Source: Amycolatopsis sp. 2-15
Lineage (GTDB): Bacteria; Actinomycetota; Actinomycetes; Mycobacteriales; Pseudonocardiaceae
Direction: 5' to 3'
DNA: 64,000 nt
Assembly (NCBI RefSeq): GCF_030285625.1
Contig: NZ_CP127294.1
Location: 2,118,001-2,182,000 of the forward strand
In this document: piece by piece, positions 1-64,000 of the stretch
How the letters are laid out: each line of letters begins with the position of its first letter
How positions within the stretch are numbered: the stretch's first letter is position 1
Translations under genes and position numbers: made by a program
Notes under the pieces: model-generated
Told to the model about the DNA's origin: nothing
Seen by the model: only the letters and a program-made list of their open reading frames with translations
Databases searched by the model: none

Positions 1-171
1 ACTCTCGTGCTGGCCGGCGCCGAAGACGTCCTGACGCCCGTGTCGCAGTCGGTGGAAATGGCCTCGCTGCTGCCGAACGCGTCGCTGCGCGTCCTGCCCC
101 GCGGCGGCCACGCCATGCTCCTGGAGTACCCGGACGACACTCTCGCCGCGATCACGGACTACCTGGGCTGA
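1..171 (+). CDS. alpha/beta hydrolase, C-terminal fragment
   Basis: Only the last 56 codons are in the window; the 5' end lies outside. The fragment reads TLVLAGAEDVLTP, then GGHAMLLEYPD, and ends DYLG. This is the usual C-terminal part of an alpha/beta hydrolase, with the acid-bearing loop (G-AED) followed by the catalytic histidine in GGHAML. The substrate cannot be told from this piece. The TGA stop at 169-171 shares its last base with the ATG of the RibB-like gene at 171, so the two genes are probably translationally coupled and may act together. Confidence 0.8.
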   Translation, partial: TLVLAGAEDVLTPVSQSVEMASLLPNASLRVLPRGGHAMLLEYPDDTLAAITDYLG

Positions 172-689
172 TGAGCCTCATTGCCGATCTGGACGTCGGA
201 GCACTCGCGGCCCTGAGCCGCGGCGAACCGGTGCGGCTCGACGACTGCGTGGTCCTCTCGGCCGAGCTGGTGACCACGGCGTCGATGGCCTTCCTCATCC
301 GCTATACCAGCGGTTTCGCCTGTGTCGCCCTCCCGCGCGAGCGGCTGCGTGCCCTGCGCATTCCGCTGCTCCCCGCCGACGACACCGACTGCCCGCCGTT
401 CGCGGTCTCCGTGGACGCCGCCGACGGCACCACCACCGGCATCTCCGCTCACGATCGTGCCCTGACCGCGCGAACCCTCGCGGCCCCGGCCACGACGTGG
501 ACCGACCTCACCCGGCCCGGCCACGTCGTTCCGATCCTGGCCCGTCCCGGCTGCACGGGCGTGGCGGAAGCGGCTGTGGAGCTGTGCCGTCGAGCCGGCC
601 TTGCTGCGGCGGCCGTGCTGGCCGCGGTCGAGAGCGACGAGCCGGCACTCGCCGGCCTGCCGAGGGTCTCGGCAGCGGAGGTGTTCTGA
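171..689 (+). CDS. RibB-like (DHBP synthase fold) protein lacking active-site residues
   Basis: A 172-aa protein that follows 3,4-dihydroxy-2-butanone-4-phosphate synthase (RibB) along most of its length: SAELVT, SGFACVALP, FAVSVDAADGTTTGIS, DRALTARTLA, LTRPGHVVP and an AAVELCRRAG helix. RibB makes the four-carbon unit of riboflavin. Two catalytic elements are missing here. The acidic loop DDEDRENEGD that binds metal and substrate is reduced to LDDCVVL, and the metal-binding histidine of GHTEA is replaced (GVAEA). Normal DHBP synthase activity is therefore unlikely. It overlaps the upstream hydrolase by one base (TGATG), which suggests a partner role. It may be a repurposed paralog; its function is unknown. 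Confidence 0.75.
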   Translation: MSLIADLDVGALAALSRGEPVRLDDCVVLSAELVTTASMAFLIRYTSGFACVALPRERLRALRIPLLPADDTDCPPFAVSVDAADGTTTGISAHDRALTARTLAAPATTWTDLTRPGHVVPILARPGCTGVAEAAVELCRRAGLAAAAVLAAVESDEPALAGLPRVSAAEVF

Positions 690-700
690 CTTCGCGCAGG

Positions 701-1255
701 TCAGGCCGTGAAGTCGACCTCCTCGGTGGACACCGTGCCGGCCTTCCGGCCGGGTGCCGTGTGGTGGTTCCAGTACAGGTTTGTGTGCGCGATGACTTTG
801 TCGGGCGTCGGCGCGCCGTACTCGGAGAGGTCTTCGGTGGTGTGCGCGTCGCCGACCAGGGTGGCGTCGTACCCGCGCGCGATGGCGCCGTGGAGTGTCG
901 AGCGGATGCACTCGTCGGTCTGCGCGCCCGAGACGAACAGGCGCCCGATCCCGCGCTCGGCCAGCACGGACTCGAGGTCGGTCTCCTCGAACGAATCGGC
1001 GTACGCCTTCTGCACCAACGCTTCCGAGTCGTGCCTGACGAGCTCCGGCACGTACCGCCACGTCTCGCTGTCGCGGGGCATCCCGTCGCTGTTGTGCTGC
1101 ACCCACACCACGTCGACGTCGGCGGCGCGCGCCTTGTCCACGAGCGCACCGATGTTCGAGACCACCTTGTCGCGTTCGTGGGCGTGGTCGACCACGCCGT
1201 TCTGCACGTCGATCACGAGCAGGCCGGTCTTCGGGCGGTTGACGAGCGTGGTCAT
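701..1255 (-). CDS. isochorismatase-family cysteine hydrolase
   Basis: A 184-aa cysteine hydrolase of the isochorismatase/nicotinamidase superfamily. The expected triad is visible: Asp16 in LLVIDVQ, Lys83 in VQKAYADSF, and Cys116 in SGAQTDECIRST, with the cis-peptide-type strand before the cysteine. Such enzymes hydrolyse amides or vinyl ethers (isochorismate, nicotinamide, N-carbamoyl compounds); the substrate cannot be assigned here. It is cytoplasmic, with no signal peptide. It is convergent with the RibB-like gene and divergent from the oxidoreductase at 1330, with a 74-bp shared upstream region. Confidence 0.88.
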   Translation of the reverse strand: MTTLVNRPKTGLLVIDVQNGVVDHAHERDKVVSNIGALVDKARAADVDVVWVQHNSDGMPRDSETWRYVPELVRHDSEALVQKAYADSFEETDLESVLAERGIGRLFVSGAQTDECIRSTLHGAIARGYDATLVGDAHTTEDLSEYGAPTPDKVIAHTNLYWNHHTAPGRKAGTVSTEEVDFTA

Positions 1256-1329
1256 GGCGCCTCCTCCGTTCGGTTGGGTCGATGGTATGTCTTCGGTCCG
1301 ACAGTTTCGGGCGAAAACGTGGAGGACGC

Positions 1330-2280
1330 ATGCTGCGCTGGGGAATCATGGGTACGGGCGGCATCGCAGGTGCCTTCGCGGAGGACCTGCAGCTCACTGA
1401 TTCCGGCGTGGTCGCCGCCGTCGGCTCGCGCAGCCGGGAGACCGCCGACGCGTTCGCCGACCGCCTCGGCATCCCGACCCGCCACGGCAGCTACGAGGAC
1501 CTGGCCGCGGACCCGGACGTCGACGTCGTCTACGTCGCCACCCCGCACCCGATGCACCACGACAACGCGATGCTCGCACTGTCCGCCGGCAAGCCGGTGC
1601 TGGTGGAGAAGCCGTTCACGATGAACGCCGACGAGGCCCGTTCGCTGGTCTCCTTCGCCCGTGAACGCGGACTGTTCCTCATGGAAGCGATGTGGACGCG
1701 CTTCCTGCCGCACATCCACCACGTGCGCAGCCTGCTCCCGGAGCTCGGCGACCTCGTCACCGTCTCCGCCGACCACGGCCAGTGGTTCGCCGAGGACGCC
1801 GACTTCCGCCTCTTCGCCCCGGCCCTCGGTGGCGGCGCGCTGCTCGACCTGGGCGTTTACCCGGTTTCGTTCGCGTCGATGATCCTCGGGACGCCCTCGC
1901 GCGTGGCCTCGATCGTCTCGCCGGCCTTCACCGGCGTCGACGCGCAGACGTCCATGCTCTTCGGCTACGACAGCGGCGCCCACGCGGTCCTCAACTGCGC
2001 CCTCCGCGCCGCCTCACCCACCACGGCCTCCATCGTCGGCACCGAAGCCCGCCTGGACATCGAAGGCGCCTTCTACGCCCCGGCCTCCTTCACCATCACC
2101 CCACGCGGCGGCGCCCCCGTCCGCCACACCCACACCGATCCCGGCCGCGGCCTCCGCCACCAGGCCGACGAGGTCGCCCGCCTCCTCGCGGCCGGCGCGC
2201 TGGAAAGCCCGCTGATGCCGCTCGACGAAACCATCTCGATCATGGCGACGATGGACGAGGTGATCGCTCAAGCCGGCTGA
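1330..2280 (+). CDS. Gfo/Idh/MocA-family oxidoreductase
   Basis: A 316-aa NAD(P)-dependent oxidoreductase. The N-terminal Rossmann fold begins at once with MLRWGIMGTGGIAGAF, and the family signature EKPFTMNADEA is present near residue 97. The C-terminal half is the GFO_IDH_MocA alpha/beta substrate domain (GGGALLDLGVYPV). Length fits the trans-dihydrodiol/glucose-fructose oxidoreductase group, acting on a cyclic polyol or sugar; the substrate is unknown. I chose ATG 1330 because GGAGGA lies directly upstream (1321-1326) and the fold starts there; an upstream in-frame start at 1282 has no such support. Confidence 0.88.
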   Translation: MLRWGIMGTGGIAGAFAEDLQLTDSGVVAAVGSRSRETADAFADRLGIPTRHGSYEDLAADPDVDVVYVATPHPMHHDNAMLALSAGKPVLVEKPFTMNADEARSLVSFARERGLFLMEAMWTRFLPHIHHVRSLLPELGDLVTVSADHGQWFAEDADFRLFAPALGGGALLDLGVYPVSFASMILGTPSRVASIVSPAFTGVDAQTSMLFGYDSGAHAVLNCALRAASPTTASIVGTEARLDIEGAFYAPASFTITPRGGAPVRHTHTDPGRGLRHQADEVARLLAAGALESPLMPLDETISIMATMDEVIAQAG

Positions 2281-2587
2281 CGGCCGCCGGTCTCGGGGCT
2301 ATCCGCCGGCCCAGGTGGCGGGTAGCCCGTCCGCGAAGTGCGGTAGCCCGGGTTCGGGGCTCGGGTGGCAGCCGGCGACCACTTGTTGCGATTTCGTCTT
2401 CAGCCGGAACCTGCTGTCGGGTTGAGGCTCGGCCACCGGACCGCATCGGGTGTGGGCGGTCCAGATTGCTGCTGCGGGTGATTGGCTGTCCGCGGTGCAT
2501 CGGTGCGTGTCGGCCGTGCTTGGCCGTCCGAGGTTGTCTCCGGGTTCTGCCTCGAGAATTCGCTTGCCCGCGCGACTGGGCCCCGGA
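2281..2587. other. non-coding stretch, nothing recognised
   Basis: About 300 bases between the oxidoreductase and the small frameshifted gene. Open frames exist on both strands, but they have no start with a ribosome binding site and no protein-like composition. The sequence has fewer G/C third positions than the flanking genes. No hairpin, tRNA or repeat was recognised. Confidence 0.5.
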
Positions 2588-2880
2588 TCAGCGGCAATCC
2601 AGCTCCTCGCGAGCCTGCCGCGCGACGGCCGCCCGGAGTTCCTCCATGCGCGCGTTCTCGGGCAGGAGGTCGCCGTGGTAGTGGGGGAGAGGTCGTTGAA
2701 GCTTCCCGCCGCACCGCGGAACAGCCCGAGCAACGACCTCAGCGCACGTCGCCGTTCGAGCCGGGTCTGTGCCTGCACGAGCCGTTCGTGGTGCGTCCGG
2801 AGGAACGTCGTCGCGCCCGGGTCGTGCGGCCGGAGGACCTCGGCCGGCTCGGCGAGGTCGTTCAGCGGCTGATCGGCCAC
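2588..2880 (-). pseudogene. small conserved-looking gene broken by a 1-base frameshift
   Basis: Reading the minus strand from GTG 2880 (GAGGAG just upstream) gives a hydrophilic helical protein that starts VADQPLNDLAEPAEVLRPHD and continues with HHERLVQAQTRLERRRAL. Coding quality is lost after the run of five C (plus strand GGGGG, 2683-2687). Adding one C there joins it in frame to LSPHYHGDLLPENARMEELR, which ends ARQAREELDCR and a TGA at 2588-2590. The restored product would be 97 aa. I do not recognise the family. Either the gene is inactive or the assembly lacks one base. Confidence 0.5.
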
Positions 2881-3002
2881 GCCACTCCTCGTCGCCGGGC
2901 CTTCGCCGCGAAGACCAGCCAGGATGATCGCAACCGTCCCGTGTCCGGGGTTGAGTAGTGCTACGGATCCGATCACCGCCACCCATCCCCGACCCTGACC
3001 GC

Positions 3003-5672
3003 ATGACCACGGACGCCGCCACGCTGCACCGCCTCGCCGACGCCCTCGACGACCTCGGCCGGCACATCACCGTCGTCGGCACCGAACTCCGCGCCGCCGG
3101 GGCCCCCGGCACGTCGACCACGGACCCGGCCACGCAGGGTGGGCCGGTAAACCCGCTGGTCAAGCCCACTCCCCAGCCGCCAGTGCCGCTGGGCCGGCCA
3201 GTGGCGCCCGCCGAGGCTCCGCAGGCCGAGGCTGTACAGGACTCAAGCCAGCCGCACCCTCCGTCGGCCGCTGTGCAGCCGCAGGCCAGCGTGCAGCCGG
3301 CCGCACCAGCGCACCTCACCGGTGCGAACGAAGGCGACCTACCGGCGCACCTCACCGGCGCCAGCCAGCAGCCAGCTCCGCATCGTGGCCAGCACGACGC
3401 CCCGTCGGCCACCGACCCCGCTTCGCAGCCGACTCAGGCTGCAGCCGCGAGCCCGGCAGGCTCGACGGAATCCCACGCAGGCGCGGACCCGGTGCACCCC
3501 GCGTCGGGCCGGCACCCGCGACAGCCCACCAGCCTGCCTGAGGCAGGTCCGAACCAGACCTCGCCCGTGGCAGGTGGCCAGCCGCAAGCTCAGCCCAGTC
3601 CGCAGCAGCCCGGTGGCCAGCAGCCGCAGGCTCAGCCCGCCTCACCCCAAGCAGCTCCGCAGCCGACCCATCAAGCCGGAGCGCACCAGCCGCCCCAGGC
3701 GGGGCCGCAGCCACTGCGCGCCGAGGGCGGCGCGGGTCAGGCGTTGCCTCAGGTGGGTGGCGAGGAGCCGCAGAGCCAAGCTGGAGTGGACCAGTCGCTG
3801 CAGGCGGGGCCGCAGCCACTGCGCGCCGAGGGCGGCGCGGGTCAGGCGTTGCCTCAGGTGGGTGGCGAGCAGTCGCAGAGCCAAGCTGGAGTGGACCAGC
3901 CGCTGCAGGCGGGGCCGCAGCCACTGCACGCCGAGGGCGGCGCGGGTCAGGCGTTGCCTCAGGTGGGTGGCGAGCAGTCGCAGAGCCAAGCTGGAGTGGA
4001 CCAGCCGCCCCAGGCAGGGCCGCAGCCGACTCACCCCCAGGCCGGCCCGCAGCCGTACTCGCCCCACGGCCCCGCCTACCAGCCCTACCCCGGCCCCTAC
4101 GCCTACCCGATGCCGCCCGCGCCCCAGCCGTACGCACGGCAGCCCTACCCCCAGACCAACCCCTTTCCGCCCTACACCCCGTCGCCCACACTGAGTGAGC
4201 GGCTCGGCAAGGAGGGCGCCGGGTCGCGGTTGCTCGCGTGGGTCGGTGGGGCCGTGACGTTGCTGGGTGTCGTGCTGCTGCTCGTGCTCGCGGTGCAGCG
4301 CGGATGGCTGGGGCCGTTGCCGCGGGTGCTCGTCGGGGCCGTGTTCGGTGCGGCGCTCGTCGGTGCGGGGGCGTGGCTGCATCGCAAGCCGGCCGCGCGC
4401 ACCGGTGCGTTCGCCCTTGCCGCGACAGGGATCGCGACGCTCTACCTCGATGCGATAGCCGCCACCTCCCTGTATGAGTTCCTGCCCATCCTCGCGGGCC
4501 TCGCCGTCGGGCTCGTGACCGCGGTGGGCGGGCTGTTGCTCGCCGTCATGTGGAATTCCCCTCTGCTCGCCAGTTCCGTCGTCGTCGCGTGCGGCGTGTG
4601 CGCACCCGTGATCACCCAGGGCTTCACGCCGGAACTCATGACCTTCTTGCTCATCATCCAGATCGCGACGGTGCCCGTCCAGTTGCGACGGTCGTGGTGG
4701 TCCCTTTCGCTCACTTCGGCGATTCCGCCCTTGACAGCGTCGCTGATCGGCACCGTCTTGCACACGCAGAGCACCGCCGTCGCGATTGTCACCGGTGCCG
4801 TGAGTGTCGCGCTTTCGCTGATCATGTTGCACCGCAAGGAAAACGAACCGACCTTGCTGGCCGTGCTCGCCGTCGCGCCGTTGCCCGTGTTGGCCGCCGC
4901 AGTGGTGCTTCCGAAGACGCAGGCGGCACTTTTGGCGGGCGCGGTGGCGGTTGTCCTTGTCGCGACATGGCCGTTCGTGCGCGGTCAAGCCGGGACTGTC
5001 GCGGGCGTCGCCGGCCTCGTCGCCGCGCTGCAGGCCACCGTCACGGAATTCGACGGGGGCGCGGTTCTGCTCGGCGAAGCGGTGGCGCTCGCGTTCGCCG
5101 CTCGCTACACGAAAAACCGTTTCGCGCTGGGGGGTTCGCTGGCGTTCGCGGTGATCGGTGGGCTTGTGGCGATCGTTGTGGACGTGACACCCGCGCTCCT
5201 CGTCGTCCCGCGCCTGCACCTGACCGCGGACCTGCGCGCCGCACTCGCCGCGGCCGCGCTCATGCTGGGCGCCGCGATCGCGTTGACCTGGGCTGCCGTG
5301 CGCCTCGAAGTTCTCAAGCCCAGCAAGCTTTTGCCGTGGCTTCCCGGCGGCCTCGCGGCCCTCTACGGCGCCGCCGGCCTGGTCCTGTGCGCGGCACTGC
5401 TGGCGGTTCCCGGCCGGTCCGGTTTCCTGCTGGGCCACGCGTTGATCACCGTCTCCTGGACGGTCGCCGCCCTCATCATGCTTCTCCGCGGTATCGCTGT
5501 CGTCGCGCTTCGCGTGGTGGGTCTCGTGCTGGTTGCCGCAGCCGTCGCGAAGCTGGTGCTGTTCGACCTCGCGGCGCTCGACGGTCTCGCCCGAGTGGGT
5601 GCATTTCTCGGCGCCGGTCTCGTTCTTTTGCTTGCAGGGAGCCGATATGCGCGGATGGTCGCCTCGCGCTAG
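3003..5672 (+). CDS. DUF2339 multi-pass membrane protein with repeat-rich Pro/Gln N-terminus
   Basis: An 889-aa protein. Residues 1-35 form a short helix (LHRLADALDDLGRHITVVG). Residues ~40-395 are Pro/Gln/Gly-rich, low complexity, and include three near-identical 35-residue repeats plus a Tyr/Pro-rich stretch (PYPGPYAYPMPP). From about residue 400 (SERLGKEGAGSRLLAWVGG) to the end there are many hydrophobic segments, which is the DUF2339 membrane domain. DUF2339 has no established function. ATG 3003 is preferred over an upstream in-frame GTG at 2958 because MTTDAATL begins the helix. The disordered N-terminal part presumably lies in the cytoplasm; that is inference. Confidence 0.85.
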   Translation: MTTDAATLHRLADALDDLGRHITVVGTELRAAGAPGTSTTDPATQGGPVNPLVKPTPQPPVPLGRPVAPAEAPQAEAVQDSSQPHPPSAAVQPQASVQPAAPAHLTGANEGDLPAHLTGASQQPAPHRGQHDAPSATDPASQPTQAAAASPAGSTESHAGADPVHPASGRHPRQPTSLPEAGPNQTSPVAGGQPQAQPSPQQPGGQQPQAQPASPQAAPQPTHQAGAHQPPQAGPQPLRAEGGAGQALPQVGGEEPQSQAGVDQSLQAGPQPLRAEGGAGQALPQVGGEQSQSQAGVDQPLQAGPQPLHAEGGAGQALPQVGGEQSQSQAGVDQPPQAGPQPTHPQAGPQPYSPHGPAYQPYPGPYAYPMPPAPQPYARQPYPQTNPFPPYTPSPTLSERLGKEGAGSRLLAWVGGAVTLLGVVLLLVLAVQRGWLGPLPRVLVGAVFGAALVGAGAWLHRKPAARTGAFALAATGIATLYLDAIAATSLYEFLPILAGLAVGLVTAVGGLLLAVMWNSPLLASSVVVACGVCAPVITQGFTPELMTFLLIIQIATVPVQLRRSWWSLSLTSAIPPLTASLIGTVLHTQSTAVAIVTGAVSVALSLIMLHRKENEPTLLAVLAVAPLPVLAAAVVLPKTQAALLAGAVAVVLVATWPFVRGQAGTVAGVAGLVAALQATVTEFDGGAVLLGEAVALAFAARYTKNRFALGGSLAFAVIGGLVAIVVDVTPALLVVPRLHLTADLRAALAAAALMLGAAIALTWAAVRLEVLKPSKLLPWLPGGLAALYGAAGLVLCAALLAVPGRSGFLLGHALITVSWTVAALIMLLRGIAVVALRVVGLVLVAAAVAKLVLFDLAALDGLARVGAFLGAGLVLLLAGSRYARMVASR
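3699..4013 (+). repeat. three 105-bp tandem repeats inside the DUF2339 gene
   Basis: Direct repeats start at 3699, 3804 and 3909, with a partial fourth from 4014. Each unit is 105 bp, so the frame is kept (35 residues per unit: QAGPQPLRAEGGAGQALPQ followed by VGGEQSQSQAGVDQPL). The copies differ by only a few bases, which indicates recent expansion. Copy number is likely to vary between strains. Confidence 0.92.
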
Positions 5673-5732
5673 CGGAAACTGTCGGTGGGTTGTGGTTCTC
5701 TTGATCTCACCACTTCCGAGGGGAGACCGAAG

Positions 5733-6134
5733 ATGACGTACACACCCGATCCGAACCTGATCAAGCGCGCCGGCGAGCCCGTGGGCTGGCTGACCACCAT
5801 CACCCCGACGGGGCGTCCCGCCCCACGCCCGGTGTGGTTTGTCCTCGACGAAAACGACATTCTGGTGTTCAGCCAGCCGGACACCGCCAAGCTCCGCCAC
5901 ATCGCCGGCAGCCCGGAGGCAAGCTTCCACCTCAACAGCGACGAAAACGGCGGCAGCATCCTCGTCGTCAACGGCCGCGCCCACGTCGACGAGGGCAAAC
6001 CCTCCGAAGCACCGGGCTACCTCGACAAGTACGAGTCGTCCTACGCCGGCGTCGGATACGCCGACGCGGCCGCGTTCGACGCGTCGTTCTCGGTGCGCGT
6101 CCGCATCGTCCCGGAGCGCTCTTGGGGGTTCTAG
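5733..6134 (+). CDS. PPOX-class F420-dependent oxidoreductase-like protein
   Basis: A 133-aa split-barrel flavin-fold protein: MTYTPDPNLIKRAGEPVGWL, then ITPTGRPAPRPVWFVLDE, LVFSQPDTAKLRHI, ASFHLNSDENGGSILVVNGRA. This is the pyridoxamine-phosphate-oxidase-like family typed as F420-dependent in actinobacteria (TIGR03667-like, as Rv3369). Such proteins bind F420 or flavin and reduce or bind small heteroaromatics. ATG 5733 is the best start (GGGGAGACCGAAG upstream). It is monocistronic and convergent with the SodC-like gene. Confidence 0.85.
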   Translation: MTYTPDPNLIKRAGEPVGWLTTITPTGRPAPRPVWFVLDENDILVFSQPDTAKLRHIAGSPEASFHLNSDENGGSILVVNGRAHVDEGKPSEAPGYLDKYESSYAGVGYADAAAFDASFSVRVRIVPERSWGF

Positions 6135-6135
6135 G

Positions 6136-6705
6136 TCAGAATCCGACGTCCAGGCAGGCCAGCCGGGCGCCCGCGGTTCCGGCGTGACCGGGGTCGGTGT
6201 GCGTGTGGGTTTCGTGGATCACCACGGAGTGTGCGCGTCGTGAGCCGAACGTCCAGTCCACAATGGACTTGGCGTGACCCGTGCCGAAGCGGTCGGTGGT
6301 GAAGTCGAGCCAGATCTCGTTGCGCGGGTTCGCGTAGGCGGGGTCGACCGACGGCTTCACCGGGTCCGGCGTGTGCTGGAAGTGCGGGCCGGCGTCGTCG
6401 CCGGTGGGGCCGCACGCGTTCGCGTGGGCGTGGGCGCCGTACTGGTGGTTCGGCAGCAGGCCGGTGACCACGAGCGCGGTGGTGGTGCCGGTGGCGTGCG
6501 CCGAGGTGCCGAACACGTGGGCCTGCGCGCCGCCCGGGACGAGGTCGGTGCGATAGGTCACGGCGTGGGCGCCCGGGACGTATCCGGTGAAGGTGCCGTG
6601 CGCGGAGGTGAAGTGCACCGGGGTTGCCGCTTCGGCGGTGGCACCGGAGAGGCCGGCCAAGCCGGCGACGAGAGCAGCGGAAAGGAGTGTGGGAGCGATT
6701 CGCAT
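6136..6705 (-). CDS. secreted Cu/Zn superoxide dismutase-like protein
   Basis: A 189-aa exported protein. Residues 1-27 are a signal peptide (MRIAPTLLSAALVAGLAGLSG, cleavage near AEAA). The body follows SodC: GLLPNHQYGAHAHANACGP with the HxH copper ligands, PHFQH as the bridging and zinc-side histidine region, and a late SVVIHETHT histidine. The disulphide cysteines (ANAC and ARLACLDVGF) are present. The usual zinc-loop aspartate context and the GGG-arginine channel are not obvious, so enzymatic activity is not certain; some SodC-like CHRD-type proteins are only structural. ATG 6705 follows GAGAG; the GTG two codons upstream is possible. Confidence 0.75.
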   Translation of the reverse strand: MRIAPTLLSAALVAGLAGLSGATAEAATPVHFTSAHGTFTGYVPGAHAVTYRTDLVPGGAQAHVFGTSAHATGTTTALVVTGLLPNHQYGAHAHANACGPTGDDAGPHFQHTPDPVKPSVDPAYANPRNEIWLDFTTDRFGTGHAKSIVDWTFGSRRAHSVVIHETHTHTDPGHAGTAGARLACLDVGF

Positions 6706-6890
6706 GGTCACTCTCTAGCCAGCGCGCGGACTGCGACGCCATGGGCGCCACCCGAACGTGTGAGCAGTTCCCCCGTCGTGGGCGGCGCCGGGTGAATCCT
6801 CCACGGCCCGGTCGGCCCGGCTCGCGGGGAGGGCGGGGTCTGGTGGTCGGGCTTAGTGTTTCGGCACGAAGCCGACCCTGGAGCCACCCG

Positions 6891-7538
6891 ATGACTGACC
6901 CCGACGAACAGCGCCGAGCCAACCCGTCCTCCGCCGACCCCGCAGGAGCCGTATTCCGCCGCGGGGAACGCCTCGGTTCGACCACCGACGGTGCACCGCC
7001 GGTGGAGGCCGACGAGGTCATCGACGACGTCGACATGGAGCACACCGGGGAGACGCGCAACCAGAAGCTGCAGCGCAACGTCGGTGAGCTGCTTCAGGAG
7101 CTGCGCGTCGCGCAGGCCGGGGTGCAGATCCTGTTCGGGTTCCTGCTGGCGGTCGTGTTCACCGATCGGTTCCAGGCGACCAATGGGCTCGAGAAGGTGC
7201 TGCACCTGGTCGCGGTGCTGCTGGCGGTCGCCGCCACGGCGCTGCTCACCGCGCCCGCGGCGTGGCATCGCCTGCTGTTCCGCACGGGCCGCCGCGACGA
7301 GATCCTGCGCGTTGGCAATCGCGTTGTGCTCGCCGGCTTGGGCTGCCTCGCCGGGGCGGTCACGCTGACGGTCGCCCTCATCGCGAAGGTCGTCTACGGC
7401 ACCGCCGCCCTCATCGCCGCGGGAGGCTTCACGGTCCTGCTGTTCGGCTTGCTGTGGTTCGTCGTCCCCCTCCGCCTCCCCAAGGACGACCCGATCGCCG
7501 CCAACCCGCCCCGGCCCGACCGCGACCGGCAGGGCTGA
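6891..7538 (+). CDS. DUF6328 four-helix membrane protein
   Basis: A 215-aa protein. Residues 1-60 are acidic and hydrophilic. The segment RNQKLQRNVGELLQELRVAQ precedes four hydrophobic helices (VQILFGFLLAVVF, LVAVLLAVAATALLTAP, VVLAGLGCLAGAVTLTVALI, LIAAGGFTVLLFGLLWFVV). This matches the DUF6328 family of actinobacterial membrane proteins, whose function is unknown. The start at 6891 follows GGAG. It is divergent from the SodC-like gene and is followed by the long repeat array. Confidence 0.82.
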   Translation: MTDPDEQRRANPSSADPAGAVFRRGERLGSTTDGAPPVEADEVIDDVDMEHTGETRNQKLQRNVGELLQELRVAQAGVQILFGFLLAVVFTDRFQATNGLEKVLHLVAVLLAVAATALLTAPAAWHRLLFRTGRRDEILRVGNRVVLAGLGCLAGAVTLTVALIAKVVYGTAALIAAGGFTVLLFGLLWFVVPLRLPKDDPIAANPPRPDRDRQG

Positions 7539-7540
7539 CC

Positions 7541-7694
7541 GGCCGACGAACCGCGCCCGCCGGCTGGACGGATCGCTCGCTCGCTGCGGTGGGTCTCCGA
7601 CGTTGGCAGGGCCGGCCGGCCGACGAACCGCGACTGCCGGCTGGACGGATCACTCGCTCGCTGCGGTGGGTCTCCGACGTTGGCGGGTCGGCAC
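7541..7694. repeat. 77-bp tandem duplication
   Basis: The sequence starting GGCCGACGAACCGCG at 7541 recurs from 7618 with a few substitutions, including the shared CTCGCTCGCTGCGGTG and TCTCCGACGTTGG blocks. The period is 77 bp. It begins right after the DUF6328 stop codon. Confidence 0.85.
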
Positions 7695-7721
7695 GGCGAG
7701 ACGTTGTGGCCGCTGGGCTGT

Positions 7722-8003
7722 GCCGCGGGACCGCCGACACGGGCGTGAGCGGGGTGTGGGACTGCTCGCGCGGGTGGGCGCCGCTACGGGACCGCTTGTG
7801 CCGCTTGCGGGCAGCGTGGTCCGACCCCGCGCGGGGTGGGGACCGCTTGTGCCGCCCGCAGGCGGCGTGGTCCCACCGTGCGCGGGCGCTGGGTTGCGCC
7901 GCGGGACCGCCGACCCGGGCGTGAGCGGGGTGCCGGAACTGCTCACGCGGGTGGGCGCCGCTACGGGACCGCTTGTGCCGCCTGCGGGCAGCGTGGTCCC
8001 ACC
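7722..8003. repeat. large duplication with 175-bp period
   Basis: The block GCCGCGGGACCGCCGACAC at 7722, followed by GGGCGTGAGCGGGGTG and then GGTGGGCGCCGCTACGGG, recurs from about 7897 with minor changes, through the shared GCGGGCAGCGTGGTCC. It carries copies of the GGGACCGCTTGTGCCG core, so the 31-bp family was amplified in larger blocks too. Confidence 0.8.
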
Positions 8004-8699
8004 GCGCGCGCGGGCGCGGTGGGACCGCCGCTGCCGCTGTTGCTGCGATCGGCTGCCCGCGGTCACCAGCTGGCGCGACCTGGCGACTTGGGCAGCAGGT
8101 GAGCGAGGTGGGACCGCTAGCGTCGCCGCCAAGCTGGCGGTCTGCTCGCGTCGCGAGTCGGCGCGATCGGATCGCTTGCGCTGCAGCTGGAGGCGCGACG
8201 GGACTGCTCGTGTTTCCGGGGCGATCTGGTGGGCCCCTCGTGCCGAAGTGCCGACGTGGCGGGTCCGATTGCGCAACTGCAGGTGGGCGTGGCGGGACCG
8301 TTCGTGCTGTTGGGCCGACGGCGTGGGGGCTGCGCAGGCGACGAGCCGGTGCGACGGGGCCGTTGGCGCGACCGAGCCGGCGCGACGTCGCCCGCGCCGC
8401 CGGGCCTGTGCGTGGGGACCGCCCGCGCCGCCGAGCCTGTGCGTGGGGACCGCCCGCGCCGCCGAGCCTGTGCGAGGGGACCGTTCGCACCAACGTGCCG
8501 GCGCAACGGGACCGTTCGCGCCAACTCGGCCGCAGCGCCGTGTGCGCCGGCCGCAGCGCCCATCGGGCCGGTGCGCGAAGGGGCCGTCGTGCTCAAGAAA
8601 TTGCGCGACCGGACCCCCACGCGCTGCGCAAAGGTGCTGTTCATCGGTGCGTCGGGCGGTGTTGCCGTGGGTGTCGGGGGTTTGCGTAGCTTCCGGCGG

Positions 8700-10537
8700 G
8701 TGACTGACTCCTCCCGCCGGACCTTCCTGCGCGGCGCCGGGCTGCTCGGTGCCGGTGCTGCGGTGGCCGCGATCCCCGCTGTCGTCAGACCGTCCGAAGC
8801 CCAAGCCGAAAGCGACCAAGCTGCTGGGAAGGCTTACGGTGCCGACACCGAGAGCCCCGGTTCACGTTCGCCGTCATGCCCGACACGCAGTATCTCTTCG
8901 ACGAGGATCGAGGTGATGCCGCGCCCGTGGACGCGTCGTTGGAGTACGTGCTGGGGCGCCAGGCTGACAATGTTGTCTTCCTCGCCCACCTCGGCGACCT
9001 CACTCAGAACGGCCAGGTCGGCGAGTTCGCGGGCATCAGCCGGTCGTTCCAAGCGCTCGACCGGCGCCGCTTCCCGTACAGCACGCTTGCCGGCAACCAC
9101 GACATCAACGCGTCCACCGACGACCAGCGTGGGCGCACCCCGTACCTCGATGCGTTCGGCCCGCAGCGGCAGAAGAACTCGCCGACGTTCCGCGGCGCAA
9201 CCAAGGATGGCTGCAACACCTACCACGTGTTCCGCGCCGCCAGCCGCGAGTGGCTGGTGCTCGCGATGGACTGGCGGCCCTCGAAAGCGAGCTTCGACTG
9301 GGCGAAGCAGGTGCTCGCGCAGCACCCGCACACGCCGGCCATCCTCACGATCCACGAGCTCGTCGACAGCGACGAGCACGGCCAGCCGTTCCTCTCCGGC
9401 TTCGGCCAGCAGGTCTGGGACGACTTCGTCAACGAGAGCGACCAGATCTTCCTCACCCTCAACGGGCACTTCTGGCCCCCGAGCCGCCTGGTGAAGCAGA
9501 ACGCCGCCGGTCACGAAGTGCACCTGCACCTCACGAACTGCCAGGACCGCTACTACGGCGGCAGCGCGATGATCCGCCTCTACCAGTTCGACCTGGCCCG
9601 CGGTGTGATCGACGTCCGCACGCTCTCGCCGTGGCTCGAGAAGCAGCGCGACCTGACCGAGCTGCAGCGCATCGAGGTCGAGCGCAGCACCGACGTCGAC
9701 TATTTCAGCCTCGAGATCGACTTCGCCCAGCGCTTCGCCGGCTTCGCGCCGATCCCCGTGCCGCCGGCGCGGCCCGTTCGGCAGGTGCTCGTGCCGGGCA
9801 CCGTCGCGTACTGGCGGTTCGAGGGCGGCAAGGACGGCGCGCCCGTGACCGCCGACGTCAAGGACCTCAGCGGCCACGGAAACAACCTCCGCCGTTTGAC
9901 GATGCCCGGCAGCGGACCGGAGGCGCTGACTTACGCCAGCGAGTTCGCGCCGCGTCAGCCCTCGCGCGGCAGCCTGCGCTTTTACGGCGGCAAGAACCCC
10001 GGCCACGGCGCCTACCTGCAGACCGTGGACCAGGCGCCGATGAACACCGCGACCTTCTCGCACGGCTACACCGTGGAGGCCTTCATCCAGCTGCCCGCCG
10101 ACTTCCGCGACGGCAACCACGGCTGGTGCGGCATCTTCGGCCGCGCCAACCCCGGCGGCCAGGCCGGCAAGACGGGCGACGACCCCAGCGAGCCCGCCGC
10201 CACACTGTCCCTTTCGGACGGTGCCGAGCTGCAGTGGGCCGTGTTCCCGCTCAACCAGAACGGCATCTCCACCAACTGGGGCCACGAGCTGCCGCTGGCC
10301 AAGTGGTGGCACGTGGCCGTGGTCAACGACGGCAAGCACACCACCATCTACGTCGACGGCTGCCCCCTGCTGCGCAACCCGAAGACCCCCGCCAACGGCC
10401 TGGCCAACCCGGGCGGCGGCTGGTTCGTGGGCGCGTATGCCTACGACAGCAAGGTGGAGCAGGGCTTCTACGGCCTGCTCGGCGACGTGCGCGTGGTGGA
10501 CCGCGCCCTGCCCGTCCGCGATTTCCTGCTCGGCTGA
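8700..10537 (+). pseudogene. Tat-exported metallophosphatase + LamG domain protein, frameshifted
   Basis: GTG 8700 opens a twin-arginine signal (SSRRTFLRGAGLLGAGAAVA). The frame then derails at the CCCC run 8855-8858: as written it reads SPGSRSPSCPTRS. With one extra C it becomes ESPRFTFAVMPDTQYLFDED and continues in frame to 10537, giving 612 aa. The catalytic domain (residues ~55-340) has calcineurin-like signatures: PDTQY, AHLGDLTQNG, LAGNHDIN, and NGHFW. Residues ~370-610 are a LamG/concanavalin-like domain (VAYWRFEGG, YTVEAFIQLP, WWHVAVVNDG). It is predicted to be exported by Tat and to hydrolyse a phosphoester outside the cell. As sequenced, the signal peptide and the enzyme are in different frames. 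Confidence 0.78.
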
Positions 10538-10547
10538 CACCTTCTGG

Positions 10548-10581
10548 AAAAGGCGCCCCGACCAGTGACGGGGCGCCTTTT
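10548..10581 (+). terminator. intrinsic terminator after the metallophosphatase
   Basis: A perfect 13-bp stem (AAAAGGCGCCCCG, 10548-10560, and CGGGGCGCCTTTT, 10569-10581) with an 8-base loop and a terminal T run. It has the same A/T tails on both arms, so it could work on both strands. Confidence 0.88.
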
Positions 10582-10692
10582 CACGTCCGAAAGATCCGAC
10601 TTGACAGGACCTGGACAATAGAAAATCGACGCTCACGTCAAAGTCACTCGTGAACGCCGAACCTGGTTTCAGGATAAACGCTGTGAGGGAAC

Positions 10693-12885
10693 TTGTCAAA
10701 TCAGGGGTACGACGAGGAATTGCAAGCGGAACGCGCGTACGTCGCGTCGCTCTACGATCGGCTCGCCGCCGAGCGGGAGCGGGCGAGGGCCGCGCATGTC
10801 AAGGCAGTAAGGGAACCCGGCCACGTGCTGTGGGAGCGTGACGTCCAGGCCGCCCAGTGCGCGAAGGCCGTCGCGCAGCTCGACGTGGCGTACAACGGAT
10901 TGTGCTTCGGCCGTCTCGACGCCCTTTCCGGCGAACGGACGTACCTCGGCCGGCTCGGCATTTTCGACGAGGAGAACGACTACGAACCCCTGCTCGTGGA
11001 TTGGCGCGCGCCGGTCGCCGGCGCGTTCTACTGCGCCACCGCGGCGTCACCCGAAGGAATGGCGCGACGCCGGCAGTTCCACACGCGGGGGCAGAGCGTT
11101 GTCGATTTCACCGACGAATTCCTCGGCGACAGCGGCGACCGCGGCGGGACCAGGGGTGATGCCGCGCTGCTCGCCGCCGTCAATGCACCCCGCGGCGACG
11201 GGATGCGCGACATCGTCGCGACGATCCAGGCCGAGCAAGACGAGATCATCCGGCTGCGCCACCCTGGCGTCGTCGTGGTCGAGGGCGGGCCGGGGACGGG
11301 GAAAACGGCCGTCGCGCTGCACCGTGTCGCGTACCTGCTGTACACGAAACGCGAGCGGCTGCAACGGCGCGGCGTGCTCGTCGTCGGGCCGAGCCCGGCG
11401 TTCCTCGACCACATCAGCCGCGTGCTGCCGTCGCTGGGTGAGACCGACGTCGTGTTCCAGACGCCGGGCGACCTCGTGCCCGGGCTGAGCGTGACGGCCG
11501 AGGACGAGCCCGAGCTGCAGCGCATCAAGGGGTCGACCGCGATGCTCGACGTGCTGGCGGTGGCCGTCGCGGATCGGCAGGAGCTGCCTTCGGACCCGGT
11601 GCCGGTCGAGCTGACGGACGGCCCGGTGCTGCTCGACGCGGACGTCGCGCGTGCGGCCCGCGACGAGGCCCGCGCGACCGGGCTGCCCCACAACGAGGCG
11701 CGGCCGGTGTTCCGCGAGGCCGTCCGGCGGGGGCTGGCGGAGCGCGCGGTGGACCGGATCGGGGAAGGCTGGCTGTCACCGTCGGACGGTATGCGGGCAG
11801 AGCTGCGCGCCGAGGTGCTGGCGGAGCTGGCAGATCACGAGCAGCTCGCGGCGGTGCTCGACCGGCTGTGGCCGTTGCTGACGCCGCGCCGGTTGCTCGC
11901 GCAGCTGTACTCGTCGCGCGCTCGCGTGTCGGCGGCCGGCGGGGCGCCCGCGCTGTACCGGGCGCACGGCGCGGCGTGGACGGTGTCGGACGTCCCGCTG
12001 CTGGACGAGGCCGTCGACCTGCTCGGGGAGGACCGTTCGGCGGAGCGGGCCGCCGCGCGACGGGCTCACGTCGAGGAGAACTACGCCGCCGGTGTGCTCG
12101 ACGTCCTCGAGGTCGAGGAGACGATGGACGACGAGGCGCAGCTCACCGCGGCCGACTTGCTGGACGAGGGCGCGCTCGCGGAGCGTCACCGAGAGCGCGA
12201 CAACCGCGCACTCGCCGAGCGCGCTGCCGCGGACCGCGACTGGACGTATGGGCACGTCGTCGTCGACGAGGCACAGGAACTGTCCGAAATGGACTGGCGC
12301 GTGCTCATGCGGCGTTGTCCGAGCCGGTCGTTCACGATCGTGGGCGATCTCGCGCAACGGCGTTCGGCGGCCGGCGCGCGGTCGTGGGCGGAGGTGTTGT
12401 CACGCTACGTCGCGGACCGGTGGGTTTTCCGGCCGCTCACGGTGAACTACCGGACGCCGGCCGAGATCATGGCGGTGGCGGCGCGGCTGCTGGCGGAGTT
12501 CGCGCCGGGGGTGCAGCCGCCGCAGTCGGTGCGTTCGTGTGGAGTGTCGCCTTGGTCGCGGCGGGTTTCTTCGTACGACTTGGCGATTTCTGCCTTTGTC
12601 GACTCGGAGGCTTCGCGCGAGGGCACGAGTGTGGTGATCGGGCCGCCCGGCGTGGCGGGCACGGTGCCGCCGTCGGCGACCAAGGGCCTGGAGTACGACG
12701 CGGTGCTCGTCGTGGACCCCGCCGGCATCCTCGCGGCGAGCTCCCGCGGGGCGGCGGAACTGTACGTCGCGCTCACCCGCGCGACGCAACGGCTGGGCAT
12801 CGTCCACGACGGGCCGCTTCCGGCTGCGTTGCGTGGGGTGGCGCCGGATGGCGGTGGGCGGGTGAGTCATCGCCGTTATGTGTGA
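10693..12885 (+). CDS. HelD/HelR-family RNA polymerase-recycling ATPase
   Basis: A 730-aa UvrD-like superfamily 1 ATPase without helicase accessory domains. The N-terminal 60 residues are a charged helical arm (DEELQAERAYVASLYDRLAA) as in HelD. Motifs seen: LVDWRAPVAGAFY before the P-loop, Walker A GGPGTGKTA (198-206), motif II VVVDEAQELSEMDW, motif III VGDLAQRRS, motif V ATKGLEYDAVLVVDP, motif VI YVALTRATQRLGIVH. Actinobacterial HelD clears stalled RNA polymerase; its HelR relatives also displace rifamycins. Length (730 aa) fits the mycobacterial/Streptomyces class. The start is TTG 10693 (MSNQGYDEEL), after AGGGA. TTGACA at 10601-10606 could be a -35 box. I found no rifamycin-associated palindrome upstream, so HelR versus HelD remains open. 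Confidence 0.85.
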   Translation: MSNQGYDEELQAERAYVASLYDRLAAERERARAAHVKAVREPGHVLWERDVQAAQCAKAVAQLDVAYNGLCFGRLDALSGERTYLGRLGIFDEENDYEPLLVDWRAPVAGAFYCATAASPEGMARRRQFHTRGQSVVDFTDEFLGDSGDRGGTRGDAALLAAVNAPRGDGMRDIVATIQAEQDEIIRLRHPGVVVVEGGPGTGKTAVALHRVAYLLYTKRERLQRRGVLVVGPSPAFLDHISRVLPSLGETDVVFQTPGDLVPGLSVTAEDEPELQRIKGSTAMLDVLAVAVADRQELPSDPVPVELTDGPVLLDADVARAARDEARATGLPHNEARPVFREAVRRGLAERAVDRIGEGWLSPSDGMRAELRAEVLAELADHEQLAAVLDRLWPLLTPRRLLAQLYSSRARVSAAGGAPALYRAHGAAWTVSDVPLLDEAVDLLGEDRSAERAAARRAHVEENYAAGVLDVLEVEETMDDEAQLTAADLLDEGALAERHRERDNRALAERAAADRDWTYGHVVVDEAQELSEMDWRVLMRRCPSRSFTIVGDLAQRRSAAGARSWAEVLSRYVADRWVFRPLTVNYRTPAEIMAVAARLLAEFAPGVQPPQSVRSCGVSPWSRRVSSYDLAISAFVDSEASREGTSVVIGPPGVAGTVPPSATKGLEYDAVLVVDPAGILAASSRGAAELYVALTRATQRLGIVHDGPLPAALRGVAPDGGGRVSHRRYV

Positions 12886-12944
12886 GGGAAGCGCTGGGGG
12901 CGTAAAGAAAAACCCCGCACCAAGACGGTCCGCAGAGCCGAAAA

Positions 12945-12998
12945 CCCCGCCTCAACCAACCCAGACACAGCGCCCAAGGCGCCGGAAGTGAGGCGGGG
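12945..12998. terminator. bidirectional hairpin between helD-like gene and AsnC regulator
   Basis: CCCCGCCTCA (12945-12954) pairs with TGAGGCGGGG (12989-12998). On the minus strand the hairpin is followed by TTTT, so it mainly serves the AsnC-type gene; on the plus strand it follows the HelD/HelR-like gene. Confidence 0.65.
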
Positions 12999-13031
12999 GC
13001 CCGGCCTCATCCGAGAAACGCGGAGAAAACC

Positions 13032-13529
13032 TCACGAAGTCAGGTTGCCCCACGCGTAGTTCTGCTTGGCCAGCTTCAGGTACACGAACAGCTCCGTGGA
13101 GGTCACCCCGGGGATGGGGCGCACCTGGTCTCCCAGGACGGCCAGCAGGTGCTCGTCGTCGCGGCAGATCAGTGAGGCCAGGAGGTCGAAGCGGCCGGCG
13201 CAGAGGACGACCTGGTGGACGTCGGCGAGGTCCGACAGGCGGTTGGCGACCTCGCGCGGGTCGCCGCTCACGGTGATGCCGATCATGGCCTGGCGGGTCA
13301 GATCGACGTTTCCTGGGGCCGTCACGGCGACTATCTGCATCATGTCGTCGCGCAGCAGACGTTGGACCCGTTGGCGCACGGCGCCCTCGGAGAGTCCGAC
13401 TGCTTTGGCCAGTGCGGTGAACGAGGCGCGGCCGTCGCTCTGGAGCAGGGCGATCAAGGTTCTGTCGGTGCCGTCCAACGCCTTCGGCGTGCGTTGCTCC
13501 TCGACCTTCGTACGGTTTCCGTCACCCAT
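13032..13529 (-). CDS. Lrp/AsnC-family transcriptional regulator
   Basis: 165 aa. An N-terminal AsnC helix-turn-helix (LDGTDRTLIALLQSDGRASF, ALAKAVGLSEGAVRQRVQRL) is followed by a RAM/AsnC ligand-binding domain (VGITV-like GITVSGDPREVANRL, DVHQVVLCAGRFDLLASLIC). Such proteins bind amino acids as octamers and often control a divergent transport or catabolic gene. The neighbour read in the opposite direction is an APC-family permease at 13841, a likely target. Confidence 0.9.
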   Translation of the reverse strand: MGDGNRTKVEEQRTPKALDGTDRTLIALLQSDGRASFTALAKAVGLSEGAVRQRVQRLLRDDMMQIVAVTAPGNVDLTRQAMIGITVSGDPREVANRLSDLADVHQVVLCAGRFDLLASLICRDDEHLLAVLGDQVRPIPGVTSTELFVYLKLAKQNYAWGNLTS

Positions 13530-13840
13530 GCCGTCCCTCCCTGTGTTTCGGCATGTGATTCCTTAGGCGCGCAGCGTATCTGCCCTCGTGCTGGAAGAGG
13601 AGCCCGTTTCCGGATTCACGCTATTCCCCGGCCGAGCCGACGACGACGCCGAAATAAGTGGTCAAGGCTCCATCGAGGTGATGTTTTCGCCGCACGGATG
13701 TGCGACGGCGCATACGGGGTGCCGAGCCTGAGGGCCTAACCGGTACCGTCTGGCGGCCGTGAAAGGCCCGGAAAGACCCGGAAGGCCTAGTGAAACCCAG
13801 CGGCTCCGACCAAATCCCACCCCCATAAGGAGGACTGATC
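13530..13840. promoter_or_regulatory. divergent AsnC regulator/permease control region
   Basis: 311 bp between the AsnC-type gene and the permease. No open frame is supported. It should hold both promoters and the AsnC-family binding sites, but I cannot pick out a convincing -35/-10 pair or palindrome. A strong AAGGAGGAC (13829-13837) is the permease ribosome binding site. Confidence 0.5.
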
Positions 13841-15385
13841 ATGTCCGAAGCCGTCGCGCTCGGCGCACACCCCGCTCCGGCCGTGCCGGCCAAAGGACTC
13901 CGGACAGGGGCTCTGGGCATGGTGTCGGCGATGGTGATCGGGATGTCGTCGACGGCCCCGGCGTACTCGATCGCCGCGACGCTCGGGTTCATCGTGCTCG
14001 CGGGCGCCGGCTTCAAGGCCGCCGCGTTCATCCTGCTGTCGTTCATCCCCGTCCTCTTCGTGGCCGTCGCGTTCCGCGAGCTCAACTCCGCCGAACCCGA
14101 CTGCGGCACCAACTTCACCTGGGCGACGCGCGCGTTCGGCAGCCGCGCGGGCTGGATGACCGGCTGGGTGGTCACGGTCGCGCAGCTGCTGGTGATGAGC
14201 AGCCAGTCGGCGCTCACCGGTCGCTACACGCTGCTCCTGCTGGGCGCCGACAGCCTCGCGGACAACCGGGCCGTGACCACCGCCATCGGCTGCGCGTGGC
14301 TGTTGGCCCTCTGCTACCTGTGCTACCGCGGCATCGAGGTGTCCGCGCGCGCCCAGTGGATCCTGCTGGGCATCGAGCTCGCCGTGCTCGTCATCTTCTC
14401 CGTCGTCGCCCTCGTCCGGGTCTATGACGGCAGCGCCGGCCCGCAGGCGACCCACCCGCGGTGGAGCTGGCTGTGGCCCGACGGCGTCGGCCTCGGCACG
14501 GCCGTCTCGGCGGTGCTGCTGGCCGTGTTCATCTACTGGGGCTGGGAAAGCTCGCTGTCGGTCAACGAGGAGTCGGCCGACCCGCGCCGCGCGCCCGGCC
14601 GCGCCGCCGTGCTCTCGACCGTGCTGCTCGTGCTCAACTACCTGCTCGTCACGGTCGCCGCGCTCGCGTTCGCCGGCGTCGGGGAGAGCGGCATCGGCCT
14701 GGGCAACGAGGCCAACTCCGAAGACGTGCTGGCCGGCCTCGGCGGTGCGGTGTTCGGCGGCTCCGGGCTCGGCAAGGTGATGGGCCTGCTGCTCATCGTC
14801 TCCGTGCTCACCAGCGGCGCCGCCACCAGCCAGGCGACGATCATGCCCGCCGCGCGCACCACGCTCTCGATGGCCAGCCACGGCGCGCTGCCCAAGGTCT
14901 TCGGCCGCGTGCACCCGAAGTACCAGACGCCGTCGGTCTCCACCTGGACGTTCGGCCTCGTCTCGCTCGTGCTCTACGTGCTCCTCGCGGTGTGGAGCGA
15001 CAACGTGCTCTCGGACTCGGTCGACGCCGTCGGCCTCACCATCGCGATCGAGTACACGATGACGGCGCTGGCGTGCGTCTGGCTGTTCCGCAAAACGCTG
15101 CTGGCGAGCCTGCGCCACTTCGTCCTGCGCGGGGTGCTGCCGTTCGTCGGCGCGGTGTTCTTCCTGGCCGTGCTGGTGCTCGCGGTGATCGAATACGCGA
15201 AGCCGGACGCGGGGGAGACCACCGTGTTCGGCATCGGTGGCGTCGCGGTGATCGGGGTCGTGTCGATCCTGATCGGCTTCCCGCTGATGTTCGCCGTGCA
15301 CCGTGCGTGTCGTGAATTCTTCGCCGGCCGCCGGTTGCCTCGCGGTTCGGTGAGCCGCGGCGGCGAGTCGATCGAAGGAGCTTAG
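13841..15385 (+). CDS. APC-family amino-acid permease
   Basis: 514 aa with about 12 hydrophobic segments. The start of the first core helix carries the family glycine-rich motif ([18 protein letters not shown]), and the segment [18 protein letters not shown] fits the cytoplasmic loop of APC transporters. It should import an amino acid or amine at the plasma membrane by H+ symport or exchange. The substrate is not known. The divergent AsnC-type regulator suggests control by an amino acid. Its end carries GAAGGAG, which serves as the ribosome binding site of thyA. Confidence 0.88.
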
Positions 15386-15389
15386 GCTC

Positions 15390-16193
15390 GTGGGCATGCC
15401 GGACACACAGTACGAAGACCTGCTCCGCCACGTGCTCGACACGGGCGCCCGCAAGCAGGACCGCACCGGCACCGGCACGCGGTCGATCTTCGGGCACCAG
15501 CTGCGCTATCGGCTGGCCGACGGCTTCCCGCTGGTCACGACCAAAAAAGTCCACTTCCGCTCGATCGCCTACGAGCTGCTGTGGTTCCTGCGCGGCGACT
15601 CCAACGTCCGCTGGCTGCAGGACAACGGCGTCACGATCTGGGACGAGTGGGCCTCCCCCGAAGGCGACCTCGGCCCGGTCTACGGCGTCCAGTGGCGCTC
15701 GTGGCCGACCCCGGACGGCGGCCACGTCGACCAGCTCGCCGAGCTCCTGACCACGCTGCGTGAGAACCCCGACTCGCGGCGCATGATCGTGTCCGCGTGG
15801 AACGTCGCCGACATCCCGCGCATGGCGCTGCCGCCGTGTCACGCGTTCTTCCAGTTCTACGTCGCCGAAGGCGAGCTGTCCTGCCAGCTCTACCAGCGCA
15901 GCGCCGACCTGTTCCTCGGCGTGCCGTTCAACATCGCCAGCTACGCCCTGCTCACCCACATGATCGCCGAGCAGGTCGGCCTTCGCGTCGGCGATTTCGT
16001 GTGGACCGGCGGCGACTGCCACATCTACGACAACCACGTCGACCAGGTCCGCACGCAGCTCTCGCGCGAGGCCCGGGAGTTCCCGTCGCTGAGCCTCAAG
16101 CCGGTGGACAGCCTCTTCGGCTACACCTACGACGACATCGCGATCGACGGCTACGACCCCCATCCCGGCATCAAGGCACCGGTGGCGGTGTGA
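15390..16193 (+). CDS. thyA: thymidylate synthase
   Basis: 267 aa. It converts dUMP and 5,10-methylene-THF to dTMP and dihydrofolate. Motifs: [18 protein letters not shown] (the dUMP-phosphate Arg loop is in RTGTGT), VYGVQWR, active-site Cys in [13 protein letters not shown], and [20 protein letters not shown] with RSxDxxLGxPFN. Length matches E. coli ThyA (264 aa). GTG 15390 lies 9 bases after GAAGGAG; ATG 15396 is the alternative. It overlaps folA by 4 bases, which couples dTMP synthesis to regeneration of the dihydrofolate it produces. Confidence 0.97.
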
Positions 16194-16648
16194 TCGGCCT
16201 GATCTGGGCGCAGGCCGCCAACGGGGTCATCGGTCGCGACAACGAGTTGCCGTGGCAGTTGCCGGAGGACCAGAAGCACTTCCGCGAGACGACCACGGGC
16301 GCGACCGTGCTCATGGGCCGCCGCACGTGGGAGTCGCTGCCGCCGCGGTTCCGGCCGCTGCCGGGCCGGCGCAACCTGGTGCTGTCGCGTACGCCGCAGG
16401 CGGGCGTGGAGACGTTCCCCGACCTGGCACAGGCGTTCGCGGCGGTGTCCGGCGACGTGTGGGTGATGGGCGGCGAGGCCGTGTACCGGGCCGCGCTGCC
16501 GTTCGCGGACCGGGTCGTGGTCACGGAGATCCAGGAGCACTTCGAGGGCGACACGTACGCGCCCGAGGTCGGTCGGCCGCCGGACGCCACCGGCGAGTGG
16601 CAGGAATCGTCGACGGGGCTGCACTACCGGTTGCTGACCTGGGGCTGA
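16190..16648 (+). CDS. folA: dihydrofolate reductase
   Basis: 152 aa. It reduces dihydrofolate with NADPH and completes the thymidylate cycle with the ThyA encoded just upstream. Features: [20 protein letters not shown] with PW next, the catalytic acid in [30 protein letters not shown] (the NADPH-phosphate motif), and [10 protein letters not shown] (GG dinucleotide loop). The start is GTG 16190, which overlaps the thyA stop (GTGTGA). The gene is convergent with lysA, 19 bp apart. Confidence 0.96.
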
Positions 16649-16667
16649 GGCCGGCAACCGGTAGCGT

Positions 16668-18005
16668 TCAGCAGCGCCGCAGCAGGTCCTCCTCGGTTTC
16701 GCGCGGCACGAGCAGCTTCGCGAAGCCGTCGCGCACGCCGATCAGCGGCGGCCGGCCCACGAGGTTGTAGTTCGACGCCAGCGAGTGGTGGTACGCGCCG
16801 GTGCACGGTACGGCCAGCAGGTCGCCGGCGTGGACGTCGTCGGGCAGGCCGACGTCGTCGGCCAGCACGTCACCCGACTCGCAGTGGCGGCCGACCACGG
16901 TCATCGGGGTGCGCGCGGCCTTGGTGTGCCGCCCGACGAGCCGCGCGGTGTAGCGGGCGCCGTACAGGGCGGGGCGCGCGTTGTCGCTCATGCCACCGTC
17001 GACGGCGACGAACGTCCGGCTGCCGCGCTTCACCGCGCACACGCGGTACACCGTGATCCCGGCGGGGCCGACGATCGCGCGGCCGGGCTCGATCGTCAAG
17101 CGGGGCAAGGGAAAGTCGTGCGACGAGCATTCGTACGCCAGTGCCACCCGCAGCCGCCGGGCGTAGCCGTCGAGGTCGAACGCGGCCTCGCGGTCGAGGT
17201 ACGGCACGGCGTGGCCACCGCCGAGGTCCAGCTCGCGCAGGATGACGCCGTACTGGTCGCGCACGCGCACCAGCACCTCCACCATCCGCCGCGCGGCCTC
17301 CTCGTACCGGTCGACGCGGGCGACCTGCGAGCCGATGTGGCAGTGGAGCCCGACCAGCCTGAGGCCGGGCTGCGCGAGCACCGCGACGACGGCGCGGTCC
17401 ACGTTGTCGCGAACGTCCGCGCGCAGCGAGAAGCCGAACTTCTGGCCTTCGGTGCCGGTGGTGATCGCCGCGTGGGTGCCGCCGGAGACGCCGGGCGTCA
17501 CGCGGATCATGACCTGCTGTGCGCCGAGGGCCAGCGCGCCGAGCTGCTCGATCTCGTCGAGCGAGTCGAGCACGATGCGGCGCACGCCGTACTCGAGCGC
17601 GGCCTTGAGGTCTTCGGGGGTTTTCGCGTTGCCGTGCAGCAGGATCCGCTCGGCGGGGAAGCCGACGGACCGCGCGACGGCGAGCTCGCCCGCCGAACAG
17701 GTGTCGAGCGACAGGCCTTCCTCGGCCACCCAGCGCAGCACGGCGCGCGTACACAGCGCCTTGCTCGCGAAGGCCACTTCGGCCTCGGGCAGGGCACGGC
17801 GGTATGCGCGCGCGGTGTCGCGCACCTGGGCCTCGTCGAGGAGGTACGCCGGGGTCCCGAACCGGTTGGCCAGGTGGCTCACCGGAGCACCCGCGAAGAT
17901 CAGCTCACCGCCTTCGCCGAGGTAGGTGCTGCGCGGCCAGAGCCCCGGCTCGAGATGGTCGGCGGCCTCACAACCGAGGCTGGGGAGGAGCTCGCTGAGT
18001 GTCAC
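16668..18005 (-). CDS. lysA: diaminopimelate decarboxylase
   Basis: 445 aa, a fold-type III PLP enzyme making lysine from meso-DAP. Lys82 in VAFASKALC is the PLP lysine. Other signatures: LHCHIGSQV, LDLGGGHAVPY, IEPGRAIVGPAGI, and GRHCESGDVLADDV, with the catalytic Cys in CESGD. GTG 18005 follows GGAGGTCACC; a longer upstream frame lacks protein-like sequence. It is not beside hom/thrC as in many actinobacteria, so this may be the second lysA-type copy; that cannot be tested from the window. Confidence 0.92.
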   Translation of the reverse strand: MTLSELLPSLGCEAADHLEPGLWPRSTYLGEGGELIFAGAPVSHLANRFGTPAYLLDEAQVRDTARAYRRALPEAEVAFASKALCTRAVLRWVAEEGLSLDTCSAGELAVARSVGFPAERILLHGNAKTPEDLKAALEYGVRRIVLDSLDEIEQLGALALGAQQVMIRVTPGVSGGTHAAITTGTEGQKFGFSLRADVRDNVDRAVVAVLAQPGLRLVGLHCHIGSQVARVDRYEEAARRMVEVLVRVRDQYGVILRELDLGGGHAVPYLDREAAFDLDGYARRLRVALAYECSSHDFPLPRLTIEPGRAIVGPAGITVYRVCAVKRGSRTFVAVDGGMSDNARPALYGARYTARLVGRHTKAARTPMTVVGRHCESGDVLADDVGLPDDVHAGDLLAVPCTGAYHHSLASNYNLVGRPPLIGVRDGFAKLLVPRETEEDLLRRC

Positions 18006-18201
18006 GGTGACCTCCGGGCGATGTGCGAATTCGGACACCGTCAGCACACTGCGGTGGTGTTGGATTCGCCCCGGCCGTGAACACCACCCTGACGCTCCAC
18101 CCGGCCGCGCTGACACGTTCTTAACGCGCGAGTAACTTCGGCCACATTCCGTTTGACCTGCGAAGAGTCGATTTTTCCCGCCGCGCCCTGTCTCATGGGA
18201 C

Positions 18202-19173
18202 ATGGTTGAAGAGATGACGGACTTCGCGACCGACACCGAGACGCACCGCCACGAGCTGCGGGTGCACTGCTACCGGCTGCTGGGTTCCTTCGACGAGGCC
18301 GAGGACCTCGTGCAGGAGACGCTGCTGCGCGCGTGGCGTGGCCGCGGCACCTACGACGGCCGTGCGAGCCTGCGCGCGTGGCTGTACCGCATCGCGACGA
18401 ACGCGTGCCTGGATCACCTCGCCGCGCACCCGCGTGAGCTGCCGGTGCTGGACCTGCCGTCGGCCGGCAGTTCCGATCTGGCGCCGCGGCCCGACGTGGC
18501 GGTGCCGTGGCTGCAGCCGGTGCCCGACGACGTGCTCGGCGAGGTGGTCGCGCGCGAGACGGTGGAGCTGGCTTTCCTCGCGGCGATCCAGCACCTGTCC
18601 CCACGCCGTCGTGCGGCGGTGGTGCTGCGTGACGTGCTCGGCTGGTCGGCTCGCGAGACGGCGGCCGCGCTGGAGACGACGCCGGCGTCGATCAACACCG
18701 CGGTGCTGCAGGCGCGTGCGGCACTGAAGGAGCACTTGCCGGAACGGCGAACGGACTGGTCGGCGGAGGGCAGCGCCGAGGAACGCACTGTGGTGGCCCG
18801 GTACATGGCGGCGTTGGTGGAGCACGATGAGGCGGCGTTCGCTTCATTGTTGCGCGAAGACGTCCGCTGCAGCCACGCTCCGGGCGCCGGCGGGCACGTG
18901 GGCGCGGAGCCGACTTGGTACGTGGGCCGCGAGACCGTGCTCGAAGGCTGGGCGCCGGCGCTGCGTGGCCCGGACGCCGTGGCGTTCCACGTGCTGGCAA
19001 CGCGGGCCAACGGCCTCCCCGCGCTCGCGACCTACGTCCGGCTCGACGGCGAGTTCCGGGCGTTCGGGCTCAACGTGTTGCGAATCGCACGAGGCCACGT
19101 CGCTGAAGTGACAACATTCGCACCGGTGGTGTTCGAGCTGTTCGATTTCCCGCAAACACTGCCGCTCGATTGA
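18202..19173 (+). CDS. ECF sigma factor with C-terminal SnoaL-like domain
   Basis: 323 aa. Region 2 (residues ~15-80): HRHELRVHCYRLLGSFDEAE then DLVQETLLRAWR and LRAWLYRIATNACLD. Region 4 (~125-185): HLSPRRRAAVVLRDVLGWSA and ALETTPASINTAVLQARAAL. Residues ~200-323 form a SnoaL/NTF2-like domain (VARYMAALVEHDEAAFASLL), as in TIGR02960/SigG- or ECF41-like groups where the tail modulates core binding in place of an anti-sigma factor. No anti-sigma gene is adjacent. ATG 18202 and ATG 18214 are both possible starts. It is divergent from lysA. Confidence 0.88.
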   Translation: MVEEMTDFATDTETHRHELRVHCYRLLGSFDEAEDLVQETLLRAWRGRGTYDGRASLRAWLYRIATNACLDHLAAHPRELPVLDLPSAGSSDLAPRPDVAVPWLQPVPDDVLGEVVARETVELAFLAAIQHLSPRRRAAVVLRDVLGWSARETAAALETTPASINTAVLQARAALKEHLPERRTDWSAEGSAEERTVVARYMAALVEHDEAAFASLLREDVRCSHAPGAGGHVGAEPTWYVGRETVLEGWAPALRGPDAVAFHVLATRANGLPALATYVRLDGEFRAFGLNVLRIARGHVAEVTTFAPVVFELFDFPQTLPLD

Positions 19174-19202
19174 CGCCGCTCAGGGCACAAGAACTCCATG
19201 CG

Positions 19203-19230
19203 CGGCACCGCGATCTCGTTCGCGGTGCCG
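19203..19230. terminator. convergent hairpin after sigma factor and small-protein operon
   Basis: CGGCACCGCGA (19203-19213) pairs perfectly with TCGCGGTGCCG (19220-19230) around a 6-base loop. It lies between two convergent genes. There is no T run, so it would act by structure alone. Confidence 0.6.
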
Positions 19231-19248
19231 ACGCCGGGGTGAGTCCGG

Positions 19249-19407
19249 TCAGCGCATCTTCTCCGGCACGGTGTCGAGCGCGTGCACCATCTGCACGGCC
19301 AGCTCACGAGCCTTTTCTTCGGAGAGCTTGGTGTTGTCCAGCACGATCTTCTTCACGCGGTCGACCCGGGTTTCGTAACGGCTCGGCGGCAGGGCAGTGG
19401 CGGTCAT
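19249..19407 (-). CDS. small DUF6307-like protein
   Basis: 52 aa: MTATALPPSRYETRVDRVKK then IVLDNTKLSEEKARELAVQM and VHALDTVPEKMR. It is basic at the start and helical. It resembles the short actinobacterial DUF6307 family; that label is from memory of the pattern and is tentative. ATG 19407 shares bases with the stop of the upstream gene (TGATG), which decides this start over the adjacent ATG 19410. It is the last gene of a three-gene coupled operon led by a fatty-acid desaturase. Confidence 0.72.
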   Translation of the reverse strand: MTATALPPSRYETRVDRVKKIVLDNTKLSEEKARELAVQMVHALDTVPEKMR

Positions 19408-19592
19408 CATCGTCCTCGGTGTTGTGCTTTTTTCGCGGCGCCGCAGACGCAGCCGCGCTCGGTGTTGCCGACGGCGGTCGCGGCGCAGTACCTGCGGGCG
19501 ATCACGTCGTGCTCTTCGAGCGGGTGCGGGCAGCTGGGGCAGGACGTCTCGGGCCGGACCTCGGTCGGCGTTTCGTGTTCGGCGGCAGTCAT
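19407..19592 (-). CDS. small Cys-rich (zinc-ribbon-like) protein
   Basis: 61 aa: SCPSCPHPLEEHD at residues 17-29, then a second cysteine group (RRYC and ERGCVCGAAKK). Spaced Cys pairs with a His suggest a metal-binding knuckle, zinc or possibly an Fe-S/rubredoxin-like site. ATG 19592 overlaps the desaturase stop (ATGA), and its own stop overlaps the next ATG, so all three genes are translationally coupled. Desaturases need an electron donor, and this protein is a candidate partner, but that is inference. Confidence 0.78.
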   Translation of the reverse strand: MTAAEHETPTEVRPETSCPSCPHPLEEHDVIARRYCAATAVGNTERGCVCGAAKKAQHRGR

Positions 19593-20638
19593 GACGTGGC
19601 CGGCTCCGGCGTGCGCTCGCGCAGGGGAGCGCCGACGGAGTGGAGGTGTTCGAGCACGTAGCCATACGAGCGCGCCCAGCCGCACTGGGCGTAGGAAATC
19701 CCGTGGCGGGCGCAGAACTCGCGCACGATCACCTGCGCGTGCTTGAGGTTCCCGCGGGCCATGCTCGGGAAGAGGTGGTGCTCGATCTGGTAGTTGAGGC
19801 CGCCGAGGGCGAAGTCGACGATGACGCCGCCGCGGATGTTGCGCGACGTCAGCACCTGCTTGCGCAGGAAGTCGAGCTTGTGGCCCGTCGTGAGCATTTC
19901 CATGCCCTTGTGGTTGGGAGCGAACGAACATCCCATGTACAAGCCCCACAGGAACTGGTGTACGACGATGAACACCAGACCCGTCAGCGGCGACAACACG
20001 ATGAACACCGCGGCGAGGTAGGCCACCAGGTGCCCGATCAGCAAGGCCGACTCGAGCTTGTGCCGGCGCACGTCACCGGCCCACACCGCGCGAACGCTCG
20101 ACACGTGCAGGTTGAGGCCTTCGAGCAGCAACAGAGGGAAGAACAGGAACGCCTGGTACTTCGCCACCCAGCGCAGGAACCCGCGCTTTTGGTGGCTCTG
20201 CGCGCGTGAGAAAGCGAGCGCAGCGATGTCGACGTCCGGGTCCTCGTCCTCGTGGTTCGGGTTGGCGTGGTGGCGGTTGTGGGTGGCGATCCACCAGCCG
20301 TAGCTGAGCCCGGTCAGTCCACCGTGGACGAGTCCGGCGGCGTCGTTGGCCTTGCGGCTGGAGAAGATCTGCTTATGCCCGGCGTCGTGGCCGATGAAGG
20401 CCAGCTGCGCGAACATCATCGCGAAAAAGGCGGCGAGGAACAGCTGCCACCAGGAGTCGCCGAGGAACGCGAACGCCACCCAGCCGCCCGCGAAGGCGGC
20501 GAGGTTGAGGCCGATGCGGATTCCGTAGGCGGTACGGCGACGTTTCAGGAGGCCCGCCGCCTTGACCAGTCGGGAAAGTTCGGCGAAATCACTTCCGGTG
20601 GACGGTTCTGTGGTATCGAAAGTTGAGGACGAAGTCAT
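19589..20638 (-). CDS. membrane fatty-acid desaturase
   Basis: 349 aa, integral membrane di-iron desaturase. The three histidine boxes are clear: HDAGHK (near residue 95), HNRHH (near 132) and QIEHHLFP (near 295). The Q in the third box and the overall layout match the front-end/linoleoyl-CoA type (DesA3- or FADS-like) without a fused cytochrome b5 domain. It should introduce a double bond in acyl chains at the membrane and adjust fluidity. No ferredoxin reductase gene follows; instead two tiny coupled genes do. ATG 20638 (MTSSSTFD) is chosen since the hydrophilic lead-in fits the family. Confidence 0.9.
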   Translation of the reverse strand: MTSSSTFDTTEPSTGSDFAELSRLVKAAGLLKRRRTAYGIRIGLNLAAFAGGWVAFAFLGDSWWQLFLAAFFAMMFAQLAFIGHDAGHKQIFSSRKANDAAGLVHGGLTGLSYGWWIATHNRHHANPNHEDEDPDVDIAALAFSRAQSHQKRGFLRWVAKYQAFLFFPLLLLEGLNLHVSSVRAVWAGDVRRHKLESALLIGHLVAYLAAVFIVLSPLTGLVFIVVHQFLWGLYMGCSFAPNHKGMEMLTTGHKLDFLRKQVLTSRNIRGGVIVDFALGGLNYQIEHHLFPSMARGNLKHAQVIVREFCARHGISYAQCGWARSYGYVLEHLHSVGAPLRERTPEPATS

Positions 20639-20814
20639 GCCAGCACCGCTCTGGTTCAGGCGAATCGCTTGTCCAGCGACGGTTTCCGGCCACGACGGGT
20701 CCGGGTCCAGTCCGGGAGAAGGGCGCTGGGGCCTGGCCGCGGTGGCACCGCAGCCTGTACCAAGCCTCTCACCCTTGGCTGGCAAAGGCAATTGCCCACC
20801 GGGGTCGGGAAGCC

Positions 20815-21717
20815 TTACAAAAGTCCCCAGGTCGACAGCAGACCGAAAATCCGCTCGTGCTCGGGCGCGGTCAGCAGTCGGCTCGGCGGGCGCACGTCGG
20901 GCCGGCAGAGGTCGAGTTGTGACAACGCGTCCTTGACGACGCTCACGTTGTTGGCGTTGCGTTCGGCCGCGCGCATCTGTTCGAACGGCCGAATCAGTTC
21001 CCACAACCGCATGGCACCGGCGAAATCGCGCTCGCGCAGCCGGGCGAACAGGTCGAGCGAGATGCGCGGCGCGACGTTCACCAGCCCCGACGTGAACCCC
21101 TGCGCGCCGACGGCGAAATAGCCCGGTGCCGAAAGCTCGGCCAGCCCCGCGATCCAGACGAAGCGTTCGAGACCGGCGTCACGTGAAACTGCTGCAAAAC
21201 GCACGGGATCTGACACCGCGTACTTCACACCGATCACATTCGGCGCCGCGTCGGCGAGGCGCGCGAGCTCTTCGCCGCCGATCTCGGGGTTGCGCACGTA
21301 CAGCACCACGCCGACCTCCGGCACGGCCGACGCGATCGCGCGGTGGTACTCGACCCAGCCCTCGCGCGAGACGTACGGGTGCACCGGCTGGTGGATCATC
21401 ACCAGGTCGGCACCGGTGTCGCGCGCGTGCCGGGCCGCCTTCACGGCCGTGCGCACGTCGTGCCCGACGCCCGCCAGCACGCTCGCCTCCCGTGCCGCCT
21501 TCACGGTGACCTCGAGGCACAGCCGGGTCTCGTGCTCGTCGAGCGTGTAGAACTCGCCGGTGTTGCCGTTCGGCGTGACCACCTCGACGCCGCCGGTCAC
21601 CAGTCGCTCGACGAGCCGGCCGTACGTCTCCGCCTCGACCCCGCCGCTCCCGTTGAACGGCGTCACGGGGATCGCGACGACGCCCGCCAACCGCCGTTTC
21701 TGCACTTCGAACGCCAC
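20815..21717 (-). CDS. dihydrodipicolinate synthase/N-acetylneuraminate lyase family aldolase
   Basis: 300-aa TIM-barrel class I aldolase. The Schiff-base lysine is Lys165 in VIGVKYAVSD and the family tyrosine is Tyr140 (VVLYVRNP). The pyruvate-carboxylate-binding loop reads PNGNTGEFYTL, where true DapA has G-TTGE, so it is unlikely to be DapA and more likely acts on a sugar acid or keto acid. Start GTG 21717 (VAFEVQKRRLAGVVAIPVTP). A TA-rich block (TGATATATGATGTGAC, 21731-21746) just upstream could be a promoter element or GntR-type operator. Confidence 0.83.
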   Translation of the reverse strand: MAFEVQKRRLAGVVAIPVTPFNGSGGVEAETYGRLVERLVTGGVEVVTPNGNTGEFYTLDEHETRLCLEVTVKAAREASVLAGVGHDVRTAVKAARHARDTGADLVMIHQPVHPYVSREGWVEYHRAIASAVPEVGVVLYVRNPEIGGEELARLADAAPNVIGVKYAVSDPVRFAAVSRDAGLERFVWIAGLAELSAPGYFAVGAQGFTSGLVNVAPRISLDLFARLRERDFAGAMRLWELIRPFEQMRAAERNANNVSVVKDALSQLDLCRPDVRPPSRLLTAPEHERIFGLLSTWGLL

Positions 21718-21730
21718 TGGTGTGTCCGAT

Positions 21731-21746
21731 CTGATATATGATGTGA
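21731..21746 (-). promoter_or_regulatory. AT-rich promoter/operator candidate upstream of the aldolase gene
   Basis: TGATATATGATGTGAC is a striking AT-rich island in a GC-rich intergenic region, 14 bases before the GTG start. On the minus strand it offers TATATCA as a -10-like box. Its near-palindromic core (ATATAT) resembles operators of FadR/GntR regulators that often control DHDPS-family sugar-acid genes. No regulator gene is adjacent. Confidence 0.35.
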
Positions 21747-21775
21747 CGGCGCAGAGGGTAGCACGGGGTGGTGGG

Positions 21776-22378
21776 TCAGGCGTCCTGATCTTCGGGCCGA
21801 GCGGTCCGGTAGACCTGCACGGAGACACCCTTGCCGGTCGTGCGGTGTTCGACGAGCTGCAGTGACCGGCGCGGTGTTCCCGGCGGGAACAGCCGTTGTC
21901 CCTTTCCCAACACCACCGGGAACACCCACACGCGGTGCTCGTCCACCAGGCCGGCGGCCATCAGCGTCCGAAGCAGATCGCCACTGCCGTGCACCTGCAG
22001 CTCGCGTCCGGGCTCGGCCTTGAGCTCGGTCACCGCCCGCACGACGTCGTCGCGCAGGAACGCCGTGCCCTGCCACGACGAGCGCGTGAGGGTGCGCGAG
22101 GCGACGTACTTCGGCAGCGAGTTGAGCGGTCCCGCCACCGGGTCGGAGCCGCCGACGGAAGGCCAGTAGCCCGCGAAGATCTCGTAGGTGCGGCGCCCGA
22201 GCAGGAACGCGTCGGCGCGCGAGAACCAGTCGGCGGTGTATTCGGCCATCACCGCGTCGTAGCACGGCGTGAGCCAGCCGCCGAGGTCGAAGCCGCCGCG
22301 TGGGTCCTCGGTGGGCGTGCCCGGGCCCTGCACCACGCCGTCGAGGGAGACGAACGTGGTGGCGGTGAGCGTGGTCAT
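21776..22378 (-). CDS. RibD C-terminal/dihydrofolate reductase-like protein
   Basis: 200 aa of the RibD-C (DHFR-like) fold: MTTLTATTFVSLDGVVQGPG, ADAFLLGRRTYEIFAGYWP, LKAEPGRELQVHGSGDLLRT and VDEHRVWVFPVVLGKGQRLF. These stand-alone proteins are NADPH-fold reductases of unknown substrate, common in actinomycetes. The start overlaps the stop of the shorter paralog at 22375 (ATGA), so the two form a coupled pair. Confidence 0.88.
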   Translation of the reverse strand: MTTLTATTFVSLDGVVQGPGTPTEDPRGGFDLGGWLTPCYDAVMAEYTADWFSRADAFLLGRRTYEIFAGYWPSVGGSDPVAGPLNSLPKYVASRTLTRSSWQGTAFLRDDVVRAVTELKAEPGRELQVHGSGDLLRTLMAAGLVDEHRVWVFPVVLGKGQRLFPPGTPRRSLQLVEHRTTGKGVSVQVYRTARPEDQDA

Positions 22379-22836
22379 GCCATCGACCCGAACGTCGGCG
22401 CGCCCGCGGCCGCGTACTCCTGGATCACGACGCCGGTGCTCGTCGCGCTGGTCGAGAGCGGGCGTAGGGCGAGCGGGTGGGCGCCGGCGGGGAAGAGCGG
22501 GTGGCCTTCGCCGAGCACGACGGGGAAAACGAGCAGGCGGTATTCGTCGACGAGGTCGTCGAGCTCGGCCACGAGGCTGCCGCTGGCGTGGAGCTGCAGC
22601 TCGCCGTCGTAGCGGGCTTTGAGCCGGCGGATCTCGGTGGCGAGGTCGCCGGTAATGACGTGCCGCGGCAGGTCATCGGAGCTCGGGCAGTAGTCGGCGA
22701 CGTTCCTGACCTGCAGGAACGCCGACGCGCGGCGTAACCAGCGGGCCAGGGCCGCGCCCACCTGCGCGTCGACGTGACCCGGTCCGCGCACCACGCCGTC
22801 CAGGGTCAGGAACGCCGTGACGGTCAGCTTGCCCAT
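22375..22836 (-). CDS. short RibD-C-like paralog lacking the GRRTYE segment
   Basis: 153 aa, clearly related to the 200-aa neighbour: MGKLTVTAFLTLDGVVRGPG, LKARYDGELQLHASGSLVAE, VDEYRLLVFPVVLGEGHPLF. About 40 residues are missing from the middle, including the GRxTYE nucleotide-binding segment (it reads RASAFLQVRNVADYCPSSDD instead). It may need its partner for activity, or bind a different ligand. ATG 22836 follows GGGAGACGACCG. First gene of the two-gene operon. Confidence 0.8.
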   Translation of the reverse strand: MGKLTVTAFLTLDGVVRGPGHVDAQVGAALARWLRRASAFLQVRNVADYCPSSDDLPRHVITGDLATEIRRLKARYDGELQLHASGSLVAELDDLVDEYRLLVFPVVLGEGHPLFPAGAHPLALRPLSTSATSTGVVIQEYAAAGAPTFGSMA

Positions 22837-22941
22837 CGGTCGTCTCCCTCGTTCGTCGGGTCTGTGGTGAACCGTCGAACGAGGGACGCGCCGAATCGAC
22901 AACTTCTTGTGCGCGGGCTACCAGTTCTTGTGCGGGGATTT

Positions 22942-23412
22942 TCAGCCGGCGAGGAACCCGGCGAGCTGCTCGACCACGAACGCGTGGTCGTCGGCCTGCG
23001 GCAAGCCCGAGACGCCGACCGTGCCGACCGGCCCGACGTCCTTGACCAGCACCGGGAACACGCCGCCGTGGGCCGCGTAGAGGTCGGGATCGAGGCGGGA
23101 GTCGGCCTCGAAGCTGCTGCCCTTCGCGCGGAACTGCGTGCCGACGAGGAACGAGCTGTGTCCGTAGCGGTCGACGACGCGGCTCTTGCGGTCGATCCAG
23201 GCGTCGTTGTCGGCCGATGTTCCCGGGAGTGCGGCGTGGAACAACCGTTGTCCGTTTCTGCGCACGGAGATGGTGACGGGCAGGGCGCGTTCGCGCGCCG
23301 CGGCGAGCAGGTGCTGGCCGAGGGCGAGAGCGGTCTCGTTGTCGAACCGGGGGAACACCAGCCGGCTCTCCTGCTCGAGGAGCTCCTGGATGAGCTCGGT
23401 TTCGGTCGTCAT
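22942..23412 (-). CDS. UPF0303 family protein (heme-degrading-domain fold)
   Basis: 156 aa. ELIQELLEQESRLVFPRFDN, ALPVTISVRRNGQRLFHAAL, WIDRKSRVVDRYGHSSF, and GGVFPVLVKDVGPVGTVGVS follow the UPF0303 family. It shares the GlcG/HbpS fold. The biochemical function is not settled; it is cytoplasmic. It is transcribed alone, divergent from the phospholipase gene. Confidence 0.85.
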   Translation of the reverse strand: MTTETELIQELLEQESRLVFPRFDNETALALGQHLLAAARERALPVTISVRRNGQRLFHAALPGTSADNDAWIDRKSRVVDRYGHSSFLVGTQFRAKGSSFEADSRLDPDLYAAHGGVFPVLVKDVGPVGTVGVSGLPQADDHAFVVEQLAGFLAG

Positions 23413-23564
23413 GTCCGGTATTAAATCAACACTGTTGTGTAATTGCTACCGTGTTCAGCCGCGGTTCACATTCGGCTGCTTGTCGTGGGCCGTGACCTGG
23501 GGAAGGCTGCTTGCCGCGCGTGACGTGGATCTCCGTCACGCACATTCCGGACGAGGAGGTACGG

Positions 23565-25622
23565 ATGGGGCAAGCGGAAGGGCGGCTGAGCCGTCGCTCA
23601 GTGCTCGGCGGCGCGGCGGCGGCCGGCGTGGCGGGCGCGACGGCGGGTCTCGGCGGCGCGTTCTCCGAGGCGGCCGCGGGTCCCCGGCGGCGCGGCAGCC
23701 TCGACGACGTCGAACGCGTCGTGGTGCTGATGCAGGAGAACCGGTCGTTCGACCACTACTACGGCACGGCGGCCGGCGTCCGCGGCTTCGGCGACACCGC
23801 GGCCGTGCGCGACGTGTTCCGCCAGCCCGACGCGAAGCGCACCGACGGCGGCCACCTGCTGCCGTTCCACGTCGACACCGCGCTCGTCGACGGCCAGGAC
23901 CTCGGCGACCTCGCGCACGACTGGGCCACCACGCACCAGGCGTGGGCCAACGGCGCCTACGACGCGTGGGTCCCGGCCAAGACCGAGATGACCATGAGTT
24001 ACTTCAACCGCGACGACCTGCCGTTCCACCGGGCGCTCGCGAGCGCGTTCACCTTGTGTGACAACTACTTCTGCTCGCTGCAGGGCCCGACCACGCCCAA
24101 CCGCCTCTACCACTGGACGGGCATGATCGACCCGGACGGCGAGCTCGGCGGCCCCGCGACGTGGAACCCGGACGACTACAAGCCCGTCTACCGCTGGACG
24201 ACCTACCCCGAACGCCTGCAGGCCGCCGGCATCTCCTGGCAGGTCTACGCGAACGACGAGGTCGGCGACGGCGCGGACGGCTACGTCGGCGACTACGGCG
24301 ACAATCCACTGTGGCTGTTCCAGCAGTACCACGACGCGCTGGCGTCGTCGGACCCGAAGAAGCGCCAGCTCGCCGAGCGGGCCAGCCTGCGCGCGAAGTG
24401 GAAGCCCGATTCGGGGCAGGGCAAGAACGTCGACCACGTGCTGCAGCAGTTCGTGGCTGACTGCAAGGCGGGCACGTTGCCGGCGGTGTCTTGGGTGGTG
24501 GCGCCGTACGCGTACTGCGAACACCCGGCCGCGCGGCCGGTCGACGGTGCGGCCTACACGCAGCGGGTGCTGAAGGCGTTGTGGGACAACCCGAAGCTGT
24601 GGGAGTCCACTGTGATCCTGATCAACTACGACGAGAACGACGGGTTCTTCGACCACGTCGTGCCGCCGTGCGCTCCGGCCGGGACGCCGGGTGAGCTGCT
24701 GCCGGTGAACCAGCCGTCGGGGCCCGGCGGCGTCGGGACCGGCGCGCCGGCGCCGATCGGCCTCGGGCCGCGTGTGCCGATGACGGTGATCTCGCCGTGG
24801 AGCCGCGGTGGGTTCGTGAACTCGCAGGTGTTCGACCACACGTCCGTGCTGCGGTTCCTCGAGACGTGGACGGGGGTGCGCGAGCCCAACATCTCCGCGT
24901 GGCGCCGCGAGATCTGCGGTGACCTGACGAGCTGCTTCGACTTCGCGCGTCGGGATGTTTCGATCCCGTCGCTGCCGGACGCCACGGCGTTGCGCGCCGA
25001 GGCGGACCGGACGCAGACGAAGCTGCCCAAGCCGGCGCCTCCGCTGACGGGGCAGCAGGCGATGCCGGAACAGGAGCGCGGGACGGCTCCGGCGCGCGCC
25101 TTGCCGTATCAGCCGGTGGCTTTTGTTTCGGTGGGCGCGGGGTCGTTGGCTTTGCAGGCGTCGAACCACGGGGCGGCTGGCTTGCAGCTGGCTTCATACG
25201 CTTATCACGCCGGTGGGGTTTCGCAGCGGTTCGACGTTTCCGGTGGTGGTTCTGCGTCTGGGAAGATTGCTTTCGCGTCTTCTTATGACATCGCTGTCCA
25301 TGGGCCGAATGGATTTGTCGTCGAAGCGTCCGGTGATTCGTCGACCGCGGGGGTGGAGGTCGCCGCTTCCATTTCGGAGTCGGCCGCGCATCCGATTTTT
25401 CAGCTCAAGGTGACGAATTCACTGTCCCGTTCGGCGACGTTGACGGTGAAGGGCCGCCCCGGGTTTGTCGTGGGCCCGCACGGTTCGCACACGCTTTCCG
25501 TTGACGCTCTCGCCGACAATTCCGGCTGGTACGACGTGCGGCTGTCGCTCGTCGGGCACCCGGAGTGGCACCGGCGGTTCGCCGGACACCTGGAGAACGG
25601 GCAGCCGAGCCGGACGGCTTGA
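23565..25622 (+). CDS. plcC: phosphocholine-specific phospholipase C (Tat-exported)
   Basis: 685 aa. Twin-arginine signal LSRRSVLGGAAAAGVAGATA at residues 7-26. The catalytic alkaline-phosphatase-superfamily domain starts VVVLMQENRSFDHYYGTAAG (Thr/Ser nucleophile region and metal ligands), and has LCDNYFCSLQGPTTPNRLY and YDENDGFFDHVVPP. Two C-terminal DUF756 beta-domains follow (from ~540). It should cleave phosphatidylcholine or sphingomyelin outside the cell for phosphate scavenging or host/competitor lipid turnover. ATG 23565 follows GAGGAGG. Symbol follows mycobacterial naming; the paralog letter is arbitrary. Confidence 0.93.
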   Translation: MGQAEGRLSRRSVLGGAAAAGVAGATAGLGGAFSEAAAGPRRRGSLDDVERVVVLMQENRSFDHYYGTAAGVRGFGDTAAVRDVFRQPDAKRTDGGHLLPFHVDTALVDGQDLGDLAHDWATTHQAWANGAYDAWVPAKTEMTMSYFNRDDLPFHRALASAFTLCDNYFCSLQGPTTPNRLYHWTGMIDPDGELGGPATWNPDDYKPVYRWTTYPERLQAAGISWQVYANDEVGDGADGYVGDYGDNPLWLFQQYHDALASSDPKKRQLAERASLRAKWKPDSGQGKNVDHVLQQFVADCKAGTLPAVSWVVAPYAYCEHPAARPVDGAAYTQRVLKALWDNPKLWESTVILINYDENDGFFDHVVPPCAPAGTPGELLPVNQPSGPGGVGTGAPAPIGLGPRVPMTVISPWSRGGFVNSQVFDHTSVLRFLETWTGVREPNISAWRREICGDLTSCFDFARRDVSIPSLPDATALRAEADRTQTKLPKPAPPLTGQQAMPEQERGTAPARALPYQPVAFVSVGAGSLALQASNHGAAGLQLASYAYHAGGVSQRFDVSGGGSASGKIAFASSYDIAVHGPNGFVVEASGDSSTAGVEVAASISESAAHPIFQLKVTNSLSRSATLTVKGRPGFVVGPHGSHTLSVDALADNSGWYDVRLSLVGHPEWHRRFAGHLENGQPSRTA

Positions 25623-25633
25623 TCTGGCTGCAC

Positions 25634-25690
25634 GGGGGGACCGTTCGCTCGGCGAAGGGTCCCCCCACTGGTGCGCGCGAGGGGACCCTT
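25634..25690. terminator. mutually exclusive hairpins between convergent plcC and M20 genes
   Basis: GGGGGGACC (25634-25642) can pair with GGTCCCCCC (25658-25666), or AAGGGTCCCC (25655-25664) can pair with GGGGACCCTT (25681-25690). The shared middle arm makes the two stems exclusive. The sequence also carries the GGGGACCGTTCGCTCG word of the dispersed 31-bp repeat family. Confidence 0.65.
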
Positions 25691-26922
25691 CAGCCCCGCA
25701 AAGCGTTCAACGCGAACGCCGCATGCATCGCCACCCCAGCCGGCATCGCGGCCTCGTCGAAGACCACCCGGTTCGAGTGGTTCGCCGGAGCGTCCGAGGG
25801 TGACACCCCGGGCGGGCGGGCCCCGAGGAACGCGAACGCGCCCGGAACCCGTTGCAGCACATACGAAAAGTCCTCCGCCCCCATGATCGGGTGCGGGATC
25901 TCCTGGACGTTCTCCTCGCCGAGCACTGTCGCGCCCAGGGCCAGCACCTCGGCGGCCACCTCGGAGTCGTTCACGGTCGGTGGGTAGCCGGGCTCGATGT
26001 CGGCCAGGACGCGGCACCCGTGGGCCGCGCCGATGGACTCGCAGACGCGGGGCAGCTCAGTCCGGACCACGGCGCGCGTGGCTTCCGCCAGGGTGCGAAT
26101 GGTTCCTTCGAGCACGGCCGTCTCGGGGATGATGTTCGTGGTCGTGCCGGCCTCGATGCGGGTCACGGAGATCACGGCGGGGTCGAAGACGCCGATGCGG
26201 CGGGTGACCATCGTCTGCAGGGCGCCGACCATCGCGGCCGCCGCGGGGACGGGGTCGATGGCTTCCTGCGGGGCGGAGCCGTGGCCGCCGCGTCCGGTCA
26301 CCTCGACGCGGAAGGTGTCGGCGGACGCCATCATCGCGCCGCCGCGGACCTGGAGGAGGCCAGTGGGCGTGTTGGCCATGACGTGGAGGCCGAAGGCGCG
26401 TGAGACGCGCGGGCCGGCCGCGTCGAGCACGCCCTCGTGGATCATGAAGCGCGCGCCGTGGTGGCCTTCCTCGCCGGGCTGGAACATGAAGACCACGGAG
26501 CCGGCCAGTGAGTCCACCCGCGAGGCCAGCAGGCGGGCGGCGGAGGCGAGCATGGCGACGTGGGTGTCGTGCCCGCAGGCGTGCATGGTGTCGTCGAGCT
26601 CGGACGAGAACTCGAGGCCGGTGTCCTCGTGCAGCGGCAGCGCGTCCATGTCCCCGCGCAGCAGCACGGCCGGGCCCGGGCGCGCGCCGCGCAGCACGGC
26701 GGTGAGCGACGTAGTGGCGCGGCCCTCGGTCACGGAAAGCGGCAGGTCGGCAAGGGCCGAACGGATGGCTTCCTGCGTCCGCGGCAGCTGGAGCCCCTGC
26801 TCCGGCCGGCGGTGCAGGGCGCGGCGCAACGCGACGGTGCGGTCCTGCAGCTCCCGCGCGGCGTCGAGCAGCCCGTCGAAGCGGGTGTCCGGGAGAGTCG
26901 GCAGGTCGGTGGGTCCGGTCAT
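25690..26922 (-). CDS. M20-family amidohydrolase (hippurate hydrolase/IAA-amino-acid hydrolase type)
   Basis: 410 aa. Metal-ligand signatures of peptidase M20D: LLRGDMDALPLHEDTG, MHACGHDTHVAML (C-H-D-H), FMFQPGEEGHHGARFMIHEG with the general-base Glu pair, HVMANTPTG, and PIMGAEDFSYVL. The dimerisation domain lies between ~190 and 305 (RGGHGSAPQEAIDP). Cytoplasmic; removes N-acyl or aryl groups from amino acids or small amides. ATG 26922 begins MTGPTDLP; a longer frame upstream lacks support. It is divergent from the tadA-associated gene. Confidence 0.9.
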   Translation of the reverse strand: MTGPTDLPTLPDTRFDGLLDAARELQDRTVALRRALHRRPEQGLQLPRTQEAIRSALADLPLSVTEGRATTSLTAVLRGARPGPAVLLRGDMDALPLHEDTGLEFSSELDDTMHACGHDTHVAMLASAARLLASRVDSLAGSVVFMFQPGEEGHHGARFMIHEGVLDAAGPRVSRAFGLHVMANTPTGLLQVRGGAMMASADTFRVEVTGRGGHGSAPQEAIDPVPAAAAMVGALQTMVTRRIGVFDPAVISVTRIEAGTTTNIIPETAVLEGTIRTLAEATRAVVRTELPRVCESIGAAHGCRVLADIEPGYPPTVNDSEVAAEVLALGATVLGEENVQEIPHPIMGAEDFSYVLQRVPGAFAFLGARPPGVSPSDAPANHSNRVVFDEAAMPAGVAMHAAFALNALRG

Positions 26923-26998
26923 GGCTCGATAGTGGCACCACGGACGCTTCGGGTGCACCGTGCGTGCGCTCGCATCGGCGGCGGAATACGGTGTGCGC

Positions 26999-27481
26999 AT
27001 GGCGGTGCAAGAGCCGGTCACGGGCTTCGCGATGGCAGTGGTCCGAGAAGACGGTCGGTGGCGGTGCAGTGCGCTCGATCCCGCGGCGCTCACGGAGCTC
27101 GACGCGGCGATCACCGAGCTGGGAAAACTCCGCTCGACCGGCGCGGCGTTCGGGCTGCTGGCGGTGGACGACGAGTTCTTCGTGATCGTGCGCCCGAGCC
27201 CGCGGGGGCCGTCGCTGCTGCTGTCGGACGCCGCGGCGGCGCTCGACTACGACATCGCCGCGGACGTGCTCGACGTCCTGCGCGTCGACCCGCCCGACGA
27301 GGACGACGACGCCGTGTGGCCCGAAGGCGACCTCGAAATCCTCGCCGATCTCGGACTGCCGGGCGGCGAGCTTGAAGTTATCGTCGGAGAGGTGGATCTC
27401 TACCCCGACGAGCAGCTCCAGATGATCGCCCAGCGCTGCGGCTTCGCGGCCGAGTTCTCGAAACTGCTGGACGAGCTCTGA
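26999..27481 (+). CDS. tRNA adenosine deaminase-associated protein
   Basis: 160 aa, acidic: FAMAVVREDGRWRCSALDPA, LDYDIAADVLDVL, and a Glu/Asp-rich middle, ending GFAAEFSKLLDEL. This matches the TIGR03941 family that almost always sits just upstream of tadA in actinobacteria. Its role is unknown; it may assist TadA. ATG 26999 is preferred over an in-frame start at 26960. TadA starts 23 bases after its stop. Confidence 0.87.
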   Translation: MAVQEPVTGFAMAVVREDGRWRCSALDPAALTELDAAITELGKLRSTGAAFGLLAVDDEFFVIVRPSPRGPSLLLSDAAAALDYDIAADVLDVLRVDPPDEDDDAVWPEGDLEILADLGLPGGELEVIVGEVDLYPDEQLQMIAQRCGFAAEFSKLLDEL

Positions 27482-27504
27482 GACGCCCGGCCGACACCGA
27501 AGCC

Positions 27505-28029
27505 GTGCAGGCGGCGCTCGAAGCCGCGCGCGGTCCAGGCGCCGATGTGCCCATCGGCGCCGTGGTGTTCGGCCCTGACGGACGGCCGCTGGCTGCGGCC
27601 CGCAACGCCCGCGTCGAGCTCGGCGACCCCACCGCCCACGCGGAGATCCTCGCCCTGCGCGCGGCCGCCCGCGTCCACGGCGACGGGTGGCGCCTGGAGG
27701 GCTGCACGCTCGCCGTGACGTTGGAACCCTGCACGATGTGCGCGGGCGCCCTCGTGCTCGCCCGCGTCGCCCGCCTGGTGTTCGGCGCGTGGGAACCCAA
27801 GACCGGCGCCGTGTCCTCCCTGTGGGACGTCGTGCGCGACCGCCGGCTCAACCACCGCCCCGAAGTCCACGGCGGCGTGCTCGCTTCGGAGTGCGCCGAG
27901 CTGCTCGAGACCTACTTCGCCACCCGCCGCCACCCCGCCGACGCCCTGGCTCCGGCCTCCGGTATTGTTCTCGGCGGTGGCGTGTCCGAGCGGCCGAAGG
28001 AGCACGACTCGAAATCGTGTGACGGTTAA
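27505..28029 (+). CDS. tadA: tRNA-specific adenosine deaminase
   Basis: 174 aa. It makes the wobble inosine of tRNA-Arg(ACG). Zinc and catalytic motifs: TAHAEILAL (H and E) and LEPCTMCAGAL (PCxxC). GTG 27505 gives MQAALEAARG; an upstream CTG (27478) is a weaker option. The last ~18 codons are unusual: after the helix ELLETYFATRRHPAD the frame stays open into the tRNA-Ser gene and ends within it (VSERPKEHDSKSCDG is translated tRNA sequence). The coding region thus overlaps the tRNA by 54 nt, or the native stop has been lost. Confidence 0.92.
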   Translation: MQAALEAARGPGADVPIGAVVFGPDGRPLAAARNARVELGDPTAHAEILALRAAARVHGDGWRLEGCTLAVTLEPCTMCAGALVLARVARLVFGAWEPKTGAVSSLWDVVRDRRLNHRPEVHGGVLASECAELLETYFATRRHPADALAPASGIVLGGGVSERPKEHDSKSCDG

Positions 28030-28062
28030 TCCCGTCCGTGGGTTCAAATCCCACCGCCACCG
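27976..28062 (+). tRNA. tRNA-Ser (anticodon CGA)
   Basis: An 87-nt class II tRNA. The acceptor GGTGGCG (27976-27982) pairs with CGCCACC (28055-28061), discriminator G 28062; CCA is not encoded. The anticodon stem CACGA/TCGTG holds the loop CTCGAAA with anticodon CGA at 28010-28012 (reads UCG). A long variable arm (TGACGGTTAATCCCGTC) and the T-loop GGTTCAAATCC complete it. The 5' half lies inside the end of tadA. Its 3' half is duplicated at 28806. Confidence 0.97.
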
Positions 28063-28063
28063 C
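28007..28063 (+). repeat. attachment-site copy in the tRNA-Ser 3' half
   Basis: 57 bp from the anticodon loop to just past the tRNA end (ACTCGAAATCGTGTG to CCACCGC). It matches 28806-28862 with three substitutions (54 of 57). Integration into a tRNA 3' end that keeps the tRNA intact is the classic pattern of tyrosine-integrase elements; this copy completes the working tRNA. Confidence 0.88.
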
Positions 28064-28072
28064 ACTTGCCAG

Positions 28073-28115
28073 GCAGAACGCCGGGTGACCCGCGAAGGGT
28101 TGCCCGGCGTTCTGC
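28073..28115 (+). terminator. terminator after tRNA-Ser(CGA)
   Basis: GCAGAACGCCGGG (28073-28085) pairs perfectly with CCCGGCGTTCTGC (28103-28115). It is 10 bases downstream of the tRNA. A nearly identical stem core (AACGCCGGG/CCCGGCGTT) follows the other tRNA-Ser at 41773-41812, so these may be a shared tRNA-linked terminator type. Confidence 0.8.
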
Positions 28116-28241
28116 TGTGTGGTCTCAGTTCTGGTCTCAGATGTACCTCTTAGGCGGGCACCAACCTCCGCCCGCCGATCTACTGGCGTGGCCTGAATAG
28201 TCTGCGCAGTAGCGAAGTGCAGGGGCGGGAGAGATGCGCGG

Positions 28242-28565
28242 ATGTGGCATTTGCGGGTCGCGTGGTTGCACGAGTTCGCCGAGGAGCCAGTCGAGATCCT
28301 CAGCGAGGTCGGCGCCGATGGCTACGAGCGTCGGAAGGTAGAGCGCTTCCGGGACGGCCGACTCGGTTGGGCTGACGAGAAGCATGAGGTGGGCGGCACA
28401 GGCTTAGGCGAGCTCCCCGTCCCACCTCTCGACGAGATCAACGCACAGCAGGAGTTCGTGGCGTCTCGAATCCCTGACCGCGAGTTTGAATGGGCCTGGG
28501 GGCAAGCGCTCAGTGGGCATGAACACCCAGCTTCAGGCTCGGTGACAACTATCGATCACAGGTGA
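28242..28565 (+). CDS. DUF6881-like small protein in the element remnant
   Basis: 107 aa: MWHLRVAWLHEFAEEPVEIL, SEVGADGYERRKVERFRDGR, LGWADEKHEVGGTGLGELPV. This follows the DUF6881 pattern (W-H--EP-EI-SE---DGYE-RKVE-FRDG--G-A). The family is small, of unknown function, and frequent in mobile or toxin-rich regions. ATG 28242 lies after GGGAGAG. Codon usage is less GC-biased than chromosomal neighbours. The C-terminal ~25 residues look non-native, perhaps from rearrangement. Confidence 0.65.
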   Translation: MWHLRVAWLHEFAEEPVEILSEVGADGYERRKVERFRDGRLGWADEKHEVGGTGLGELPVPPLDEINAQQEFVASRIPDREFEWAWGQALSGHEHPASGSVTTIDHR

Positions 28566-28805
28566 CAGATAGCCTTCACAGTCACACTGAGTGGGCTCAC
28601 GCGTGGCCATGTGGTTGGTGGCCCGCGACACGGCCGTGGCCAACGCAGAGAGATCAGAGCGCTTCAGCACTTGCACCGTAGATCGGCTGACTGGGGCCGA
28701 ACTGGTCTCAGTTCACTCAGGTTCGCAGTGGTTCAAAGGCGGTCGTCGATGCAGTCTGAGCAGGTCAAACGCTCGACCTGAACCGGCCTGACGACCGGGC
28801 CTGGA

Positions 28806-28862
28806 ACTCGAAATCGTGTGACGGTTAATCCTGTCCGTGGGTTCGAATCTCACCGCCACCGC
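28806..28862 (+). repeat. second attachment-site copy (partial tRNA-Ser)
   Basis: 57-bp copy of the tRNA-Ser(CGA) 3' half with CC to CT, CAAATCC to CGAATCT changes. Without a 5' half it cannot fold as a tRNA. It marks the distal end of the integrated element. Confidence 0.88.
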
Positions 28863-29166
28863 TCGCGAGTGGGCGAGGCATGTCGACGGAATGCGTCGAG
28901 GTGCCTCGCTCGCCGTGTTTCTGGGGGTGCAACGCCCCAGGCCCCGCCCGGGGCGTTGCCCCCGGATCCCCGGTGGTGGTCACCTGCTGCGGATGGGTCA
29001 CTGGTGGTGGGTGGCCGTCTTTGAAAGACAAATCCGGTAGGCGCTCAGGTCGAGCTGTCGGCAGTACAGCCGGTCCCGGGGGCGTTCGTTTCCGGGGCAC
29101 GGTTTTACCGGCCGGAACCCGGACGCCTCAGTCGAACCGTTCAGCGCGCCGCAGCTGTCGGCGACC
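28863..29166. other. non-coding stretch with one GC-rich hairpin
   Basis: About 300 bases between the distal attachment copy and the small-protein pair. No gene is supported. It contains the dyad GGGGGTGCAACGCCCC (28923-28938) and CGGGGCGTTGCCCCC (28949-28963), which can form a stable, slightly bulged stem and could end transcription from either side. Confidence 0.55.
28923..28963. terminator. GC-rich hairpin
   Basis: GGGGGTGCAACGCCCC and CGGGGCGTTGCCCCC form an imperfect stem around a ~10-base loop. No T run. Placement downstream of the minus-strand pair (stop 29167) and the element end fits a terminator. Confidence 0.5.
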
Positions 29167-29739
29167 TCAGTCGAAGGGTAGGACTGGGGTGCCGAAGGGT
29201 TCGAGGAACGAGATGGTCTCCAGGATGGTGGAGACGCCGGTTTGCACGGCGCGCACGACCGCGGTGCACGCGTCGAGGACCGGTTGAACCGTTTCCGTGG
29301 AGCGGTCGCCGGCCAGGACAGCCACCGCGGCTGCCCCGGCTGAGCTCGCGACGTAGGTGACCTGGGCGGCCGTCTCGGCCGCGAGGCGGTCCAGCAGGTC
29401 GGCCAGGTCGAGTCCGACGGCGGCAGTGCGAGCGGCGGCTTCGGCGGCTTGCCGGTAGTGCACGTCGAGCTCGTCGGCGCGGGTGCGGAAGAGGGCGGCG
29501 GGCTCGCCGCCCCAGCGGCGTTCCGCGCGGTGAGCGCCGCTTTCGAACGCCAGCCTCGCGGTGACCAGGACGTCGCGGCCGGTGGACAGCGTGCGGGCCG
29601 ACTCGCGGATGGCGGGAGGCGAACAGTCGATCTGCTGCAGCGCGGCCACCGGATCCGGGGCACCGAGGCGCGCGCCCGCCTTCCGCAGCGGCTCGAGGGT
29701 CGCGGCGGCTTTCTCCAGGGCCGGGTGCAGGAAAGGCAT
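29167..29739 (-). CDS. helical protein, T7SS-substrate-like, unknown function
   Basis: 190 aa, almost all helical and Ala-rich: MPFLHPALEKAAATLEPLRK, ESGAHRAERRWGGEPAALFR, ADLLDRLAAETAAQVTYVA. The segment RRWGGEPA has the W-G turn seen in WXG100-like hairpins. It ends ETISFLEPFGTPVLPFD. Start ATG 29739 overlaps the stop of the 99-aa gene upstream (TGATG), so they are coupled. I do not recognise the family; the pair layout (short plus long helical proteins) suggests type VII-type partners, but no ESX core gene is next to it. Confidence 0.72.
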   Translation of the reverse strand: MPFLHPALEKAAATLEPLRKAGARLGAPDPVAALQQIDCSPPAIRESARTLSTGRDVLVTARLAFESGAHRAERRWGGEPAALFRTRADELDVHYRQAAEAAARTAAVGLDLADLLDRLAAETAAQVTYVASSAGAAAVAVLAGDRSTETVQPVLDACTAVVRAVQTGVSTILETISFLEPFGTPVLPFD

Positions 29740-30038
29740 CAGGTGAACAGCGCCGTCGCCACCGCGGGGCGGATCTTCTCCGCGTGCCCGCCCGCTGCCA
29801 TGCGCAGGCGGCCGGCGAGGTCGGACGTCGCGTCGCCGAGCACGCGGGCGTCGACATCGCGCGCGGCCAGCGCGGCCTCCCAGCGCGCGGCCAGCTCGCG
29901 CGCGGGCGCGGAGATGCCGAACGGCGTCGACTCCAGGCGTGCCTCTGCGAAGCGGCCGGCTGCCTGGTCGGCGTCGGCCGCGGCCTTGTCCAGCGCGTCG
30001 GCCGCGGCGCGCAGCCGCTCACTCGTCGAGCTCGCCAT
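29739..30038 (-). CDS. small helical protein, WXG/EspC-like
   Basis: 99 aa: MASSTSERLRAAADALDKAA, RFAEARLESTPFGISAPARE, LAARWEAALAARDVDARVLG. One tryptophan sits near the middle between two long helices, and its length is typical of ESX-secreted helical hairpins. No signal peptide. ATG 30038 is used rather than a start 11 codons upstream, because MASSTSERL begins the helix and a purine-rich AGGGGCGG precedes it. First gene of a coupled pair. Confidence 0.7.
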   Translation of the reverse strand: MASSTSERLRAAADALDKAAADADQAAGRFAEARLESTPFGISAPARELAARWEAALAARDVDARVLGDATSDLAGRLRMAAGGHAEKIRPAVATALFT

Positions 30039-30351
30039 GGGACCGCCCCTTCCCGGACCAAACCAGTTCAAGGTGGCCAGGCCCCCACCTCGTCACCCTG
30101 TAGGGGGAGATCTAACCTCATCACGTCGTGTGTGGTCACTCGGCCGGGCGTAGGACAGTTCCACATCGTTAAGAGCCTTGGCCCGCCGCGGTAGCGCTGA
30201 TGACCATCGCGCCCATGCCAGCCACCCGCCCCCGCAGTCGACCCGGCGGCCCGTCCGGTGCAGGCACCGCCGCGCGCCAGCCGACGCGGCAAGCCACCCC
30301 GATCGGCCGAACTCCGCTCAACCAAGCCGATTCGTCCACCCGGAGGACTTG
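30039..30351. promoter_or_regulatory. divergent upstream region of helical pair and dioxygenase
   Basis: 313 bases with no supported gene. It must hold promoters for the minus-strand pair and the plus-strand dioxygenase. GGAGGACTTG directly precedes ATG 30352. The hairpin-like GCCCCCACCTC/TAGGGGGAGA near 30081-30111 is imperfect. No operator was recognised. Confidence 0.45.
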
Positions 30352-31287
30352 ATGTCGATCGACCTGCTGCGCTCATCGGCCACCCCCGCCGACGGCATCC
30401 TCGAAGGTCCGCGCGTGCTGCGCCGGCTGCCCGAAGGCGTCGAGGAACGCCCCTACGAACTGTTCACCCTCCGTCCCCTCGGACGGGTGATCGGGGCCGA
30501 AATCGAGGGCGTCGACCTCGGAGCGTCATTGACCCCAGGGTTCGCGAAGAGCTGAACCGCGCGTTGCTGGAGTGGAAGGTGCTGTTCTTCCGCGAACAGA
30601 AAATGACGTCGGAACAACAGCGCGTGTTCGCTTCCCACTGGGGAGCGTTGGAAACCAACCCCTTCATCCCGCGAGGCGACAACGACGAGGTCGTCCGCTT
30701 CACCCGCAACGCGGGCCGGCCCGGCTACGAGAACATCTGGCACACCGACGTCACCTGGCGCTCCGCGCCCGCGCTCGGCTCCGTCCTCCGGCTGGGGGAG
30801 GTCCCGCCCGGTCGGCGGCGACACGATGTTTGCCGACATGGCCGCCGCCTACGACAACCTGCCCGCCGGCGCGCACGAACGCATCGACAGCCTCACCGCG
30901 GTCCACGACTTCGTCCCCGGCTTCGAGCGCTTCACCGACCGAGACGTGCTGGCCGCCCACCAGGACCGTTTCCCTCCCGTCGAGCACCCGATCGTCCGGG
31001 TCCACCCCGAGACCGGCCGGCGCACGCTGTTCGTGAACCAGGCCTTCACCACCCACGTCGTCGGCCTCGGTAAAATCGAGAGCGACCGCCTGCTCCGCTA
31101 CCTGTTCCTCCAGGCCCACACGCCCGAGTACCAGGTGCGCTTCCGCTGGACCCGCGACGCCGTGGCGTTCTGGGACGACCGCGCGACCCAGCACTACGCT
31201 GTGCACGACTACCACCCCCACAACCGGGTGGCCGAACGCGTCGCCATCGTGGGCGACCGGCCGTACGGGCCTAACCTGGTCGCATGA
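30352..31287 (+). pseudogene. TauD/TfdA-type Fe(II)/2-oxoglutarate dioxygenase, two frameshifts
   Basis: Starts MSIDLLRSSATPADG with a good ribosome binding site. The frame is lost at CCCC 30533-30536 (one base too few): restored it reads SLTPRVREELNRALLEWKVL. It is lost again near 30808-30812 (one base too many): restored, GEVPP joins VGGDTMFADM. Start and end are in the same frame, so the changes compensate in length (311 aa). Motifs span the breaks: FFREQ, WHTDVTW with the HxD iron ligands, VHPETGRRTLFVNQAFT, and WDDRATQHYAVHDY with the distal His. As sequenced, translation stops at 30555. Coupled to the downstream epoxide-hydrolase-like gene (ATGA). Confidence 0.8.
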
Positions 31288-31712
31288 GCGAACCCAAGGC
31301 CGTGGTCACCGCGTTCCTGCAGGCTCTCGAGGACATGGACGTCGAGCGGGCGCTGAGCCACGTGGCAGTCGACATCACCTACCAGAACGTGCCGCTCCCG
31401 GCCGCCCGCGGGCTCGCGGCTGTGGAGAAGCAGCTGCGCACACTGACCCGGTTCGGCACCGGGTTCGAAGCGCGCACGCACCACATCGCCGCAGACGGCA
31501 ACATCGTGCTCACCGAACGCACCGACGTGCTGCGCCGCGGTTCGTTCGCGGCGGAGTTCTGGGTGTGCGGCACCTTCGAGGTCGAGAACGGCCGGATCGT
31601 GCTGTGGCGCGACTACTTCGACTGGACGACGTTCCTCGCGGCCAGCGCGAAGGGCGCCGGACGCGCGGCGCTGTCCGGCGCCAAGACCCTCATCGGCAAG
31701 TACCGTTCGTAG
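31284..31712 (+). CDS. limonene-1,2-epoxide hydrolase-like protein
   Basis: 142 aa, NTF2-like fold. The full epoxide-hydrolase constellation is visible: Tyr33 and Asn35 in TYQNVPL, Arg79 and Asp81 in TERTDVLRR, Asp110 in VLWRDYFD. In limonene epoxide hydrolase the equivalents are Y53, N55, R99, D101 and D132, which bind and activate water. It likely opens an epoxide on a small lipid or terpene-like compound. The ATG overlaps the dioxygenase stop; an oxygenase and an epoxide hydrolase in one operon make biochemical sense. Confidence 0.88.
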   Translation: MSEPKAVVTAFLQALEDMDVERALSHVAVDITYQNVPLPAARGLAAVEKQLRTLTRFGTGFEARTHHIAADGNIVLTERTDVLRRGSFAAEFWVCGTFEVENGRIVLWRDYFDWTTFLAASAKGAGRAALSGAKTLIGKYRS

Positions 31713-31739
31713 GTGGTGCGGCCGCGAAGCCGCACCACC
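31712..31739 (+). terminator. hairpin after the epoxide-hydrolase-like gene
   Basis: GGTGGTGCGGC (31712-31722) and GCCGCACCACC (31729-31739), 11 bp, loop of six. It starts on the stop codon. No T run. Confidence 0.6.
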
Positions 31740-32039
31740 CACGAACCCCCGGGGCAAACTTTTCCGCGGACGCCGCGGTCGCGGGAGAAGCGGAAAATCC
31801 CGCGTCCGCGGCGTTCCCCAGCGGGGCGCGAAACCGCGCAAGCCGAACACGATCAACCCCCATGTGATCGTGTCGCCTCCCCCCGCGGTGTGCGACCCGT
31901 GAGCTTTCGGGAAGTGGTCTGGGCCACGTTCCCGGGGGCTCGCGAGTAAAGGTACCTCTGGGGCAAACGGACCGCGCCAAAGCTTGACCTGCATTTAAGG
32001 CAGATGGGCCGTCCGGGTGACGACCTGGGCAAACGCCCC
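31740..32039. other. non-coding stretch between convergent genes
   Basis: About 300 bases between the epoxide-hydrolase-like gene and the CapA-like gene. No gene is supported. CCGCGGACGCCGCGG near 31768 and CGCGTCCGCGGCG near 31799 are complementary in part and could form a second hairpin. Confidence 0.45.
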
Positions 32040-33077
32040 TCAGCGCTTCGGCGCGAGAAACCCTTCGACGGTGCCGATCCCGGCTCCCACGGCCACCTTT
32101 GTGGACCGCCGGGCTGACAGCTCGGCGACATGCCGCAGTACCTGCGCCGCCGCTTCGCCGGCGAGCGGCACGCACTCGTTGTCCTCGCCACGGCGCACGG
32201 GGATCAGCTCGAGCCGCGGCCGGTCACCGAGCAGGCACCCGGCGAGCAGCCCGTCGACGTGGCGGCCGCGCATCGGGGGCCAGTCGAACACGAGGTTGCC
32301 GAGGCTGTAGAGGATCGGGCGGCCGCGGTAGACCTCCACGGCCTGGATGCTGTGCGGCCCGTGGCCCACCACGAGGTCGGCGCCCGCGTCGATGATCGCG
32401 TGGGCGTAGGCGATCTGGTACTCGGTGAGCTCGTCGCCCGGCAGCCCCCAGTGCATCGACACGACCACGTGGTCGGCCGTCGCGCGGGCGCGGTGGACGT
32501 CGGCGACCAGACGTTCCAGGTCCGCCGGCACCGGGTTGGTGTGGACGATCGGCGGCCGGCCCGGCACGTCGAGCACCCGCGGATCCGGCTGGTAGGAGGT
32601 GTAGGCACCGGCGGCCGCGACGCCCGCCGAGTCGGCCTTCGCCTCTTGACCGATCGGCCAGCACAGCGACGTGAACGCGAGGAAGGCGACGCGGCGATCG
32701 GCCCGTTCGATCACGGCCGGCGTGTGCGCGGCGGTGAGGTTCGCACCACCGCCGCAGTACGCGATCCCGGCCTTCTCCAGCACCGACAGGCTCGCGAGCA
32801 TGGCCGGCGGCGGGTAGGTCACGTTGTTGGCGACCGACACCACGTCGATGCCGGCGGCGGTGAGCGCCTCGACCATTTCCGGCGCGGAATGGCGCCAATT
32901 CGGCTTGTGCGGGATGTCCAGACCGCCGTGGTCGCCCATCGATCCCGACAGCGGACCCTCGAGGTTGACGAAACGCACGTCGGCCCCGCTCAGCAACGGA
33001 GTCAATGCCCGGAATGCCGTTTTCGGCTCGCTTCGGCCCTGCACGTTGACGTCTCCGCCGAGTACGAGAGAGATCAC
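32040..33077 (-). CDS. CapA-family (PgsA-like) metallophosphoesterase-fold protein
   Basis: 345 aa. CapA/PGA_cap motifs in order: VLGGDVNVQGR, FVNLEGPLSG, IDVVSVANNVTY (normally -NNH-; the His is replaced here by Val), HWGLPGDELTEYQ, and DLVVGHGPHSIQAVEVYRGR with LYSLGNLVFD. The family acts in poly-gamma-glutamate or capsule assembly, or as an uncharacterised phosphoesterase. There is no signal peptide or membrane anchor, so it is probably cytoplasmic. The start is GTG 33077 after GAGGGA. The changed NNH motif may alter metal binding. Confidence 0.83.
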   Translation of the reverse strand: MISLVLGGDVNVQGRSEPKTAFRALTPLLSGADVRFVNLEGPLSGSMGDHGGLDIPHKPNWRHSAPEMVEALTAAGIDVVSVANNVTYPPPAMLASLSVLEKAGIAYCGGGANLTAAHTPAVIERADRRVAFLAFTSLCWPIGQEAKADSAGVAAAGAYTSYQPDPRVLDVPGRPPIVHTNPVPADLERLVADVHRARATADHVVVSMHWGLPGDELTEYQIAYAHAIIDAGADLVVGHGPHSIQAVEVYRGRPILYSLGNLVFDWPPMRGRHVDGLLAGCLLGDRPRLELIPVRRGEDNECVPLAGEAAAQVLRHVAELSARRSTKVAVGAGIGTVEGFLAPKR

Positions 33078-33167
33078 TGTGTCAACCCGTCCCTCGGAGG
33101 TAATTCCGTGAACTCGTTACGAATCGTTGCCTCTTAGTCTTCCTACCCTTCGCTTGTTCGGGGGACG

Positions 33168-35681
33168 ATGCGTCGACCGTTCATGCAAAGGGGACTCAGG
33201 GTGACCATATCCGGTCGAAGAAAGAGCGTGCTGACCGCCGCTGCCGTCGCGGGCTTGGTGGTGAGCGGCGCTCCCGCCGCACTCGCCGCACCCAGCGCGG
33301 ACGCGGTCATCTCGGAGGTCTACGGCGGTGGGGGCAACGTCGGCGCCACGCTCACCAACGACTTCGTGGAGCTCGCGAACCACGGCGGCGCGCCGCTCGC
33401 GCTCGACGGCTTCAGCGTGCAGTACCTGCCGGCCACGGCCAGCGCGTCGAGCACGTGGCAGGTCACGAAGCTCGCCGGCTCGGTCGCCGCGGGCGGCCGC
33501 TACCTCGTCCAGGAGTCGAAGGGCACCGGCGGGACCACCGCGCTGCCCACCCCGGACGCGACCGGGACCATCGCGATGTCCGGTACCGCCGGCACGATCG
33601 CCCTCGTCAGCGGCGCCACCGCGCTGACCTGCAAGACCGCCGCCGACTGCGCAGCCGACCCGCAGGTCAAGGACCTCGTCGGCTTCGGTGACGCCGTGGT
33701 CCGCGAGGGCACGCCGACCGCCGCGCTCTCGAACGCGACCTCGGCCGCGCGCGCCGCGTCGCTGGCCGACACGGACAACAACAGCGCCGACTTCACCGTC
33801 GGCGACCCGACGCCCACCAACTCCAAGGGTGAGACGTCCGGCGGTGGCGACACCGGTCCGGTCGACCCGGGCACCCCCGCGAAGATCCACGACATCCAGG
33901 GCACCACGCGGATCTCGCCGTTCAAGGACAAGAAGGTCAGCGACGTCACGGGCATCGTGACGGCCGCGCGCACCTTCGGTTCCTCGCGCGGTTTCTGGCT
34001 CACCGACCCGAACCCCGACAGCGACCCGCGCACCAGCGAGGGCCTGTTCGTGTTCACCGGTTCGACCACGCCCGCCGTGGCCGTCGGCGACGCGGTGACC
34101 GCGGCCGGCACGGTGAAGGAGTTCTACCCGGACGCCCCTGCGACGTCGACCTACCAGTCGCTCACCGAGCTGTCCAGTGCACAGTGGACGGTCGGCACGC
34201 ACGAGAACGCGTTGCCCGCGCCCACGAAGATCACGCCCGACCAGATCCCGGACGTGCTCGCGCCCAACGCCGGCGGCAGTATCGAGGCCCTGCCGCTGGA
34301 GCCGGCGAAGTACTCGCTGGACTTCTGGGAGTCGCACGAGAGCGAGATCGTCAGCATCTCCGACGCCCGCGTGGTCGGCCCGAGCAACGACTTCGACGAG
34401 CTCTACGTGACCACGAAGCCGCAGCAGAACCCCACGCAGCGCGGCGGCACGGTCTACCTGGGCTACGACAAGATCAACACCGGCGTGCTGAAGGTCCAGT
34501 CGATCATCCCGTTCGACCAGCAGCCGTTCCCGAAGGTCAACACCGGTGACGTGCTGACCGGGACCACCTCCGGCCCGGTGGAGTACAGCAGCTTCGGCGG
34601 CTACACGCTCTTCGCGTCTCAGCTCGGTGCGACGAAGGACAACCACCTGCAGAAGGAGGTCACGGCGCGCCAGCGGCCGGGGCAGCTCGCGGTGGCGACG
34701 TACAACGTCGAGAACCTCGCGCCGTCCGACCCGGACACGAAGTTCGCGCAGCTCGCGCACGGCATCGTCGACAACCTGGCCGCGCCGGACGTCGTGACCC
34801 TGGAGGAGATCCAGGACAACGACGGCGCCACCAACGACGGTGTGGTCGCCGCCGATGTGACGCTCAAGAAGTTCACCGACGCGATCGTCGCGGCGGGCGG
34901 CCCGCACTACCAGTGGCGCGAGATCGACCCGACCAACGACGAGGACGGCGGCGAGCCGGGCGGCAACATCCGCGTGGGCTTCCTGTTCAACCCGGCGCGA
35001 GTGTCCTTCGTGGACCGTCCGGGTGGCAGCGCGCTGTCCTCGGTGGGCGTGACCAAGGACCACGGCAAGGTGCACCTGACGCAGTCCCCGGGCCGCGTCG
35101 ACCCGACGAACGACGCGTGGACCGACAGCCGCAAGCCGCTGGCCGGCGAGTTCGTCTTCCAGGGCCGCACGGTGTTCGTGATCGCCAACCACTTCAACTC
35201 CAAGGGCGGCGACCAGCCGACGCACGGCCGGTTCCAGCCGCCGGTGCGCAGTTCTGAGGTGCAGCGCCAGACGCAGGCGACGGTGCTGAAGGGCTTCGTC
35301 TCGCAGCTGCTTTCGGCCGACCGCAACGCCAACGTGGTGGTGGCCGGTGACCTCAACGACTACCAGTTCTCGCCCGCGTTGGCCCAGCTGACGTCCGGCG
35401 GCTTGAAGGACCTCATCGCGACGCTGCCCGCCGCCGAGCGGTACAGCTACGTGTTCGAGGGCCAGTCGCAGGTGCTGGACCACATCCTGGCTTCCGGTGC
35501 GCTGCGCGGCGTGGACTACGACGTGGTCCATATCAACGCCGAGTTCGCCGACCAGGCCAGCGACCACGACCCGCAGATCGTGCGGTTCCGGCCGTCGACG
35601 GGGAACAAGCTGCAGGACCTGGCTTACGACCTGCTGGACTACCTGGACCAGCTGCTTTGGCGCACTGCTCCGCGTAAGTAG
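33168..35681 (+). CDS. ExeM/NucH-type secreted endonuclease
   Basis: 837 aa. A Sec signal peptide (SVLTAAAVAGLVVSGAPAAL, ending near residue 41) precedes a lamin-tail domain (~45-190: DAVISEVYGGGGNVGATLTN, FVELANHG), then an OB-fold region (~245-460: IHDIQGTTRISPF), then an endonuclease/exonuclease/phosphatase domain (~510-820: VATYNVENLAPSD, VVTLEEIQDN, VFVIANHFNSKGGDQ, VAGDLNDYQ, YVFEGQSQVLDHIL, ASDHDPQIV). Degrades extracellular DNA for nutrient recovery or biofilm dispersal. Start may be ATG 33168, ATG 33183 or GTG 33201. Confidence 0.9.
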   Translation: MRRPFMQRGLRVTISGRRKSVLTAAAVAGLVVSGAPAALAAPSADAVISEVYGGGGNVGATLTNDFVELANHGGAPLALDGFSVQYLPATASASSTWQVTKLAGSVAAGGRYLVQESKGTGGTTALPTPDATGTIAMSGTAGTIALVSGATALTCKTAADCAADPQVKDLVGFGDAVVREGTPTAALSNATSAARAASLADTDNNSADFTVGDPTPTNSKGETSGGGDTGPVDPGTPAKIHDIQGTTRISPFKDKKVSDVTGIVTAARTFGSSRGFWLTDPNPDSDPRTSEGLFVFTGSTTPAVAVGDAVTAAGTVKEFYPDAPATSTYQSLTELSSAQWTVGTHENALPAPTKITPDQIPDVLAPNAGGSIEALPLEPAKYSLDFWESHESEIVSISDARVVGPSNDFDELYVTTKPQQNPTQRGGTVYLGYDKINTGVLKVQSIIPFDQQPFPKVNTGDVLTGTTSGPVEYSSFGGYTLFASQLGATKDNHLQKEVTARQRPGQLAVATYNVENLAPSDPDTKFAQLAHGIVDNLAAPDVVTLEEIQDNDGATNDGVVAADVTLKKFTDAIVAAGGPHYQWREIDPTNDEDGGEPGGNIRVGFLFNPARVSFVDRPGGSALSSVGVTKDHGKVHLTQSPGRVDPTNDAWTDSRKPLAGEFVFQGRTVFVIANHFNSKGGDQPTHGRFQPPVRSSEVQRQTQATVLKGFVSQLLSADRNANVVVAGDLNDYQFSPALAQLTSGGLKDLIATLPAAERYSYVFEGQSQVLDHILASGALRGVDYDVVHINAEFADQASDHDPQIVRFRPSTGNKLQDLAYDLLDYLDQLLWRTAPRK

Positions 35682-35694
35682 TTCTTGATCGGCA

Positions 35695-35731
35695 CCGAAG
35701 GCCACCATTCTCCGCGAATGGTGGCCTTCGG
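35695..35731 (+). terminator. strong hairpin after the nuclease gene
   Basis: A perfect 16-bp stem: CCGAAGGCCACCATTC (35695-35710) and GAATGGTGGCCTTCGG (35716-35731), loop of five. The longest perfect stem in the window. Confidence 0.85.
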
Positions 35732-35821
35732 TGTGTTCGGGGCGGCTAGAATCGGCCCCTCGCAAGCGAACGGGGGCGCAGCGGTGGCGGACGAGGGCGA
35801 GGCCAAGAAGACGGGCTGGGG

Positions 35822-36364
35822 ATGCTCGGGCACCAGTGGATCACCGCGATCGCGGCGCTGGTCACGGCGTTGACCGGGGCCGGGTTCTTCGTCGGGAGGG
35901 CGAGCGTGCCGAGCACGCCCGCGCAGCCGGCGCCGGCAACGGTCACCGTGACGGCGGCCGCGCCGGGGGACACGCCGGTGTCGGGCGGGCGGGTGCAGCC
36001 GACGAGTCAGCCACCGGCCGGCCAGGTGCCCGGGTCGTACTTCACGGGGCCGGTCACGTTCGGGAGCATCAACCTCGACCTCAACCCGCCTGCCGAGGGG
36101 GACTAAAACGACATCGCGGACCACTTCGGCTCCGACCTGTTCACCGCCGGCGAGAGCCGGATGCGGATCTGGGTCGACAACGGCGTCCCCGGCCGCGACG
36201 ACTGCAGCCGGCTGGTCGCGGCCGACGGCACGAACCAGCTCGACTCGCTGCACGCCGGCAGCATCGTCTGTGGGATCACGCCGAAGGGCCGCCCGTTCCG
36301 GTTGACGGTGAAGGTGTCGGCGGCCTCGGACCTGGTGACCGACGCAGTGGTCTGGAACGCGTAG
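35822..36364 (+). pseudogene. membrane-anchored/secreted protein interrupted by an in-frame stop
   Basis: MLGHQWITAIAALVTALTGA begins with one hydrophobic helix, followed by a Thr/Pro/Ala-rich linker. The domain YFTGPVTFGSINLDLNPPAE runs into TAA (36104-36106), then continues in the same frame with NDIADHFGSDLFTAGESRMR, IWVDNGVPGRDDCSRLVAAD and ends DAVVWNA at 36364. The downstream part is fully protein-like with two cysteines. A TCA or TAC to TAA change would explain it. A GTG at 35784 could give a short cytosolic lead (VADEGEAKKTGW) if one more G is added at 35818-35821. Function unknown. Confidence 0.68.
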
Positions 36365-36476
36365 CCGATCGGCGCGTTACTCGTAGCCGAAAGGTGTACG
36401 TGGTGATCAGTCCGTCGAGTGTTGTCCGGGCTGGTGCGCGATTCGTACGTTTGGACCAACCGATGAGGAGGTCCGA

Positions 36477-37586
36477 ATGCGCAGGATGTTGACCGTGGCC
36501 GCGGCGGTTTTGATGGCCGGCACGGTGGTGGCGGCGCCCGCCATGGCGGTGTCCGGTGGGGAGCCCACACCCGATGGCGCGGCGCCGTGGATGGTGACGG
36601 TCGGGTTCAAGGGTGACGAGCCTCTGGTGCAGCGGGAAAGTTGCGGTGGGGCGCTGATCGCGCCGGATCGGGTGGCGACGGCGGCGCACTGCCTCGACCA
36701 CGTGGACCCGACGCATTTCGAGGTGCATCTCGGGGGTGGGACGCTGTCGACGGATCCCGGGTGGATCGTGCCGATCGAGGGGTGGTCGATCAACCCGGGG
36801 TTTCGGCTGATCCCGTCGCCGCAGGCGCCGGAGGACTACTCGAAGGCCAGCGCGGCCGACGATGTCGCGGTGATCAAGCTGGCGCATCCGGTGTTCGGCA
36901 TTCCGACGTTGCCGGTGGCCACCAGGGCGCCGAAGCCGGGATCCACTGTGGACGTATACGGGCACGGGCTCACCAGAACTCCGGACCCGAAGGATCCGTT
37001 GCCCGCATTGGGTGACCAGCTCGCGCACGCGCAGCTCGAGGTCATCGACGACCAGGCGTGCGGACAGTCGTTCGGGAGCCAGGACGTGATCGACGGGCCG
37101 TCGGTGCTGTGCACGCAGGCCGCGGCCACCGTCTGTCCCGGCGACAGCGGCGGGCCGCTGGTCCAGGACGGCCGGCTCGTCGGCGTCGTCAGCTTCGCCG
37201 GTGAGGTCGCCGGTAAGCAGTGTGGTGAGCCGACCGCCAACGGGTTCGCCGACGCGGCCGCGTTGCGTTCCTTCCTGACACAGCCGAGGCCGCCGCTGGC
37301 GCCGATGACCCGGAACGAGCCCACGATCACCGGCACCAAAGCCGCAGGCAACACACTCACCTGCGATGCTCCGAAGTGGACGAGCGGAAAACCGGCCAAG
37401 GTGGACTACGCCTGGTACTCCAACCGGGTCGACCCCGCCAACGGCTTCGAGTTCTACGTCCCGGTCGAGGGCGCCACGAACCCCCAGCTCGCCGTCACAC
37501 CGGACCTCGCGGCCCACAAGCTGAACTGCGGCGTCACGGCCAGTACCGCGGGCGGCACCGTCGTGCTCTACACCGACATCATCTGA
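36477..37586 (+). CDS. secreted trypsin-fold serine protease (S1)
   Basis: 369 aa. Signal peptide residues 1-24 (MRRMLTVAAAVLMAGTVVAA). Protease domain ~25-265 with the full triad: His71 (VATAAHCLD), Asp128/129 (ADDVAVIKL), Ser224 (VCPGDSGGPLV). The residue at the trypsin Asp189 position is Thr, so classic Arg/Lys specificity is not expected. Residues ~275-369 form an Ig-like tail (PTITGTKAAGNTLTCDAPKW, LNCGVTAS). The pro-peptide is very short or absent. Exported; role in extracellular proteolysis. Confidence 0.9.
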   Translation: MRRMLTVAAAVLMAGTVVAAPAMAVSGGEPTPDGAAPWMVTVGFKGDEPLVQRESCGGALIAPDRVATAAHCLDHVDPTHFEVHLGGGTLSTDPGWIVPIEGWSINPGFRLIPSPQAPEDYSKASAADDVAVIKLAHPVFGIPTLPVATRAPKPGSTVDVYGHGLTRTPDPKDPLPALGDQLAHAQLEVIDDQACGQSFGSQDVIDGPSVLCTQAAATVCPGDSGGPLVQDGRLVGVVSFAGEVAGKQCGEPTANGFADAAALRSFLTQPRPPLAPMTRNEPTITGTKAAGNTLTCDAPKWTSGKPAKVDYAWYSNRVDPANGFEFYVPVEGATNPQLAVTPDLAAHKLNCGVTASTAGGTVVLYTDII

Positions 37587-37590
37587 CGCG

Positions 37591-37959
37591 TCAGCGTTTC
37601 GCTCGCCACCCCAGCGCCAGCACCGCCTGCACCAGTTCCTGGTACGACGGCTTCACTTCCTCGAGATAGCGGTCCAGATACTGCGGCCGCGCCGTCGACA
37701 CCGGCTGCGGGTCGTCGGGCGGCTCGAGGAACGTGAGCCGGGCGACGTTGTGCAGGGCCATCTTCCACCAGCGGGAGGCGCGTTCCGCCGCCTTCTCCTC
37801 GCGTTCCTTCGCGGCGGAGACGGCGGCGTGCGCGTCGGCGAGCTGGTGGTCGATCTCGTCGGCGCGGGCGAGCTCCCAGGCGCGCAGGTTGTCGGCGGAG
37901 CCGCGGGCCAGGCCGACGATCTCTTTGTAGCGCATGGCCGCGCTGGCGTCGTCCGTCAC
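37591..37959 (-). CDS. small charged helical protein, last gene of the FtsK/EccC-like operon
   Basis: 122 aa. VTDDASAAMRYKEIVGLARG, then a long charged helix (ADAHAAVSAAKEREEKAAER) of coiled-coil type, then WWKMALHNVARLTFLEPPDD and a C-terminal helix ending LGWRAKR. No signal or membrane segment. GTG 37959 lies in the stop of the ATPase gene (GTGA overlap), with GGAG upstream. Family not recognised. Coupling to the ATPase suggests it is a component or adaptor of that machine. Confidence 0.75.
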   Translation of the reverse strand: MTDDASAAMRYKEIVGLARGSADNLRAWELARADEIDHQLADAHAAVSAAKEREEKAAERASRWWKMALHNVARLTFLEPPDDPQPVSTARPQYLDRYLEEVKPSYQELVQAVLALGWRAKR

Positions 37960-40697
37960 GCCGGATCTCCAGTCTGCTCGGGTCGCTGGAAGGGGATGAT
38001 CACTTCGGGGGCGCCGTGCGTGGTGCGGTCGAAGAACAACGCACGGCCCTGGCGTGGTGACCAGTGCACGACCTGGCCGGCGGCGAACGGCGAAAGCTCG
38101 TTGCCCTGCACGTCGAGCGCCGCCCAGGTGCCGATGTCGTCGGTGCCGCCGAAGCCGAGCGTGTCCTTGAGGCGCGCGATGCTGCGCCACCAGCCGATGG
38201 TGTGCACGCCGTGGCCCGGGCCGGTCTTGAGCACCGTGCGCAGGTGGTCGAGGCCGCTCTTGAGCTGGCCGGGGGCCTTGGTCTCCAGCGCGGGCAACGC
38301 GGCGTCCACTCCGTACAGCAGCAGGATCCGCGAGGGACCGCCGAGCTCCCCTTCGACGATCGAGGTGAGCAAAGCCGTCAGGTCGTCGATCAGATCCGCG
38401 ATGTGGCCCTCGGCGCGCAGCCGATCCGTCAGCTCCAGCACGGCCGGTGCGCACGCCTCGATCGGGCAGTGCAGCACGAACTCGACCTCGCCGATGTCGT
38501 ATTGCCGCGCCAGCGACCGTGCGGCGGAGTCCATGATGGACAGTGCCTCGGCCGACGCGCCGCCCAGCACCGCGACGTTACGGCCCGGCGCGCGGGGCAG
38601 CTCCACGCCTTGTGCGGCCTCCGTCACGTCGATCGACTGGCCCAGCAGCGCGCGCGGGCGTGAGGTGGGCTTGAGTTCCGTGTACGCCGGGAACTGTTCC
38701 AGCACCGGCGAATGCGCGCCGTCGAACAGACGGGGGCGCGGGAAGCGTCCGGAGTAGAGCTCCCACAGCTTGTGCTGCAGCTCGACGAACACGTTGCGGC
38801 TGCTCGCGTCCGGGATGTGCGCGAGCAGGTTTCCGTGCGCCACACCGGAATCGTGGTTGATCACGGCGTGCCACTTCGGCGCGGACACCGCCGCGTTGTT
38901 CGTTTCCGCCAGCACGCGCCGAGCCTTCGGCATGGCGATGCGCAGCGTGCACTGCTCGAACACCGCCGGCTTGCCCCAGAACGCCTCGATGCCCGCGACG
39001 TCCTGGCTCGCCAGCACGAGGTGGATGCCCTGCGAACGCCCGCGCCGCGCGATGTCCTCCAGTAGCTGCGTGGCCGTGGCCGTCACCTGGTCACGGCCGG
39101 CGAACAGGTACTGGAACTCGTCGATCACGGCGACGATCCGCGGCCAGTGCCCGCCCGGGTCCTGCTCGCGCAGGTCGGCCAGGTTCGTGACCTCGTGCTC
39201 CTTGGCCGCGGCCGAGCGACGGCGCAGCTCGTCGGCGAGGAACCGCAGCAGCGCCAGGCCGAACTCGCGGTCGGTGTTCACGTTGACACCCACGAGCTTC
39301 GCGTGCGGCAGCCAGCTCGCGTCCTTGCGACCCGGCGCGAGACCGGCGAACGACACGCCTTCCTTGAAGTCCAGCAGGTACAGCGCCAGTTCATCCGGCG
39401 AGTAGCGCGCGGCGAGGCTGCCCAGCAGCGCGTAGAGGAAGTTCGTCTTTCCGGACCCGCTCGGGCCGCCGATCAGCGCGTGGGGACTCGCGTCGCCGAT
39501 CACGACCTCGACGGCCTCGCCCTCGTAGAACCCGACGGGCGCGCGCAGCTCCCGCGCCGAGTTCTCCTGGCCGAACTCCGTGGGCAGCAGGTCGGCGAAC
39601 GACCGCGGCCCGCCCTGCTTGGCGATCAACGCTTCCGCGATCCGCCCGGCCGCGCGGATGACCTGCCCGGACGGCAGCGGCGGATCGAGGTCGACGACGA
39701 GGTCGGTGCCCGTCATGCTGCTGATCGCGCGCCGCTCGTCGAGCAGGCTCAGCGATTCGATCGACGCGCTCACGGCCGTGGGCACGTCGATGAGGATCAG
39801 GCAGATGCCTGCGGCGAGCGCGCCGCTGGCCACGCGCTTGAGGTCGCGCGCGAGCTCGGGTTCCAGCGTTTCGCCGTTGCCGTAGAGCACCGCGATCCGG
39901 TACGGCTCCACGCGCTGGTTGCCGGCGCGCCGCAGCTCCCGCAACGACGTGTGCCCGGCCTGCATGCCGGTGGCGTGGATGCGGCGGATGTGGCCGGCCA
40001 GCTCGTCGAGGAGGTCTTCCAGCCGCGTCGGGTCGTACAGCGACAGCGCGCTGGTGCGGCTGATCGGGTAGAGGTCGGGCAGGATCGCGGTGAGCTGCCC
40101 GATGTCCCACAGGTGGATCTTCACGGCGCCGGGCTCGAACGTCGAGAGCACCCGCATCAGCAGGTTCTGCACGATCCCGTCGATCACCGGACGCGTTTTG
40201 GGCGCCGAGGTGATCTGCAGGTGCGACTCGTCGAGCAGGGGCACGGCGACGTCGAACGTCCGCGAGATGTCGCGGCCGGCCGCCGTCGCCGAGCCCACGC
40301 GCCACAACCCCGGCGCGGTGATACCGGGGTTCGTCCCCACCCGGCCGAGCCATTCGCTCGGCGGCCGTCCCGCGGGACCCGGAGCGTTGGCCGCCACCAG
40401 GTCCCGCAGGGCGCCCGGCCCCGAGCTCCAGTCGGTGTAGAACGCGTTGCGCACGCCGCCGAGCGAAGCGAAAACCTCGTGCGCGGCCGGGTGCCGCGCC
40501 CATTCGGTCTGCTGCTCGGCATTGGCGTGGTTCATGCCGACCCGCACGATTTCCTGTTCGAGAGCGAGCCGCGCCACGTCGGCCTCCGCGGCCTCGCGGG
40601 CGCCGGCGGCGGCACCGAGCACGAGCCCGATCTGGTGCCGGACCCGGTCCAGCGCCGTCTGAACGCGGTTGCGCTGCTCGGCGGATTTACTGGCCAT
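37956..40697 (-). CDS. soluble FtsK/EccC-like triple-domain ATPase
   Basis: 913 aa, no transmembrane segment. The N-terminal ~70 residues are helical and charged. Three RecA-like units follow. The first (~150-350) has a degenerate P-loop position (LQITSAPKTR). The second (~380-625) is intact: Walker A GGPSGSGKTN (410-419), Walker B IVAVIDEFQYLF (~521-532), and DIARRGRSQGIHLVLASQD. The third (~700-900) has GRNVAVLGGASAEALSIM in place of a P-loop. This layout echoes EccC of type VII secretion, but without its membrane anchor and with only the middle site intact. Two small helical genes precede it by 30 and ~280 bp. Its likely work is pumping or remodelling a protein or DNA substrate; which one is not known. 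Confidence 0.85.
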   Translation of the reverse strand: MASKSAEQRNRVQTALDRVRHQIGLVLGAAAGAREAAEADVARLALEQEIVRVGMNHANAEQQTEWARHPAAHEVFASLGGVRNAFYTDWSSGPGALRDLVAANAPGPAGRPPSEWLGRVGTNPGITAPGLWRVGSATAAGRDISRTFDVAVPLLDESHLQITSAPKTRPVIDGIVQNLLMRVLSTFEPGAVKIHLWDIGQLTAILPDLYPISRTSALSLYDPTRLEDLLDELAGHIRRIHATGMQAGHTSLRELRRAGNQRVEPYRIAVLYGNGETLEPELARDLKRVASGALAAGICLILIDVPTAVSASIESLSLLDERRAISSMTGTDLVVDLDPPLPSGQVIRAAGRIAEALIAKQGGPRSFADLLPTEFGQENSARELRAPVGFYEGEAVEVVIGDASPHALIGGPSGSGKTNFLYALLGSLAARYSPDELALYLLDFKEGVSFAGLAPGRKDASWLPHAKLVGVNVNTDREFGLALLRFLADELRRRSAAAKEHEVTNLADLREQDPGGHWPRIVAVIDEFQYLFAGRDQVTATATQLLEDIARRGRSQGIHLVLASQDVAGIEAFWGKPAVFEQCTLRIAMPKARRVLAETNNAAVSAPKWHAVINHDSGVAHGNLLAHIPDASSRNVFVELQHKLWELYSGRFPRPRLFDGAHSPVLEQFPAYTELKPTSRPRALLGQSIDVTEAAQGVELPRAPGRNVAVLGGASAEALSIMDSAARSLARQYDIGEVEFVLHCPIEACAPAVLELTDRLRAEGHIADLIDDLTALLTSIVEGELGGPSRILLLYGVDAALPALETKAPGQLKSGLDHLRTVLKTGPGHGVHTIGWWRSIARLKDTLGFGGTDDIGTWAALDVQGNELSPFAAGQVVHWSPRQGRALFFDRTTHGAPEVIIPFQRPEQTGDPA

Positions 40698-40726
40698 CGG
40701 TGTCGCTCATACTGTGCCGTTCGTCC

Positions 40727-40975
40727 CTACAGGCGTGACTGGTATCCGCTCACCAGGTCGTCGGCGGCGGCTAGGCGGGTGAGGAGGTGGTCGAGTCCCT
40801 CGTCGGCCTGGTCCAGTTGCGTCGGCAGCCAAGGATCGGCTTTCGCCTGTGCATCGACGAGCGCTCTGCGGGCGTCCCCGAGCAGGGACTTGGCCCGCTC
40901 GGCGTGGGCACGCCCGTCGGTGAGCCCCGTCATCGCGGCGGTGAGCAACTGGTGGATCTCGGCGAGTCCCGACAT
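40727..40975 (-). CDS. small helical protein 2 of the FtsK/EccC-like operon
   Basis: 82 aa: MSGLAEIHQLLTAAMTGLTD, AERAKSLLGDARRALVDAQA, LDQADEGLDHLLTRLAAADD, ending LVSGYQSRL. Two helices with a Pro/Trp-bearing turn (KADPWLPTQ). It is a paralog of the neighbouring 86-aa protein: both start M-[PS]-G-x-x-EI and end Y-x-[AS]-RL. It is 4 bp from that gene and 29 bp before the ATPase. No WXG motif. A candidate substrate or subunit of the ATPase. Confidence 0.8.
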   Translation of the reverse strand: MSGLAEIHQLLTAAMTGLTDGRAHAERAKSLLGDARRALVDAQAKADPWLPTQLDQADEGLDHLLTRLAAADDLVSGYQSRL

Positions 40976-40979
40976 CAGG

Positions 40980-41240
40980 TTACAACCGGGCCGAGTAGGA
41001 GTCGGCCGACGAAATACTGGCCTGGATGGTGCTTTGCATCCCGGTGATTCCGTTCAGCGCTTCGGCCAGCAGACCGTGGGCCTGGTTGACCTCGTGCTGA
41101 CTGCTGCCCTGCGTCGCCTGGGAAAGCGACAACTGGGCTTCTTCGAGAGATTGCGCTGCCTGCTGCAGGGCGGCGATGCTCGCGGACGCCTTCTCGTTCG
41201 CGAGCGCGATGCCAGCGCGGATCTCTTCCACTCCGGGCAT
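40980..41240 (-). CDS. small helical protein 1 of the FtsK/EccC-like operon
   Basis: 86 aa: MPGVEEIRAGIALANEKASA, ALQQAAQSLEEAQLSLSQAT, QAHGLLAEALNGITGMQSTI, ending SSADSYSARL. It forms two amphipathic helices with a polar turn (QGSSQHEV) in place of WXG. First gene of the operon; its size resembles ESX proteins, but sequence family is unclear. The conserved C-terminal Y-x-[AS]-R-L shared with its paralog could be a recognition tag for the ATPase (inference). Confidence 0.8.
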   Translation of the reverse strand: MPGVEEIRAGIALANEKASASIAALQQAAQSLEEAQLSLSQATQGSSQHEVNQAHGLLAEALNGITGMQSTIQASISSADSYSARL

Positions 41241-41772
41241 GGGGGCGGACTCCTCGGTGCGTCGGGGCTGGAACGACCACGTACAAACTTAGCGTGATCA
41301 GGTGTCTTCGGTAAGTGAGGAACTGGGGGAGAATCGACAAGGCCCCGGACGTGGGTGACGTCCGGGGCCTCGCGGGCAGCGGTTGGTGACGGGACCCCCG
41401 AACCGAGTTCCAGCCATGGTGACCTGCGGTTTTCGAGGCTCGCGCGTGAGTGGCCGCGCCCAGGTCAAGCCGGTATTCGTGACACCGATGAACCTCTCCG
41501 AACTTCTACGATCGAGTCTGCGCAGGAGCGTAGCGGGTGCGGTCGGGGTGGGTTTCGGAGGTCCTCGGCTAGTCCCTGGCCTGCGCGGGTGCCGATCAGC
41601 AACGCTTCGGCAACGGCTTCCGGTCGCGGTGCGCACGGGAGAAATCGGGCAGCTAGAAGGAAATTCGCGTTTCCGGAAGCGGTGCGGTGCTTGATCCACT
41701 TCGCGCGCCGGCCGCGCGGCGGGAATCGTGACTGCGCAACAAGAGTGCGCAATGACAGGTCCGTACAACGCG
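41241..41772. other. non-coding stretch upstream of the FtsK/EccC-like operon
   Basis: About 530 bases between the operon start (41240) and tRNA-Ser(GGA) terminator. Short open frames exist but none has a credible start or protein-like sequence. It holds a perfect 12-bp hairpin at 41341-41369. The operon promoter should lie near 41250-41330, where AACTTAGCGTGATC is the most AT-rich part. I saw no SRP RNA or other known RNA here. Confidence 0.5.
41341..41369. terminator. perfect hairpin upstream of the FtsK/EccC-like operon
   Basis: GGCCCCGGACGT (41341-41352) and ACGTCCGGGGCC (41358-41369), loop of five. It is ~100 bp upstream of the operon, so it could insulate it from tRNA read-through on the minus strand. 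Confidence 0.65.
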
Positions 41773-41812
41773 CGAAACGCCGGGCTGCTCGTGAAAGCTG
41801 CCCGGCGTTTCG
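41773..41812 (-). terminator. terminator of tRNA-Ser(GGA)
   Basis: CGAAACGCCGGGC (41773-41785) and GCCCGGCGTTTCG (41800-41812), 13 bp perfect. It lies 10 bases past the tRNA 3' end on the minus strand and shares its stem core with the terminator after tRNA-Ser(CGA). Confidence 0.82.
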
Positions 41813-41821
41813 ACTGAAGCG

Positions 41822-41906
41822 CGGAGGATACAGGATTCGAACCTGCGAGGGCGTGAACCCAACACGCTTTCCAAGCGTGCGCCTTAGGCCGCTCGGCCAA
41901 TCCTCC
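41822..41906 (-). tRNA. tRNA-Ser (anticodon GGA)
   Basis: 85 nt on the minus strand. Acceptor GGAGGAT (41906-41900) pairs with ATCCTCC (41829-41823), discriminator G at 41822, no encoded CCA. Anticodon stem CACGC/GCGTG holds the loop TTGGAAA, anticodon GGA (reads UCC/UCU). A long variable arm and T-loop GGTTCGAATCC are present. The PP2C gene lies upstream on the same strand. Confidence 0.96.
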
Positions 41907-41963
41907 GTGGAGAAGGGTACCGGATGGGGTGGTGCGGTCCCGCAGGCGGGCCGGGGGTGGGGA

Positions 41964-42713
41964 TCAGGCCGGGACGACGTCGGCGACGACGATGGTGATG
42001 TTGTCGGGGCCGCCGCCGTCGTTGGCGAGGGTGATGAGGGCGGGGACGGCTTCGTCGGGGGCGCCGGCGGCCAGGGTCTCGGCGATGGCGGGTTCGCCGG
42101 CGCCGGCGGTGAGGCCGTCGGAGCAGAGCAGGAGGCGGTCGCCGGCGAGGGGCGTGAACTCCCAGACGTCGGGGTCGCCCGAGCCGGTGCTCTGGAGGGC
42201 CTTCATGAGCAGTGAGCGGCGCGGGTGGTCGATGGCGTCGGCCTGGGAGATTCGGCCGTCTTCGACCAGGGCCTGGACGAGAGTGTGGTCACGCGTGATG
42301 CGGTGCAGCTCGCCGTCGCGCAGGAGGTAGCCGCGCGAGTCGCCGATGTGGGCGGCGGCGAAGTGGACGCCGTCGAAGAGCAGGGTGGTGAGCGTGGTCC
42401 CCATGCCGTGGGTGGCCGGGTCCTGCTCGGCGACCTCGGCGAGGCGCTCGCCGATCCGCCGTACGCCGTCGGCGAGGGTGCTCTGGAGGTCGAGCGAGGT
42501 GAGGTCGAGCGAGCGCAGCTCGGAGTCCAGGCTCGCGAGCACGCCGACCGCGGTGGCACTGGCCACTTCCCCGTGGGGCTGACCACCGATACCGTCGGCC
42601 ACGGCGAGCAGGCGTCCGCTGGCGTAGACGGAGTCCTCGTTGATCGAGCGTCGTCGCCCGGTGTCGGAGCCCGCGGCGTAGCGCAGGCTGAACCGGGTCT
42701 GGTTGGTGGCCAT
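41964..42713 (-). CDS. soluble PP2C-family Ser/Thr protein phosphatase
   Basis: 249 aa. PPM motifs in order: SDTGRRRSINEDSVYASG, LLAVADGIGGQPHGEVAS (DG-GG metal site), MGTTLTTLLFDG, AHIGDSRGYLLRDGELHRIT, LLLCSDGLTAG and GGPDNITIVVAD. It consists of the catalytic domain only, without the membrane segment and PASTA-linked context of PstP, so it is a stand-alone cytosolic enzyme. It faces, across 77 bp, the methylase gene whose downstream neighbour is a soluble Ser/Thr kinase, a natural antagonist. ATG 42713 is used. Confidence 0.92.
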   Translation of the reverse strand: MATNQTRFSLRYAAGSDTGRRRSINEDSVYASGRLLAVADGIGGQPHGEVASATAVGVLASLDSELRSLDLTSLDLQSTLADGVRRIGERLAEVAEQDPATHGMGTTLTTLLFDGVHFAAAHIGDSRGYLLRDGELHRITRDHTLVQALVEDGRISQADAIDHPRRSLLMKALQSTGSGDPDVWEFTPLAGDRLLLCSDGLTAGAGEPAIAETLAAGAPDEAVPALITLANDGGGPDNITIVVADVVPA

Positions 42714-42790
42714 GCCACCATGAAACCATTGGTTGACTGAGTTAACAAGCAAAACGATGGAAACTTCAGTCATCAGCTATCGTGCTGGCC
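42714..42790. promoter_or_regulatory. PP2C/methylase divergent promoter region
   Basis: 77 bp, unusually AT-rich for this genome. TTGACT (42733-42738) could be a -35 for the methylase, and GTTGACTGAGTTAAC (42732-42746) is a pair of similar half-sites (GTTGAC and GTTAAC) that could be an operator. The helix-turn-helix of the methylase protein makes self-regulation plausible. No -10 is convincing. Confidence 0.4.
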
Positions 42791-44533
42791 ATGGACGACA
42801 CCGCGACGGTCAGCGCCGCCGAGATCGCCCGGCTCGCGGGGGTGCGCCGCGCCGCGGTGAGCAACTGGCGGCGGCGCCACGACGACTTCCCGCGCCCGGT
42901 CGGCGGCACCGCGTCCAGCCCGCTGTTCTCGCTGCCCGAGGTGCAGGCGTGGCTGACCAGCCGCGGCCGGCCGGTGGAGCTCGCGCCGATCGACCTGGCG
43001 TGGCAACGGCTGCGCGCCCTCGGCGACGACCTCGAGCTGGGCACCCGCGTCGCCGACGCCGGTGAATACCTCGCCCACGCCACCGAACGTCCGACGGACG
43101 ACCCCGAGCTGCTCGCCCTCCTCACCGAGGTGGCCACGACGAACGGCGCGAGCTGGACGTTCGAGCAGCTCTGTGATCGCTACTTCGAAGCCCACGCTCG
43201 CCGTGTCTCTCCGACCGCCCCCGCGTACGCGAGCCTGATGGTCCGCCTCACCGGCGCGAAGGGGACGACCGTGCTCGACCCGGCGTGCGGCTTCGGGTCC
43301 CTGCTCCTCGCCGCCGAGGCCACCCACGCCCAGGGCCAGGACAGCGACCCCACCACCGCCCGCATCGCCGCCCTGCGCCTGCGTCTCCACGGCGCCGACA
43401 CCGAAGTCCACGCCGGCGACTCCCTGCGTGAAGACGCCTACACCGGCCAGCGTGCCGACGTCGTCCTGTGCGACCCGCCGTTCAACGAACGCGCGTGGGG
43501 CCACGAAGAGCTCGTCGGCGACCCGCGCTGGGAGTACGGCCTGCCGCCGCGCGGCGAGTCGGAGCTCGCGTGGGTGCAGCACTGCCTGGCGCACGTGACA
43601 CCCGGCGGCACCGTCGCCATCCTCATGCCCGGCGCGGCGGCCGGCCGGCGCAGCGGCAAACGCATCCGCGCCAACCTCCTGCGTGCGGGCGCCCTCCGCG
43701 CCGTGCTCACCCTCGCCCCGGGCGCCGACCTCTGGCTGCTCACCAGACCCGAGCCCGGCACCCGCGCGCCCGCCACCGCGCTGATCGCCGAGACAACCGT
43801 CGACGACGCCGAGGCCCTCTGGCGCGACCACCTCGACAACGGCGCCGGCGAACGCATCATCGACCTCCTCGACGACGACGTCGATCTCACGCCCGCCCAG
43901 CGCCGCACCGCCCGCGAAGATCTCGGCGAGGCTTTCCTTGCCGCGCAACGGCTTTTCAGTCGCGTCGGCCTCGACCTCCCGCCCCTGCAGCCGACGGGAG
44001 AGGAGCCGCCGCACACCACCGTCGGCGAGCTGGTGAAGGCCGGCGCGCTGGAGATCCACCACGCGCCCACGCGCACTGGCGACGGCGACGAACCCGTCCT
44101 GACCCCCGACGACGTCCTGGCCGGCCGCGCCCCCACCGGCTACGCGGCTCCCGACGACGCGGCCGTGATCGCGCACGAAGGCGACGTGATCGCGTCCGTC
44201 ACCGGCGCGGTCAAGGTCCACAGTGGACCGCCCGTGCGGCTCGGCCCCGCACTTTCCCTCTACCGCGTGGATCCCGCCCGGCTCGACGCCGAGTTTCTCG
44301 CCGGCTGCCTGCGCGCCGCCGATTTCCCCGTGCACAGCGCCTCGACCCGCATCGACGCGCGGCGCCTCAAGGTGCCGCGCTACCCGCTTGCCGAGCAACG
44401 CTCGCACGGCGCCGCCTTCCGGGCCCTCGCCGAGTTCGACCGGGCGCTGCGGGAGACGGCGGAAATCGGCCGTGACCTGGTCCGGCTAGGCTTTGCGGCG
44501 CTCGCCGAAGGACGGCTGCGGCCCGGCGCCTGA
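42791..44533 (+). CDS. HTH - N6-adenine DNA methylase - HsdS-like fusion
   Basis: 580 aa. Residues 8-60 are a MerR/XRE-like helix-turn-helix (AAEIARLAGVRRAAVSNWRR, FSLPEVQAWL). Residues ~120-370 are an N6-adenine methylase core of the HsdM type: motif I VLDPACGFGSLLLA (161-174), motif IV as CDPPF (227-231; usually NPPY/F), and HCLAHVTPGGTVAILMPG. Residues ~410-570 resemble a type I specificity-subunit segment: HEGDVIASVTG, YRVDPARLDAEFLAGCL, and LKVPRYPLAEQRSHGAAF (the HsdS PL-EQ signature). No restriction nuclease is adjacent. It may modify DNA or act as a DNA-binding regulator. ATG 42791 is the likely start; GTG 42782 is possible. Confidence 0.82.
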   Translation: MDDTATVSAAEIARLAGVRRAAVSNWRRRHDDFPRPVGGTASSPLFSLPEVQAWLTSRGRPVELAPIDLAWQRLRALGDDLELGTRVADAGEYLAHATERPTDDPELLALLTEVATTNGASWTFEQLCDRYFEAHARRVSPTAPAYASLMVRLTGAKGTTVLDPACGFGSLLLAAEATHAQGQDSDPTTARIAALRLRLHGADTEVHAGDSLREDAYTGQRADVVLCDPPFNERAWGHEELVGDPRWEYGLPPRGESELAWVQHCLAHVTPGGTVAILMPGAAAGRRSGKRIRANLLRAGALRAVLTLAPGADLWLLTRPEPGTRAPATALIAETTVDDAEALWRDHLDNGAGERIIDLLDDDVDLTPAQRRTAREDLGEAFLAAQRLFSRVGLDLPPLQPTGEEPPHTTVGELVKAGALEIHHAPTRTGDGDEPVLTPDDVLAGRAPTGYAAPDDAAVIAHEGDVIASVTGAVKVHSGPPVRLGPALSLYRVDPARLDAEFLAGCLRAADFPVHSASTRIDARRLKVPRYPLAEQRSHGAAFRALAEFDRALRETAEIGRDLVRLGFAALAEGRLRPGA

Positions 44534-44542
44534 AGGGAAACC

Positions 44543-45427
<885 letters not shown>

Positions 45428-45428
45428 C

Positions 45429-45460
45429 GAAGTCCTCCCGACCCGGGTGGGGAGGACTTC
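45429..45460. terminator. bidirectional terminator between kinase and membrane-protein genes
   Basis: GAAGTCCTCCC (45429-45439) and GGGAGGACTTC (45450-45460), 11 bp perfect, between convergent genes. Confidence 0.75.
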
Positions 45461-45471
45461 GCGGCGGATCG

Positions 45472-45978
45472 TCAGGCGCGCACCGCGGGCCGGCTCTGCT
45501 CGGCCAGCGGCAGGCCGCGCTGCTGGACGCGGTAGTAGGTCAGCGCGTTCTGGACACCGATGCTCAGGCCCAGCGTCAGCAGGATCGACGCGGAGGTGAG
45601 GCCGCTGCCGAAGCCCAGGTGGCCGCCGAGGAAGCCGAAGCCGACGCGGGCGCCGATGGTCGCGAGCCACAGCACGAGGGTCAGTGCCGAGCCCTTCTGG
45701 AACGTCGTGGTGCCGCGCGCCGTGAGCGTCGTGCTGGCGCTGCGGGCGAGGCCGAGCACGACCAGCACCGCGATGTCTGCGCCGAGCAGCACCAGCTCGC
45801 CCGTGCTCGCCTTCGGCAGCGCCTGGGCGGTGGTGAACACGCCGATGGCGGTGAGCACGAGCGGCATCGTGACCAGTGACTTGCGGCTCAGCAGCGTGCC
45901 GCGCAGCTGCTTGTAGACCAGGCGGTAGAGGACGAGGGCCGCGATGGCGACGTAGGCGAGGATGGACAGCGGGTTCAT
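45472..45978 (-). CDS. DUF1453-like membrane protein
   Basis: 168 aa with about five hydrophobic helices: MNPLSILAYVAIAALVLYRL, LVTMPLVLTAIGVFTTAQAL, GADIAVLVVLGLARSAS, LTLVLWLATIGARVGFGFLG, SASILLTLGLSIGVQNALTY. The pattern is that of the DUF1453/CcdC-like group of unknown function. ATG 45978 follows AAGGAGCCCCCG. It is convergent with the kinase gene. Confidence 0.78.
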   Translation of the reverse strand: MNPLSILAYVAIAALVLYRLVYKQLRGTLLSRKSLVTMPLVLTAIGVFTTAQALPKASTGELVLLGADIAVLVVLGLARSASTTLTARGTTTFQKGSALTLVLWLATIGARVGFGFLGGHLGFGSGLTSASILLTLGLSIGVQNALTYYRVQQRGLPLAEQSRPAVRA

Positions 45979-46191
45979 CGGGGGCTCCTTGGTCGGTGGT
46001 GACACCCAGATTCGTCCTTCCGACCAGCCGTTTCGTCAGCTCACGGGCGGGTCCTGGGTGGATCCTCGCGTCCACCCGGGGGTGGAGCCGCGCCGAAATC
46101 GTGACCTTCGGGCCGCAACCACCACTGGGGGACGGTCGTCTATCCCCGTGACAAGTTCGACCGACGAGTTCGACCCTGGGGGTACCGGATC

Positions 46192-46863
46192 GTGAAGAGG
46201 CTTCTGGTGGGGATCGCGGCCGTGGCCGGCGCGTTCGTGCTCGCCGCGTGTTCCGGCGGCGGTGCGTCGCCCGCCAACGTGACCGGCGGTGGCGCGGTGG
46301 AGGCCGGTGCCGGCGGCGGTGCGCCGACGACCTCGGCGGCCACGTCGAGCAGCGCGCCCGCGACCACGAGCAGCGCCCCGGCCACCACGAGCTCGCCGGC
46401 CACGAGCTCGTCGAAGCCCAAGCCCACGAGCACGAAGCCGACGAGCACCAAGCCGAAGCCCACCACGACCAAGCCGAAGCCGCCGGCGACCACGGCCGAC
46501 GTGCCGTGCGCCAAGGCCGCCGCCGCGTCGGGCACGGCCGCGTGCGTGGACATCTCGGCGCACAAGGCGTGGCTGCTGCAGGACGGCAAGGTGATCTACG
46601 GCCCCGTCTCGATGCTGCCGGGCCGCAAGGGCTACGCGACGCCGACGGGCTCGTTCCGCGTGCTGTCGAAGGAGAAGATGCACTACAGCCGCGAGTTCGA
46701 CAACGCGCCCATGCCGAACTCCGTCTTCTTCTACCCCGGCGACGCCTTCCACACCGGCAGCCTGAAGACGTACTCGCACGGCTGCGTCCACCTCTCGGCG
46801 ACGTCGTCGCTCAGGTTCTTCAACACCCTCCACGTCGGCGACGTCGTGCAGGTCGTGCCCTGA
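46192..46863 (+). CDS. L,D-transpeptidase lipoprotein (YkuD domain)
   Basis: 223 aa. Lipobox LAAC with Cys20; then an Ala/Thr/Ser/Pro/Lys low-complexity linker (~25-100) and a YkuD domain (~105-223): VDISAHKAWLLQDGKVIYGP, TPTGSFRVLSK, and the catalytic HTGSLKTYSHGCVHLS with the nucleophile Cys in HGCVHL. It makes 3-3 cross-links in peptidoglycan or attaches proteins to it at the outer face of the membrane. GTG 46192 is used. It is followed by a T-tailed terminator. Confidence 0.93.
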   Translation: MKRLLVGIAAVAGAFVLAACSGGGASPANVTGGGAVEAGAGGGAPTTSAATSSSAPATTSSAPATTSSPATSSSKPKPTSTKPTSTKPKPTTTKPKPPATTADVPCAKAAAASGTAACVDISAHKAWLLQDGKVIYGPVSMLPGRKGYATPTGSFRVLSKEKMHYSREFDNAPMPNSVFFYPGDAFHTGSLKTYSHGCVHLSATSSLRFFNTLHVGDVVQVVP

Positions 46864-46882
46864 CGGGTGGGTGAAACGCGAA

Positions 46883-46921
46883 GTGGGGGCGTCGGTCGAA
46901 ACCGGCGCCCCCACTTCTTTT
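46883..46921 (+). terminator. intrinsic terminator after the L,D-transpeptidase
   Basis: A 14-bp stem, GTGGGGGCGTCGGT and ACCGGCGCCCCCAC with one wobble pair, loop CGAA, followed by TTCTTTTT. One of the few classic rho-independent terminators here. Confidence 0.88.
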
Positions 46922-46951
46922 TCGCGCTTACACGGCCAACGGCCCGAACGC

Positions 46952-46980
46952 GGCGGGACCGCTCGTGCCGTTCGTTCCGG
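46952..46980 (+). repeat. single dispersed copy of the GGGACCG repeat family
   Basis: CGGCGGGACCGCTCGTGCCG followed by TTCGTTCC matches the core of the 31-bp units in arrays A and B. It sits exactly where the hydrolase remnant loses its C-terminus. Confidence 0.55.
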
Positions 46981-47749
46981 AGTCGGGATGCGGATCTGCT
47001 CGGTGTGCGTGGACAGCGGCAGCGACAGCTCCTGCCCGGTGCTGGGGATCGCGCCGAGGGAGAGCTTGTTGTGGCGGTTGACGAACGTCGAGCCTTCGCC
47101 GAGCGTCACGGTGTCGCACAACACGTTCTGGTCGTAATCGATCATTCCTTGATCGACATTGGACAACACGAAGAGGAAGTCCTGATCACGCCCGCCCGCC
47201 GGCGGTGTGAAGTACGTCGGGTCGAGGCCGACGACGGACGCGGTCTTGGCGTCGATCATCGCCGGGTTGCGCGCGAAGCCGCTGAAGAACCGGACCAGCG
47301 GGTCGAGCTGGATGCTCGAGCCCCAGCCGGTGCCGATCACGGCGTCGGCGTCGTAGTAGATCGAGGACTCCAGCCACGACGTCGCGGTGCCGTAGGAGTG
47401 CCCGACCAGGATCACGTGCTCGAACGGCGAGCCGCCGATCTTGCCCGCACGCAGCTGTTGCAGCACCGGGTGCGCGACCTCGGCCTGCACGTGGAGCGTG
47501 ACCAGCGCGCCCGAGGGGTGGGCGCTCTTGCCGTAGCCGAGGCGGTCGATGGCGAACACGTCGTAGCCGGCCGCGGTCATCTGCCGGACGAACGAGTAGG
47601 TCTCGGGCTGGTAGCCCGAATCCCAGTACTGGTTGGTGTAGGTGATGCCGTGCAGCGCCAGCATCACCGTCTTCGCGGAGCCGGACGCGGGCAGGCACGG
47701 CCGGCCGTGGATGGTCAGCTCCGGCGGCGCCGTGATCGAGCCGGGTTGG
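46977..47749 (-). pseudogene. remnant of a secreted alpha/beta hydrolase
   Basis: The minus strand encodes LTIHGRPCLPASGSAKTVML, ALHGITYTNQYWDSGYQPET, AIDRLGYGKS, HVILVGHSYGTATSWLESSI (nucleophile-elbow G-H-S-Y-G) and VNRHNKLSLGAIPSTGQELS. This is the middle of an alpha/beta hydrolase. The N-terminus has no signal peptide: the frame is closed by a TGA at 47750-47752 right before SITAPPELT. The C-terminus, with the acid and histidine, is missing: after STHTEQIRIP the frame runs through a dispersed repeat (GGGACCGCTCGTGCCG, 46958-46973) and then into the antisense of the terminator and transpeptidase. Probably inactive. Confidence 0.72.
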
Positions 47750-47892
47750 GCTCAGGTGTTCGAATATTCACGGGATGCGCAGGTCCAGGTGGCACCCGCA
47801 GGGTCGGTGCGGGTACTTAACGCAATTCACCCGGATGTGGTAACAACGTCTTCTTCGTGAGCGATAACCGATCACTCACGAAGGGGCAACGC
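47750..47892 (+). promoter_or_regulatory. upstream region of the sugar dehydrogenase gene
   Basis: It holds ACCCGCA/TGCGGGT (about 47792-47813) and GTGAGCGAT...ATCACTCAC (47857-47879), an interrupted palindrome 14 bp before the ATG that could be a repressor site or a translation-blocking hairpin. GAAGGGGC is the ribosome binding site. Confidence 0.45.
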
Positions 47893-50877
47893 ATGGCCTG
47901 GAACAAGCTTCGCTCGCTGCTGACGGCCGCTGTGCTGGCCGTGGCGCTGGTCCCGATCACCGCGTCCGCCGCGGCGGCCGATGACGCCGCGCCGTCGTTG
48001 CCCGCCGGCTTCGTGCTGCGGGACACGCCTACCGGGCTCTCGCCCTACGACTTCACCGACTTCGCGTGGCTTCCCGACGACAGCGTGCTGGCGCTGGGCA
48101 AGAGCGGTGCCGTCAACTGGGTCCCGGCCAACGGCTCGGGCGCGCCCGAGCGGATCGCGAACTTCGCGGTCGAGACGCAGGGCGACATGGGGCTCACGAG
48201 CGTCGCGCTCGCCCCGGACTACGCGACCTCGCACCAGATCTACCTCAACCGCGCCGTGAGCACGGGCCGCGGCCAGTACGTGCTGCGGGCCGCGCGCTTC
48301 ACCGTGACCCTCGACAGTTCGGGCCACCCCTCCGGGCTCACCGGCGAGAAGGTGATCTTCGAGCTGCCGGGCAGTCAGTACTACGTCCACGGCCTCGACA
48401 CCGTGATCCCCGCGCCCGACGGCACGCTCTGGTACTCCGTGGGCGACAATGGCGACGCGGGCAAGACCAACGAGGTCGCGTTCGTGGCGCTCGACCTCGA
48501 CTCGCCGCACGGCAAGATCCTGCACATCACGCCGGATGGCAAGGGTGTGCCGAGCAACCCGTTCTACAGCGCCTCGGCGCCGGATTCCACGCGTAGCAAG
48601 GTGTTCGCGAGCGGCTTCCGCAACCCGTTCCGCTTCACGCTCGACCCGAAGAGCGGGCTGCCCGTGGTGGGCGACGTCGGCTGGTACCTGTGGGAAGAGA
48701 TCGACGTGGTGCAGCCCGGCGCGAACCTCGCGTGGCCGTGCTGGGAAGGCAACCACCCGACGCCCGGCTACAGCACCGACGCGCGCTGCGCCCACGTCGT
48801 GAACACGCCGCCGTTGTGGGAACACCAGCACGGCACCGGGCCGACGAACGGCAACAGCGTCACCGGCGGCGTTGTCTACAGTGGAACGACGTACCCGGCC
48901 GGGTACCAGGGCGCGTACTTCTTCGGTGACTACGCGGGCCAGAAGCTGTGGACGCTCAAGTACAACGCGCAGGGCGCCCTCATGCAGGCGCCGGTGAACC
49001 CGCCGCCGTTCGCGAACATCGGCGGCGTCACGCGGATTTCCTCGGCGCCCAACGGTGACATCGTGTTCGCCGACCTCAACGGCGGCCGCCTGCGCCGCCT
49101 GAGCTACTCGAGCAACAACGCGGCGCCGGTCGCGGTGGCGACGTCGTCGACCGACCCCGACACGCGCACCGTTTCCTTCGACGCCAGTGGTTCCTACGAC
49201 TTCGACGGCGACGCGCTCACCTACACCTGGGACTTCGGCGACGGCACCACGGCGACGGGTGCGACCGCGAGCCACAAGTACGCCACGGGCCCGTCGTTCA
49301 CGGCCACGCTCACCGCCCAGGATTCCCTGGGTGCCAAGGGGACCACCACGGTCGCGGTCGCGCCGGGGAACCACTCATCCGATCTCGAACTGTCCACTCC
49401 GGACAAGACCTTCGCCGTCGGGGAGCCGGTTTCGCTGACCGCCACGGCCACCGACGAAGAGGACGGCACGCTGCCGGTCACGTGGACGTCGCTGATCCGG
49501 CACTGCCCCGACCTCGGCGCCTGCCACGTGCACCCCGACGACGGCGCGACCGGGCCCTCGCTTTCCGTGCCGTTCACCGACCACACCGACTCGCGCATGG
49601 AGTTCACCGCGACGGTCACCGACAGCGCCGGTGTGAAGGCGAGCAAGACGTACGTCGCGATGCCGCGCCAGCACCGGCTCACGCTCGTGAGCGCGCAGCC
49701 GGCCGCGCTCAGCATCCCCAGCGAGGGTGGCGTGAGCAGCGCGATGGTGACCGAAGGCGCGACGTTCGACGTGACCGCGGCACCGCTGGGCAGCGACGGC
49801 GCGTCGAAGTTCACCGGCTGGCAGGACGGACCGGCCACCGCGTCGTGGTCGATCACCGTCGGTGCGAGCGACACGACGCTGACCGCGAACTACGCCACCG
49901 CGATCGACCAGCGCTACGCCGCGGAACCCGCGCTGCGCACGCTCGTCGGCGCGGCGACCGGTCCCGAGGTGGTCGACGGCCCGGTGCACTACCGCCCGTA
50001 CGCCCACGCCCGCCTGTACTGGACGGTCGCGACCGGCGTGCGCGAGATCGGCGGCCAGATCCTCGCCGAGTACCTCGCGATCGGCGGGCACCAGGACTAC
50101 GGGCCGCCGGTGACCGACGAGACGCCGACTCCCGACGGCGTCGGCCGGTTCAACCACCTGCAGGGCACGCCGGGTACGCAGGCCGCGTCGATCTACTGGA
50201 CGCCGTCGACGGGCGCGCACTCGATCCAGGGCCTGATCCGCGCGAAGTGGGCGGCGCTGGGCTGGGAAAAGACCACGGGCTACCCGATCAACGACGAGGC
50301 CGGCACGCCCGACGGCGTCGGCAGCTACAACCATTTCAGCGGCGGCGGCTCGATCTACTACACCGTGGCCACGGGCGCGCACTGGATCAACGGGGCGATC
50401 AAGCAGAAGTGGGCCGCGTACGGCTGGGAGCGCGGGCTCGGTTATCCGACCACGGACGAGTCGGTGACCCCGGACGGCGTCGGCCGCTACAACCACTTCA
50501 CTGGTGGCGCCTCGATCTACTGGACGCCGTCGACGGGTGCGCACGAGATCGGTGGCGCGATCAAGCAGAAGTGGGCGGCATACGGCTGGGAGCGCGGCTT
50601 CGGCTACCCGACCACCGACGAAACCGCGACGCCCAACGGGGCCGCGCGCTACAACCACTTCAGCGGCAACGCGTCGATCTACTGGAGTCCGGCGACGGGC
50701 GCGCACAACGTGAAGGGCGAGATCCGCAAACGCTGGGCCGCACTCGGGTGGGAGAAGTCGTACCTGGGGCTGCCGACGTCGGACGAGTACCGGTACGGCG
50801 CCAACGGGTTCCGCAGCGACTTCCAGGGCGGCTACATCGTGTGGACGCCGGCGGGGGCGGTCGACCGCCGCTGGTGA
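47893..50877 (+). CDS. secreted PQQ-type sugar dehydrogenase with PKD and LGFP repeats
   Basis: 994 aa. Signal peptide near 1-31 (LRSLLTAAVLAVALVPITAS). Residues ~40-410 are a glucose/sorbosone dehydrogenase beta-propeller: LPAGFVLRDTPTGLSPYDFT, FASGFRNPFRFTLDPKSGLP, VGDVGWYLWEEIDVVQPGAN, YFFGDYAGQKLWTL. A PKD domain follows (~420-505: YDFDGDALTYTWDFGDGTTA), then a second Ig-like region to ~655. From ~690 come about six LGFP units (KWAALGWEKTTGYPINDEAG, SIYWTPSTGAH), which bind the cell wall in mycolata. It is exported and probably wall-attached, oxidising sugars. ATG 47893 is preferred (GAAGGGGC). Confidence 0.92.
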   Translation: MAWNKLRSLLTAAVLAVALVPITASAAAADDAAPSLPAGFVLRDTPTGLSPYDFTDFAWLPDDSVLALGKSGAVNWVPANGSGAPERIANFAVETQGDMGLTSVALAPDYATSHQIYLNRAVSTGRGQYVLRAARFTVTLDSSGHPSGLTGEKVIFELPGSQYYVHGLDTVIPAPDGTLWYSVGDNGDAGKTNEVAFVALDLDSPHGKILHITPDGKGVPSNPFYSASAPDSTRSKVFASGFRNPFRFTLDPKSGLPVVGDVGWYLWEEIDVVQPGANLAWPCWEGNHPTPGYSTDARCAHVVNTPPLWEHQHGTGPTNGNSVTGGVVYSGTTYPAGYQGAYFFGDYAGQKLWTLKYNAQGALMQAPVNPPPFANIGGVTRISSAPNGDIVFADLNGGRLRRLSYSSNNAAPVAVATSSTDPDTRTVSFDASGSYDFDGDALTYTWDFGDGTTATGATASHKYATGPSFTATLTAQDSLGAKGTTTVAVAPGNHSSDLELSTPDKTFAVGEPVSLTATATDEEDGTLPVTWTSLIRHCPDLGACHVHPDDGATGPSLSVPFTDHTDSRMEFTATVTDSAGVKASKTYVAMPRQHRLTLVSAQPAALSIPSEGGVSSAMVTEGATFDVTAAPLGSDGASKFTGWQDGPATASWSITVGASDTTLTANYATAIDQRYAAEPALRTLVGAATGPEVVDGPVHYRPYAHARLYWTVATGVREIGGQILAEYLAIGGHQDYGPPVTDETPTPDGVGRFNHLQGTPGTQAASIYWTPSTGAHSIQGLIRAKWAALGWEKTTGYPINDEAGTPDGVGSYNHFSGGGSIYYTVATGAHWINGAIKQKWAAYGWERGLGYPTTDESVTPDGVGRYNHFTGGASIYWTPSTGAHEIGGAIKQKWAAYGWERGFGYPTTDETATPNGAARYNHFSGNASIYWSPATGAHNVKGEIRKRWAALGWEKSYLGLPTSDEYRYGANGFRSDFQGGYIVWTPAGAVDRRW

Positions 50878-50887
50878 GTGGCCCGGG

Positions 50888-50915
50888 TCACCCACGCCGG
50901 GTCCGGCGTGGGTGA
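50888..50915 (+). terminator. hairpin after the sugar dehydrogenase
   Basis: TCACCCACGCCG (50888-50899) and CGGCGTGGGTGA (50904-50915), 12 bp perfect with a 4-base loop, nine bases past the stop codon. Confidence 0.75.
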
Positions 50916-51033
50916 TCTGTCCTTTGTGGGCGTTCCAGGCGGGTGGGAAGTGCCCGTGTGGACGGTAAGTCAGGAACTTTCAGACAACGGTTCGTGAGGT
51001 AACTTCACGGAAGATCATCGAGAAAGGTCTTCC

Positions 51034-51465
51034 ATGCGCAAGCTCGCCACGGCCGCCGTCGCCGGTATTGCCACCCTCGCCACCCTGCTCGTGCCGTCCG
51101 TCGCGTCGGCCACGCCCGGCCGTGGTGTCAGCGCGACCCTGATCTCCCAGTGGACGGCCGGAAACACCGACTTCGTCCTGCGCGAGATCACCCTCGCCCC
51201 GGGCGGCTCCACCGGCTGGCACACCCACGAGGGCAACCTCTACGGCTGGGTCCGCTCCGGCACGCTCACCCACTACGAGTCCGACTGCGCCATCGACGGC
51301 GTTTACCACCAGGGCGCCCCTATCATGGAACCGGCCGGTGCCGACCACGTCCACATCGGCCGCAACGAGGGCACCACGCCGATGGTCCTCGACGTCCTCT
51401 ACGTAATGCCCCACGGCGCGCCCCTCTCAGATGACGCGCCGAACCCGGGCTGCAGCTTCGACTGA
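51034..51465 (+). CDS. secreted cupin-domain protein
   Basis: 143 aa. Signal peptide 1-26 (MRKLATAAVAGIATLATLLV, cleavage at ASA). A single cupin barrel: LREITLAPGGSTGWHTHEGN (metal-binding HTHE), LYGWVRSGTLTHYESDC, and GADHVHIGRNEGTTPMVLDV. The two histidine groups suggest a bound metal. Two cysteines (ESDC, NPGCSFD) may form a disulphide. Substrate unknown; many such small exported cupins are uncharacterised. Confidence 0.88.
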   Translation: MRKLATAAVAGIATLATLLVPSVASATPGRGVSATLISQWTAGNTDFVLREITLAPGGSTGWHTHEGNLYGWVRSGTLTHYESDCAIDGVYHQGAPIMEPAGADHVHIGRNEGTTPMVLDVLYVMPHGAPLSDDAPNPGCSFD

Positions 51466-51523
51466 ACCCGCGCCGGACCCGGGGGCGCCGCGGTCGGGAC
51501 GGCACCGCCGGTTCCGGTCGGCG

Positions 51524-53044
51524 TCAGAGCAGGTCGGCGGGCCGCGTGCCCTTCGCGGTGAGCGGCAGGCCGAGCGCGACGCGTTCGATCAGCCAGCTGC
51601 TCGGCCGGTAGCGCGGGTCCCCTGTCGACTGGTGCAGGCCGGTGAGGACGCGCAGTACCTTGTCCGGCCCGACGAGGTCGCCCCATTCCAGGGGGCCGCG
51701 CGGGTAGCCGAGGCCGAGGCGGACGGCGGTGTCGATGTCGGCCGGGTCGGCGAGGTTCTGGGCGGCGATGTAGCACGCCGTGTTGACGATCGAGGCCAGC
51801 AGGCGTTGCGCGACGGGCGCGGGGCCGTCCTGCACGATGGTCACCGGGCGGCCCGTGGCGGCCAGCGCGCCCCACGCGGCGCGGCCCGCGGCGGGGTCGA
51901 GTCCCGGGTGGACGGACAGGGTGAGGCGGCCTTCGTAGCCGCCCAGGGCGTCGACGCCACAGACGCGCGAAGCGGGCAGGCCGGCGCGCGCGGCGGCGTC
52001 CAAAGTGGACTCGCCGCGCAGTGATACCAACAGCACCGCGTCTGGGTACGCGTCGGCGACGACCTGCACGCCGGCGCCGGTGAGCAGGCGGCCGAGGCGT
52101 TCCTCGGCGGTGAACACGGGCTTGTTCGGGGCCGGCGGCGCGGCCGGCTCGGGCGCGACCTCCTGCTTGCCGTCGACGTAGCGGTAGAAGCCCTCGCCGT
52201 TCTTGCGCCCGAACAGCCCCGCCGCCACGCGTGGGCGCGTCAGCCACGACGGGCGCAGCCGCGGCTCGGAGTGGAAGCCGCTCCAGATGCTTTCGAGCAC
52301 GGCGTGGGAGACGTCGAGACCGGTGAGGTCGAGCAGCTCGAACGGCCCGAGCTTGAGCCCCAGCACATCGCGCGCGATGCGGTCGACGTCCACCGGCTCG
52401 GCGACCGACTCGGACAGGATCTGCAGCGCCTCGGTGTTCAGGCCGCGCCCGGCGTGGTTGACCAGGAAGCCCGGCGCGTCCTTCGCGAGCACGGGTTCGT
52501 GGCCCCAGCGGCGCACCAGTTTCAGTGCCTCGTCGGGCAACCACTCGACCGTGCGGACGCCCGGGACGACCTCGACCAGCCGCATCAACGGCACGGGGTT
52601 GAAGAAGTGCAGGCCGACCACGCGCGTCGGATCGCTCAGGCCTGCGGCGATCTCCGTGACCGACAGCGAGCTCGTGTTGGTGGCGAACACCGTGTCGGGC
52701 CGGCAGACCTGTTCGAGCTTGCCGAACAGCACGCGCTTGGCCTCGAGGTCTTCGCGCACGGCCTCGATCACGAGGTCCACGTTCTGGGCCGGCGCGGACG
52801 GCGTGTCCACCATGACCAGGCGCTCCTTGGCGGCGCGCCCCTCGTTCTCGGACAGGCGGCCCTTCGTGACCAGCTTGTCGAGCATGCTGTGCACGTGGTC
52901 CAGCGCGGAGCGCACCGCGTCGAGGTCGAGGTCGGCCAGCTCGACCGTGACCCCGCCGGTCGCGGCGAGCTGGGCGATGCCGCGCCCCATCACGCCGGTC
53001 CCGACCACCCGGACCCTGCTGACCCGCTCGGCCCATCCCGCCAC
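51524..53044 (-). CDS. 3-hydroxyacyl-CoA dehydrogenase (PaaH type)
   Basis: 506 aa. The NAD domain begins VRVVGTGVMGRGIAQLAATG, with TNTSSLSVTEIAAGL, VVGLHFFNPVPLMRLVEVVP (His of the HFFNP motif) and VLAKDAPGFLVNHAGRGLNT. A first C-terminal helical domain (~190-290) and a second one (~400-500: RLLASIVNTACYIAAQNLAD) follow, as in double-C-domain PaaH proteins. It oxidises 3-hydroxyacyl-CoA in phenylacetate or fatty-acid breakdown. GTG 53044 (VAGWAERVSRVRVVG) has GGGGAAGG at suitable spacing; an upstream in-frame GTG at 53074 is possible. No other paa gene is present. Confidence 0.9.
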   Translation of the reverse strand: MAGWAERVSRVRVVGTGVMGRGIAQLAATGGVTVELADLDLDAVRSALDHVHSMLDKLVTKGRLSENEGRAAKERLVMVDTPSAPAQNVDLVIEAVREDLEAKRVLFGKLEQVCRPDTVFATNTSSLSVTEIAAGLSDPTRVVGLHFFNPVPLMRLVEVVPGVRTVEWLPDEALKLVRRWGHEPVLAKDAPGFLVNHAGRGLNTEALQILSESVAEPVDVDRIARDVLGLKLGPFELLDLTGLDVSHAVLESIWSGFHSEPRLRPSWLTRPRVAAGLFGRKNGEGFYRYVDGKQEVAPEPAAPPAPNKPVFTAEERLGRLLTGAGVQVVADAYPDAVLLVSLRGESTLDAAARAGLPASRVCGVDALGGYEGRLTLSVHPGLDPAAGRAAWGALAATGRPVTIVQDGPAPVAQRLLASIVNTACYIAAQNLADPADIDTAVRLGLGYPRGPLEWGDLVGPDKVLRVLTGLHQSTGDPRYRPSSWLIERVALGLPLTAKGTRPADLL

Positions 53045-53126
53045 GTCGAACCACCTTCCCCGCGAAGCCGTCACGCGCGAACGTACCGGTTCTCCGCGGT
53101 GAGCGGACCGTCCTGAGAGGAGTAGT

Positions 53127-53804
53127 TCACAGCCCCACGAAGTCGGCCATCTGTCCCGTCAGGTGCTCGAAGTAGGCGTCGGACGGGTCGACGCTGCCCA
53201 CGTACTGGCCGAACAGCTCGAAGCTGATCGCGCCGAACAGCTGCGTCCACGCGCCGATCAGCCGCGTCACGACCTCGGCCGGCGCGTTCGCGCCCAGGTC
53301 CCGGGCCAGCCCTTCGGCCTGCCCGCGCAGCTCGGCGGACATCGGTGCCGTGACCGCCGGCTCGTGCGGATCGGCCTCGAGCAGCACCTTCGCCAGCGCC
53401 TGCGCCACGCGCGCGGCGGGCACGATCGTGTCCTGCGGCGCCTGGTAGCCGGGGATCGGCGAGCCGTAGATCAGCGCGTACTCGTGCGGGTGCGCCTTGG
53501 CCCACGCGCGAGTGGCCTGCCAGACGGCGGTCCAGCGCTCGCGCGGGTCGACGGTGCCCGGGTCGGCCTTCTCCGCGGCCTCGCCGACGGCGTCGTAGGC
53601 GTCGATGATCAGCTCGGTGAGCAGGCGGTCGCGGCTGGGGAAGTAGCGGTAGAGCGCCGAGGACACCATGCCCAGCTCGCGCGCGACCGCGCGCAGCGAC
53701 AACCCGTGCGCGCCGACTTCGGCCAGCTGGCGGCGGGCTTCGTCCTTGATTTCCTGCGTCAGCTCGGCGCGGGCGCGTTCGCGGGCGGTCTTGGTGGCGG
53801 TCAT
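53127..53804 (-). CDS. TetR-family regulator
   Basis: 225 aa. N-terminal HTH: IKDEARRQLAEVGAHGLSLR, AVARELGMVSSALYRYFPSR, DRLLTELIIDAYDAVGEAAE. The C-terminal domain is the WHG type (WAKAHPHEYALIYGSPIPGY). It is divergent from the F420/DDN gene at 53930. Two 15-bp palindromes in the shared intergenic region (53844-53858 and 53896-53910) are its probable operators, so it should repress itself and the reductase gene until a ligand binds. Confidence 0.9.
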   Translation of the reverse strand: MTATKTARERARAELTQEIKDEARRQLAEVGAHGLSLRAVARELGMVSSALYRYFPSRDRLLTELIIDAYDAVGEAAEKADPGTVDPRERWTAVWQATRAWAKAHPHEYALIYGSPIPGYQAPQDTIVPAARVAQALAKVLLEADPHEPAVTAPMSAELRGQAEGLARDLGANAPAEVVTRLIGAWTQLFGAISFELFGQYVGSVDPSDAYFEHLTGQMADFVGL

Positions 53805-53843
53805 GGGGACCAGTGTGCCACTTCGAGAGCGTTGCACAAAATG

Positions 53844-53858
53844 AAGAGCACTGCTCTT
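53844..53858. promoter_or_regulatory. TetR operator 1
   Basis: AAGAGCACTGCTCTT, a perfect 15-bp palindrome around a central C, 39 bp upstream of the regulator start. It overlaps TTGACG (53857-53862), a possible -35 box of the divergent gene. Confidence 0.78.
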
Positions 53859-53895
53859 GACGCGGAGCGCGGCGTGGTGTTCACTGATCTCAACG

Positions 53896-53910
53896 GAGAG
53901 CAGTGCTCTC
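53896..53910. promoter_or_regulatory. TetR operator 2
   Basis: GAGAGCAGTGCTCTC, a perfect 15-bp palindrome with the same AGAGCA/TGCTCT arms as operator 1. The centres are 52 bp apart (about five helical turns), 20 bases before the reductase ATG. Confidence 0.78.
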
Positions 53911-53929
53911 GAATAACTGGAGGCCCGAG

Positions 53930-54379
53930 ATGAACACCGAGAAGCGCTACATCAAGCCCGCCAAGGCCACCAACTCGTTCAACAACTTCGTGCAGTGGCT
54001 GACCAAGCGGGGCGTGAGCGTGGTGGGCAGCCGCGTGCTGATGGTCCGCGGCCGCAAGACCGGCGAGATCCGCGAGGTGCCGGTGAACCTGCTGCCGTTC
54101 GAGGGCGGCCGCTACCTGGTCGCGCCGCGCGGCGCGACGCAGTGGGTGCGCAACCTGCGCGTGGCCGGCGAGGGACAGCTGCGCGTCGGCAAGCGCGTGG
54201 AGGGCTTCACCTACCGCGAGCTGGCCGACGACGAGAAGCCCGCGCTGCTGCGCGCGTACCTCAAGCGCTGGAAGTTCGAGGTCGGCGTGTTCTTCGACGG
54301 CGTGGACGCCAAGGCGCCGGAGGAGAAGCTGCGCGAGATCGCGCCGGGCTACCCCATCTTCGAGCTGATGCCCGCCTGA
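53930..54379 (+). CDS. F420-dependent nitroreductase (DDN-family) protein
   Basis: 149 aa: MNTEKRYIKPAKATNSFNNF, VLMVRGRKTGEIREVPVNLL, GGRYLVAPRGATQWVRNLRV, and a C-terminal helix-strand. LMVRGRKTG..R..PV is the deazaflavin (F420) phosphate-binding signature of Ddn-like enzymes. Such proteins reduce quinones or nitro compounds at the membrane. ATG 53930 (GGAGG at 53918-53922) is used. It is likely induced when the divergent TetR releases its two operators. Confidence 0.9.
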   Translation: MNTEKRYIKPAKATNSFNNFVQWLTKRGVSVVGSRVLMVRGRKTGEIREVPVNLLPFEGGRYLVAPRGATQWVRNLRVAGEGQLRVGKRVEGFTYRELADDEKPALLRAYLKRWKFEVGVFFDGVDAKAPEEKLREIAPGYPIFELMPA

Positions 54380-54380
54380 G

Positions 54381-54575
54381 CTACTTCTTCGTGGTCCGCC
54401 GAGCTGTGGCGGCGACGGCCACGATCCCGATGAGGATCGCGACCAGCCCGATCAGGAACCACAGCTTCTGCCCGGTCATGAAACTGCCGGTGATGACGCC
54501 GGCGCCCTGCAGGACCCAGACAGCCCCCACCAGCACCAGCACCGCGCCGATGGCCAGCGTGATCCAGCGTTTCAC
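54381..54575 (-). CDS. small two-helix membrane protein
   Basis: 64 aa: MKRWITLAIGAVLVLVGAVW and KLWFLIGLVAILIGIVAVAA form two hydrophobic helices with a basic C-terminus (TARRTTKK). AGGAGG precedes ATG 54575. Stop codons of this gene and the convergent reductase gene are one base apart. Function unknown. Confidence 0.8.
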   Translation of the reverse strand: MKRWITLAIGAVLVLVGAVWVLQGAGVITGSFMTGQKLWFLIGLVAILIGIVAVAATARRTTKK

Positions 54576-54586
54576 GGCGGTTCCTC

Positions 54587-55249
54587 CTAGGTGGCTTCTT
54601 TCGCGACCAGGTCGTTGCGGTAGGCGTACACGACGGCGTGCACACGGTCGCGCAAGCCGAGCTTCGCGAGCACGCGGGAGACGTGCGTCTTCACAGTCTC
54701 CTCGCCGACGTGAAGCTGGCGTGCGATCTCCGCGTTGCTGCGCGCGTCGGCGATGAGGAGCAGCACTTCGCGTTCGCGGGACGTGAGCCGCGCCAGCTCC
54801 GGCGGCTCGGCGGCGCGCGGCTCGAGGCTGGTGGCGAAGCTGGCCACGAGCCGGCGCGTGACGGACGGGTCGATCAACGCGTCACCCCTCGCCGCGACGC
54901 GCATGGCGGCCACGAGCTCTTCGGGGGCCAGGCTTTTGAGCAGGAAGCCGCTGGCGCCGGCGCGCAGGGCGCGGTAGACGTACTCGTCGGCGTCGTAGGT
55001 GGTCAGGACCAGCACGCGGGTGTCGTTGCCGGGGGCGGCGAGGATGGCCTCGGTGGCGGCGAGGCCGTCGAGGCGGGGCATGCGGACGTCGAGGACCGCG
55101 ACGTCCGGCTTGAGGCGCTGGGTTTCCGCCACCGCTTCACGCCCGTCGGCCGCTTCGCCGACACACTCGAAGTCGGGCTGCGTGTCGAGGAGGGCGCGCA
55201 TGCCGGAGCGGAACATGGCGTGGTCGTCGGCGAGCAGCACGCGGATCAT
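54587..55249 (-). CDS. NarL/LuxR-type response regulator
   Basis: 220 aa. Receiver domain 1-125: phospho-acceptor Asp54 in VAVLDVRMPRLDG, acidic pair ADD at 7-9, Lys in LLKSLAPEE. LuxR-type HTH at ~150-210: LTSREREVLLLIADARSNAE, IARQLHVGEETVKTHVSRVL. AGGAGG lies directly upstream of ATG 55249. It pairs with the kinase at 55320, whose gene is 70 bp upstream. Confidence 0.94.
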   Translation of the reverse strand: MIRVLLADDHAMFRSGMRALLDTQPDFECVGEAADGREAVAETQRLKPDVAVLDVRMPRLDGLAATEAILAAPGNDTRVLVLTTYDADEYVYRALRAGASGFLLKSLAPEELVAAMRVAARGDALIDPSVTRRLVASFATSLEPRAAEPPELARLTSREREVLLLIADARSNAEIARQLHVGEETVKTHVSRVLAKLGLRDRVHAVVYAYRNDLVAKEAT

Positions 55250-55319
55250 GCGACCTCCTGTGTTTTGCGGGACACCCGCACCCGGTCGGCGGCATGAGCA
55301 GGCCGGCGCGATTGTGTGC

Positions 55320-56471
55320 TCATGGGACCTCCAGGGGGAAGCTGGCCTTGACCTGCCAATTGTTGTCCTTTTGTCCGTACGTGACCTCGCCGCCGAAGAG
55401 TGTGACGCGCTGGCGGATCCCGGCGAGCCCCCGGTGGGCGCCGTCGCGCTGCGGGGAGGGGCGGCCGGTCTCGTTGGTGACGGCGAGGACGATTTCCGTG
55501 CGCCGGCGGTCCAGCGCGAGCTCGACGGCTCCGGTGCCGTGGCGCGACGCGTTCGTGAGGGCTTCCTGCGCGATGCGGTAGAGGGCGACGTCGAGCGAGC
55601 CGGGGACTTCGCGGACGTCGCCGTGCACGGTGAGGCGCACGGGCAGGCCCGCGGCGCGCACGGTGTCGAGCAGCTCGTCGAGGTTGTCCAGCCCGGGCTG
55701 GGCGGCTTCGTCACCACGCGCGTGCAGCAGGTCGAGCAGCCGGCGCAGGTCGGCCATCGCGGAGCGGCTCGCGGACTCGACCGCGCCGAGCGAGTCGCGG
55801 ACCGGGCTTTCTCCTTGGGGCAGCCCCAGCCTCGCGGCACCGGCGTGGACGCCGATCGCGCTGACGTGGTGGGAGATCACGTCGTGCAGATCGCGGGCGA
55901 TGGTCTCGCGCTCTTCGAGGACGGCCCGGTGGATGGCCTCGGCTTCGTGCCTTCGGCGCTCTTCGGCTTCACGCTCCAGGTCGGCTATGTACGCGCCCCG
56001 GGCCGTTGTGTACCGGCCGACGAGCCACGGCAGCACCGCCGAGACGGCCATGCTGATCGCGATGAGCGCCGGGTTCGAGCCCCGGCCGCCGCCGAGCAGC
56101 TCCCCCGCCCCGACGCCCGCCAGCATCGCCGCCAGCGCCACCACCGCCGGCCCCACCCGCAACCACGCCCCGGCCCGATACCCCGCGACGAGGACGCCCG
56201 CGTTGTTGCCCACCACGAAACCGGTGCAGGTGCAGAGGAGCAGCGGGGCCGCGACGAACAGCGCGGCATGACCGGCCGCCACCCAACCCGAGTACCGGGC
56301 CGCTCCGGCCAGGGCCCCGTCGACGACGACCGCGCCGCCGAGAATCACCCAGCCTCGCCAGCCGGCCTCGGGCAGCGGGCCGCGGAGGGTGAAGAGGGAG
56401 ACGTCGCAGACCAGGCAGACGAGGGCCACCAGTAGCGATTGGCGGGCCAGTGACCCGTTGATGTCCCGCAC
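55320..56471 (-). CDS. DesK-type sensor histidine kinase
   Basis: 383 aa. The N-terminal ~150 residues have about five hydrophobic helices (QSLLVALVCLVCDVSLFTLR, WVILGGAVVVDGALAGAA). Then a HisKA_3 segment with the phospho-acceptor His in ETIARDLHDVISHHVSAIGV, and an ATPase domain (YRIAQEALTNASRHG, GLAGIRQRVTLFGGEV). It should sense a membrane or envelope signal and pass phosphate to the LuxR-type regulator. Its upstream region is repeat array B. Confidence 0.92.
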   Translation of the reverse strand: MRDINGSLARQSLLVALVCLVCDVSLFTLRGPLPEAGWRGWVILGGAVVVDGALAGAARYSGWVAAGHAALFVAAPLLLCTCTGFVVGNNAGVLVAGYRAGAWLRVGPAVVALAAMLAGVGAGELLGGGRGSNPALIAISMAVSAVLPWLVGRYTTARGAYIADLEREAEERRRHEAEAIHRAVLEERETIARDLHDVISHHVSAIGVHAGAARLGLPQGESPVRDSLGAVESASRSAMADLRRLLDLLHARGDEAAQPGLDNLDELLDTVRAAGLPVRLTVHGDVREVPGSLDVALYRIAQEALTNASRHGTGAVELALDRRRTEIVLAVTNETGRPSPQRDGAHRGLAGIRQRVTLFGGEVTYGQKDNNWQVKASFPLEVP

Positions 56472-57489
56472 CCGGCCAACTTACGCATCGGTGGCGGGGT
56501 TTTGTTGCGGTTTGGGGAGGGGACGCACGTTCGGCTGGGCGGGGTGTGGGTTTGCGGTGGGAGGGGACTGGTGGGGTGGGGTTGGTTGTGTGGTGGGACC
56601 GGTCGGGCCGCGGGTTTGCTGCGCGAGGGGACCGCTCGGGCCGGGTTTGCTGTGCGAGGGGGCTGGTGGGGCCGGGTTGGTTGTGCGAGGGGACCGCTCC
56701 GGCCGGGTTGGTTGTGCGAGGGGACCGCTCCGGCCGGGTTGGTTGTGCGAGGGGGCTGGTGGGGCCGGGTTGGTTGTGCGAGGGGACCGCTCCGGCCGAG
56801 TTTGCCGCGCGAGGGGACCGGTTGTGCCATCGCCGGGCGCGAGGGGAGGGTGGGGCCGGGAGGCAGGTTGGACCAGTCGCGCCGGGTTGGCCGCGCGAAT
56901 GGACCGGTCGTGCCATCGCAGGGGCGCGAGGGGACCGGTCGCGCCAAATTCCTGCTAGCGAGTGGGCCGGCCGGGTCAGGTCGGCGACGCGGCTGGACCG
57001 GGCGTCGCGTGCCGGCGGGGCGCGATGGGACCGCTGGTGCCGAGTCGGGGCCTGCGATGGGACCAGTCGTGCCGCGTCGGTGGTGCGACTGGACTTCTGA
57101 TGCCGGGTTTACCGCGCGAGGGGACGTGTCATGGCGAGCTCGCGAGTGGACTTCTCGCGCCGTGCGTTGCGAAGGGACCCGTCGTGCGGGGCGGTGATGC
57201 GAGGGCCCGATCGGGCAGAGTTCGCTGCGTGAGTGGACCGGTGGGGTGGACCGGTCGTGCCGTCGCAGGGGCGCGAGTGGACCGGTCGTGCGCGGTCGGC
57301 GGGGCGAGGGGGCCAGTGGGGCCAGCGGGGCCAAGCCAGCGGTGCGAGGGGACAGGTCGTGGCCCGTGGCACGAGTGGACTTCTCGCGCCTACTTCCGGC
57401 GGGCGAGGGGACCCGGCAGACGGGAACGACGACGCCGGCGTCACCTCCCGATGGCGGTCGGGCGGTGGCGCCGGCGTCGAGGGGCCCGG
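56472..57489. repeat. non-coding repeat array B (31-bp units)
   Basis: About 1 kb between the DesK-type kinase and the DUF5666 gene. Units start at 56621, 56652, 56683, 56714, 56745, 56776 and 56807, exactly 31 bp apart. The unit is close to GTGCGAGGGGACCG followed by CTCCGGCCGGGTTGGTT. Beyond 56838 the units decay (cores such as GCGAGTGGACCGGTCGTGCC) up to ~57430. As 31 is not a multiple of three, open frames across it are artefacts. It shares core and period with array A at 7.6-8.6 kb. Confidence 0.9.
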
Positions 57490-58122
57490 TCAGTTGCCGT
57501 AGCGGCGGCGGCCCTGGCCGGGCTGGCCGGTGCCGCCGGGGCCGGGGCCGCGTTGGGTGGCGGCGGTGGCGGGCTCCAGTGAGGTGGCGGTGGCGGTGGT
57601 GCCGTTGAGCTTGGCGATGACGGTGACGTTGTCGCCGGTCTTGGGGGTCGCGGCGGACTTCTGGGTGGACGAGTCGAGGACGTAGGTCTGCTTGTAGCCG
57701 TCCTTGCTGGTGAGGGTGACGGATGTCGCGCTGATCTCCGTGATGGCGCCGGTCTGGAGGCGTTCGGTGAGGTAGCCGCCTGCGTCGGTGACGACGAAGT
57801 CGCCGTGGAGGGCGTCGCGTAAGGCGGCGGCGCCGCCGAAACCGCCTGGACCGCCGGCGAAACCGCGGCGGCCGCCCGGGCCACCGAAACCGCCCGAGCC
57901 GCCGAAGCCACCCGAGCCGCCGGGGCTGCCGGGGTCTTGCTGCGCCGAAGCGTCATTGGAGCTGGTCCCCGCCCAGATCGCGAGGCCCCCGCCCACGGCG
58001 ATGACCACGGCGACGCCCGCGGCGATCGCCGTTTTGCGGCCCGACCACGACTTCTTCGGGGCCGCCGGCGGCTCGCCGCCAGAGGCGCCCCACGTGGCGC
58101 CCTGCGCTGGATCGGTCGTCAT
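57490..58122 (-). CDS. membrane-anchored Gly-rich DUF5666 protein
   Basis: 210 aa. An N-terminal cytosolic stretch, one transmembrane helix (KTAIAAGVAVVIAVGGGLAI, ~30-49), a Gly/Phe-rich linker (~65-95), then a small beta domain (GAITEISATSVTLTSKDGYK, TGDNVTVIAKLNGTTATATS) of the DUF5666 type. It is predicted to be anchored with the domain outside. The divergent region to the response regulator carries three CTGTG words in phase with its strand, so it is probably a direct target of that regulator. GGAGGAAAACACC precedes ATG 58122. Confidence 0.82.
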   Translation of the reverse strand: MTTDPAQGATWGASGGEPPAAPKKSWSGRKTAIAAGVAVVIAVGGGLAIWAGTSSNDASAQQDPGSPGGSGGFGGSGGFGGPGGRRGFAGGPGGFGGAAALRDALHGDFVVTDAGGYLTERLQTGAITEISATSVTLTSKDGYKQTYVLDSSTQKSAATPKTGDNVTVIAKLNGTTATATSLEPATAATQRGPGPGGTGQPGQGRRRYGN

Positions 58123-58171
58123 GGTGTTTTCCTCCGGGTCTTGACTGTCCGACCGAGAGTCGCGGCCGCCG

Positions 58172-58265
58172 CTGTGCGGGAGCTGTGTCCGGAGTGGGTT
58201 GCGGCTGTGCAAGAGAGCCACGAACGGCTGAACCACCGCACAGGAAACGCACAGCCGCCGCACAG
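58172..58265. promoter_or_regulatory. PhoP-box-like direct repeats, divergent promoter
   Basis: Minus strand: CTGTG (CACAG reversed) at 58172, 58183 and 58205, spaced 11 and 22 bp. Plus strand: CACAG at 58239, 58250 and 58261, each 11 bp apart. The mycobacterial PhoP box is two TCACAGC repeats with 4 bp between them, also an 11-bp period. Each side points toward its own gene (DUF5666 gene left, regulator gene right). Confidence 0.75.
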
Positions 58266-58298
58266 CTCGGCCTGAACACCGGGCCCGAGGATGGCACC

Positions 58299-59048
58299 AT
58301 GAGCAGTATGAACGCGACGTCGCCTGGCCGGGGCAAGGACGAGCTGCGCCGCGCCGACGGCAGCCCGGTGCGGGTGCTGGTGGTGGACGACGAGTCGACG
58401 CTGGCCGAGCTCGTCGCCATGGCGCTGCGCATGGAGGGCTGGGAGGTGCGCAGCGCGGGCGACGGCACGGAGGCCGTCCGCGTAGCGCGCGACTTCCGGC
58501 CCGACGCCGTGGTGCTCGACGTGATGCTGCCCGACTTCGACGGTCTAGAGGTGCTGCGCCGCATGCGTGCCGAGGCGCCGTTCCTGCCGGTGCTGTTCCT
58601 CACCGCCAAGGACGCCGTCGAAGACCGCATCGCCGGCCTCACCGCGGGCGGCGACGACTACGTCACCAAACCCTTCAGCCTCGAAGAAGTCGCACTGCGG
58701 CTCCGCGCCCTCCTCAGGCGCGCCAACGGGGTGACGGGCGCGAGCGGTTCGCAGCTCGTGGTCGGCGACCTGACGCTCGACGAGGACAGCCGCGAGGTGC
58801 ATCGCGGCGGCGACCTCGTGCCGCTCACGGCCACGGAGTTCGAGCTGTTGCGCTACCTCATGCGCAACCCCAAGCGCGTGCTGAGCAAGGCGCAGATCCT
58901 CGACCGCGTGTGGAGCTACGACTTCGGCGGCCAGGCCAACATCGTCGAGCTCTACATCTCCTATCTGCGCAAGAAGATCGACGCCGACCGCGAGCCCATG
59001 ATCCACACGATGCGCGGCGCGGGGTATGTCCTCAAGCCCGCCGGCTGA
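58299..59048 (+). CDS. PhoP-like OmpR-family response regulator
   Basis: 249 aa. Receiver: VRVLVVDDES, phospho-acceptor Asp74 (AVVLDVMLPDFDGLEVL), Thr/Lys in FLTAKDAVED and DDYVTKPFSLEE (Lys124). Winged helix ~150-245: LTATEFELLRYLMRNPKRVL, ILDRVWSYDFGGQANIVELY, ISYLRKKID. The recognition region is very close to M. tuberculosis PhoP (ILDHVWRYDFGGDVNVVESY). ATG 58299 follows GAGGATGGCACC. It overlaps the kinase gene by 23 bases. The CACAG repeats with 11-bp period found at 58172-58265 and 60556-60593 fit a PhoP-type binding mode. Confidence 0.93.
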   Translation: MSSMNATSPGRGKDELRRADGSPVRVLVVDDESTLAELVAMALRMEGWEVRSAGDGTEAVRVARDFRPDAVVLDVMLPDFDGLEVLRRMRAEAPFLPVLFLTAKDAVEDRIAGLTAGGDDYVTKPFSLEEVALRLRALLRRANGVTGASGSQLVVGDLTLDEDSREVHRGGDLVPLTATEFELLRYLMRNPKRVLSKAQILDRVWSYDFGGQANIVELYISYLRKKIDADREPMIHTMRGAGYVLKPAG

Positions 59049-60549
59049 CGCGCCCGCGGGCCGCGCGCGCCGGCCGTGGTCGCTGCGGCGCCGGCTGATC
59101 GTGCAGCTGGCGGCGCTGCTGGCGCTCGTCTGCCTGGTCGTCGGCGTGGTCACGGAGTTCGCGCTGCAGGACTTCCTCGTCGGCCAGGTCGACAAGCGCC
59201 TCGCCGCGGCGACCGACCGCGGCTTCCGCAGTGGCGACCGGCCACCGTGGATCTACGGCGACAAACCGCCCCCCGACCCGCTGCGTGTGCTCGGCCAGGG
59301 CGACGGCACGCTCGCCGTCCAGGTCCACAACGGCGCGGTGCGCGCGGCCGTGCTCAACTTCGGCTCCGCTACGCCGTCGAAGGTCAAGCCGCCGCTGCAA
59401 TCGGTCTCCACCGCGCAGCAGAAGCTGCTGCTCGGCCTCCCGCCCGACGGCCACCGCCGCACCATCGACCTCGGCGGCGACCTCGGTGAGTACCGGGTGA
59501 TCGCGTCGTTCTCGCCGTCGGGTGATTTCTCGGTGGTCGGCCTGCCGCTCTCGGACGTCACGGACACGTTGTGGCGCTTGGGATTCATCTTCGGCGGCGT
59601 CGCGCTCGGCGGCATCCTCGTGGCCGGCGTCGCGGGCGCCGTCACGATCCGGCGCACCATGGCGCCGCTCGACCGGCTCGCCGCCACCGCGTCGCGCGTG
59701 TCGGAGCTGCAGCTCGACCGCGGTGAGGTGGCGCTGTCGGAGCGGGTGCCCGAAGTGGACACGGACCCGCGCACCGAGGTCGGCAAGGTCGGCTTCGCGC
59801 TTAACCGCATGCTCGGCCACATCGCCAACGCGCTGAAAGCCCGCCAGGCCAGCGAAAGCCGCGTGCGCCAGTTCGTCGCCGACGCGAGCCACGAGCTGCG
59901 CACGCCGCTGGCCGCCATCCGCGGCTACGCCGAGCTCACGCGCCGCAGCCAGGAGCAGGTGCCGCCCGACGTCGCGTTCGCCATGAACCGCGTCGAGTCC
60001 GAGTCGGCGCGCATGACGACGCTGGTGGAGGACCTGCTGCTGCTCGCCCGGCTCGACTCCGGCCGCCCCGTCGTGCCCGAGCCGGTGGACCTCTCGCGCC
60101 TGGTGGCCGACGCCGTAGCCGACTCCCACGTGGCCGGCCCCGACCACAAGTGGCGGCTCGAAGCGCCCGGCGAGCCGATCAGCGTCCTCGGCGACGCCGG
60201 CCAGCTGCACCAGGTCGTGCTCAACCTCCTGGGCAACGCCCGCACCCACACCCCGCCCGGCACCACCGTGACCACGGCACTGTCCACACAGGACGGCTGG
60301 GTGCGGCTCTCGGTGCTCGACGACGGCCCGGGTATCCCGCCCGAAATCCTGCCGGACGTGTTCGAACGCTTCGCCCGCGGCGACAACTCACGCTCCCGCG
60401 CGGCCGGCAGCACGGGCCTCGGCCTGGCCATCGTCGCCGCCGTCGTGGCCGCGCACAGCGGCCGCGTCTCGGTGTTCAGTGAGCCCGGACGAACAGAGTT
60501 TGTCGCAATGTTCCCGGAGTTCCGTGACCCGGCTATCACCCGGTCGTGA
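59026..60549 (+). CDS. membrane sensor histidine kinase paired with the PhoP-like regulator
   Basis: 507 aa. TM1 at ~23-45 (LIVQLAALLALVCLVVGVVT), an extracytoplasmic sensor of ~130 residues, TM2 at ~183-205, HAMP (~207-275: TIRRTMAPLDRLAATASRVS), HisKA with His289 in VADASHELRTPLAAIRGYAE, and HATPase with NLLGNARTHTPPGT, VLDDGPGIPPE and GSTGLGLAIVAAVVAAH. ATG 59026 lies inside the regulator gene, so they are coupled. Signal unknown. Confidence 0.93.
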   Translation: MSSSPPADAPAGRARRPWSLRRRLIVQLAALLALVCLVVGVVTEFALQDFLVGQVDKRLAAATDRGFRSGDRPPWIYGDKPPPDPLRVLGQGDGTLAVQVHNGAVRAAVLNFGSATPSKVKPPLQSVSTAQQKLLLGLPPDGHRRTIDLGGDLGEYRVIASFSPSGDFSVVGLPLSDVTDTLWRLGFIFGGVALGGILVAGVAGAVTIRRTMAPLDRLAATASRVSELQLDRGEVALSERVPEVDTDPRTEVGKVGFALNRMLGHIANALKARQASESRVRQFVADASHELRTPLAAIRGYAELTRRSQEQVPPDVAFAMNRVESESARMTTLVEDLLLLARLDSGRPVVPEPVDLSRLVADAVADSHVAGPDHKWRLEAPGEPISVLGDAGQLHQVVLNLLGNARTHTPPGTTVTTALSTQDGWVRLSVLDDGPGIPPEILPDVFERFARGDNSRSRAAGSTGLGLAIVAAVVAAHSGRVSVFSEPGRTEFVAMFPEFRDPAITRS

Positions 60550-60555
60550 ATTTCT

Positions 60556-60593
60556 CACAGGACGCGCACAGGAAGCGCACAAGGAGCCCACAA
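60556..60593 (+). promoter_or_regulatory. PhoP-box-like direct repeats upstream of the GT39 gene
   Basis: CACAG at 60556 and 60567, then CACAA at 60578 and 60589, each exactly 11 bp apart, ending 22 bases before the ATG at 60616. The embedded CACAGGA words match those in the 58.2 kb intergenic region. Confidence 0.75.
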
Positions 60594-60615
60594 ACCGCGT
60601 CGTGAGCATGGCCGC

Positions 60616-62526
60616 ATGACGAGTGCCCTCACCGCGCCCGGACCGACCACAGTGGACCCGACGCCCGCGGCCCCGCCCGTGGAGCAGCCCAGATGGGTGC
60701 GGCCGGCGGTTGCGGTGCTCCTGGTCGCGACCGCTGCGCTGTATGTCACCGATGTTGCGATTTCGGGCTGGGGCAACGACTTCTACGCCATGGCCGTGCA
60801 GGCCGGTACCGAGAGCTGGAAGGCGTGGTTCTTCGGCTCGCTCGATCCGGGCAACGTGGTCACGGTCGACAAACCACCGTTTTCGCTGTGGGTCATGGGG
60901 CTTTCGGGCCGGATCTTCGGCTTCTCCAGCTGGAGCCTGCTGGTGCCCGACGCGCTGGCGGGCGTCGCGTCCGTCGGCCTGCTCTACCTCGCGGTGCGGC
61001 GCCTGTCCGGCCCCGGCACCGGGTTGCTCGCGGGCTCCGCGCTCGCGTTGACGCCCGTCGCGGCACTGATGTTCCGCTTCGACAACCCCGACGCGTTCCT
61101 CGTGCTGCTCCTGGTCGCCGGCGGCTACTGCGTGGTGCGCGCGCTGGAGCGGGCGAGCACGAAGTGGCTGTTGCTCGCGGGCGTCGCGATCGGGTTCGGG
61201 TTCCTCGACAAGATGCTGCAGGCCTTCCTGGTGCTGCCGGCGTTCGTGCTCGCCTACGCGGTGGCGGCGCCGACGTCGCTCGGCCGGCGCCTGTGGCAGC
61301 TGCTCGCCGCGGCCGGTGCGGTGCTCGTGTCGGCGGGGTGGTGGGTGCTGGCCGTCGCGCTGTGGCCCGTTGCCGACCGGCCCTACATCAGTGGTTCCAC
61401 GAACAACAGCGTGCTGGAGCTGGCCTTCGGCTACAACGGATTGGGCCGGATCTTCGGCCAGGGTCACGGCGGTGCTGGCGCCCGGCCCGAGCTGCCGGCC
61501 GGCTTAGACCTGCCGAACCGGGCCGGCGGAGGTGGCGGCTTTCGCGGCTTCGGCGGCGGCACGGGCCTGACGCGGCTGTTCACCGAGCAGTTCGGCGGCG
61601 AGGCGTCGTGGCTGCTGCCCGCCGCGTTGATCGGGCTCGTCGCCGGGCTGTGGTTCACCCGCCGCGCCCCGCGCACCGACCGCAGCCGCGCCGCGCTGCT
61701 GCTGTGGGGCGGCTGGATGGTCGTCTCGGTCGTGGTCTTCAGCTACATGAGCGGGATCATCCACCCGTACTACACGGTGGCGCTCGCGCCCGGCGTCGCC
61801 GCGACGATCGGCATCGCGGCCTGCGAGCTGTGGCGCGGCCGGGCGCGCTTCGCCCCGCGCGCGGTACTCGCCCTGATGCTGGCCACCACCGCCGTGTGGG
61901 CGTTCATCCTGCTCGCCCGGACGCCGGAGTGGCAGCCGTGGCTGCGCTACGCCGTGCTCGTGCTGGGCGCGCTCGCCACCGCGGCCGTGCTCTTCGGCGT
62001 CGACTCGCTCCGCCGCGCGGCGCCGGTCGTCGCCGTGCTCGGGCTCGTGGCGACGCTGCTCGGCACGGCTTCGTTCACCGTCGTCACGGCCGCGACGGCG
62101 CACACCGGCGGCCAGCCGTCGTCGGGGCCGGCGGGGCAGCGTGGCGGCGGTGGGTTGCGCGGCGGCGGCTTCGGTGGGTTCGGTGGGACGGTGGAGTCCA
62201 CAGTGGATCTTGATCGACTTCTCCAGGCGACCACCACGAAGTGGGCCGCCGCGCAGACCGGCGCCATGCAGTCGGCCGGTCTCGCGCTGAGCAGCGGCAA
62301 GCCCGTGATGGCCATCGGCGGCTTCAGTGGCAGCGACCCGGCGCCGACGCTCGCGCAGTTCCAGCAGTACGTCGGCGCCGGCGAGGTGCACTACTTCGTG
62401 GCAGGCGGCCGCGGTGGCTTCGGCGGCAACCGCGGCACGGCCGGGCAGATCACCACGTGGGTCGAGCAGAACTTCCCCGCGACGACCGTCGGCGGCACGA
62501 CCGTCTACGACCTCACGCGAAAGTAA
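60616..62526 (+). CDS. GT39/ArnT-like membrane glycosyltransferase (YkcB type)
   Basis: 636 aa with about 11-13 transmembrane helices. Family signatures: an acidic periplasmic loop after TM1 (WGNDFYAMAVQAGTESWKAW) and FFGSLDPGNVVTVDKPPFSL; MFRFDNPDAFLVLLLVAG; GFLDKMLQAFLVLPAF; a Gly-rich loop (RAGGGGGFRGFGGGTGLTRL). A soluble C-terminal domain (~530-636) ends TTVGGTTVYDLTRK. Transfers sugar from a polyprenyl carrier to an envelope acceptor. CACAG repeats in its promoter place it under the adjacent two-component system. Overlaps the convergent dehydratase by 14 bases. Confidence 0.9.
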   Translation: MTSALTAPGPTTVDPTPAAPPVEQPRWVRPAVAVLLVATAALYVTDVAISGWGNDFYAMAVQAGTESWKAWFFGSLDPGNVVTVDKPPFSLWVMGLSGRIFGFSSWSLLVPDALAGVASVGLLYLAVRRLSGPGTGLLAGSALALTPVAALMFRFDNPDAFLVLLLVAGGYCVVRALERASTKWLLLAGVAIGFGFLDKMLQAFLVLPAFVLAYAVAAPTSLGRRLWQLLAAAGAVLVSAGWWVLAVALWPVADRPYISGSTNNSVLELAFGYNGLGRIFGQGHGGAGARPELPAGLDLPNRAGGGGGFRGFGGGTGLTRLFTEQFGGEASWLLPAALIGLVAGLWFTRRAPRTDRSRAALLLWGGWMVVSVVVFSYMSGIIHPYYTVALAPGVAATIGIAACELWRGRARFAPRAVLALMLATTAVWAFILLARTPEWQPWLRYAVLVLGALATAAVLFGVDSLRRAAPVVAVLGLVATLLGTASFTVVTAATAHTGGQPSSGPAGQRGGGGLRGGGFGGFGGTVESTVDLDRLLQATTTKWAAAQTGAMQSAGLALSSGKPVMAIGGFSGSDPAPTLAQFQQYVGAGEVHYFVAGGRGGFGGNRGTAGQITTWVEQNFPATTVGGTTVYDLTRK

Positions 62527-63427
62527 TGCTCGTGTTCGCTCCACAGAGGACGAAACAGGGCCGCGCGGCGGGCACGCGACCGGCGAGCCACGCCGCGAGC
62601 GGGACCGCCGCGGCCGGCTCCACGGCCAGGCGGAACTCGCTCCACAGCCGGTCGCGCGCGGCGAGCAGCTCGGCGTCGCTGACCAGCACGGACGTGACGT
62701 TCGGGGCGTTCAGGATCCGGAAGGGCACTTCGCCCACGCGGGTCGCACCGAGAGCCGAGGCGGCCACGGAGTCGAGCGTGACGTCCACCGGCTGACCGGC
62801 CTCGAGCGCGGCGTGCAGCGCCTGGCAGCGCTCCGGCTCGACGGCGAACACGCGCCGTCGGTCGGCCGCCAGCGCCGTGCCCGCGGCGAGCCCGCCACCG
62901 CCGACGGCGACCACCACGGCGTCGACGTCCGGGTCGTCCGCGACGACCTCGGCCGTCACCGTGCCCTGGCCGGCGACCACGTCGGGGTCGTCGTAGGCCG
63001 GCAGGTAGCGCGTGCCGGGTTCGTCGCCGACGGCCAGCGCGGCGGCCGCCGCCTCCGCGTACGTCGCGCCGTGGCGGATCAGCTTCGCGCCCGCGGCCTC
63101 GATCCCGGCGGCCTTCGCGGCCGGGACGGACTCGGGCACGTACACGACCGCGGGCAGGCCCAGCGCCTGCGCGGCCGTCGCGACACCGAGGCCGTGGTTG
63201 CCGCCCGAAGCCGTGACGACGCGGCGCGGGGCCGGGCCGGCGAGCAGCGCGTTGACGGCGCCGCGCAGCTTGAACGAACCACTGCGCTGCAGGTGCTCCA
63301 GCTTGAACACCACGGGCCGACCGTCGATTTCGGTCCGTAACTGCGGTGTCCTCCGAACGTGTGGCCGGATGCGGTTCGCGGCTGCGGCCACGTCGGCGGG
63401 CGTCGGCGTACGCGGTGGTGTGCTCAT
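62513..63427 (-). CDS. threonine/serine dehydratase-type PLP enzyme
   Basis: 304 aa, fold-type II PLP enzyme. PLP lysine in RSGSFKLRGAVNAL, cofactor-binding ASGGNHGLGVATAAQALGL, and the phosphate-cup loop VAVGGGGLAAGTALA. It deaminates Thr/Ser to 2-oxo acids; without a C-terminal ACT domain it should be catabolic or a serine racemase-type enzyme and free of isoleucine feedback. ATG 63427 (MSTPPRTP) is used; ATG 63436 three codons upstream is possible. Its 3' end overlaps the glycosyltransferase gene. Confidence 0.88.
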   Translation of the reverse strand: MSTPPRTPTPADVAAAANRIRPHVRRTPQLRTEIDGRPVVFKLEHLQRSGSFKLRGAVNALLAGPAPRRVVTASGGNHGLGVATAAQALGLPAVVYVPESVPAAKAAGIEAAGAKLIRHGATYAEAAAAALAVGDEPGTRYLPAYDDPDVVAGQGTVTAEVVADDPDVDAVVVAVGGGGLAAGTALAADRRRVFAVEPERCQALHAALEAGQPVDVTLDSVAASALGATRVGEVPFRILNAPNVTSVLVSDAELLAARDRLWSEFRLAVEPAAAVPLAAWLAGRVPAARPCFVLCGANTSITFA

Positions 63428-63661
63428 ACCGTCCATCTTCGTCTTGGGACACGTGGTCTTGAAGCGTTGTCGGGATCTTGTGCCAGTCGCTAAGCTCTCG
63501 CGCGGAAGAGCCAGGGGCCGGTCACCCTTGTCCGTTACGGTACGGGTCTCACCGTGCGTGTCGGGTGCCATGCATGGCCCCCTTTGCGGTGTCATCCGTT
63601 CGGTCTTGCTCCTTTGTGTACAGATGTCCGCCCGCGGTGCCGTGAGCGGAGGAACGGGAAG
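63428..63661. promoter_or_regulatory. divergent region, dehydratase and sensor-kinase gene
   Basis: 234 bp without a supported gene. It must carry both promoters. GGAGGA at 63650-63655 and GGGAAG at 63656-63661 precede GTG 63662. No operator was recognised. Confidence 0.45.
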
Positions 63662-64000
63662 GTGACGCTGATGCGCCACGGCAGGACCCGGCCCCGGTGG
63701 GCCGGTGCCCGGGTGCTGTCGAGACTCGGCATTCGCGGCAAGCTCAACCTGTTGCTCCTGCCGCCGCTGGCCGCCGTGCTGCTGGTGTCCGTGCCGTTCG
63801 TGGTCAAGCAGACCGGCAGTGTCGCCTCGGCCGACGACACCGTTCGGGCCGCCTGGAACACCCAGGAGCTCAGCGGGCTCGTCTGGCAGGTGCAGCGCGA
63901 GGGCGTGCTCGCCGCCGCGTTCGTGGCCTCGCCCTCGACGGCCGACACCGACCTCGTGCGCCAGCAGCAGACCGTCGACGCGACCGTCGGCCAGGTCCGC
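63662..64000 (+). CDS. nitrate/nitrite-sensing-domain sensor histidine kinase, 5' part
   Basis: 113 codons before the window ends. GTG 63662 gives MTLMRHGRTRPRWAGARVLS, a TM helix (LNLLLLPPLAAVLLVSVPFV), then WNTQELSGLVWQVQREGVLA and AAFVASPSTADTDLVRQQQT, the start of a NIT (nitrate/nitrite sensing) domain. In actinomycetes such NIT-HATPase kinases lead 'conservon' operons (CvnA, roadblock, DUF742, small GTPase). The rest is outside the window, so this is a prediction from 113 residues. Confidence 0.75.
   Translation, partial: MTLMRHGRTRPRWAGARVLSRLGIRGKLNLLLLPPLAAVLLVSVPFVVKQTGSVASADDTVRAAWNTQELSGLVWQVQREGVLAAAFVASPSTADTDLVRQQQTVDATVGQVR

Follow-up and report, generated by a model that had tools for sequence, protein, structure and literature searches.

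The window, i.e., the whole stretch of 64,000 nt analyzed here, contains three arrays of CACAG repeats, which very probably serve as operators for the PhoP-like response regulator whose gene lies between them and through which an envelope glycosyltransferase regulon would be activated. Compared with the sequence-only reading of this DNA, the main corrections are as follows: the element is an array of four units at a fixed distance from a −10-like element, often with a predicted leaderless start, and the regulon extends to a second locus with a GT2-GtrA fusion, two GT39 genes and an orphan kinase.

By word search of the window, CACAG was found on the plus strand at 58239, 58250, 58261, 60556, and 60567 and on the minus strand (read as CTGTG) at 58172, 58183, and 58205, and CACAA was read from the plus strand at 60578 and 60589. 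The repeat list of the sequence-only reading was exact to the base in its coordinates, while its count of seven CACAG words has to be raised to eight, with two CACAA in addition. The 22 bp between 58183 and 58205 correspond to two periods, and the place of the seemingly missing CACAG is taken by the degenerate half-site CCCACTCCGGA (58198-58188, minus strand) with the core word CCCAC. The plus-strand CACAG triplet is followed by a fourth, degenerate unit, CTGAACACCGG, at 58272-58282. CACA-N7-CACA-N7-CACA matches three times in the window and never arose in 100 dinucleotide shuffles (mean 0.00), and CACAG-N6-CACAG matches four times vs. a mean of 0.18 in 100 such shuffles. With the coordinates in phase and the shuffles near zero, the proposed 11-bp period was confirmed.

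A full unit consists of four 11-bp half-sites and a −10-like element NANNNT, whose first base lies 15 nt downstream of the first base of half-site 4; this arrangement is present at all three window promoters. On the minus strand, the predicted operator array of a DUF5666-like gene (57490-58122, minus strand) is located at 58166-58209 (CACAGCCGCAA CCCACTCCGGA CACAGCTCCCG CACAGCGGCGG, unit 2 degenerate; profile score 28.0), and its −10-like element GACTCT (58156-58161, minus strand) has the same offset as in other arrays. For this gene, a transcription start at about 58148-58149 is predicted from the sequence, so that its mRNA would carry a leader with a Shine-Dalgarno sequence. The product of about 210 aa has an N-terminal transmembrane anchor (motif WSGRKTAIAA), a Gly-rich linker, and an extracytoplasmic OB-fold domain. 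The predicted array of the response regulator-kinase operon (58239-58282, plus strand; CACAGGAAACG CACAGCCGCCG CACAGCTCGGC CTGAACACCGG, unit 4 degenerate; profile score 40.3) is followed by the −10-like element GAGGAT (58287-58292, plus strand) and a predicted leaderless ATG at 58299, from which the regulator comprises 249 aa (58299-59048, plus strand; 58302-59048 was used as query in the searches). The start of the sensor histidine kinase (59026-60549, plus strand; HAMP, HisKA, HATPase_c) overlaps the stop of the regulator. The third predicted array (60556-60599, plus strand; CACAGGACGCG CACAGGAAGCG CACAAGGAGCC CACAAACCGCG; profile score 53.2) and its −10-like element GAGCAT (60604-60609, plus strand) precede the predicted leaderless ATG at 60616 of a GT39/YkcB-like GT-C membrane glycosyltransferase with Gly-rich loops (60616-62526, plus strand), which contains a PMT_2 domain (PF13231, E 1.6e-31) and a YkcB C-terminal domain (PF24878, E 2.7e-27). 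The claimed position of repeats upstream of the regulator-kinase operon and the GT39 gene was thereby verified. For the DUF5666 gene the array upstream stands as well, whereas the name DUF5666 fits the window protein only weakly: it matches PF18914 with 16.1 bits (E 0.014) and thus below the gathering cut-off of 27. No PF18914 match at E ≤ 10 was obtained for the DUF5666-like protein of the second locus; among 20 aligned DUF5666-like members, 13 match at E ≤ 1, the best with 3.4e-6.

The geometry was analyzed in 88 arrays selected by three CACA units alone, in which the period is exactly 11 by selection; other periods gave 0-1 chains. The A of unit 4 and the A and T of the −10-like element are each present in 83 of the 88 arrays (42 of 47 once similar rows were removed). 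When each gene class of a genus was represented by a single row, NANNNT was seen at offset 15 in 33 of 38 arrays; no other offset between 8 and 29 reached more than six. In unit 1, CACAG is preceded by T in 46 and by G in 23 of the 88 arrays, the fifth letter is G in 87 and the next base is G or C in 83. Unit 2 deviates from CACA in eight of nine genera with DUF-class arrays, and a distinct −35 hexamer is not apparent in the aligned columns. The start codon often coincides with the expected transcription start: it lies 27 or 28 nt from the start of unit 4 in 82 of the 88 arrays (41 of 47 without similar rows). Since SD-like words are also few before array-linked starts (19 of 143), leaderless mRNAs are predicted for these promoters.

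The regulator is a member of the OmpR family, with a receiver domain (PF00072, E 3.3e-28) and a winged-helix Trans_reg_C domain (PF00486, E 5.7e-26); the NCBIfam names among the matches listed (PhoB, MtrA, CseB, and others) are all below their cut-offs and were not adopted. Its best PDB match is M. tuberculosis PhoP with 260.7 bits, followed by the PrrA family with 195.9 bits; as a paralogue from this genome reaches 251.4 bits, however, the match does not establish one-to-one orthology with PhoP. According to the available text of He et al. (PMC4832192), the base-facing residues of PhoP on TCACAGC are Asn212, Val213, Glu215, Ser216, Tyr217, and Tyr220, and tri- and tetra-repeats are bound more tightly. 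Four of these six residues (Asn212, Glu215, Tyr217, Tyr220) are identical in the window regulator, and the backbone-contacting Ser219 and Arg222 are also kept; Val213 is replaced by Ile and Ser216 by Leu, so that the PhoP-like recognition helix assumed earlier holds for four contacts and not for the other two. Of 79 relatives, 48 have Val at position 213; the helix N(V/I)VELY(I/V)SYLR(K/R)K was found in 79 of 80 relative loci, the 80th of which was not parsed. The likeness to the PhoP box was borne out by the sites themselves: the arrays consist of TCACAGC-like 7-mers as head-to-tail direct repeats with a 4-bp spacer, and the core word TCACAGC and the 11-bp period are common to both systems. 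In contrast to M. tuberculosis PhoP, the arrays described here have four units, the degenerate one depending on the promoter class, and the predicted targets are GT39, GT2-GtrA and DUF5666-like genes.

The arrays recur in the 80 relative loci (958,526 bases), which were chosen as neighborhoods of the regulator. Chains of three CACA words were found 83 times at period 11 and 0-1 times at each period of 7-10 and 12-17, and 11 control words gave 0-1 chains each. The array profile detected 178 arrays vs. one in the reversed sequence, and 163 of the 178 precede regulator, GT39, GT2-GtrA or DUF5666-like genes. Profiles built by leaving out one order at a time gave 92, 31, 18, 24, and 8 arrays, with 1, 0, 1, 0, and 0 in the reversed controls. 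An array is located before the response regulator in 62 of the 80 loci, before GT39 in 36 of 61 and before GT2 in 34 of 46 loci holding such a gene, and before the DUF5666-like gene in 29 of 30. At the profile threshold, the regulator array is absent from 18 of the 80 loci, and six contain no array at all, with an unchanged recognition helix. The regulator arrays span 23 genus-level groups, one of which is a MAG. Furthermore, none of the three CACAG words on the plus strand varies in the alignment of the DUF-regulator intergenic region from the window and eight of 15 Amycolatopsis loci. The refuting result named earlier, a lack of conservation in orthologous promoters, was thus not obtained.

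In the organism's own genome (10.05 Mb), CACAG-N6-CACAG-N6-CACA has five matches and the reversed pattern none. Two of the matches are in the window and three at 4463885-4468404, a locus 2.3 Mb away with like kinds of genes. Four promoters were found there: those of a GT39 gene, a GT2-GtrA fusion and an orphan kinase (G000:C1:4466857-4468344) have all four units, and that of another DUF5666-like gene has a half array of units 3 and 4 only. Fusion of a GT2 domain to a GtrA transmembrane domain was confirmed for L006:7555-8925 (PF00535, E 2.6e-24; PF04138, E 5e-12). The genome scan suggested earlier for CACAG-N6-CACAG pairs proved unsuitable for defining the regulon, because pairs are too common (25 vs. 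13 for the reversed control); it is defined by the triples, all five of which fall within these two loci and thus near targets of the predicted kinds, together with the −10 geometry.

Among 150 genomes, the exact triple repeat is present in 67 of 73 with the regulator (and was not found in the other six) vs. 17 of 77 without it, a co-occurrence that partly reflects shared ancestry. The 77 regulator-less genomes hold 20 triple matches vs. 14 for the reversed control; two of the 17 with a triple (G122, G077) have two or three. In total, the 150 genomes contain 204 triple matches. Of 29 relatives' loci that were read, 20 precede RR, HK, GT2 or GT39 genes according to phmmer, and three more could be assigned by first residues (L010, RR; L013, GT2; L025, a small membrane protein resembling GtrA); the remaining six (L011, L017, L028, L029, L032, L034) are not before genes of these kinds. 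Phylum-wide, 22 of 296 genomes (own genome included) match vs. 10 of 296 for the reversed control, and 17 of 27 loci (two of them one place) are not before regulator or GT2 genes, as the other ten are; the exact triple alone is therefore a weak marker outside the window's family.

As proposed here, the operator is a row of four 11-bp half-sites with the core CACAG, some of them degenerate, on which up to four regulator molecules would line up head to tail along one face of the DNA. The −10-like element is separated by 10 nt from the core of the last half-site, which suggests that the bound chain would recruit RNA polymerase and stand in for the −35 element. The pho boxes of enterobacterial PhoB are similar in this respect, as 11-bp direct repeats about 10 bp before the −10 element replace the −35 element, but they have another word, usually two half-sites per box and leadered mRNAs. 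From three promoters in the window and four at the second locus, the phosphorylated regulator would activate its own gene and the kinase (window promoter), the membrane-anchored OB-fold (DUF5666-like) proteins of both loci, two GT39/YkcB-like glycosyltransferases, each from its own array, the GT2-GtrA fusion with a third GT39 gene after it, and the orphan kinase. These enzymes may form a three-part transmembrane glycosylation system, in which GT2 supplies a polyprenyl-phosphate sugar, GtrA acts as its flippase and GT39 attaches the sugar outside. Because the array layout recurs before like genes in many soil actinobacteria, one regulator probably switches on this surface-decorating system. The earlier suggestion of a single regulator for an anchored envelope protein and a glycosyltransferase is thus supported by conservation and genome scan, i.e., at the level of sequence.

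A bound regulator could also act as a repressor, with the array covering the −35 region and excluding RNA polymerase. By position, half-sites 3 and 4 do overlap the expected −35 region; however, the array columns show no separate −35 hexamer, and unit 4 and the −10-like element are spaced by one fixed offset in 33 of 38 arrays, which in mechanistic terms would argue for activation, as a repressor could act from sites in any phase with the −10. Repression is therefore considered improbable. Slightly less likely still is that the arrays are operators of another OmpR-family regulator, e.g., the 50% or the 60% identical paralogue, and not of the neighboring one. OmpR-family regulators often share their half-site spacing, and the 50% paralogue (G000:C1:2772799-2773479; helix NALEVYVGYLRRK) keeps the equivalents of Asn212, Glu215, Tyr217, and Tyr220, whereas in the nearest one (60%, 9726271-9726951) the two Tyr are replaced by Val and His. 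Yet no CACA pair at period 11 was found in the 3.7-kb locus of either paralogue, which disfavors the 60% paralogue as binder, and it is the neighboring regulator whose own gene has an array upstream in 62 of 80 loci and whose presence the arrays track across the 150 genomes.

There is hardly any chance that the words are DnaA boxes or random clusters of a common word. On visual inspection, the near-matches at G000:C1:1631071-1631141 resemble an origin with TCCACA boxes, and the relatives' loci L029 and L032 look similar. Applied to L029 and L032, the array profile gave scores of 12-13 vs. 28-53 for the window arrays, and with the period, word and shuffle controls near zero, DnaA boxes were rejected as the identity of the window arrays.

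The open-access literature searched yielded nothing linking the regulator to GT39, GT2 or DUF5666 targets. The terms "glycosyltransferase" and "GtrA" do not occur in the available main text of a review of S. coelicolor two-component systems (PMC9739842), and in the accessible part of PMC12455991 a DUF5666 gene is merely listed in another regulon. A close parallel is the B. subtilis YclJK regulon (ykcBC, yngABC), in which a two-component regulator activates a proposed GT2 (YkcC), a GtrA-type flippase (YngA) and a GT-C enzyme (YkcB) (PMC7961091, PMC5836110). It differs in phylum and regulator and by its upregulation under low oxygen via ResDE, and the portions of both papers at hand describe no DUF5666-like partner or leaderless array. 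The three-step chemistry proposed for CsbB-GtcA-YfhO in the same texts (PMC5836110, PMC7961091) is the same as that proposed here, but the acceptor there is lipoteichoic acid.

More tentatively, and with less than even confidence, an Actinomycetota-wide envelope-glycosylation switch may be envisaged, in which one PhoP-like regulator forms a tandem tetramer on operators at a set distance from promoters that are mostly leaderless. The order and the sensitivity with which the targets respond would then depend on which half-site is weakened (unit 2 for DUF5666-like genes, unit 4 for GT2, units 3-4 for the regulator itself), and the orphan kinase, with an array of its own driving its expression, would act as a second input to this regulator.

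With these results, a widespread two-component system, on which the open-access literature searched yielded no study, gains a concrete, sequence-predicted regulon that ties it to a transmembrane glycosylation machine, and the DUF5666-like proteins, which are rarely named in this literature, gain a candidate pathway. Furthermore, the arrays are a clean natural series for studying how a PhoP-type tandem oligomer recognizes three or four half-sites and how it would switch on leaderless promoters, and as such this series from harmless soil bacteria bears on how PhoP itself works.

Each of the three arrays in the window consists of four 11-bp units. The array of the DUF5666-like gene (58209-58166, minus strand) reads CACAGCCGCAA CCCACTCCGGA CACAGCTCCCG CACAGCGGCGG, that of the regulator (58239-58282) CACAGGAAACG CACAGCCGCCG CACAGCTCGGC CTGAACACCGG and that of the GT39 gene (60556-60599) CACAGGACGCG CACAGGAAGCG CACAAGGAGCC CACAAACCGCG. 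The CACAG coordinates claimed in the sequence-only reading (58172 to 60593, period exactly 11 bp) were all correct; its number of seven words was corrected, as eight CACAG and two CACAA words are listed. CACA triples with a period of 11 occurred three times in the window and not at all in 100 shuffles. In all three arrays a -10-like NANNNT hexamer starts 15 nt past the start of unit 4 (GACTCT for the DUF5666-like gene, GAGGAT for the regulator, GAGCAT for GT39). The regulator and GT39 transcripts are predicted to be leaderless, because the ATG, 27 nt from the start of unit 4, is located where a transcript from the -10 would begin. The DUF5666-like gene has a leader with GGAGGA ahead of the ATG at 58122.

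Gly-rich (GGFGG) stretches were found in both the anchored OB-fold protein (57490-58122) and GT39 (60616-62526), a feature common to the extracytoplasmic parts of the regulon. Furthermore, the region around 57000-57440, perhaps from 56390, is GC-rich low-complexity DNA with many imperfect repeats of the GTGGACTTCTCGCG / GGACCGGTCGTGC type; overlapping long ORFs suggest that it reaches further upstream.

The 10.05-Mb genome was searched for CACAG-N6-CACAG-N6-CACA, resulting in five sites and none for the reversed pattern. The three sites outside the window all belong to one locus (L006, 4463885-4468404), in line with the proposed regulon. In this locus a GT2-GtrA gene fusion precedes a GT39 gene, and a further GT39, a DUF5666-like protein and a histidine kinase are also encoded. 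Arrays with the geometry of the window precede the kinase, one GT39 and the GT2 gene; ahead of the DUF5666-like gene only units 3 and 4 are clear, and the -10 offset is unchanged. The kinase (L006:11858-13345 = G000:C1:4466857-4468344, minus strand), which has its own four-unit array, is termed orphan because the genome search with the window regulator listed no match between 4411815 and 4636439. In the part of the N-terminus that was compared, it is 43% identical to the window kinase, and a further comparison gave a score of 512 bits. A cluster of CCACAG/TCCACA words with 11-bp spacing at G000:C1:1631071-1631141 resembles a replication origin (DnaA boxes) and is a source of false matches in CACAG scans.

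For the relatives, the loci of the best 80 regulator homologs were kept (L036-L115; 958,526 bases), a sample that is silent on the exclusivity of the regulon since it was chosen as regulator neighborhoods. Chains of at least three CACA words occurred 83 times at period 11, once each at 12 and 15 and at none of the remaining periods between 7 and 17, and for eleven control words the number of chains was 0 or 1. In total, 88 arrays were picked on CACA units alone, 83 from the relatives, three from L006 and two from the window. The A of unit 4 and both conserved bases of the -10 (A and T) were each present in 83 of these (42/47 once similar rows were removed), and a start codon at offset 27 or 28 from the unit 4 start in 82 (41/47). 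When each genus and gene class was represented by a single row, 33 of 38 rows had NANNNT at offset 15, and none of the other offsets between 8 and 29 had it in more than six. A profile built from 39 non-redundant arrays detected 178 arrays in the 80 loci at a threshold of at least 15 bits, compared to one in reversed sequence. These precede the regulator (62), GT39 (36), GT2 (36), DUF5666-like (29) and unassigned genes (15); in 60, 28, 36, 10 and 9 of them, respectively, a start codon is located at offsets 26-28, as expected for a leaderless transcript. With each order in turn left out of the profile, 92, 31, 18, 24 and 8 arrays were detected against 1, 0, 1, 0 and 0 in the reversed control.

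The expected conservation in orthologous promoters was also observed: when the region between the DUF5666-like gene and the regulator was aligned for the window and 8 of the 15 Amycolatopsis loci, the three plus-strand CACAG words were invariant. Among the best 80, the nearest named relative is A. saalfeldensis, whose regulator is 97% identical; the genome of the window itself may be missing from this list. In six Intrasporangiaceae loci (L056, L065, L067, L086, L087, L091) the array is kept and the DUF5666-like gene is replaced by minus-strand genes, divergent from the regulator, for small anchored proteins; the tails of these proteins are rich in Pro, Gln and Gly, and phmmer recognized no DUF5666-like part in them.

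With a single array counted for each genus, the DUF5666-like arrays have CACA at unit 2 in only 1/9 genera and at units 3 and 4 in 9/9, GT2 arrays keep units 1-3 in 13/13 and unit 4 in 2/13, and regulator arrays are weaker at units 3 (11/23) and 4 (9/23). Because these counts differ by class, the position of the degenerate unit recurs within each promoter class, and it may tune the response. In Streptomyces (L082, L093-L094, L096, L100-L101, L103-L104, L108-L112, L114) the array of the regulator itself is recurrently weakened, in most of these loci to CTCAG CACAG GAAAG CTCAG, and three perfect units remain in the GT2 array.

The regulator was present in 73 of 150 genomes of the family (cut-off E <= 1e-95, every one found at 1e-116 or better). 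The exact triple repeat occurred in 67 of these 73 and in 17 of the 77 genomes without it, with total matches of 184 versus 27 in the reversed control and 20 versus 14, respectively (Fisher p 3e-19, a statistic that ignores ancestry). Repeat and regulator also vary together within genera: in g27, three genomes without the regulator have no repeats and three with it have two each, and in g31 one genome without it has none and five with it have 1-5. Exceptions are two genomes without a regulator match, G122 (two repeats) and G077 (three), and six with the regulator in which the scan found no exact triple. In the phylum-wide scan, 22 of 296 genomes contain the exact triple, compared to 10 for the control, and outside the family it is a weak marker.

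The window regulator is an OmpR-family protein, of which M. tuberculosis PhoP is the best solved relative. According to excerpts of He et al. (2016; PMC4832192), Asn212, Val213, Glu215, Ser216, Tyr217 and Tyr220 of PhoP face the TCACAGC bases, the spacer between repeats is strictly 4 bp, and tri- and tetra-repeats are bound tighter than pairs. The PhoP-like recognition helix described earlier was recovered as N(V/I)VELY(I/V)SYLR(K/R)K in 79/80 relatives by a search pattern that itself fixed Asn and Glu, the remaining one not being parsed. At position 213, 48 of the 79 have Val, as in PhoP, and 31 have Ile, as does the window regulator; at position 216, Ser in PhoP, every one of the 79 has Leu.

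In the nearest paralog (60%, L142) the two Tyr positions are occupied by Val and His, and its 3.7-kb locus contains no CACA pair at period 11. Its score against PhoP (251.4 bits) is nearly as high as that of the window regulator, which is therefore no more than a candidate PhoP ortholog. A second paralog (50%, L143) keeps the Tyr positions and may be a rival binder of the arrays.

The array observation is confirmed, and the interpretation as a PhoP-like regulon under the window regulator is supported and extended by the arrays, their geometry, the putative target genes and the co-occurrence with the regulator. PhoP-type direct repeats are of a known kind. In the open-access literature searched, no description was found of arrays of four units in phase with the -10, of the leaderless geometry, of the recurrent pattern of degenerate units or of the predicted glycosylation regulon. 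It is plausible that two sensors feed one regulator, the orphan kinase perhaps being the second, because it has an array in its promoter and no adjoining regulator of this family. A distant actinobacterial genome (G326, L163:1500) carries a triple CACAG array together with TACCTT, and a GTG occupies the leaderless position; since its regulator relative scores only 232 bits, this organization may predate the families sampled.
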